Part shown: positions 1 to 22,899 of the stretch, piece after piece | Layout of the letters: each line of letters starts with the position of its first letter | How positions within the stretch are numbered: the stretch's first letter is position 1 | Virus record (IMG/VR): IMGVR_UViG_3300037491_000053 | Span: 1-22,899 of that record | Origin: a virus | DNA length: 22,899 bases | Reading direction: 5' to 3' (one strand) | Program-made: the position numbers and the translations under genes | The notes under the pieces: model-generated | Database searches by the model: none | The model's input: only the letters and a program-made list of their open reading frames with translations | Told to the model about the DNA's origin: nothing

Positions 1-948
1 GACCCTGACGGTGCCTGACTCGAAGGTGAGCCGGACCGGCGTGTTGCGCTCGGCGTAGGTCGCGGCGGCCTTCACCACGCTGACCAGCTGCTTGATGTTC
101 ACCTCGGCGTGGTGGGCGTACTCGGCCGGAAAGAATAGCTCGTACTTGATGAACTCGCCTTCGAGCGGGCGCACCACGACGGACCGGGTGCCGTCACTGA
201 ACCCGACGCGTTCGAACTCGTAGACCGCGGCGCCCTCTCGCCGACCCTCCGCGTAGAAGATGCTCACGGCGTTGGACTTGGCGAAGACCTGGCCGATGAG
301 CTTCAGCGTCTTGCTGTAGATCAGCGGATGGATCTCCTCGTTGTTCTCCGCGGCACCCGGCATGTCGTGGACCGCCAGCCGGTACCGGTCGGTCGTGGCC
401 CAGCGCACGAAGTCTCCGTGCAACTCCATGCGCACGCCGGTCAGGAAGGGCAGTGTGTCGTCCGTTCCGGCGGCGGGAACCACGCGCTTGACGCCGGCGG
501 CGAAGTCCGCTCCCTCGATGAAGGCGATCGGCGTGGACACGACCGGCAGCTCCGGATAGTCATCGAGCGGCATGGTTTGGAGCATCGCGTGGCTGCCGCC
601 GTGCTCGACGACCACCCTGCTGCCCTCGGTGCGCAGCGTCACGGTCTCCGCCTTCACCAGCTTCGCCGCGTCCTTGAGGAGCGAGCCGTCGACCAGGGCC
701 GCAAACGGGTCGCCTGCCGCCTGCACGGTCGTGTGCGCGGCGGTTTCGTAGTCGAACACTGCGAACTCGACGGAACTTCCGTCGCTGCTGATCCGGATGC
801 CGGAGAGTACCGGGCTCGGTGCGCGGCGCGGCAGAAACTTGCCGACGAAGGCGACCGCGTCGCGGAAGTCTTCGCCGCGCATGACGACGGACCTGGACGT
901 GACCTGAGACGTCTCGGTCGCCTCGGCGATTGCGACGGGCGGCGTCAC
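1..948 (-). CDS. dnaN: DNA polymerase III beta subunit (sliding clamp), 3' end outside window
   Basis: Sliding clamp: a ring that encircles DNA and holds the replicative polymerase and other enzymes on it. The minus-strand frame stays open for 316 codons to the window edge. Family signatures are visible: DDYPEL (129-134), PFLTGVRMEL (167-176) and ATTDRYRLAV (184-193), which mark the domain 1/2 boundary and second domain of DnaN. Bacterial clamps are about 370 residues, so roughly 50-60 residues lie beyond the edge. The start is GTG at 948: an ATG two bases upstream is followed at once by a stop, and AGGAGG sits five bases before the GTG. It is the last visible gene of the leftward operon, after a 134-bp leader with a strong hairpin. 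A phage-encoded clamp suggests partly independent replication. The family call is firm; that it serves phage rather than host replication is inferred. Confidence 0.93.
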   Translation of the reverse strand, partial: MTPPVAIAEATETSQVTSRSVVMRGEDFRDAVAFVGKFLPRRAPSPVLSGIRISSDGSSVEFAVFDYETAAHTTVQAAGDPFAALVDGSLLKDAAKLVKAETVTLRTEGSRVVVEHGGSHAMLQTMPLDDYPELPVVSTPIAFIEGADFAAGVKRVVPAAGTDDTLPFLTGVRMELHGDFVRWATTDRYRLAVHDMPGAAENNEEIHPLIYSKTLKLIGQVFAKSNAVSIFYAEGRREGAAVYEFERVGFSDGTRSVVVRPLEGEFIKYELFFPAEYAHHAEVNIKQLVSVVKAAATYAERNTPVRLTFESGTVRV

Positions 949-1082
949 ATAAACCTCCTGGAGTTGATTGTGTCGTCCGGACAGAACGACGAGGGAGCGC
1001 GCCGACCGAAGCCGGAAACGCTCCCTTACCGCGCCGCTGGAATGAATGAGAAGGGCCGAGTAGCTGGCCCTAGAGGGCTGTT
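949..1082 (-). promoter_or_regulatory. Structured leader of the clamp gene (UUCG-capped hairpin)
   Basis: This 134-bp gap lies between the clamp gene and the gene upstream of it. Seen on the minus strand, GGGAGCG and CGCTCCC (993-999 and 1019-1025) form an outer stem enclosing a shorter CCGGC/GTCGG stem capped by TTCG, an exceptionally stable RNA tetraloop. A second hairpin, AGGGCT/AGCCCT (about 1074-1090), overlaps the stop codon of the upstream gene. Neither is followed by a T run, so they look more like leader structure or processing sites than classical terminators. Confidence 0.5.
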
Positions 1083-1328
1083 TTAGCCCTGCGGGATGCG
1101 CACGGTTCGACCGTCCGGCGGCATGCAGTTCTGCCGCTCCCAAGTCAGCGGAATGTAGTCGTCCGCGGGCACGAGTTCGGTCGCAGCGGCCCCTTCGAAG
1201 CGGACTTCGATCTTTCCGACATTCGGGTTCTCACCGAAGAAACAGACGCGTACCCGGCCGACACGCTGAGTTTCCTTATGCTCGATGTAACGGCCGGGGC
1301 AGAGGTCATGGCCCCACGGATTATCCAC
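1083..1328 (-). CDS. Hypothetical protein, 81 aa
   Basis: I do not recognise this small soluble protein. The GTG start at 1328 is chosen because an extended AGGAGGAG ribosome site lies just upstream; the frame is open further up, but that part overlaps the neighbour's coding sequence and lacks a ribosome site. The start overlaps the end of the upstream gene by eight bases, suggesting translational coupling. The protein has a beta-strand-rich centre (VGRVRVCFF, GKIEVRFEG) and a tail ending PDGRTVRIPQG. No signal peptide or membrane segment is visible. It sits directly before the clamp gene, which gives weak association with replication or early functions only. Confidence 0.7.
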   Translation of the reverse strand: MDNPWGHDLCPGRYIEHKETQRVGRVRVCFFGENPNVGKIEVRFEGAAATELVPADDYIPLTWERQNCMPPDGRTVRIPQG

Positions 1329-1749
1329 GTGACTCCTCCTCAATTTCGCAGAAGGCAATGACCCAGCCATCGCTGTAGTCCTCGGCATCGGGGAAGCAGA
1401 CAAGGCACGCGACCCAGTAGCCGGGGGTTTCGCGGATGTGGTCCTCCAGGCGGCCACCTACGAACTCTGACGGATGCATGAGCGCCCCGTTATAGCCCCA
1501 TTGGTCGGTCCAGCCAGTTTCCAGCTCCCAACCCTGTGAGCGGACGGACGCGATCATTGCCTGCTCGTGTTCGTTGAGCACCGACCGGTATTCGTCGTCG
1601 GCTGTCTCGCAATAAACCTCGGGAGCCCAAATGCTCTGCGGGCATTCGTCGATCGTGCCATCCGGGCGCACCTGGATGACGTGGTCGAACTGCATGAGCC
1701 CGTTCAGCGTCCCGATGGTTGCGTTTCCGTGGATCAGTTCGGACATCAT
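1321..1749 (-). CDS. Hypothetical protein, 142 aa
   Basis: Not recognised. It is acidic and aromatic-rich, with tryptophans at WELETGWTDQWGY and near the C-terminus (DGWVIAFCEIEEE). No membrane helix is seen. The start is taken as the first of two adjacent ATGs (1749); AGGAG lies 11 bases before it. The longer open frame upstream overlaps the previous gene and is rejected. It follows that gene by 7 bp and overlaps the next by 8 bp, so it is an internal member of the leftward operon. The final residues include a DGWVIAF stretch that resembles YPIAWMIGF in the preceding gene's product, so the two may be distant paralogues of equal length (142 aa each). That relation is tentative. Confidence 0.7.
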   Translation of the reverse strand: MMSELIHGNATIGTLNGLMQFDHVIQVRPDGTIDECPQSIWAPEVYCETADDEYRSVLNEHEQAMIASVRSQGWELETGWTDQWGYNGALMHPSEFVGGRLEDHIRETPGYWVACLVCFPDAEDYSDGWVIAFCEIEEESRG

Positions 1750-1756
1750 CGGGTGA

Positions 1757-2185
1757 CTAGCTCCTCTCTGAGGATGAAGAACTGCCCTCTCCGGGCAAGG
1801 CCGTCCGGACCTGGGCGCGCAGGACTTCGACATCCGTGGGTAGCGGGTAGTCCGGGAGGACCCACATCCGATCGCCAGCATCGGCAGCGAAGCCGATCAT
1901 CCAGGCGATCGGGTATCCCTGCCCGAAGACGACGAAGACCGGCTGATACGGGCCCCCTTCGTTGAGCAGCGAGCTCAGGCGCTGTGCAACTGCCGGCGGC
2001 GTCGCCGAGTTGAGCACGTCGGGAAGCTGGACCGGCTCGGGAGCGTCCGGGAGGCCGGGAAGCCAAATCCCCGTGATGCCCTGCGCCAGATCACCCGCAG
2101 TGTGGAACGTCTCTTCCATGTGCAGCCACCAGCCGATGTCTTCCGGCTCGGCCGGCATCCCGATTCCGTCGGCAGGAAAGACCAT
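1757..2185 (-). CDS. Hypothetical protein, 142 aa
   Basis: Not recognised. The start is ATG at 2185 because a near-perfect AAGGAGG lies five bases upstream; an ATG 36 bases further up has no comparable site. The N-terminal part contains IGWWLHMEETFH, the middle is proline-rich (WLPGLPDAPEPVQLPD) and the C-terminus is serine-rich (SSSSSERS). A hydrophobic run VFVVFGQGYPIAWMIGF is more likely a protein core than a membrane segment because of its polar breaks. It belongs to the run of small leftward genes upstream of the clamp gene. Its length equals that of the next gene's product. No function can be assigned. Confidence 0.7.
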   Translation of the reverse strand: MVFPADGIGMPAEPEDIGWWLHMEETFHTAGDLAQGITGIWLPGLPDAPEPVQLPDVLNSATPPAVAQRLSSLLNEGGPYQPVFVVFGQGYPIAWMIGFAADAGDRMWVLPDYPLPTDVEVLRAQVRTALPGEGSSSSSERS

Positions 2186-2270
2186 CTCAACCTCCTTCGA
2201 TTCAATAACTCGCGCGGGCATTCCAGCTCAGGACAGGCTGGCCGACACCTACACGGTGGGAGCCGTCGTC

Positions 2271-2558
2271 CTATCCGATGATGAAATAGACGTCATCGAT
2301 CCACGGGCCGCCGCTGATGACGCGCCCAAGCATGGTGCAGCTGTAATTCCACGGATCGAGTTCATGCCACTGGACCCTGCGGCCATACCGCTGAAGAATC
2401 ACGCGATTCGCGTACTCCTCTGCGGCATGGTGCGCGCTCGTACCATAAAAGGCGAGAAAGTCGTCGTCCTTCAGCGGACGCGTTCCCTCCGGAACAAGCC
2501 GCACGGTCGCCCAGTCGTCATCCTGCTGCCGCTTTTCGTACCCTGCCGCGACCGCCAC
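2271..2558 (-). CDS. Hypothetical protein, 95 aa
   Basis: Not recognised. The GTG start at 2558 lies one base beyond the stop codon of the upstream zinc-cluster gene, so the two are probably translationally coupled; the purine-rich end of that gene (GAGGAAGAAGAG) may act as its ribosome site. Longer forms run inside the upstream gene and are rejected. The product has a charged N-terminus (YEKRQQDDDW), a mixed alpha/beta middle and a conspicuous hydrophobic C-terminus GPWIDDVYFIIG. No membrane helix is clear. Function unknown. Confidence 0.66.
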   Translation of the reverse strand: MAVAAGYEKRQQDDDWATVRLVPEGTRPLKDDDFLAFYGTSAHHAAEEYANRVILQRYGRRVQWHELDPWNYSCTMLGRVISGGPWIDDVYFIIG

Positions 2559-2559
2559 G

Positions 2560-3063
2560 TCAGTTCTCTTCTTCCTCGAAGTCAGCGTCGTCGTACGTCG
2601 CACCGCAGTTGCAGCATTCGCCAGGTCCGCTTGCGCCGGTCACCCAGTCGCGGCAGTCCTCATCCGGGCAGCACCGAAACTCGGCCGGGTCAGGGCCGAA
2701 CAGCGTCAGGCATCCGCCGCAGATCTCTGGTCTCACGATCTCGCCCGGTCGCAGGGGCTTCGGAAGCTCTGACGAGTCATAGTTGCGCTCGTCACTTCGG
2801 TCGATTCCTCGTTCCGCTGCGACGCGCGTCAAGGCCTCCTCCGCGGACTCATCGCCCACGGCGAACGTTTCGCGCACGCAGTTGATGCACAGGTATTCCG
2901 CGTCACCCTGGTAGCCACCGATCTTGGCTTCGCGCGGCAAGCCGAAGTCCGGTTCGATGATCAGGCCGACCAAGTGCCTATTGACCACAGCCGGCTTCGC
3001 GCCATCGCGGAAGATCGCGCGCCGAATTGCAGGCATATCGTCCATGTGGATGTTCGTGCTCAC
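2560..3063 (-). CDS. Multi-zinc-finger hypothetical protein, 167 aa
   Basis: The protein carries several cysteine knuckles that should bind zinc: C59-x2-C62, C115-x2-C118, C131/C132 with C137, and C150/C151 with C153. The final block reads GECCNCGATYDD, followed by an acidic tail (DFEEEEN). The first 50 residues may form a separate domain with no cysteine. Start is GTG at 3063 with AAGGAG six bases upstream. The gene is preceded by an 88-bp gap containing a GCAA-capped hairpin. Proteins with many zinc knuckles often bind nucleic acid or act as protein adaptors, but no family is recognised here and no reaction is claimed. Confidence 0.76.
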   Translation of the reverse strand: MSTNIHMDDMPAIRRAIFRDGAKPAVVNRHLVGLIIEPDFGLPREAKIGGYQGDAEYLCINCVRETFAVGDESAEEALTRVAAERGIDRSDERNYDSSELPKPLRPGEIVRPEICGGCLTLFGPDPAEFRCCPDEDCRDWVTGASGPGECCNCGATYDDADFEEEEN

Positions 3064-3113
3064 GTGTCACTCCTTCCCGATGCTCGTTGGTAGACAGCAA
3101 GGACTAGGCCGAA

Positions 3114-3129
3114 CGCGGGTTGCCCCGCG
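3114..3129 (-). promoter_or_regulatory. GNRA-capped hairpin in intergenic leader
   Basis: On the minus strand, CGCGGG-GCAA-CCCGCG is a perfect six-base-pair stem closed by a GCAA (GNRA-type) tetraloop. It lies in the 88-bp gap upstream of the multi-zinc-finger gene. No T run follows, so it is more likely a leader structure, RNA processing site or weak attenuator than an intrinsic terminator. A similar GCAA-capped hairpin occurs at 6412-6425. Confidence 0.45.
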
Positions 3130-3151
3130 CCCGTGCCTGGCCCCGACTGCC

Positions 3152-3346
3152 TCAGTCCGTCAGTGTTTCGATGTGATAGATATCGCGGTCCTGCTCATCA
3201 CTGGACTCTTCGCAGATGAATCGGCCCTCGTGCAGATGCTCAAGGGCGTAGCCTTTGCGCTCGTCTTCCGGCACAGCGTCGGGAATCTCCAGTTCCCACT
3301 CCTCGGTCAGGGTTGCTGCGCATGTCGCGAAAATCCGGTATTTCAC
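3152..3346 (-). CDS. Hypothetical protein, 64 aa
   Basis: A small acidic protein with an N-terminal strand (KYRIFATCAATLTEEWELEI) and C-terminal acidic stretch (EESSDEQDRDIYHIETL). Start is GTG at 3346 with GGAGG four bases upstream; the open frame further upstream overlaps the gap and the previous gene and lacks a ribosome site. Similar short proteins with a strand, a helix and an acidic tail occur in actinophage early regions, from general knowledge; I cannot name a family. Separate leader: 70 bp with a CGCTTC/GAAGCG inverted repeat. Confidence 0.68.
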   Translation of the reverse strand: MKYRIFATCAATLTEEWELEIPDAVPEDERKGYALEHLHEGRFICEESSDEQDRDIYHIETLTD

Positions 3347-3416
3347 TGGGCCTCCTTTCGGTCGAGGCGCTTCAGGCCGCCTACGCGAAGCGTCGATCTT
3401 GTGACCGCCCTGACTG

Positions 3417-3734
3417 TTAGTCGGTGGAGGGTAATCCGAGCCGGGGGAATCGCGTCCCGCGCAACCGCGGCGGCACGATGATGAAATGGGTTTGATCCCA
3501 CGCACACGCGAACTGGAGTGCCGCTCCCCAGGTGGTCATGCCCACCTTGATCAGGTCGTACAGGTAGCCGTTGTACCTGCACACGGCGTAGCGGAGTTCG
3601 CCGTTCGGCATGACCACCAGCGTGAAGGAGTGCGGGACGCCGAAGATCTCGCGCCTCCAGTGAATCGAGGTTCCACGCCCCGGCTTCTCAGGGGGAGAGA
3701 TGTAGAGCCTCGTGCGCCGACCGATCCCCGCCAC
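3417..3734 (-). CDS. Hypothetical protein, 105 aa
   Basis: Not recognised. The protein is basic at its N-terminus (GIGRRTRLYI) with a beta-rich middle (FTLVVMPNGELRYAVCRYNGYLYDLI) and a basic C-terminus (PPRLRGTRFPRLG). Two GTG starts are possible: 3749, which overlaps the upstream stop by 13 bases but has no ribosome site, and 3734, three bases after that stop with a G-rich GGGTGG upstream. The second is preferred without strong evidence. The tight junction suggests coupling to the upstream 178-aa gene. Confidence 0.62.
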   Translation of the reverse strand: MAGIGRRTRLYISPPEKPGRGTSIHWRREIFGVPHSFTLVVMPNGELRYAVCRYNGYLYDLIKVGMTTWGAALQFACAWDQTHFIIVPPRLRGTRFPRLGLPSTD

Positions 3735-3736
3735 CG

Positions 3737-4273
3737 TCAGGCCACCCACGCGTAACCGGGGTCGAGGATCGGCTTCTTGCTCGTCGCCCCGCTGATCTGG
3801 GCGCGCGGGAAGACCTTGTTGCAGTCCGTCGCGACCTGGGTGTCACGCGGGTACGCCGGCCGGTCCGCCGTCGTCTTGACCACCACGTGGTGCGTCGTGA
3901 CGCTGAGCACCTTCGCCGGCACCAGCTCGCCGCGCGTGGTGACGATGAACGCCAGCGTCCCCGGGCCGTACTGGCGCTTGGCCGCCTCCTGCGCGCCGTA
4001 CACCTTCGTCAGCAGGTTCAGCCGCTTCTCGGCCGACGTGGTGGCGCGGAGCTTCCACTGCGCGTCCTCCAGTCGCTCACGCGCCCACTTCACCCGGCGC
4101 TGCGTCAGCTCCCACCGGTCCCGTAGGAACTGCATTTGCGCCGTCCACTTACCGCCGGTGTCGGTCGCCGCGAAGTAGGCCGCTTCGACGTCCGCGAGCT
4201 CCGCCTTGCGGAGCGCGAGCTTGCCGATCAGCGTGGTCGGCTCGTCCTGGTCGACCGTGATCGTCCTGTACAC
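3737..4273 (-). CDS. Hypothetical protein with helical middle, 178 aa
   Basis: Residues about 25-100 are rich in alternating charged and hydrophobic residues (LALRKAELADVEAAYF, RERLEDAQWKLR) and probably form a long helical hairpin or coiled coil. The rest is beta-like, with strands LAFIVTTRGELVPAKV and THHVVVKTT that resemble a small SH3- or KOW-like barrel. The GTG start at 4273 is fixed by two facts: GGAGGG lies eight bases upstream, and the same leader precedes the next upstream gene with exactly the same spacing to its start. A TTG start at 4306 would put that shared leader inside the coding region. No family is recognised. The barrel suggestion is an inference. Confidence 0.74.
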   Translation of the reverse strand: MYRTITVDQDEPTTLIGKLALRKAELADVEAAYFAATDTGGKWTAQMQFLRDRWELTQRRVKWARERLEDAQWKLRATTSAEKRLNLLTKVYGAQEAAKRQYGPGTLAFIVTTRGELVPAKVLSVTTHHVVVKTTADRPAYPRDTQVATDCNKVFPRAQISGATSKKPILDPGYAWVA

Positions 4274-4280
4274 GGCTAAA

Positions 4281-4330
4281 TCCCTCCACTCGATTTCTGC
4301 GCTCAATGCACGCGCATTCCGACGAACACG
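4281..4330 (-). repeat. Conserved 50-bp leader element, copy 1
   Basis: This block aligns without gaps to 4745-4794, with 40 of 50 positions identical by eye. Read on the minus strand, it has an upstream box GGAATGCGCG, a variable middle, and a downstream box ending in GAGTGGAGGGA that contains the ribosome site. It ends seven bases before the GTG start at 4273, the same distance as copy 2 from its start. It resembles in concept the start-associated sequences of cluster K mycobacteriophages, though the sequence differs. Confidence 0.75.
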
Positions 4331-4362
4331 AGACCGAAGTCCCGCGCCCGCCGCGACACGCG

Positions 4363-4737
4363 TCAGTCAGCGGTGTAGATGAGCCGGGCGCCGCGCTCGT
4401 CGAGTTCCCGGCCCAGCGCATGCACCGTCGTTCCCGGCCCCAGCTTGTAGGCCTGTCGGCGGCACGCTCGCTCGCTCGGGAAGTGGCCGTACTGCTTGCC
4501 ACTGGCGAGAGTGATCATGTACTCAGGCGGCTCAGCCGTGTAGAACGGTTCGCTCCCGTTCAGCGGTATGCCGTCCCGGTCCTGCACGGCCGTAGTGAGC
4601 GAACCGGGGCCTGCCGCGAACGCCATGTCGAGGGCGCCGGTCAGAGACCTGAGGACGGCGATCTCGCGTCCCTTGGGATCGATCACGAGATACCAGCCGA
4701 AATCGCCATCCTCATAGTGGCCCTTGCGATAGGGCAA
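4363..4737 (-). CDS. Hypothetical protein, 124 aa
   Basis: Not recognised. The N-terminus reads HYEDGDFGWYLVIDPKG, suggesting a beta-strand pair around a DPKG turn; the C-terminal half has PPEYMITLASGKQYGHF and then a helical, charged stretch. It has one pair of acidic/aromatic clusters but no known catalytic motif. The TTG start at 4737 is supported by GGAGGG eight bases upstream and by the duplicated 50-bp leader, which sits at the same distance from the start as in the downstream gene. TTG starts are inefficient, so expression may be set partly by the leader. Confidence 0.74.
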   Translation of the reverse strand: MPYRKGHYEDGDFGWYLVIDPKGREIAVLRSLTGALDMAFAAGPGSLTTAVQDRDGIPLNGSEPFYTAEPPEYMITLASGKQYGHFPSERACRRQAYKLGPGTTVHALGRELDERGARLIYTAD

Positions 4738-4744
4738 ATGCGTC

Positions 4745-4794
4745 TCCCTCCACTCGGTTTCTGCGCCTGATTACCGCGCATTCCGGCTGACACG
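4745..4794 (-). repeat. Conserved 50-bp leader element, copy 2
   Basis: Second copy of the element at 4281-4330, aligned without gaps. The best conserved parts are the 20-base box next to the ribosome site (19 of 20 identical) and the ten-base box CGCGCATTCC (plus-strand reading), separated by about ten diverged bases. Conservation of two boxes with a free middle is what one expects of a bound site or an RNA element rather than a chance coding remnant. Confidence 0.75.
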
Positions 4795-4831
4795 AAATCC
4801 CCGATTTCCGCGCCACCCGGAACACGGATGA

Positions 4832-4975
4832 TCAGTTCATCGCAGCGAGCACCGCGCGTAGACTGAACGTCTCCTGATACACGGTGTAGGCATTGACCAC
4901 CTGCGCGTCCGACATGTGGCGGGTCCCCGTGCCCGCGAACTCCACCAGCGCGCGTCGCATCGTCTCAACGGACAT
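4832..4975 (-). CDS. Small hypothetical protein, 47 aa
   Basis: A short helical protein (MSVETMRRALVEFAG, then SDAQVVNAYTVYQETF and a hydrophobic end LRAVLAAMN). Start is ATG at 4975, with AAGGGG five bases before it. The longer frame reads back through the preceding small gene and is a shadow. The 38-bp gap upstream carries an imperfect tandem CCAGTC repeat on the minus strand. Function unknown; it could be a small regulator or inhibitor, but nothing in the sequence proves this. Confidence 0.62.
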   Translation of the reverse strand: MSVETMRRALVEFAGTGTRHMSDAQVVNAYTVYQETFSLRAVLAAMN

Positions 4976-5013
4976 ACACACCCCTTCACTCAGACTGGAC
5001 TGGACGGACTGGC

Positions 5014-5124
5014 CTAGCGGGACGCGATCAAGTCGGAGACCTTGACGTCGGCCCACGGCGGGATGTCTGCGAGCGCCGCCGCGATTTCCTTGCTCTGCGG
5101 CGCGTCGTTCTTGCTGTCGTTCAT
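5014..5124 (-). CDS. Very small hypothetical protein, 36 aa
   Basis: A 36-residue frame, MNDSKNDAPQSKEIAAALAD followed by a C-terminus ending WADVKVSDLIASR. The ATG at 5124 has AGAGG seven bases upstream; an in-frame ATG at 5130 lies too close to that site. It fits the spacing of the operon and its leader (5125-5258) carries a 13-base match to the conserved leader element of the next two genes, which supports it being expressed. So short a frame remains uncertain. Confidence 0.5.
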   Translation of the reverse strand: MNDSKNDAPQSKEIAAALADIPPWADVKVSDLIASR

Positions 5125-5258
5125 CGCCATGCCTCTCGACGGATTCCACGCGCGCCGATTTCTTGATTTCTCAGCGCGCGAATGCTCGATTTCTGCGGAG
5201 AAAATCACGCAGACCAGCGCGCACGGATCATTTCCGCGCACGCGGGGAAGCGTGCTTT
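5125..5258 (-). promoter_or_regulatory. Structured leader with partial copy of the conserved leader element
   Basis: This 134-bp gap contains, on the minus strand, CGCAGAAATCGAG (5185-5197), identical over 13 bases to part of leader copy 1 (4289-4301), and GCGCGGAAAT, which also occurs beside copy 2. A GATTT/AAAATC-type hairpin surrounds the first match and a GCGCGC inverted repeat follows. The strong ribosome-site box of the other copies is missing. It may be a diverged third member of the leader family. Confidence 0.45.
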
Positions 5259-5432
5259 TCAGGCCATGCGGAAGCCGTAGCGGCGTGCGAGCACCGCAAT
5301 CTCGTCTTCCGTCAGGCCGCGCTCAAACGCGGCCTGAAGTATCGAGTCCACGCGCTGTGCACGGGTGCTGGCGTAACGCGGACGCTCCGTAGCGCTCCCA
5401 CTCGCCGTGCTGTACGCAAGACGTGCTGCCAT
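5259..5432 (-). CDS. Small hypothetical protein, 57 aa
   Basis: A 57-residue protein: a serine/threonine/arginine-rich N-terminus (MAARLAYSTASGSATERPRY) and a helical C-terminus (RAQRVDSILQAAFERGLTED, then EIAVLARRYGFRMA) with the spacing of a small helix-turn-helix or three-helix bundle. Start is ATG at 5432 with GGGAG seven bases upstream. It is the first gene after the intrinsic terminator at 5458-5480, so it must depend on read-through or on a promoter in the short gap. The DNA-binding idea is an inference from helix pattern only. Confidence 0.62.
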   Translation of the reverse strand: MAARLAYSTASGSATERPRYASTRAQRVDSILQAAFERGLTEDEIAVLARRYGFRMA

Positions 5433-5457
5433 GTGCTCACTCCCAAATCAGGGCACG

Positions 5458-5480
5458 AAAAAGGCGCCCCGTAGGGCGCC
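5458..5480 (-). terminator. Intrinsic terminator inside the leftward operon
   Basis: On the minus strand, GGGCGCC pairs with GGCGCCC around a TACG loop and is followed directly by TTTTT, a classical Rho-independent terminator. It lies 16 bases beyond the stop codon of the 282-aa gene and so separates that gene from the rest of the leftward operon. It could be an attenuation or antitermination point that delays expression of downstream genes. Confidence 0.85.
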
Positions 5481-5496
5481 CTTCCCGCAGTGCCGT

Positions 5497-6345
5497 TCAG
5501 TCGGTGTTCAGTGCGTGATCCAGAAACTTGTTCCCGGTCACGAGGTCCGGCCGCTCCGCGGTCGCCGTGGCCACCGTGCGCGTCTTGCGGGGCGCAGCGG
5601 CTTTCTCGGCCGGGGCATCCCACAGTGGCGTGCGCGTCGCCGTGTCCCACAGCGGAAGCTGATTCGTCGGACGCGGCGTTTCGCGTTCGGCGCGCGCCGG
5701 GTCGGGTAGCCACCCGCACGCGATGTAGTCAGCGCGCCGTTCGGCAAGCTCTTGTTGGGCGCGCTCTATGGCGAGATCTCCCCTACGGATTTCGTCAAGG
5801 AGTCGGCTTTCCCACTCGATGGAAGCCCATTCGCGCGCGTTGAGCTCTCGCACGACCTTGATATACCCCTGAAGATCGCCGGCATGGTCGCGCTCGGCCG
5901 TGGCCAGGATTTCAGCGAATATGAATTGATCGAACAGGCGCCCCTCAGCGATCAAGCGCAGCTTGGCACGGACCTCGCGTTCCGCGCGGCTCACTGCGCG
6001 ACCGTCGCGCCGCAACCCGCGCAACGCCTCCCCTTGCGGGTCACAGCTCACTCGGGCCTCAGCAGCACGGTCACGCGCGGCCTGCCAGTCAGCGGGGTGT
6101 TCCTGCGCCTTGCGCGTCAACCACGCTCCGCGCCCCGGTTGCGGGTCAAGTTGGCGTACACCCGGCGCACCGTAGACGGCGCTACTCGGGATGAGGTCGC
6201 TTGTCTGTGGCAGGCCTACCCGCTCAAGGATGAACACTCTCCGCTTCGGAAGCGTGTCCGCGCCAAAGCGCGTGTTCGCGTCCCGACGCACGCACTCAAG
6301 CTGCATGCGCTCACGGTTGCGGGTGCCTTTGCCAGTCCTAGGCAT
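5497..6345 (-). CDS. Hypothetical protein with clamp-binding-like motif, 282 aa
   Basis: First gene of the leftward operon, reading away from the origin-like region. The N-terminus is basic (MPRTGKGTRNRERMQ). Residues about 85-205 are strongly helical and charged, probably coiled coil (RDGRAVSRAEREVRAKLRL; IERAQQELAERRADYI). The C-terminal 60 residues are disordered-looking and contain QLPLW (229-233) and a second PLW at 240-242. QLPLW resembles the QL[S/D]LF peptide by which many proteins dock on the bacterial beta clamp, and a clamp is encoded in the same operon. The ATG at 6345 has GAGGAG six bases upstream. No enzymatic family is recognised. The clamp link is a hypothesis. Confidence 0.76.
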   Translation of the reverse strand: MPRTGKGTRNRERMQLECVRRDANTRFGADTLPKRRVFILERVGLPQTSDLIPSSAVYGAPGVRQLDPQPGRGAWLTRKAQEHPADWQAARDRAAEARVSCDPQGEALRGLRRDGRAVSRAEREVRAKLRLIAEGRLFDQFIFAEILATAERDHAGDLQGYIKVVRELNAREWASIEWESRLLDEIRRGDLAIERAQQELAERRADYIACGWLPDPARAERETPRPTNQLPLWDTATRTPLWDAPAEKAAAPRKTRTVATATAERPDLVTGNKFLDHALNTD

Positions 6346-6480
6346 AGGGCTACTCCTCAGATATAGGTCAGCTCACACCCGTACGGGCGGCCAAGCGTTT
6401 GTGGTCTGTCTCCCCCTTGCGGGGGCCGTTCGGTGCAACAACACAAGTACAGCGCTCATGCTGTACTTGTGGGAAGCGAG
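6346..6480. promoter_or_regulatory. Control region of the leftward operon: hairpins and operator-like inverted repeat
   Basis: Within the presumed leader and promoter region, three elements are visible: a CCCGTACGGG palindrome (6378-6387); a CCCCC/GGGGG hairpin (6412-6425) whose minus-strand loop is GCAA; and a perfect 12-bp inverted repeat, CACAAGTACAGC and GCTGTACTTGTG (6442-6453 and 6460-6471) around six bases. The last has the form of a dimeric repressor operator. Related half-sites with GTACTGTC occur at 6487-6494 and 6543-6550. No promoter hexamers can be assigned with confidence. Confidence 0.6.
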
Positions 6481-7901
6481 ATCTTGTACTGTCCTAATTT
6501 GCCCTGCTTTGTATTATGACAAAACTGGGCATTAATTCGGACGTACTGTCGGTAAAAGTATCGCAGGGTACGATGACAAGACCTCGCCATGAGCAGCATT
6601 TACCCATGAAATTCGTCTATGTCTGATTAAGACGATTTTGCGCCGCCGACAGGGCGCCTCCCAGCTACCCCGCGCCCCAGGTCAGGCATGCGCTGACGGA
6701 CGCGCCCAGAGCACCGCTGCGGCGCTCTCACGGCCCCCGCACCCCTTCCCCCCGGCAACCGTTCCCCGGGGCGCTCTGCGGCTCGCTCCGGCCCGTTCCC
6801 CGCGGGGGCCGCCGCGCGCGCCAAATTACAGCTGTCGCCTCACAAAGAGAAACTGAAAATCACACCTAGCTGTCTAGCTATCTATATCTCTACATGAATA
6901 CCCACGAGCGAGCTGTATAAGGGTAAAACGAATTTCGCCCCCTACCCAAAGGGTAGCCACCTGATACCCGTCATAGAGAGACATAGACATAGGAAGCATC
7001 CACGTGTGGGCATCAGCTAGGCGCCGGCTATGAGCTGTGGCTATACCGGTCACTCTGCGTGGGTTACCTGCCGGCCTACTCCCTTATGTGGTGCACAGGG
7101 CGGACGAAAAGCAAATTCGGGCTCTGATTATTATCCACACCCTGTCAGACAGTCCACCTATTACCATGAGTATGTCAGGTCATGACTAATGATTTCGCAT
7201 CCACACCCTGCCATAGAGCAAAAACTACAGAGCGCTTATTGGCAGCTCACACAGCGTCATATCTGCTGTGTATTGTGCTGCATAAGAGGCATTATGCATG
7301 ATAAAAATGCCTACAGAAGAGGCAATAAGGACATGCCGGGCACGGCCCCCGTGGGAGGCCAATGGTCTAGTCCATGCTGGCAGGCTCCGTGTATACTGAG
7401 ACGGAGATATATCCACCAGTGGAGACCCCCCACCTTTAAAATATCTCAACGTATTGACGCCGACCTGGACACACGCGACTCGTGCACCACTTTTCGCCGG
7501 AATCAGTACCGAAAACCGTGACCGCGCGTAGTCAACAGCTTTTAATGCGCGCGACCAGCCAAAATACCGCCGGTAATTGTCGACAAAATCGCGCCGGGGC
7601 CCCCGCCGGCCGCTGAAAGCCCGTCTCCCCGGCCCCCGGCGCCCCCATACCACACAAAAGTCACATGCGCATGTCCATGTCATGCCATGTCTGAGGTCCA
7701 GTCGTTGGACGTCCCACCTGGCTGGGGCTATTGCAAAACTCAGACTCGATCAGGAGCCCTGTGCTACGTTCCGGTCATTAGGCCATCTTGAGCCACGTCA
7801 AGCAAAATTGGCCGCTACCGCACGACATAAGGGCGCGAATATTCCCGTGCCCTGCTCCGCATGCGCCAAAACGGGCGAAAACACTGTTGGGGTATCAAAA
7901 A
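6481..7901. other. Long non-coding region, candidate replication origin
   Basis: No open frame here has a ribosome site and family-like composition. The region is a mosaic: a GTAC-motif and AT-rich part (6481-6620), a very C-rich island (about 6640-6815), an AT-richer run with CTAGCT/TATCT repeats (about 6835-6900), then a mixed stretch with the perfect DnaA box TTATCCACA (7131-7139), weaker boxes at 6996-7004, 7036-7044 (reverse), 7197-7205 and 7409-7417, a 12-bp direct repeat (7133-7144 and 7199-7210), nested inverted repeats (7279-7312), and palindromes TTGTCGACAA (7577-7586) and ACATGCGCATGT (7663-7674). It separates divergent operons and lies by the operon that encodes the clamp. Origin function is inferred. 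Confidence 0.5.
7279..7312. repeat. Nested inverted repeats
   Basis: TGCATAA and TTATGCA (7279-7285, 7292-7298) are a perfect inverted repeat around GAGGCA. Overlapping it, AGGCATT and AATGCCT (7287-7293, 7306-7312) form a second. The two stems are mutually exclusive, so the transcript could switch between two folds. AGAGGCA recurs just downstream at about 7317-7324. This could be an RNA switch, a small RNA or an origin component. Confidence 0.5.
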
Positions 7902-8294
7902 ATGGATCTTCGTCGCTTCTACAGCGTGACCGTGGAGACGCTGCACACCGGCTGTCCCACCGGTGAGCAGCTCGCGGTTGCACGAAAACTACTCATGCAG
8001 CCCGGCCGGTTTATCGCCGCCGAGCTGGAGGTTCGCGGAACCACCATCAGGTTCGTCTGCGACCTGGAGGCGGCCGGCGAAATTGACGCCTCCGCGAACG
8101 CTCTCGGGTGGCTGCGGCAGGCGCTCGGCGCGCCGGACGTGGGCTGGGATGCGTATTTGGCGCGGACGCGGGTCGAGGTTGTGCGGCTCACCGAGCAGCG
8201 CAACATGGCGTTCGTCGTGCAGGAGCGTGCACTGCCCGGCCGCGTGGCGCCCCAGATGCTGCCACAGCAGGAATATGCGGCGGCTGCGGCATGA
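7902..8294 (+). CDS. Hypothetical protein, 130 aa, first gene of rightward four-gene operon
   Basis: Begins with a strand (RRFYSVTVETLHTG), followed by helix, two strands (RFIAAELEVRGTTIRFVCDLEA) and helix (ANALGWLRQALG), a pattern fitting a small ferredoxin-like alpha/beta fold seen in many actinobacterial and actinophage proteins of unknown role. The ATG at 7902 is favoured because coding character starts there; there is no clear ribosome site, only TTGGGG 13 bases upstream, so the message may be leaderless or the start may be misjudged. The end overlaps the next gene by ATGA. Confidence 0.68.
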   Translation: MDLRRFYSVTVETLHTGCPTGEQLAVARKLLMQPGRFIAAELEVRGTTIRFVCDLEAAGEIDASANALGWLRQALGAPDVGWDAYLARTRVEVVRLTEQRNMAFVVQERALPGRVAPQMLPQQEYAAAAA

Positions 8295-8581
8295 AGGAAT
8301 TCGTCATCCAGCTCAACATGCACGGGTCGGACCTGCTGACGACCGAGGAGCACCCGGGACCGCATCCCGGCCTGATCCAGCAGATGCTGCTGGAAAAGGA
8401 GGATGTCATCAGCGCCCTGGTAAAGTGCATGCGATTCCAGGTGGACATCCATCTGAAGTTGTTCGCGCAGGACCTGTGTCGGGCGACGTCGCGCGCGTGG
8501 CAGCTGGCCGGCGAGGTGACCGGCTCGATGCAGTGGACCGAGGTCGTGACGTCGGTGAACAGTCTGGCGCTGGTCGCATGA
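8291..8581 (+). CDS. Hypothetical protein, 96 aa
   Basis: Not recognised. It starts with a strand (KEFVIQLNMHG), then a mainly helical body (LIQQMLLEKEDVISALVKC; FQVDIHLKLFAQDLCRAT). No membrane helix. ATG at 8291 overlaps the upstream stop (ATGA), so translation is probably coupled; there is no strong ribosome site of its own. Same length as the next gene's product and a similar start pattern, so a distant paralogy is possible but unproven. Confidence 0.68.
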   Translation: MKEFVIQLNMHGSDLLTTEEHPGPHPGLIQQMLLEKEDVISALVKCMRFQVDIHLKLFAQDLCRATSRAWQLAGEVTGSMQWTEVVTSVNSLALVA

Positions 8582-8868
8582 GCAGATACGCCATCACCGT
8601 CGTGGCCGGCTGTGCGAACCCGCTCACCGTGGTCCCGGTACGCCGATTTCAAGCGGCCCTGGAGGGCGAGCAGCTGCTGGACCGTATCCAGACCGAGCTC
8701 GACCCGCGCAAGCGCACGCGGATGTGCGTGGCCTGTCACGGTCACGGCATGTCCCCGTTCGAGGCGGCGGTCCAGGCATTGTTGGCGATGGACGCCGCCG
8801 GGCGCGATACGTGGGGGGACGACATGGTCCGGCAGCTCGAGGTGACCGTTCTCGGGGCCATGCGATGA
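8578..8868 (+). CDS. Hypothetical protein with CxxC motif, 96 aa
   Basis: Not recognised. N-terminal strand SRYAITVVAG, a helix around QAALEGEQLLDRIQTEL, then RMCVACHGHGMSP, whose CVACHGH could bind a metal or form a CxxCH-type haem site. A haem role is unlikely because there is no signal peptide. The C-terminal half is helical. ATG at 8578 overlaps the upstream stop by ATGA; the gene overlaps the next in the same way, so it is an internal member of a compact operon. Confidence 0.68.
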   Translation: MSRYAITVVAGCANPLTVVPVRRFQAALEGEQLLDRIQTELDPRKRTRMCVACHGHGMSPFEAAVQALLAMDAAGRDTWGDDMVRQLEVTVLGAMR

Positions 8869-9149
8869 GCTGCGGGCCGTACTCGGTGGTGATCTCGAAG
8901 ACGGGTTTCACCGGGGACAGCCAGCGGCGGGCGGCGCATGAGTTCCTCCAGACGGTGCCGACCGTCTACGACGTCTCCACGTGGATCAGCGCGTGCGACG
9001 GTCGTAGGGCTTTCACGAACCGGGTTGTCGTGCTTTTCTGCTCCGATGCCGAGGACGCCGAATGGCTTTCGCAGCTCGCGCAGCGCGTTCGGATGATGCT
9101 GGGGACGGGCACCGCGATGGTCGCGATCGATGCGCACGGCCGTTTGTAG
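8865..9149 (+). CDS. Hypothetical protein, 94 aa, last gene of rightward operon
   Basis: Not recognised. It has an N-terminal strand (GPYSVVISKTGF), a helix, a hydrophobic strand (NRVVVLFCSDAEDAEWL), a long helix (LSQLAQRVRMML) and a final strand (TAMVAIDAHGRL): a compact alpha/beta fold. The last gene of the four-gene operon, overlapping the previous one by ATGA. A strong hairpin with a short T run follows 18 bases downstream and closes the unit. Confidence 0.68.
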   Translation: MSCGPYSVVISKTGFTGDSQRRAAHEFLQTVPTVYDVSTWISACDGRRAFTNRVVVLFCSDAEDAEWLSQLAQRVRMMLGTGTAMVAIDAHGRL

Positions 9150-9167
9150 GCTGTCGAGCCTTTGCGG

Positions 9168-9217
9168 CGCCCGCGCCGGTAGTCGGGAGGAGACCCCCGC
9201 AGCCGGCGCGGGCGTTT
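9168..9217 (+). terminator. Intrinsic terminator between converging operons
   Basis: A perfect 12-bp stem, CGCCCGCGCCGG (9168-9179) and CCGGCGCGGGCG (9203-9214), with a 23-base loop, followed by TTTACT. It lies between the rightward operon ending at 9149 and the leftward operon ending at 9231. The T tail favours rightward termination, but the stem could also slow the opposing transcript. Confidence 0.75.
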
Positions 9218-9230
9218 ACTGCTCAAGACG

Positions 9231-9494
9231 TCACACCCACAGCAGGAGCGCGGAGAGCACGCTGAGCCCGACCGCGGTGCCGAGCACGATGCTGTCCTGG
9301 CGTCGGATGTCCACGTCGCGAACCGCGCGCCACCCGACAAATGCGTAGAGCGGTGTGGCCAGAGCCTGGAGCACCGCGGGCACAACGTGGTTGTTGATCG
9401 CGTCGGCCGCGCTGTTGGCGGCCACCATCAGACACAGGACGCTGAAGAAGAGGCTCGTGCGACGGTACTCGGACCGCGGAACGATGGTGCCCAC
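9231..9494 (-). CDS. Membrane protein with three predicted helices, 87 aa
   Basis: Three hydrophobic segments are visible at about residues 14-34 (SLFFSVLCLMVAANSAA), 37-55 (VVPAVLQALATPLYAFVGW) and 69-87 (IVLGTAVGLSVLSALLLWV), with short basic/charged loops between them (RAVRDVDIRRQD). Start is GTG at 9494; AAGGA lies about eight bases upstream. It is the last gene of the leftward operon 9231-12291 and neighbours another small three-helix protein, so the two may act together. Small multi-helix phage proteins are often holins or superinfection-exclusion factors, but neither role is supported specifically here. Confidence 0.76.
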   Translation of the reverse strand: MGTIVPRSEYRRTSLFFSVLCLMVAANSAADAINNHVVPAVLQALATPLYAFVGWRAVRDVDIRRQDSIVLGTAVGLSVLSALLLWV

Positions 9495-9546
9495 GGTTGC
9501 GTTCCTTTCAAAGAGGTCTGCGATACGTGTGGTTGGCCGTGGCTGT

Positions 9547-9843
9547 TCACGTGAGGATCATCCCGACGACCAGGAACCCGCAGGCAACCCCCATCAGGAG
9601 CACGGCGAGCTCGAGCCGCGGGCGTGGACTGAGCCCGACGATCCCGGAGGCCGTGGTCGAGGCGACGGCTCCCGCGTCGCTGGCCAGCATCCACCAGGAA
9701 TGGCATAGGGCGGCCTGAGCAGCGCCGATCAGGCACAGGGCCCAGCTGATCATGAGCAGGACCTGGAGATACCGTCGAACGCGCAGGAACCGGCTCAGCC
9801 GCTCGTACTCGTCGTCATTGAGCTTCCTCCCAGCGCTATTCAT
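9547..9843 (-). CDS. Membrane protein with three predicted helices, 98 aa
   Basis: A charged N-terminus (GRKLNDDEYERLSRFLRVRR) is followed by hydrophobic segments at about residues 26-47, 50-70 and 77-97 (ending LLMGVACGFLVVGMILT). Start is taken as ATG at 9843, overlapping the end of the upstream gene by eight bases; a TTG three bases earlier is also possible. No strong ribosome site, so coupling is likely. It precedes another small membrane protein, 52 bp away. Function unknown; a role at the cell membrane, such as lysis or exclusion, is speculative. Confidence 0.74.
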   Translation of the reverse strand: MNSAGRKLNDDEYERLSRFLRVRRYLQVLLMISWALCLIGAAQAALCHSWWMLASDAGAVASTTASGIVGLSPRPRLELAVLLMGVACGFLVVGMILT

Positions 9844-10756
9844 CAACCGTGCCCAGCGCTCGACGTACCGCGTGCAGGTCCGGGTCGGCCTCGTTGACCT
9901 CCAACTGGAGCGCGGCCACGCTCACCATGCGGTGCAGGGACTGCACGATCGACTCCTCGGAGTCTGCGGCCGGGTCGAGCAGGGTGATCGGGTCGATGCC
10001 GGGATAGCGGATGATCCTCCATGCGTCGCCGGCGACCGTGACGCAGTGCAGGAACCAGGTCCGTTTGACGGTGCCGCCCTGGAACGTCTGGTCCTCGAAG
10101 GAGAGCAGGCCCACACCGACCAGGTGCAGCGGGTTGAGGAACTGCGGCATCGCGGTCATGTTCAGGTTCTCGGTGAACCGCTCCAGGACCTCGCCGGCCG
10201 GCTGCCGGGTTTCCCCGAAGAGCCGTTTCGAGATCATGGCCATCAGCTCGGTGTTGTCGCGGTGCAGGCAGAACAGCAAAGGGTAAGGGATCTCCTCGAA
10301 CGCTCCGGCTTCGAGTGTGAGCAGTCGCTGTTGAAGCTCCTCCAGGTCGGGGCTCTGGCCGATACGAAAGGCCGTGGCCTCGATCCGGGGGCCGAGGGTC
10401 TTGCGCGCCTTCATCGAGTTCCAGGGGGTGTGTCCGGTCACGTCGGTCCTTAGATCTGGTGCTACGCCACGGTTCCAAGCCTCACAGGCGAGGGCGTAGG
10501 CCTCATCCGGTGTTCGTGCGTCGGCGGTGCAGCCACATACGCCATAGAGATGGCCGGCGACCCCGGCGAACTGGCACTCACGGTGAAAAGGAACTTCGTA
10601 CACTGAATCCCGGCCGATGACCGGCTGGATGAAGCCGCGATCACCATGTCGAATAGGTCGCTGACAGTCGCCGCATTGCTGGCCTACCGGTGCATCAACT
10701 GGGATTGCGTGCTTGGTCGCGGGCACATTCCAGTACTCGCCGAAGTACTTTGTCAC
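9836..10756 (-). CDS. Two-part protein: N-terminal zinc module plus unknown C-terminal domain, 306 aa
   Basis: The first 100 residues match a small actinophage protein type I know from general acquaintance: an N-terminal YFG motif, then C28-x2-C31, a GDRGFIQPVIG segment, HREC (58-61) and CGC (74-76), likely one or two zinc sites. The remaining 200 residues start near WNSMKARKTLG (112-122) and form a separate, unrecognised alpha/beta domain (for example PQFLNPLHLVGVGLLSFED). An internal Met at about residue 115 could be the relic of an independent start, so this may be a gene fusion. Start is GTG at 10756 with AAGGTGG upstream. No catalytic motif is recognised. Confidence 0.72.
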   Translation of the reverse strand: MTKYFGEYWNVPATKHAIPVDAPVGQQCGDCQRPIRHGDRGFIQPVIGRDSVYEVPFHRECQFAGVAGHLYGVCGCTADARTPDEAYALACEAWNRGVAPDLRTDVTGHTPWNSMKARKTLGPRIEATAFRIGQSPDLEELQQRLLTLEAGAFEEIPYPLLFCLHRDNTELMAMISKRLFGETRQPAGEVLERFTENLNMTAMPQFLNPLHLVGVGLLSFEDQTFQGGTVKRTWFLHCVTVAGDAWRIIRYPGIDPITLLDPAADSEESIVQSLHRMVSVAALQLEVNEADPDLHAVRRALGTVDE

Positions 10757-10834
10757 GGGCCCACCTTATGCAGCGTTTTCTGGCTCATCCGTGCTTAGCC
10801 GAGTAAATTTACGATGTATCACCTTGACGAGTGG

Positions 10835-10865
10835 GTGACGCGTCAGACGTCTGACGACCCGTCAC
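10835..10865. repeat. Large perfect palindrome at gene end
   Basis: CGTCAGAC and GTCTGACG (10841-10856) form a perfect 16-bp palindrome, and GTGACG (10835-10840) pairs with CGTCAC (10860-10865) outside it, giving a 31-base structure that includes the stop codon of the 246-aa gene. No T run follows on the minus strand. It could be a protein binding site, a cruciform or a weak terminator. Confidence 0.6.
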
Positions 10866-11583
10866 TGAACGTCTCCTCAGTGCGCACGAGGGTGTTGTCG
10901 GAGAACAATGCCCCATGCCGGTCAACGGCTTGCCGTGTAAGCTCATTGCCTTGCGGTGGCTCGTCACGGCTCGCCTGGATTTCATCGAAAGCCGCCGCGG
11001 GCAAATTCGTGAGGCAGTCGCGCGTCGGCCCGTCGATACGCTCGAACTGCACCGCGTGTGCGAAATCGACCTGGCGTAGCGGCCGGTAATGCAGCGGCGC
11101 GGGCTCGACATACAGAGTCAGGACGCCGTCGGCGAACGTCACCATCCCCGGGTCGAGATATGACGAGGGGCCGAGGAGCTCGGTGCTGATCTCGAGCAGA
11201 TCAGGTACCACGCTGACGAGGGTGGTCACGCCGGCTGAGTCTTTGACGAAGGTGGCCACGCCGCTTGGCTGTGGCTCTCCCGTGAAGGGGTGCTCGTCGA
11301 GGTAGGCCAGGATCGGGTCGAGGAGGTCACGCGACTCACTGTTGACCAGATCAATGTACTGCTGGGCGATCTTGAATTGGTGATCGTTTGATGTCCAGCG
11401 CTGCCAGGCCTTCTGGCAGTCCGGACACATCCAGTACAGGACTCCGTCGTACACCCCGCGGATCTCCACGCCGATATCACGTCGAAAGTGCACGGCCCCG
11501 CCGTACACTGCCTGCGACTGTGTCGGGATGGCCTCCCCGAGCAGGCTGGCGCCACAGTGGGGGCATGTGTCGAGGTCAGGCAT
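10843..11583 (-). CDS. Zinc-ribbon protein with long C-terminal extension, 246 aa
   Basis: The N-terminal 65 residues form a zinc ribbon: C7-PHC-10 and C53-PDC-56, separated by strands with a VYGGAVHFRRDIGVEIRGVY segment. Short stand-alone proteins of this pattern (CPxC, then GVEVRGVYDG and CPxC with a tryptophan) are common in actinobacteria and their phages. The 180-residue extension, rich in beta strands (GVATFVKDSAGVTTLVSVV, MVTFADGVLTLYVEPA), is not recognised. Start is ATG at 11583 with GAGGGG six bases upstream, overlapping the upstream gene end by eight bases. Fusion of zinc module to extra domain parallels the neighbouring gene. Confidence 0.76.
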   Translation of the reverse strand: MPDLDTCPHCGASLLGEAIPTQSQAVYGGAVHFRRDIGVEIRGVYDGVLYWMCPDCQKAWQRWTSNDHQFKIAQQYIDLVNSESRDLLDPILAYLDEHPFTGEPQPSGVATFVKDSAGVTTLVSVVPDLLEISTELLGPSSYLDPGMVTFADGVLTLYVEPAPLHYRPLRQVDFAHAVQFERIDGPTRDCLTNLPAAAFDEIQASRDEPPQGNELTRQAVDRHGALFSDNTLVRTEETFSDGSSDV

Positions 11584-11959
11584 AGTGATCCCCTCTCATG
11601 TACTGGTCGACCAGGTCCCGAAGTACAGCCAGGTGCGGCGAGTCGCACTGCTCGGGGTGTTCGTGGCACCAGGCGGCCTCGCGGTCGAGGTAGCCGGCTA
11701 GCAGGAGCATGAATTGCGGGTCGGCGCCGGCGATGTGCTCGGCGGTCCCCGCGACGGCCGGGACTGTGACCACGACGATGTCTTCACCGTTGCGGTGGCC
11801 GCGCACCTCGAGCACGACGTCCCGGGCGCCGGCGCGTGCGGCGATCCAGCAGCACAGCCAGCTGTCCGCGGTGTTGTTCGCCGCGGCGCGGGCACGTTGG
11901 CGCATCAGGTCGGCCGCCTGCTGGATCTGGACGTGCAGCGGCTCGGCGAACGGTGTCAC
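11576..11959 (-). CDS. Hypothetical protein, 127 aa
   Basis: A mainly helical protein with a strand pair in the middle (DVVLEVRGHRNGEDIVVVTVP). N-terminal helix PLHVQIQQAADLMRQRARAA precedes NNTADSWLCCWIAARAG; the C-terminal part is AADPQFMLLLAGYL-like helix then WCHEHPEQCDSPHLA, with two His and two Cys that might bind metal. GTG at 11959 overlaps the upstream stop (GTGA), implying coupling. Family not recognised; small helical phage proteins of this type are often annotated only as hypothetical. Confidence 0.7.
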   Translation of the reverse strand: MTPFAEPLHVQIQQAADLMRQRARAAANNTADSWLCCWIAARAGARDVVLEVRGHRNGEDIVVVTVPAVAGTAEHIAGADPQFMLLLAGYLDREAAWCHEHPEQCDSPHLAVLRDLVDQYMRGDHYA

Positions 11960-12291
11960 GGGGCGGTCCGGCCCTCGAGCTCGACGAGCCAGGCGAGCGT
12001 GACGTCAGCGAGGCGTAACAGCGACGTGCGCAGCTCCACCGGTCCCTGCCGGGTCAGGACGTCCCAGGAGGCCTCGCGCAGCAGGTGCATCCAGGTCAGC
12101 TGGCCCTTGGCGGCGGCCTTGTCGCTCGCGCGGCTCGCGTGGTGGGCGCGGCCTTCGAAGTTGTGCCGGTTGGTGCCGTCGACGTGCTGGACGCCGAACT
12201 GCACGAGTGCCGGGGCGCGCCCGTTCATCAGCTGCTCAATGATGCGTTGGACGTCGCACAACGACGCCGTAGGCTCCGATCTAAGGTCCAT
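11956..12291 (-). CDS. MazG-like protein with degenerate active site, 111 aa
   Basis: The order of motifs, FGVQHVDGT (32-40), a KAAAKGQLTWMHLLREA segment (58-74) and RLADVTLAWL (93-102), resembles the small actinobacterial/actinophage MazG-like pyrophosphohydrolases whose usual form has WGEQ-x-HPDGT, then TW-x3-L-x-EEVAEA, then VQVAAVAVAW. Active members use an EExxE group to bind magnesium and hydrolyse nucleoside triphosphates. Here EExxE reads EAxxD, and the second acidic pair reads TS, so catalysis is doubtful. ATG start at 12291 has little ribosome site. First gene of the leftward operon. The family assignment is by eye. Confidence 0.66.
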   Translation of the reverse strand: MDLRSEPTASLCDVQRIIEQLMNGRAPALVQFGVQHVDGTNRHNFEGRAHHASRASDKAAAKGQLTWMHLLREASWDVLTRQGPVELRTSLLRLADVTLAWLVELEGRTAP

Positions 12292-12556
12292 GGTCCGGAC
12301 GCTAACCTCGGCGATATTCCGGGTGTGAGCGCCTTTTCGTGTCCCCCGAAGGAGTGTTTTCGGGAGCGTTTCCGTTGTCGCTGAACCGGGCTGTTCAGAC
12401 GTCCAACAATCATCCTTACGGGGGCACGCCCGCAGAACGCGGATTTTTAGAATCCCCCGTTCGGTCTACACCAGGGCGGCTGCGGGTCCACATCCGCCGC
12501 GTCGGGGCCTTCGGAAGGCACTGTGGGGACGGCGATCGATGACCTACGGAGGACCT
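12292..12556. promoter_or_regulatory. Divergent control region
   Basis: This gap separates the leftward operon starting at 12291 from the rightward genes starting at 12557. It holds a hairpin GAACG-GGATT / AATCC-CGTTC around TTTAG (12435-12462), a CCCGAA/TTCGGG pair near 12347-12366 and a GAAC/GTTC pair near 12382-12395. Two promoters facing away from each other are expected here, but no hexamers can be placed reliably. A plus-strand open frame through it lacks a ribosome site and is not accepted. Confidence 0.45.
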
Positions 12557-12730
12557 GTGACGGACGAGCAGACCGGGCCGCTGACGCTGGACGACGTCTC
12601 GGACACGGAATTCATGGCTGCCCTAGGTGCTTTAATCGCCCAGGGCGTTATTAAGGTCGACGTCGAACCGGTCGACGAGGCCGAGGCCCCTTCATCGGCT
12701 GGCCCCGGGGCGAGGCAGGACGGCTTATGA
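12557..12730 (+). CDS. Small hypothetical protein, 57 aa
   Basis: An acidic protein: TDEQTGPLTLDDVSDTEF, a helix (MAALGALIAQGVIKVDVE) and a disordered tail (PSSAGPGARQDGL). Two starts are possible: GTG at 12557, with GGAGG four bases upstream, and ATG at 12539 with only a loose GGGGAC site; the GTG is preferred. The last four bases overlap the next gene (ATGA), suggesting coupling. Function unknown. Confidence 0.64.
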   Translation: MTDEQTGPLTLDDVSDTEFMAALGALIAQGVIKVDVEPVDEAEAPSSAGPGARQDGL

Positions 12731-13155
12731 CGTGTACGCGGCAGCTGGCGGACGGATCGAGGTGCGGGCGGGCGGCGCCGCCCGGACCCGGCACGCTCGT
12801 GGTGGTCAACGATCGGGCGGTGCGGGTCCCGCTGTGCAGAACCTGCGCCGCCGAGCTCGACGAAGTGCTCGCGCCGTACCTCAACGGGGCGCACGGGACG
12901 CGTTGGCCGGTGCGCGCTCCCTACGTCGGACCCGACGGCGCCGTGTGGCAGCCTTCCGAGGTGCGCCTTGTGCTGAGCGCTGTGGACCGCCAGGCCCCGT
13001 CGGTCGGTTCACTCGGACCGCGAGACCTGGCCAGCTGGCACTCCTTATATAAGGGCGATCGTGCCACGGTCGCCGAGCTGCGCGCGGCGGCCAAGGCCAA
13101 CCCCGCCGCGGCGAAGCTGATTCTGGAGCGAATTCTGGCTGCCCGCGGCGAATAA
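12727..13155 (+). CDS. Hypothetical protein with N-terminal zinc-binding cysteines, 142 aa
   Basis: C3, C13, C37 and C40 (MTCTRQLADGSRCGR and PLCRTCAAEL) are spaced like a zinc ribbon. The rest comprises a proline-rich linker and a helical C-terminus (ATVAELRAAAKANPAAAKLI and then LERILAARGE). No enzyme motif is seen. ATG at 12727 overlaps the previous stop. It may be a nucleic-acid-binding or adaptor protein by analogy with other zinc ribbons, but no family is recognised. Confidence 0.7.
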   Translation: MTCTRQLADGSRCGRAAPPGPGTLVVVNDRAVRVPLCRTCAAELDEVLAPYLNGAHGTRWPVRAPYVGPDGAVWQPSEVRLVLSAVDRQAPSVGSLGPRDLASWHSLYKGDRATVAELRAAAKANPAAAKLILERILAARGE

Positions 13156-13213
13156 CGCCGCCTGCTGCGCCGAGGATACGGTCCCGGTAGACCGACCCGA
13201 GGAGCTGCACCGC

Positions 13214-13639
13214 GTGACCCCTTACGACATGAGCGCCGAATTCGCCGAGGCGTACGGTATCGAGCAGATCGCGTTCGACGGCAGCGCCGGCGTGGCCACA
13301 AGCATTCTCTTTCGCGCCGACACGGTGGGCAACAGCGGCAATCAGCTGACCAACGTCCTGTGGGAGCTGCTGCGCGCCGTCGAGGCCGGCGGCGAACGCG
13401 CCGACCTGCTCGGCCCGTACCGCACGGTCGCCCAGGCCCTGGGCGAACTGATCCTCGGCGCCTACCAGGCCGCGTACGTGCTGGGACTGTTCCGCATCGA
13501 CGAGATCATCGAGAAGATCCACGAGTCTCAGATGTCTGCCCTCGACGAAAACGGCCCCGTGGTCCGCGTCGACGGCAAGGTCCTCAAAGCGCCCGGCTAC
13601 CACCGGCCGCAGATCGGCGAATACGCCCAGCTCCCCTAG
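13214..13639 (+). CDS. MazG / phosphoribosyl-ATP pyrophosphohydrolase-like protein, likely inactive, 141 aa
   Basis: The C-terminus carries the signature of phage and bacterial MazG-like proteins: a helix ending in IHESQMSALDE (102-112; usual form HRSNMSKLDEDG) followed by a strand and DGKVLKAPGY (120-129; usual form DGKVLKGPNY). The helix with ELILGAYQAAYVLGL (78-92) matches the DLLYVxYGTA helix. Active members need EExxE and a downstream Asp; here the first is replaced by LWELLRAVE and the Asp by Glu, so pyrophosphohydrolase activity is uncertain. GTG start at 13214, with GAGGAG nine bases upstream. Family membership is fairly firm, activity is not. Confidence 0.78.
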   Translation: MTPYDMSAEFAEAYGIEQIAFDGSAGVATSILFRADTVGNSGNQLTNVLWELLRAVEAGGERADLLGPYRTVAQALGELILGAYQAAYVLGLFRIDEIIEKIHESQMSALDENGPVVRVDGKVLKAPGYHRPQIGEYAQLP

Positions 13640-13717
13640 ATGGCGATATTCACGCCGTAACATCGCCCGCCTCGGGCTACCTACGCTGGCCGTAGCCTTA
13701 GGGACAGGAGATTGACC

Positions 13718-13906
13718 ATGGCCAGCACCAAGCCGAACGCCGAGCCGGCCAAGAACGAGCCGGCCGAATCGGCGCCCGCGTGCAGCAACCACCCGGACCG
13801 CCCGGCGGTTCTGTCGACCGACGGCATCAAGCACGCCGTGCTGCATTTCTGCGCGGAGTGCGAGGCGGTCTACGAGAAGACCCGGCCGAAGGGCCGCGGG
13901 GTCTGA
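13718..13906 (+). CDS. Small zinc-finger-like protein, 62 aa
   Basis: A disordered, Pro/Glu/Ala-rich N-terminus leads into C22-x2-H25 (CSNHPDRPAV) and C45-x2-C48 (HFCAECEAVY), a likely zinc knuckle. The start is ATG at 13718 because ACAGGAG lies seven bases upstream; a TTG six bases earlier is too close to that site. It has its own 78-bp leader after the MazG-like gene and is followed after one base by the KTSC gene. Role unknown. Confidence 0.72.
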   Translation: MASTKPNAEPAKNEPAESAPACSNHPDRPAVLSTDGIKHAVLHFCAECEAVYEKTRPKGRGV

Positions 13907-13907
13907 G

Positions 13908-14534
13908 ATGCCCAGGCCTCGTCGTCCCCGGATGCCGCGCCCCGGGCCGAACAAGCGCGGGGCCGCCGGCGCGGCCTGGGACCGGTTCGTCGGCGGCGGG
14001 GGCTTCGGCGCCGGAGGGTTCGGCAAGGTCGGCTACGACGAAGGCGGCCAGCCGCCGCCCGGCCGGGAGATCAGGAAGTTCCCCGTACGCCGTCATGAGC
14101 CGCCCTTCGCGGTCGGGCGGGCCGCGGTCACCGGCGACACCCAGGAAGACATCATCGCCCGCGCACGCGAGCGCGACCGGGACAACCGCCGCCAGCGCAC
14201 CACCGAGGGCATGAAGGCCCTGCGACAAGGTGACGATTCACTGCTGCTGAACGTCGATCTGGCCTCGCGCAGCTCGAACCCGGCGCGCCCGCGTGCGATC
14301 TCCGCCGGCTACGACTCGAAGGCGCAGACCGTGCGCATCCGTTTCCGGCCCCAGCCGCGTTATCCCAGCGGCGCGCTCTACGAGTACTACGGCGTTCCCC
14401 GCAACGTCTGGAAGAATTTCCTGCGCGCACCGTCCCCGGGGAGGTTCATCAGCAGAGTTCTCGATACGTACCCGTATACGCGTGTCGACGACGACTTTCG
14501 ACCCACCGGCATGTTCCAGGAGCTCGACCTGTGA
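13908..14534 (+). CDS. KTSC-domain protein, 208 aa
   Basis: The C-terminal part (about 120-186) fits the KTSC domain: a strand with AISAGYDSKAQTVRIRF, a YEYYGVP motif (158-164), a VWKNFLRAPSPGRFI helix-and-turn (167-181). KTSC domains are small and of unknown function, often found in phages and in fusion with nucleases or toxins. The N-terminal 60 residues are basic, glycine-rich and disordered (GGGGFGAGGFGKVGY), and 75-110 are helical. ATG at 13908 follows the upstream stop by one base and its own stop overlaps the next GTG. The domain call is good; the role is unknown. Confidence 0.8.
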   Translation: MPRPRRPRMPRPGPNKRGAAGAAWDRFVGGGGFGAGGFGKVGYDEGGQPPPGREIRKFPVRRHEPPFAVGRAAVTGDTQEDIIARARERDRDNRRQRTTEGMKALRQGDDSLLLNVDLASRSSNPARPRAISAGYDSKAQTVRIRFRPQPRYPSGALYEYYGVPRNVWKNFLRAPSPGRFISRVLDTYPYTRVDDDFRPTGMFQELDL

Positions 14535-14821
14535 GATACCTCTCCGTCAAGCCGGTCATTTCGCGGACCGGCACGCTGCCGTACTGGCCGCGCCTCTATC
14601 GCACGGTCTGCCAGGAAGTCGACGTTCCGTTCCGCACCGACCGGCGCGCCCTGGTCGTCCGGCTGACCGGTCAGCATGGTCTCGTCTTCGCGGTGCTGCG
14701 CCACCGCGGCGTCGTCGATGAGGACGCGGCCCTCAAAGAGGTTGGCATGCGCACGTACGGGCCTTGGAAGGCCAGCGCCGCTGAGCGTGAAGAATCGGGG
14801 TCGGCCACGTCATGCGCCTGA
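14531..14821 (+). CDS. Hypothetical protein, 96 aa
   Basis: Begins with a strand-rich segment (SVKPVISRTGTLPYW) and contains a TDRRALVVRLTGQHGLVFAV stretch, followed by a helix-like HRGVVDEDAALKEVG. No membrane segment or catalytic motif is clear. GTG start at 14531 overlaps the KTSC stop (GTGA), so translation is probably coupled, and its last ten bases overlap the next gene. Not recognised. Confidence 0.68.
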   Translation: MRYLSVKPVISRTGTLPYWPRLYRTVCQEVDVPFRTDRRALVVRLTGQHGLVFAVLRHRGVVDEDAALKEVGMRTYGPWKASAAEREESGSATSCA

Positions 14822-15039
14822 TCGAGACGCTGGACGACGCCCGCATGCGCCGTCGCGTACGCCGCCTGACGCCGCAGGCCATGCACGACTGGATGGTGAC
14901 CACGCTCAACGGGTTGCATGGCGCATGGCGCGAATACGAGAAATCCGGGGCCGATGCAGCACTTGATGAAATTCACGCCGGGCTGCGCGCCGCGGCGGCG
15001 CTGCACGCCGGGCTGAGTGGTAGAAAGCCGCGGTCGTAG
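14812..15039 (+). CDS. Small helical protein, 75 aa
   Basis: Strongly helical and charged (MRLIETLDDARMRRRVRRLT; MHDWMVTTLNGLHGAWREYE; ALDEIHAGLRAAAALHAGL). It could be a dimeric helical adaptor, but nothing specific is recognised. It overlaps the upstream gene by ten bases. Its stop codon lies inside the hairpin 15025-15045, which also covers the stop of the converging gene. Confidence 0.68.
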   Translation: MRLIETLDDARMRRRVRRLTPQAMHDWMVTTLNGLHGAWREYEKSGADAALDEIHAGLRAAAALHAGLSGRKPRS

Positions 15040-15045
15040 CGGCTT
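15025..15045. terminator. Bidirectional terminator overlapping two stop codons
   Basis: AAGCCGC (15025-15031) pairs perfectly with GCGGCTT (15039-15045) around a seven-base loop, with A residues before the stem and TTAAA after it. It includes the TAG of the rightward gene (15037-15039) and abuts the TAA of the leftward gene (15044-15046). The symmetry suits a hairpin serving both converging transcripts, although the T runs are short. Confidence 0.6.
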
Positions 15046-15235
15046 AAAGCACGAGCACGGCGAGCACGACCGCCGTGATGATCATCGCCAGGACGCCGAG
15101 CACGGCGTAGCCGCGCTGCACGTCGTTCATCGCCAGCAGCTGCCGGCGTACACGGCGGCCCGCCGCCTCGCCGACGACCCAGCCCCCCACAGCCATCAGG
15201 TCGTCCCGCACCTCGTGCCGCTCACCGAATCCCAA
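15044..15235 (-). CDS. Small membrane-anchored protein, 63 aa
   Basis: A charged N-terminal half (GFGERHEVRDDLMAVGGW) and a single C-terminal hydrophobic helix (YAVLGVLAMIITAVVLAVLV), so probably a tail-anchored membrane protein. TTG start at 15235 is chosen because GGGGAG lies six bases upstream. It is the last of three leftward genes and ends inside the shared terminator hairpin. The role is unknown; a holin- or antiholin-like membrane partner is possible but unsupported. Confidence 0.7.
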   Translation of the reverse strand: MGFGERHEVRDDLMAVGGWVVGEAAGRRVRRQLLAMNDVQRGYAVLGVLAMIITAVVLAVLVL

Positions 15236-15276
15236 GATCTACTCCCCAATCGAATAACAGTGCCCACAGTTTACAC

Positions 15277-15513
15277 CTAACGGGTTAACGCCGCCTGGAT
15301 TGCAGCGCGCGTGAGGCCGAATAATTCCGCGATCTCGCGAGGCTTTTTACGAGCTACCCAGTAGAGCTCGAAGACCACCGTGTCGCGCGGCGTGATGCCC
15401 GCGGCGCCGGCCACGGCACGGCAGGCGTTTGAGCAACACCGGCGTGGCGAACGGTCAGTTACGTCGCCAACCGGGTGACCGCACAGCTCACAGTACGCCG
15501 GCGGCCTCCTCAC
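15277..15513 (-). CDS. Zinc-finger plus helix-turn-helix protein, 78 aa
   Basis: N-terminal cysteines C8-x2-C11 and C26/C27-x3-C31 (CELCGHPVG, RRCCSNACRAV) form a probable zinc finger. The C-terminal half (DTVVFELYWVARKKPREIAE followed by LFGLTRAAIQAAL) has the pattern of a sigma-region-4 or MarR-like helix-turn-helix: helix, turn at FGLTRA, recognition helix. It is therefore a candidate DNA-binding regulator. GTG start at 15513 overlaps the upstream stop (GTGA) and has AAGGGA upstream. Neighbours and the divergent region upstream suggest it may regulate the packaging genes, but this is inferred. Confidence 0.74.
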   Translation of the reverse strand: MRRPPAYCELCGHPVGDVTDRSPRRCCSNACRAVAGAAGITPRDTVVFELYWVARKKPREIAELFGLTRAAIQAALTR

Positions 15514-15749
15514 GGCGCCATCCCTTGGAGCGCGGTGCCGATTTCACTCACCAGTGTGAATGGGATGAGATAAACCGCCGCGGTGTACCGCTCCTGCTGG
15601 ACCACCCAGTCGCGCAACGCGATGTACGGGCGGCCACCGATGCTGACGCGCAGCACGTGCACCTCGAGCCCCGGGGACTTGATCCACTTGTGCAGCAGCC
15701 GAGGCGGCCCGTCGAGGCCTTTGATCCAGTCATCGTCCTTCGAGGCCAC
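15510..15749 (-). CDS. Hypothetical protein, 79 aa
   Basis: Basic and aromatic at the start (ASKDDDWIKGLDGPPRLL HKW pattern) with a beta-rich centre (LEVHVLRVSIGGRPYIAL, then VVQQERYTAAVYLIPFTLV). Start is GTG at 15749 with GGAAGGA seven bases upstream. It is the first of three leftward genes and shares a divergent promoter region with the large terminase gene. No family is recognised. Confidence 0.68.
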   Translation of the reverse strand: MASKDDDWIKGLDGPPRLLHKWIKSPGLEVHVLRVSIGGRPYIALRDWVVQQERYTAAVYLIPFTLVSEIGTALQGMAP

Positions 15750-15889
15750 AGTGATGTCCTTCCGACGGTGCGGTTCGCCGACACCGTATAGGTTCCCGGC
15801 GACGAAATCGCCGTGGCACGCAGCACGCTAACAACGTCGTAAAAACCGCTCATAGCCTCAAAACATCCAGCTGTTGATGAGGCGGTGAG
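15750..15889. promoter_or_regulatory. Divergent region before the terminase gene
   Basis: This 140-bp gap should hold promoters for the leftward trio and for the rightward packaging genes. An inverted repeat CGGCGA/TCGCCG around CGAAA (15797-15813) is visible and could be an operator for the neighbouring helix-turn-helix protein. A TATA-like run (CCTATACGG on the minus strand) is the best -10 candidate for the leftward unit. Neither promoter can be assigned firmly. Confidence 0.42.
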
Positions 15890-17464
15890 ATGGGCGAGGT
15901 CCTGGCCGAGGCGGTCTCGGAGCACTACTCCGACGACACCGACGACGAGCGCGCGGCCCGCCGCGCCACCGAAGTCGTGCTCGACCCCTATTCGCAGAAG
16001 ACCGTCGATCACGTCGTCTCGCGCATGCTGGTCGTCGTCGACGAGGTCTCCGGCCACCCGCTGCGCCCCTACCAGATCCCGTTCGGCCGCCGCGTCATCG
16101 AGTCCCTGGTCATCGGCGATGGCGAGACGATCACCGCGCTGTTCAGCCGGCAGTCCGGCAAGAGCGAGACGGTCGCCGACCTTGTCGCCGCCTGCATGAT
16201 CATGTTTCCGCGGCTGGCCCCGATCTACCCGGAACTGCTCGGTAAGTACTCCGAGGGCATGTGGGTCGGCGCCTTCGCACCCGTGGATGAGCAGGCTGAC
16301 ACACTCTATGGGCGGATCGTCGAGCGCCTGACCTCCGATCGCGCCCTGGAGATCCTGGCGGACCCCGAGATCGACGAGAAGGCGCTTGGCCGCGGGCGCG
16401 AGCTGCGCCTGGTCAAGTGCGGCAGCCTGGTGCGCAAGACGACCTGCCACCCTCGGGCGAAAATCGAGGGCAGGACATACCACCTCATTCTGATCGACGA
16501 GGCCCAGGACGCCGACGAACGCGTGGTCAACAAGTCGATCTCCCCGATGGGCGCGGCCACGAACGCCACCAGCGTCTGGACCGGGACCCCGACCTACACC
16601 AAGGGCGTTTTCTTCAGGCAGATCGCCAAGAACAAGCGGAGCAACGGCGGCCGGAAAAGCCGCCAGAACCATTTCGAGGCCGACTGGAAGACGGTCGCGA
16701 AGTCGAATGCGAATTACAAGAAATTCGTCCTCAAAGAGATGCTGCGCATCGGCGAGGACAGCGACGAGTTCCGCCTGAGCTATCGGCTCCAATGGCTCCT
16801 GGAGACCGGTATGTTCACCACGTCGCAGAGGATGGACGAGCTCGGCGACCTGTCCATGCAGGTCGTGCAGTACTGGTTCAAATCACCCGTCCTGGTCGGT
16901 ATCGACCCGGCCCGCAAGCAGGACTCGACGATCGTCACGGTGGTCTGGGTCGCCTGGGACCACCCCGACGAGTACGGCATGTACCAGCACCGCATCCTCA
17001 ACTGGTTGGACCTGACCGGCCTGGACTGGGAGGAGCAGTATTTTCGCATCACGGATTTTCTGAGCCATTACGCCGTGCTGGCCATCGGTGTGGACTCCGG
17101 CGGGGTGGGCGACGTCTTCGCCTCGCGGCTTCGTGTCCTGATGCCCGGCGTCGACATCGTCGACATGCCCGCGGATCGCGGTGCCCAGTCGAAACGCTGG
17201 AAGCACCTGATGAGCCTGATGTCCTCCGGCAACGTCGGCTGGCCGGCGCACGCGAAGACCCGCCGGCTGCGCACGTGGCGTCGTTTCCGGGCCCAGATGG
17301 AGGACGCCGAGCTGAAGTACGAGGGGCCGAACGTGATCGTCTCCGCGCCGCGCGAGGCGGACGCGCACGACGACTACGTGGACAGCCTGGCCAACGCGTG
17401 CGCGCTGACCGTCGACATGATCATGCCCGAGGTCGAGCAGACCAACGACGTCTTCGGCCGGTAG
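15890..17464 (+). CDS. terL: Terminase large subunit (packaging ATPase-nuclease), 524 aa
   Basis: Motor that cuts concatemeric DNA and drives it into the prohead through the portal. ATPase features: Walker A-like SRQSGKSE (86-93), Walker B LILIDEAQ (199-206) with catalytic Glu, and coupling motif SVWTGTP (228-234). Nuclease features (RNase H-like): GIDPARKQDS with Asp at 339, GVDSGG with Asp at 402, and HDDYVDS (493-499). Length is typical. The ATG at 15890 has GAGGCGGTGAG overlapping or just upstream. No small terminase is recognised nearby, so one of the unassigned small proteins probably fills that role. An 18-bp direct repeat follows the stop codon. Confidence 0.96.
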   Translation: MGEVLAEAVSEHYSDDTDDERAARRATEVVLDPYSQKTVDHVVSRMLVVVDEVSGHPLRPYQIPFGRRVIESLVIGDGETITALFSRQSGKSETVADLVAACMIMFPRLAPIYPELLGKYSEGMWVGAFAPVDEQADTLYGRIVERLTSDRALEILADPEIDEKALGRGRELRLVKCGSLVRKTTCHPRAKIEGRTYHLILIDEAQDADERVVNKSISPMGAATNATSVWTGTPTYTKGVFFRQIAKNKRSNGGRKSRQNHFEADWKTVAKSNANYKKFVLKEMLRIGEDSDEFRLSYRLQWLLETGMFTTSQRMDELGDLSMQVVQYWFKSPVLVGIDPARKQDSTIVTVVWVAWDHPDEYGMYQHRILNWLDLTGLDWEEQYFRITDFLSHYAVLAIGVDSGGVGDVFASRLRVLMPGVDIVDMPADRGAQSKRWKHLMSLMSSGNVGWPAHAKTRRLRTWRRFRAQMEDAELKYEGPNVIVSAPREADAHDDYVDSLANACALTVDMIMPEVEQTNDVFGR

Positions 17465-17515
17465 ACCGCGAGGAATGTATACGTTCCTGAAGGTGGCACC
17501 GCGAGGAATGTATAC
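17465..17515 (+). repeat. 18-bp direct repeat downstream of terL
   Basis: ACCGCGAGGAATGTATAC occurs exactly twice, at 17465-17482 and 17498-17515, 33 bases apart (about three helical turns). The first copy continues into GTTCCT, giving an almost perfect 18-bp palindrome (AGGAA-x-GTATAC-x-TTCCT). Spacing by about three turns suggests cooperative protein binding. Confidence 0.7.
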
Positions 17516-17643
17516 CGTCGCCCCTAATAAGCGCCGATCAGGTGTGGATATCCTGGGGACAACATGCGCTCGTCACACGCCGAGCCGACACCTCCGTAGC
17601 TAGATCGTCGCATCGCGGATCTCTAGGGAAGGGACCACCGGCC
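17516..17643 (+). promoter_or_regulatory. Leader region before the beta-rich protein gene
   Basis: This stretch contains GGATATCC (17546-17553) within a GTGGATATCCTGG run and a CTAGATC / GATCTCTAG inverted repeat close to the start codon. It follows the 18-bp repeats and precedes a gene with its own terminator, so a promoter should lie here. No convincing -10/-35 pair can be identified. Confidence 0.4.
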
Positions 17644-18060
17644 ATGACCGTAGCGCTCTCCGAGTCGATCGGGGCCGTCGACGCCAATTTCACGATCGCC
17701 GAGGTCGGCTACCTCGCGACCCTGGTGTCCGGTCAGACGCTGACCGTGACCGACTCGACGCCGCTTTTCCAGCTGCCGTACCTGACGGCGACCGGCAAGG
17801 TCAAGCTGATCACGGAGGTCGCCTCGATCACCGGGGGCACCTCCCCGGGTGTGACCGTCAGCTACTACGAGAGCGTCGACGGGGGCACCACCTACAACGG
17901 CACCGCGGCCCTGACGTCCGGCGCACTGACCGCCACCGGCGCGACCTACAGCTCCGTGGCGAGCGGACCGGTCTTCAACGCCGGCAAGCTGACCTTCACC
18001 GTCACCGGCTCCCCCACCGGCATCGTGCTGTCGGTGTACCTGGCGGCCTGGAACAAGTAG
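17644..18060 (+). CDS. Beta-rich hypothetical protein, possible virion decoration protein, 138 aa
   Basis: Sequence is Thr/Ser/Gly/Val-rich with alternating hydrophobics, implying a beta sandwich (GKVKLITEVASITGGTSPG; GVTVSYYESVDGGTTYN; GIVLSVYLAAWNK). It lacks Cys and has no signal peptide or membrane helix. The gene stands alone between a repeat-rich leader and a strong terminator, so it is probably strongly and separately transcribed, which fits a virion structural protein such as a capsid decoration protein. ATG at 17644 has AAGGGA upstream. Function is inferred from fold character and context only; a host-interaction or tail role is equally possible. Confidence 0.72.
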   Translation: MTVALSESIGAVDANFTIAEVGYLATLVSGQTLTVTDSTPLFQLPYLTATGKVKLITEVASITGGTSPGVTVSYYESVDGGTTYNGTAALTSGALTATGATYSSVASGPVFNAGKLTFTVTGSPTGIVLSVYLAAWNK

Positions 18061-18074
18061 GCCGGCGCGACCAC

Positions 18075-18103
18075 GCGGCCCCGGCCCAGCCGGGGCCGCT
18101 TTC
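18075..18103 (+). terminator. Strong intrinsic terminator
   Basis: A perfect 11-bp stem GCGGCCCCGGC (18075-18085) and GCCGGGGCCGC (18089-18099) with a CCA loop, followed by TTTCG. It lies 14 bases after the stop of the beta-rich protein gene. It is the clearest rightward terminator in the window and implies that the following genes use a separate promoter. Confidence 0.85.
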
Positions 18104-18184
18104 GCATGCAATTACATGTCTTAACATCACGTAATTGGCTTTATCTAGCCTGATGGCGATCCCCCGTAGTCGCCAGGAGCCCGG
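18104..18184 (+). promoter_or_regulatory. Promoter/leader region of the HNH-to-portal operon
   Basis: An AT-rich stretch with a perfect CAATTAC/GTAATTG inverted repeat (18109-18115 and 18131-18137) and a second one, GGCGA/TCGCC (18155-18174), lies directly after the terminator and before the HNH gene. TTAACA at 18121-18126 and TTATCT at 18141-18146 could be promoter hexamers. As the only gap after a terminator it is the likely promoter for genes to the right. Confidence 0.5.
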
Positions 18185-18631
18185 ATGACCGCCGCGCATG
18201 ATCAAAGACTGACGATCCATCTGCTCGCGCACGTCCCCGAGCACGCCCCCCGTGCGAGCGACCCGCACTACCACCTGTTCGAGCGGGCCAAGGCACGCCT
18301 GAAGCGCCAGGGCCTGTGGAAGTGCGTCGTCGGCGACGACCTGTGCTGCGGCGAACCCGAGCTGCACCACACCCACGTCGAGTTCTCCCAGATCAACGCC
18401 GCCGACCCGGACAAGCTCGAACAGGCCCTGGGCCTGCACTTCGAGAACGACGAGGACTTCCAGGCCTGGGTCGAGTCCCCCGGCAACCTCGAAGTGCTCT
18501 GCGTTGCGCATCACCGGACCCATTACGGCGTGCACGTCGTGCCCAGCGCTCTGTGGGAGCAACTGCGCTGGCACCGCGCCGGCGCGCCGGCACCGGTGGA
18601 GTTCGTTCCCGCGCGAACCGCGGAGCAGTAA
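18185..18631 (+). CDS. HNH endonuclease, 148 aa
   Basis: HNH nucleases cut DNA with a beta-beta-alpha metal finger. The expected residues are present: GEPELHHTH (56-64) with the His-His pair, GNLEVLC (100-106) carrying the central Asn and zinc Cys, and HHRTHYGVH (109-117) with the last His residues. C47, C54 and C55 could complete a zinc site with C106. Length (148) is usual for phage HNH proteins near terminases, where they can assist packaging cleavage by the large terminase. ATG at 18185 has AGGAG five bases upstream. Family is strong; a packaging role, rather than homing, is inferred from position. Confidence 0.88.
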   Translation: MTAAHDQRLTIHLLAHVPEHAPRASDPHYHLFERAKARLKRQGLWKCVVGDDLCCGEPELHHTHVEFSQINAADPDKLEQALGLHFENDEDFQAWVESPGNLEVLCVAHHRTHYGVHVVPSALWEQLRWHRAGAPAPVEFVPARTAEQ

Positions 18632-18894
18632 TGCACTGGCTCTCGCATTTCCTCGGACTGGACAACGAATCAGGGCCCATCTATGCCTTCTGGTCCGGGT
18701 TCGGCTCGGACATCGGAGAGCTCGCTATCATCGGCGCCCTGTGGGCCGGCGTGCGCAAGCACAACTGCCATGTGCGCCGCTGCTGGCGGATCGGCCGGTT
18801 CACCGTCGAGGGCACGCCCTACGTCGTGTGCTCGCACCACCACCCCGATCGCGCCCCGACCCACGAGCAGATCCTGCGGGCGGCCGGCCGATGA
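18631..18894 (+). CDS. Conserved actinophage-type small protein with zinc-like cluster, 87 aa
   Basis: Starts MHWLSHFLGLDNESGP, has a hydrophobic segment (IYAFWSGFGSDIGELAIIGA, LW) and then NCHVRRCWRIGRFTVEGTPY followed by VVCSHHHPDR, with Cys/His residues suited to bind zinc. Very similar short proteins occur in many actinobacterial phages and prophages, from general knowledge. The TAATG overlap with the HNH stop suggests coupling. A membrane-associated role is possible. Function unknown. Confidence 0.76.
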   Translation: MHWLSHFLGLDNESGPIYAFWSGFGSDIGELAIIGALWAGVRKHNCHVRRCWRIGRFTVEGTPYVVCSHHHPDRAPTHEQILRAAGR

Positions 18895-19220
18895 CGCTCT
18901 TCGGATTGCCCGACGTCTTCCAGGTCTCGGCCGGGGCCCTGGTCGCCATCATCGTCGTCCTGGTCCTGACCGGTCGGCTGGTGCCGCGCCGCACGGTCGA
19001 CGACCTGCGCGCCGATCGCGACGCCCGCATCCTGGCCGCCAAAGAGCAGACCGAGTTGTGGAAACACGCGTACGAGTTGGCCGTCCAGAGCCGCCGCAGC
19101 GCGGACTCCCATGTGGACGAGCTGATGGAGGCCGCACGTGCCGCGGTTCAGGTCATCGAAGTCCTCCCCAACCTGTCGCCGGCCCACGAAGGGACGCGCG
19201 ATGCGCAGACGTCGACGTAA
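18891..19220 (+). CDS. Membrane-anchored coiled-coil protein, 109 aa
   Basis: One strong transmembrane helix near residues 12-30 (VSAGALVAIIVVLVLTGRLV), then an alpha-helical, charged stretch (RRTVDDLRADRDARILAAKE; LWKHAYELAVQSRRSADSHV) that looks like a coiled coil. Proteins with this order occur beside terminase genes in many actinophages. The ATG overlaps the previous stop (ATGA). Possibly a spanin-like, tail-tube or membrane-tethering protein; not established. Confidence 0.74.
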   Translation: MTLFGLPDVFQVSAGALVAIIVVLVLTGRLVPRRTVDDLRADRDARILAAKEQTELWKHAYELAVQSRRSADSHVDELMEAARAAVQVIEVLPNLSPAHEGTRDAQTST

Positions 19221-19452
19221 TCACAGCCCGCGCACCGACCGTGAGCAACGCGAGCTGGAGCAGGCGCAGGCGGCCGTTGCCGAGGAACTGCGAGCCCTGG
19301 AGGCGTCGCACCGTAAGACGCCCCAGGTCAAGAGCTACGGCCACAAGCTGCGCCGTATGCGCGAGGAGAACAATTTCAGCCTGCGTGTGCAGGAGATGCT
19401 AGAGGGGAGATACTCCGGTGCCGTCGATGAGACTCCTGATGGACCTGGCTAA
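19201..19452 (+). CDS. Small basic helical protein, 83 aa
   Basis: A very basic start (MRRRRRNHSPRTDREQRELE) then a long amphipathic helix (QAQAAVAEELRALEASHRKT), a basic middle (YGHKLRRMREENNF) and an acidic end. The profile suits a nucleic-acid-binding or assembly protein. ATG at 19201 has AAGGGA four bases upstream and overlaps the end of the upstream gene by 20 bases. The frame is open further upstream but that part is inside the neighbour. Function unknown. Confidence 0.68.
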   Translation: MRRRRRNHSPRTDREQRELEQAQAAVAEELRALEASHRKTPQVKSYGHKLRRMREENNFSLRVQEMLEGRYSGAVDETPDGPG

Positions 19453-19780
19453 CTATGACAACTCCGGAGTATTAGACGCGTTTTTCAGCTCCATCACCTT
19501 CCTGATCGGCTACAGCCTGCTGGCCAAGTGGTGGCGCCGCCCGGTCGGCCGGGCCGTCGCGGCGCTCGACGTCGCGTTGATCATCGCGCTGGCCCCCTTC
19601 GCCCTGCACGTTCTGTTCCATCTGAACCTCAGCCAGCTGTGGTTCGCCTGGTACTACGGCTCCGCGCTGCACCTGACCGCCCTGGTCACACTCAGCCGCC
19701 TGGTCGTGATCTGGACAGTCCAGCGCGAGTCGATCAGAGACGACCTAAGAGGCGGCAAACACCGGCCGATTAACAAGTAG
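19418..19780 (+). CDS. Membrane protein with three predicted helices, 120 aa
   Basis: Hydrophobic segments at about residues 20-38 (DAFFSSITFLIGYSLLAKW), 46-67 (VAALDVALIIALAPFALHVL) and 80-100 (SALHLTALVTLSRLVVIW), with a basic C-terminus (QRESIRDDLRGGKHRPINK). Start is GTG at 19418 with AGGGGAG about ten bases upstream; an ATG nine bases later is also possible. It overlaps the upstream gene by 35 bases. Position between terminase and portal and its small size would fit a holin or a membrane-associated packaging partner, but the sequence is not diagnostic. Confidence 0.72.
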   Translation: MPSMRLLMDLANYDNSGVLDAFFSSITFLIGYSLLAKWWRRPVGRAVAALDVALIIALAPFALHVLFHLNLSQLWFAWYYGSALHLTALVTLSRLVVIWTVQRESIRDDLRGGKHRPINK

Positions 19781-19825
19781 TTGTCATAAGAATTCAGAAT
19801 GAGAGGGACCGACCAGGAGGTTGAC

Positions 19826-20218
19826 ATGGGCCTGTCCCCCGCGCCGCAGTTCGAAGAGCGGCCCGCCCAGGAGTACGTCGCCGTCGACACGAGCAACCCG
19901 CTTCGGCGCGGAATCCTGCGCTTCGAAGAAGGATTGAACACCGACACGGCGGTCCCCCGCGACTTCGTGACCGGCGCGATGCAGGGATACAGGACGCCCG
20001 CCGGCAGGCCGAACCACAACCTCAACGTGTATGAGAAGCCTGCGAAGGAGACGATGCAGGAGCGCGCCCACCTCGGCTCCGCCGCGTGGCCGGACGCGCC
20101 GGCCTTCCTGAGCGACTTCGCCCACGGAACCACGCACGTTGCCGAGCAGCGCTACGAGGCCGTCGTGCGGGACGGACGCCACCAGCAGCGCCGCGCCGCC
20201 GAAGTCATCGACGACTGA
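19826..20218 (+). CDS. Hypothetical protein, 130 aa
   Basis: Not recognised. Sequence is soluble, low in cysteine, with an irregular N-terminus (LSPAPQFEERPAQEYVAVDT) and helical C-terminus (HVAEQRYEAVVRDGRHQQ). The ATG at 19826 has AGGAGG five bases upstream, which decides against the ATG at 19799. Standing alone after a 45-bp gap, it has a strong ribosome site, so it may be well expressed. Could be a minor head or scaffold component given its neighbours; this is inference. Confidence 0.72.
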   Translation: MGLSPAPQFEERPAQEYVAVDTSNPLRRGILRFEEGLNTDTAVPRDFVTGAMQGYRTPAGRPNHNLNVYEKPAKETMQERAHLGSAAWPDAPAFLSDFAHGTTHVAEQRYEAVVRDGRHQQRRAAEVIDD

Positions 20219-20229
20219 TTGAGGGCACG

Positions 20230-21036
20230 ATGTCGGTCGAGGACCATATCGGCGAACATCTCGCAGAAGCGAAGATCCATCGGCGCAAGGCCGCAGCCGC
20301 CACCGATCCGCAGGTCGCCGAATTCCACGTGCGCACTGCCGAGAAGCACGAGGCCACGGCCTTTCACTTGTCGCACAGAATGCCCGCCGGCTCCCGGTCG
20401 CCCGAGATCAAGGCACTGAAGACCTCGGAAGACAACGTCGCCGCACGGGCCCGAGCGCCACGTCCCCGCAAGCAGGAGTTTACCGCCGAGTCGCCCGAAC
20501 AGCACGCCCAGGAACCTGCAAAGCCGACTCTGCCCGCACGCAAAGCGCCCTCGCCAGCACGTCGAACCGCCCGCCCGGCGCCGGCGACGCCGACACCCTC
20601 CCCCGCCGAGCACCCGGCGCCGAGCGCGAAACACCACAGCACGCCGCCTGCGCCGAAGGCCTCACCGAAAGCGAAGCCGCAGCACCCGACGACAGTTACC
20701 CCTTCCGAGGAACCGGCCGAGCCGAGCGACCGCCAGCGCGCCGCCCGTGCGCGAGCCGACGCGGCCGAGGCCCTGGCCCGTAAAAGGCGGGCCGACGCCC
20801 GGAGCTCGGAGGCGCGTCAGCAGGCCGCTCAAATGCACGTGGACGAGCTGCGTCAGAAGGCGGAAAAGCAGCGCCAAGCCGAGCGAGACCGAGGCGCCGC
20901 GCGAGAGGAGCTCAATGCCCGCCGCGTTGAGCGAGAGCACGTCCACCACGCGCGCAAGACGGTCGAACGCTGGAGTGACCTGGTCGAGACAGGCTCTAAG
21001 CGCCTCATCCACGAGATGCAGCACCAGGTGCACTGA
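20230..21036 (+). CDS. Pro/Ala-rich linker protein with C-terminal coiled coil, 268 aa
   Basis: Three zones are visible: a helical, charged N-terminus (1-75), a long disordered Pro/Ala/Lys-rich segment (about 80-190, for example APATPTPSPAEHPAP and PPAPKASPKAKPQHP), and a charged helical C-terminus (195-268; AADAAEALARKRRADARSSE-like heptads, KAEKQRQAERDRGA). The overall order recalls head-assembly, scaffold-like or structural linker proteins, but no family is recognised. ATG at 20230 has GAGGG four bases upstream. It directly precedes the portal gene, so a head-vertex role is plausible. Confidence 0.74.
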   Translation: MSVEDHIGEHLAEAKIHRRKAAAATDPQVAEFHVRTAEKHEATAFHLSHRMPAGSRSPEIKALKTSEDNVAARARAPRPRKQEFTAESPEQHAQEPAKPTLPARKAPSPARRTARPAPATPTPSPAEHPAPSAKHHSTPPAPKASPKAKPQHPTTVTPSEEPAEPSDRQRAARARADAAEALARKRRADARSSEARQQAAQMHVDELRQKAEKQRQAERDRGAAREELNARRVEREHVHHARKTVERWSDLVETGSKRLIHEMQHQVH

Positions 21037-21108
21037 CACGGCGCGCATTAACACCGCCGCGCACGACGGTGTAAAGCTCTGGATAAATAGGAGGGAGGCG
21101 GCGAGCCC

Positions 21109-22899
21109 ATGTCCATGGCATTTCCCAGCCCGAGCATGCGGGCCGCCGCCTCGGACCTGACTGTCGCTATCAGCCCCCTGGGATTGGTCGAACTTGCCGA
21201 CGAAGAATTCGAGGTCCACGGTCCGCGACTGAACCGTTACGCTTCGAATCTGGCGTGGTTCCTCGGCCACCACTACGGCTACAAGTCCGAGACTGGCGAC
21301 AACCAGCTGACGTTCAACTACGTCCAGGCCTTTTCGCGCTTCCTGACCAACTTCACCTTCAGCCGCGGCGTGCACTTCCGCGCCGACCGCGCGTTCGAGC
21401 ACATCACGCCGGCGCTGCTCAAGCGCGTGTGGGAAGTCGACAACAACAAGGAAAGCCTGCTGATCGATATCGGCGAGCTGGGCAGCGTCTGCGGCGACGT
21501 GTTCGTCAAGGTCGCTTACGAGCCGGCCTGGACCGATGCGGCGAAGATGCGTCACCCCGGCCGCGTACGCCTGCTCGCGATCAACCCGAGCTTCGCCTTC
21601 CCGGAGTACCACCCGCACGACGCCTCGAGGATTCTGAGGTTCAAGCTGAAGTATAGGTTCTGGGGGTGTGTTGACCCTTACACGGAGGCACTGACCAGGA
21701 AGGGATGGAAGCCGTACACGGAGCTGAAGGATGGCGACGAGATCCTGACTATGGACCCTGTCGCCGGAACGATCGCCTGGCAGGCGGCTCGGATCAACGT
21801 GTACGACTATGACGGCGATCTCGTCCACTGGACGAATCGGCTCGACGCATTGACGACGCCCAACCACCGCTGGCTGGGGGAGATCGCGCACGGGCGCGAC
21901 AAGACGTTCCGCTTCGAGCGCGCCGCCGTGCACACGGAGTTCGTCGGCGACCTCAACCGCAGCTCACGTCTAGTCCTTGGCGGCGGCCTTCCGGCCGGCT
22001 TCGCCGAGACGCCGACCTATGAGGATGAGCTTGTTGAGCTGGTCGCCTGGTATGTAACCGAAGGCTGGACGCACGTCAACCAGAACGGTTGTCGCAGCGC
22101 CTACATCGCGCAAAAAACACCGTCAGGTATCGAGGCCCTTCGACGGCTGGCCAAGTACTGGCGTGGGCGGCGGGCGACCTTCAACGAGTACCGACCGGAC
22201 GAGAACGGTGTCGTCACCTTCTACCTTGGCCGCGGGATCAAGAAGCAACTGTTCGAGGCAGCTCCCGATAAGGCCATCACGTCGGAGTTCATCAGCCAGC
22301 TCACTTACGCGCAGGCGCGCCTGTTCCACGAGACATTGCTGGACGGCGACGGCAGCCGAAGGAAGGGCGAGAAGAACACCGTTCGTTTCTCCCAGCTTGA
22401 TGAGGGCCGTGTCGCTGGCTACCAGATGCTCACCGCCATGCTCGGCATCCGCACCCGCTGGGACGGTAAGGACGTCCAGGAATACACCGAGAACACTCTG
22501 AGCCGAGACGGTGTCCGGCGTGGCGAGGAGCGCGTTCCCTATTCCGGCAAAGTCTGGTGCCCGACGGTGCCCACGGGCTTCTGGATGGCGCGCCGCGGCA
22601 ACACGACGTACTGGACGGGAAATACCTCGACCGAAGGCACTCGTCAGGTCTATACGTACACTGAGATCATCACGGACGACTTCGTCGAGGAGTACATCAA
22701 CGACGAGCTGATCGACTCGCATCCCAACGGCCTGGGCATGGTGCCGATCGTGCACATCCCCAACATCGAGGTGCCCGGCTCGCCCTGGGGGCTGAGCGAT
22801 ATCGCCGACATCATCACCCTGAACCGGGAGTTCAACGAGCAGGCCACCAATGTCAGCGAAATCATTAATTACCATGCAGCACCCGTCACCATCGTGGTC
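21109..22899 (+). CDS. Portal protein interrupted by an intein; 3' end outside window
   Basis: Portals form the dodecameric DNA channel at one vertex of the head and dock the terminase. Open frame of 597 codons to the window edge. The N-extein (1-186) and C-extein (506 on) together read like the N-terminal half of an SPP1-gp6-like portal: helices near 40-60, a FRADRAFEHITPAL segment, FPEYHPHD (about 165-172), LKYRFWG (180-186), then TSTEGTRQVYTYTEIITDD and GMVPIVHIPN. The sequence between (187-505) is the intein. ATG at 21109 with AGGAGGG 13 bases and GGGAGG 10 bases upstream; a second ATG at 21115 is possible. Portal identity is inferred from extein character and position after terL; the intein is firm. 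Confidence 0.9.
   Translation, partial: MSMAFPSPSMRAAASDLTVAISPLGLVELADEEFEVHGPRLNRYASNLAWFLGHHYGYKSETGDNQLTFNYVQAFSRFLTNFTFSRGVHFRADRAFEHITPALLKRVWEVDNNKESLLIDIGELGSVCGDVFVKVAYEPAWTDAAKMRHPGRVRLLAINPSFAFPEYHPHDASRILRFKLKYRFWGCVDPYTEALTRKGWKPYTELKDGDEILTMDPVAGTIAWQAARINVYDYDGDLVHWTNRLDALTTPNHRWLGEIAHGRDKTFRFERAAVHTEFVGDLNRSSRLVLGGGLPAGFAETPTYEDELVELVAWYVTEGWTHVNQNGCRSAYIAQKTPSGIEALRRLAKYWRGRRATFNEYRPDENGVVTFYLGRGIKKQLFEAAPDKAITSEFISQLTYAQARLFHETLLDGDGSRRKGEKNTVRFSQLDEGRVAGYQMLTAMLGIRTRWDGKDVQEYTENTLSRDGVRRGEERVPYSGKVWCPTVPTGFWMARRGNTTYWTGNTSTEGTRQVYTYTEIITDDFVEEYINDELIDSHPNGLGMVPIVHIPNIEVPGSPWGLSDIADIITLNREFNEQATNVSEIINYHAAPVTIVV
21667..22623 (+). mobile_element. Intein with LAGLIDADG homing endonuclease (319 aa) in portal
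   Basis: A protein intron that excises itself. N-terminal block A starts at Cys187 (CVDPYTEALTRKGWKPY, DGDEILTMD); block B is TTPNHRW (249-255) with the conserved Thr and His; C-terminal block F is VWCPTVPTGFWMARR (482-496) and block G ends WTGN (502-505). First residue after it is Thr506. So splicing uses Cys1, terminal Asn and Thr+1; the penultimate residue is Gly rather than the usual His. The endonuclease has two LAGLIDADG motifs, LVELVAWYVTEGW (308-320) and LFHETLLDGDGS (405-416), each keeping its acidic residue, so it may still be active. No frameshift or stop is seen. Confidence 0.94.

Follow-up and report, generated by a model that had tools for sequence, protein, structure and literature searches.

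The SPP1-type portal protein gene at the end of the analysed window (the whole stretch of 22,899 nucleotides, positions 1 to 22,899 of the IMG/VR record IMGVR_UViG_3300037491_000053) contains an intact, full-length intein (Table 1). Judging from sequence and structural model, the phage is probably BRock-like and tailed, and the intein in its portal is probably bifunctional, predicted to combine class 1 splicing with homing. The product of the gene is a precursor that consists of an N-extein, the intein and a C-extein. The initial annotation had placed an intein of this length at exactly these coordinates, and the reading frame indeed passes through it with zero stops and zero frameshifts. Its GC content (63%, and 80% at third codon positions) is similar to that of the flanks. 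Blocks A, B, F and G are all recognizable, along with Cys1, the TPNH motif, the terminal Asn and Thr at position +1; the insertion is in frame, and uninserted homologues are joined exactly at its junctions.

Table 1. Features of the portal gene and its intein (window coordinates)
Feature	Position or sequence	Strand	Remarks
Portal protein gene, SPP1-type	21109..22899	+	incomplete, runs off the window end; ATG at 21109
N-extein	21109..21666	+	ends ...FKLKYRFWG; from alignment with uninserted portals
Intein	21667..22623	+	319 aa, Cys1 to Asn319; residues 187-505 of the portal ORF
Block A	CVDPYTEALTRKGW	+	read from the translation
Cys1, predicted class 1 nucleophile	21667..21669	+	invariant in 105/105 non-redundant relatives
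Block B, TPNHRW (ALTTPNHRW)	21856..21873	+	Thr64 (B:7), His67 (B:10), Trp69 (B:12)
LAGLIDADG endonuclease domain	22003..22521	+	residues about 113-285, limits approximate; Pfam LAGLIDADG_3 and model
Endonuclease catalytic acids	22060-22062 (Glu132); 22348-22350 (Asp228)	+	motifs ELVAWYVTEG and FHETLLDGDG
Block F, GKVWCPT region	22549..22566	+	Cys298 (F:4) at 22558-22560
Block G, YWTGN	22609..22623	+	Thr317 (G:5), penultimate Gly318, Asn319 (22621-22623); followed by Thr+1
C-extein	22624..22899	+	incomplete; first residue Thr+1 (22624-22626), Thr in 75/75 uninserted portals

The host gene

The exteins that flank the intein match the PHROGs portal protein family phrog_64 with an E-value of 1.6e-12 for the portal fragment in the window, whereas Pfam SPP1_portal on this fragment alone scores 21.6 bits, under the cut-off of 25.5. 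In the sister portal L031, SPP1_portal is matched across the insertion site (E 1.2e-19) and phrog_64 with an E-value of 1.1e-36. When the intein is removed, the portal aligns with those of the Streptomyces phages LuckySocke and BRock without gaps across the junction, with 64% and 63% identity, respectively. These matches identify the extein as a predicted SPP1-type portal protein, in agreement with the portal host named in the initial annotation. A comparison of PDB chains with the portal profile gives no match, and an AlphaFold2 model of the portal built from five uninserted relatives has a pLDDT of 33.

The large subunit of the terminase is encoded 3.6 kb upstream of the portal gene, at window positions 15890-17464 (phrog_2, E 1.5e-26). 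The region between the two genes contains mostly unassigned ORFs, and the gene order is like that in LuckySocke and BRock.

Empty and filled insertion sites

The junction in the window, LKYRFWG|TSTEGT (the bar marks the insertion point), corresponds to LKYRFWG|TNTEGT in the uninserted portals of LuckySocke and BRock, so that the sequence FKLKYRFWG|T[NS]TEGTR is kept; the joined coding site of the intein-free window portal is AAGTATAGGTTCTGGGGG|ACCTCGACCGAAGGC. Among 75 full-size uninserted portals, counted after dropping the artefact row E_L144 (a truncated filled contig rather than an empty site), the +1 residue is Thr in every case and the -1 residue is Gly in 72 and Ser in 3. Thus, the splicing nucleophile at +1 appears to be supplied by the extein, and the target of the intein is a strongly conserved stretch of the portal, as had been proposed from the sequence of the window together with the insertion point itself. 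All 75 of these relatives lack the segment 187-505 exactly. The possibility that this segment is a lineage-specific domain of the portal, one of the outcomes originally named as refuting the intein, has nothing in its favour beyond the open reading frame; given the empty sites, on which it was rejected, the presence of all splicing blocks, the HINT fold of the model and the homologues in unrelated host proteins, its probability is close to nil.

The nearest relative found is the empty portal L031, with 83% protein identity and with DNA flanks that are 73% and 81% identical. Scans with a protein, with an alignment and with a DNA pattern for the junction together show that the same site is filled in 12 other IMG/VR contigs, which represent four further alleles (L009, L010, L012 in two contigs and the L117 group in eight contigs); L225 additionally contains the C-terminal end of another copy at this site, at the contig edge. 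The same-site inteins are 52-57% identical to that of the window, and the exteins are 56-65% identical. Genes with and without the intein are intermingled in the tree of portals: the window portal pairs with the empty L031 (support 100), and L117 pairs with the empty L086, to which it is 91% identical.

Within the L117 group, comparison between contigs gives 0-1 differing codons of 333 in the intein and up to 35 of 572 in the exteins (Fisher p of 1.4e-6 for intein versus extein divergence between L120 and L126). Nearly identical inteins between diverging exteins are consistent with recent homing but are not proof of it, because the low-divergence valley over the intein is not unique and these mosaic genomes have further segments that are nearly identical. 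Together with the intermingling of filled and empty genes, such inteins give indirect support to the predicted cutting of the uninserted allele.

Predicted structure and the endonuclease

The AlphaFold2 model of the intein, based on nine fetched sequences, has a pLDDT of 81.6 and a pTM of 0.82, with residues 73-107 being unreliable. The intein is predicted to adopt the HINT fold, with a two-helix LAGLIDADG insert. The complete model (residues 1-319) matches the TliVMA intein with a Z-score of 20.8 and an rmsd of 4.2 over 284 aligned residues, and also PkoII (Z 20.1) and PI-PfuI (Z 18.3); residues 116-276 match I-DmoI with a Z-score of up to 10.9. For the splicing domain alone, the best structural match is the class 3 split intein AceL NrdHF (Z 14.2, rmsd 2.2), which is also the top profile match among the PDB sequences, whereas a search of these sequences with the single intein sequence yields no match.

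A Pfam search identifies LAGLIDADG_3 in the insert, with a score of 23.4 bits (cut-off 22.5). Both endonuclease motifs, described as intact in the initial annotation, end in the expected acids, Glu132 and Asp228, and lie in the matching fold of the model. A tblastn search with the insert finds 91 phage records with one place covering at least 80% of it, and the hosts include portals, terminases, methylases and others. The agreement of these observations is no coincidence.

An intein that looks intact can nevertheless be inactive, or carry an endonuclease without specificity, in which case it would be a fixed passenger in this phage. Activity is not readable from sequence, and chromosomal relatives of this intein often have decayed endonucleases; against this, neither a known catalytic position for splicing nor an endonuclease acid is missing, a portal intein that does not splice would probably be lethal, and the site is filled in some close relatives and empty in others. 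The passenger explanation is accordingly considered improbable.

Residues of two splicing classes

Position 1 of the window intein is Cys, one of the residues (Cys, Ser or Thr) that characterize class 1, and the complete 'WCT' set of class 3 is present as well, with Trp69 at B:12, Cys298 at F:4 and Thr317 at G:5. These three residues constitute the class 3 signature (PMC5222942, PMC3196547), and Thr at +1 is usual in class 3 inteins (PMC5222942). However, class 3 is operationally defined by the absence of Cys1 (Hoffmann 2020, PMC7891396), and Trp at B:12 is found in class 1 inteins too (PMC7891396); because Cys1 is present, the window intein is not filed as class 3. The initial annotation was right about Cys1, His67, the terminal Asn and the penultimate Gly but overlooked Trp69, Cys298 and Thr317. 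Inteins mixing the WCT set with Ser1 or Cys1 were reportedly described by Tori and Perler in 2011.

A scan with a DNA pattern for blocks F and G, with Cys F:4, Thr G:5, Gly and Asn as fixed residues, retrieves 122 distinct inteins from viral and bacterial contigs, 105 of which remain below 80% identity. All 105 non-redundant relatives have Cys1, His B:10 and Trp B:12, none of which was selected by the pattern; the endonuclease Glu is kept in 78 of them and the Asp in 85. The other scan, with a block A pattern, leaves position 1 free, although it fixes Val-Asp after this position, which may favour Cys1. It yields 143 full inteins, near-duplicates and loci of the first scan included, with Cys (141) or Ala (2) at position 1 and Trp at B:12 in 78. 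Block F contains Cys in 140 of these inteins and Asn, Ser or His in the other three (L293, L353 and L357), all of which keep Cys1, so that both cysteines are absent in none. The penultimate Gly, pointed out originally as standing in place of the usual His, is present but hardly exceptional, being the norm of the family (139/143); a phage intein with a penultimate Gly splices completely, and replacement of this Gly by His slows splicing (Kelley 2016, PMC5050341).

At an RtcB-like site, GVDIG|CGM, allelic inteins have either Cys1 (L115, L295) or Ala1 (L300, L320), all with the block F Cys. Among the wider relatives, the role of Cys1 can thus, it seems, be taken over by the Cys of block F. These alleles might represent a natural switch from class 1 to class 3; they have Cys at +1, which is rare for class 3.

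Given that Cys1 is invariant in the group of the window intein, it appears to be needed, and the most likely initiator is Cys1, as in class 1, a possible alternative being the block F Cys. With the full triplet present, the first step could use Cys298. In a class 3 or either-route scheme, His67 and Thr317 would assist Cys298 in its attack on the N-terminal junction, Trp69 would pack the core, and Cys1 would be dispensable. Such a scheme is compatible with the complete triplet followed by Thr+1, with the retention of the unselected Trp B:12 in all 105 relatives, with the AceL NrdHF matches of the splicing domain and with the RtcB-like alleles. It is nonetheless rather unlikely: the published definition demands that Cys1 be absent, invariance of Cys1 in 105 Trp-bearing relatives is unexpected for a dispensable residue, Trp B:12 does not distinguish the two classes, and the three family members without the block F Cys retain Cys1.

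Predicted course of splicing and homing

With class 1 initiation as the preferred reading, we infer splicing, an order of nucleophiles, DNA cutting and a need for splicing in head assembly, as follows. The portal would be made as a single precursor, from which the HINT domain would excise residues 187-505 and join ...KYRFWG to TSTEGT.... Cys1 would attack the Gly186-Cys1 bond, assisted by Thr64 and His67 and also by Cys298, at a position that is normally Asp. The N-extein would then be transferred to Thr+1, cyclisation of Asn319 would proceed although the penultimate residue is not His, and rearrangement of the ester would yield a peptide bond. For homing, the prediction is that the two-motif LAGLIDADG enzyme cleaves portal genes without the intein at this site, after which repair would copy the intein in. 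Portals form a 12-fold ring, and splicing of a portal intein would be needed for head assembly.

Several insertion sites in one portal gene

A search of all fetched loci with the portal profile for large inserts reveals portal inserts at three site clusters (a, b and c) with five insertion points; the initial annotation had overlooked that this gene has further sites. Site a is KYRFWG|T; site b is QVF|SFTEL in L153 and QVFTY|TEL in L196; site c is INYHA|SPVT or near variants in L153, L190, L230 and L366, and INYH|TAPVT in L225. The portal of L153 (IMGVR_UViG_3300050128_000053) contains two complete inteins, one at site b and one at site c, with about 75 residues of the portal between them, and that of L225 contains one complete and one truncated intein. 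At site c, the +1 residue is Ala in uninserted portals and Ser or Thr in inserted ones, which suggests that the nucleophile was brought in by the insertion or arose along with it. The portal ORF of L190 extends about 355 aa beyond the match to the portal profile.

In a tree of 36 intein sequences, all 12 portal inteins fall into a single clade (support 100/100), within which the inteins group by site (a, 94/96; b, 99/93; c, 95/89); a quick tree of 104 sequences again recovers the same 12 portal inteins as one clade. This clade is also recovered from the splicing domain (100/99) or the endonuclease domain (99/93) by itself, whereas grouping by site is weaker with single domains and is not fully resolved on the splicing domain alone. 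A single clade across sites implies that one lineage appears to have colonised several points, and these results point to rare movement within the portal gene. Inspection by eye of the DNA around sites a, b and c reveals no evident similarity. Movement of inteins to new sites is very difficult and likely very rare (Goodwin 2006, PMC1635734).

A broader scheme can be put forward tentatively, with less than even confidence: a large clade would keep Cys1 together with the class 3 set as a bridge between the classes, in which either Cys may start splicing, and one lineage of it would have moved between nearby sites of the portal gene (five points in three clusters). Support for such a bridge comes from the RtcB-like inteins, allelic members of the wider family with either Cys1 or Ala1.

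The wider family and comparison with known systems

The family also includes chromosomal inteins (L233-L267) in Nocardiopsis, Nonomuraea, Streptomonospora and others, mostly actinomycete contigs. The Nocardiopsis-type gene encodes an Amidase_2 protein in the case tested (L251); its inteins have invariant splicing residues and, in many copies, decayed endonuclease motifs, in a graded series of the homing cycle. L163 and L242 (the latter from a Saccharibacteria MAG) are mini-inteins of the family, 158 and 157 aa long, that lack the endonuclease, and in the ORF of L242 Intein_splicing is matched separately.

Mycobacteriophages and Gordonia phages were already known to have inteins in their portals, to which the window adds one that belongs to an informative family. 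Taken by itself, it is a further example of a phage intein that interrupts an essential protein of packaging, and the useful part is the family: more than 100 inteins with Cys1 and the class 3 triplet make up a natural panel on the origin of class 3 splicing, which is of use because a laboratory attempt to graft WCT onto a class 1 intein was unsuccessful (PMC7664689). A portal gene with neighbouring sites filled by one lineage is also a tractable case of inteins reaching new sites.

No published description of an intein at KYRFWG|T was found in the open-access papers searched. The closest counterparts are the same-site inteins of the uncultured IMG/VR contigs (L009, L010, L012 and L117 groups), which occupy the same point, KYRFW[GS]|T (KYKFWG|T in L012), have the same catalytic set and form a group with that of the window in the intein tree (94/96). 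The intein of the Gordonia phage Woes gp8 portal (annotated 'contains intein') is 31% identical and shares Cys1, HRW, WCPT and TGN, but resides in another portal family and at another site, outside the clade of the portal lineage described here. The six portal inteins of cluster C1 mycobacteriophages (Kelley 2016, PMC5050341) likewise interrupt a phage portal, although of a different family and at a different site.

The Bethlehem RDF intein (PMC5050341) has the penultimate Gly, is class 1 according to its authors and has been shown to splice, but in another host protein; it is not among the matches listed in a tblastn search with the metallophosphatase intein L023. Inteins of the TliVMA, PI-PfuI and PI-SceI type, which are of the class 1 type, have the same architecture of HINT and LAGLIDADG domains, but are only 11-16% identical to the window intein and differ from it in their canonical penultimate residues. 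AceL NrdHF (PDB 6zgq, PMC7891396), the closest solved splicing domain, resembles the window intein in the lack of the block G His and, unlike it, has Ala1 and an MCT triplet, is split and contains no endonuclease.
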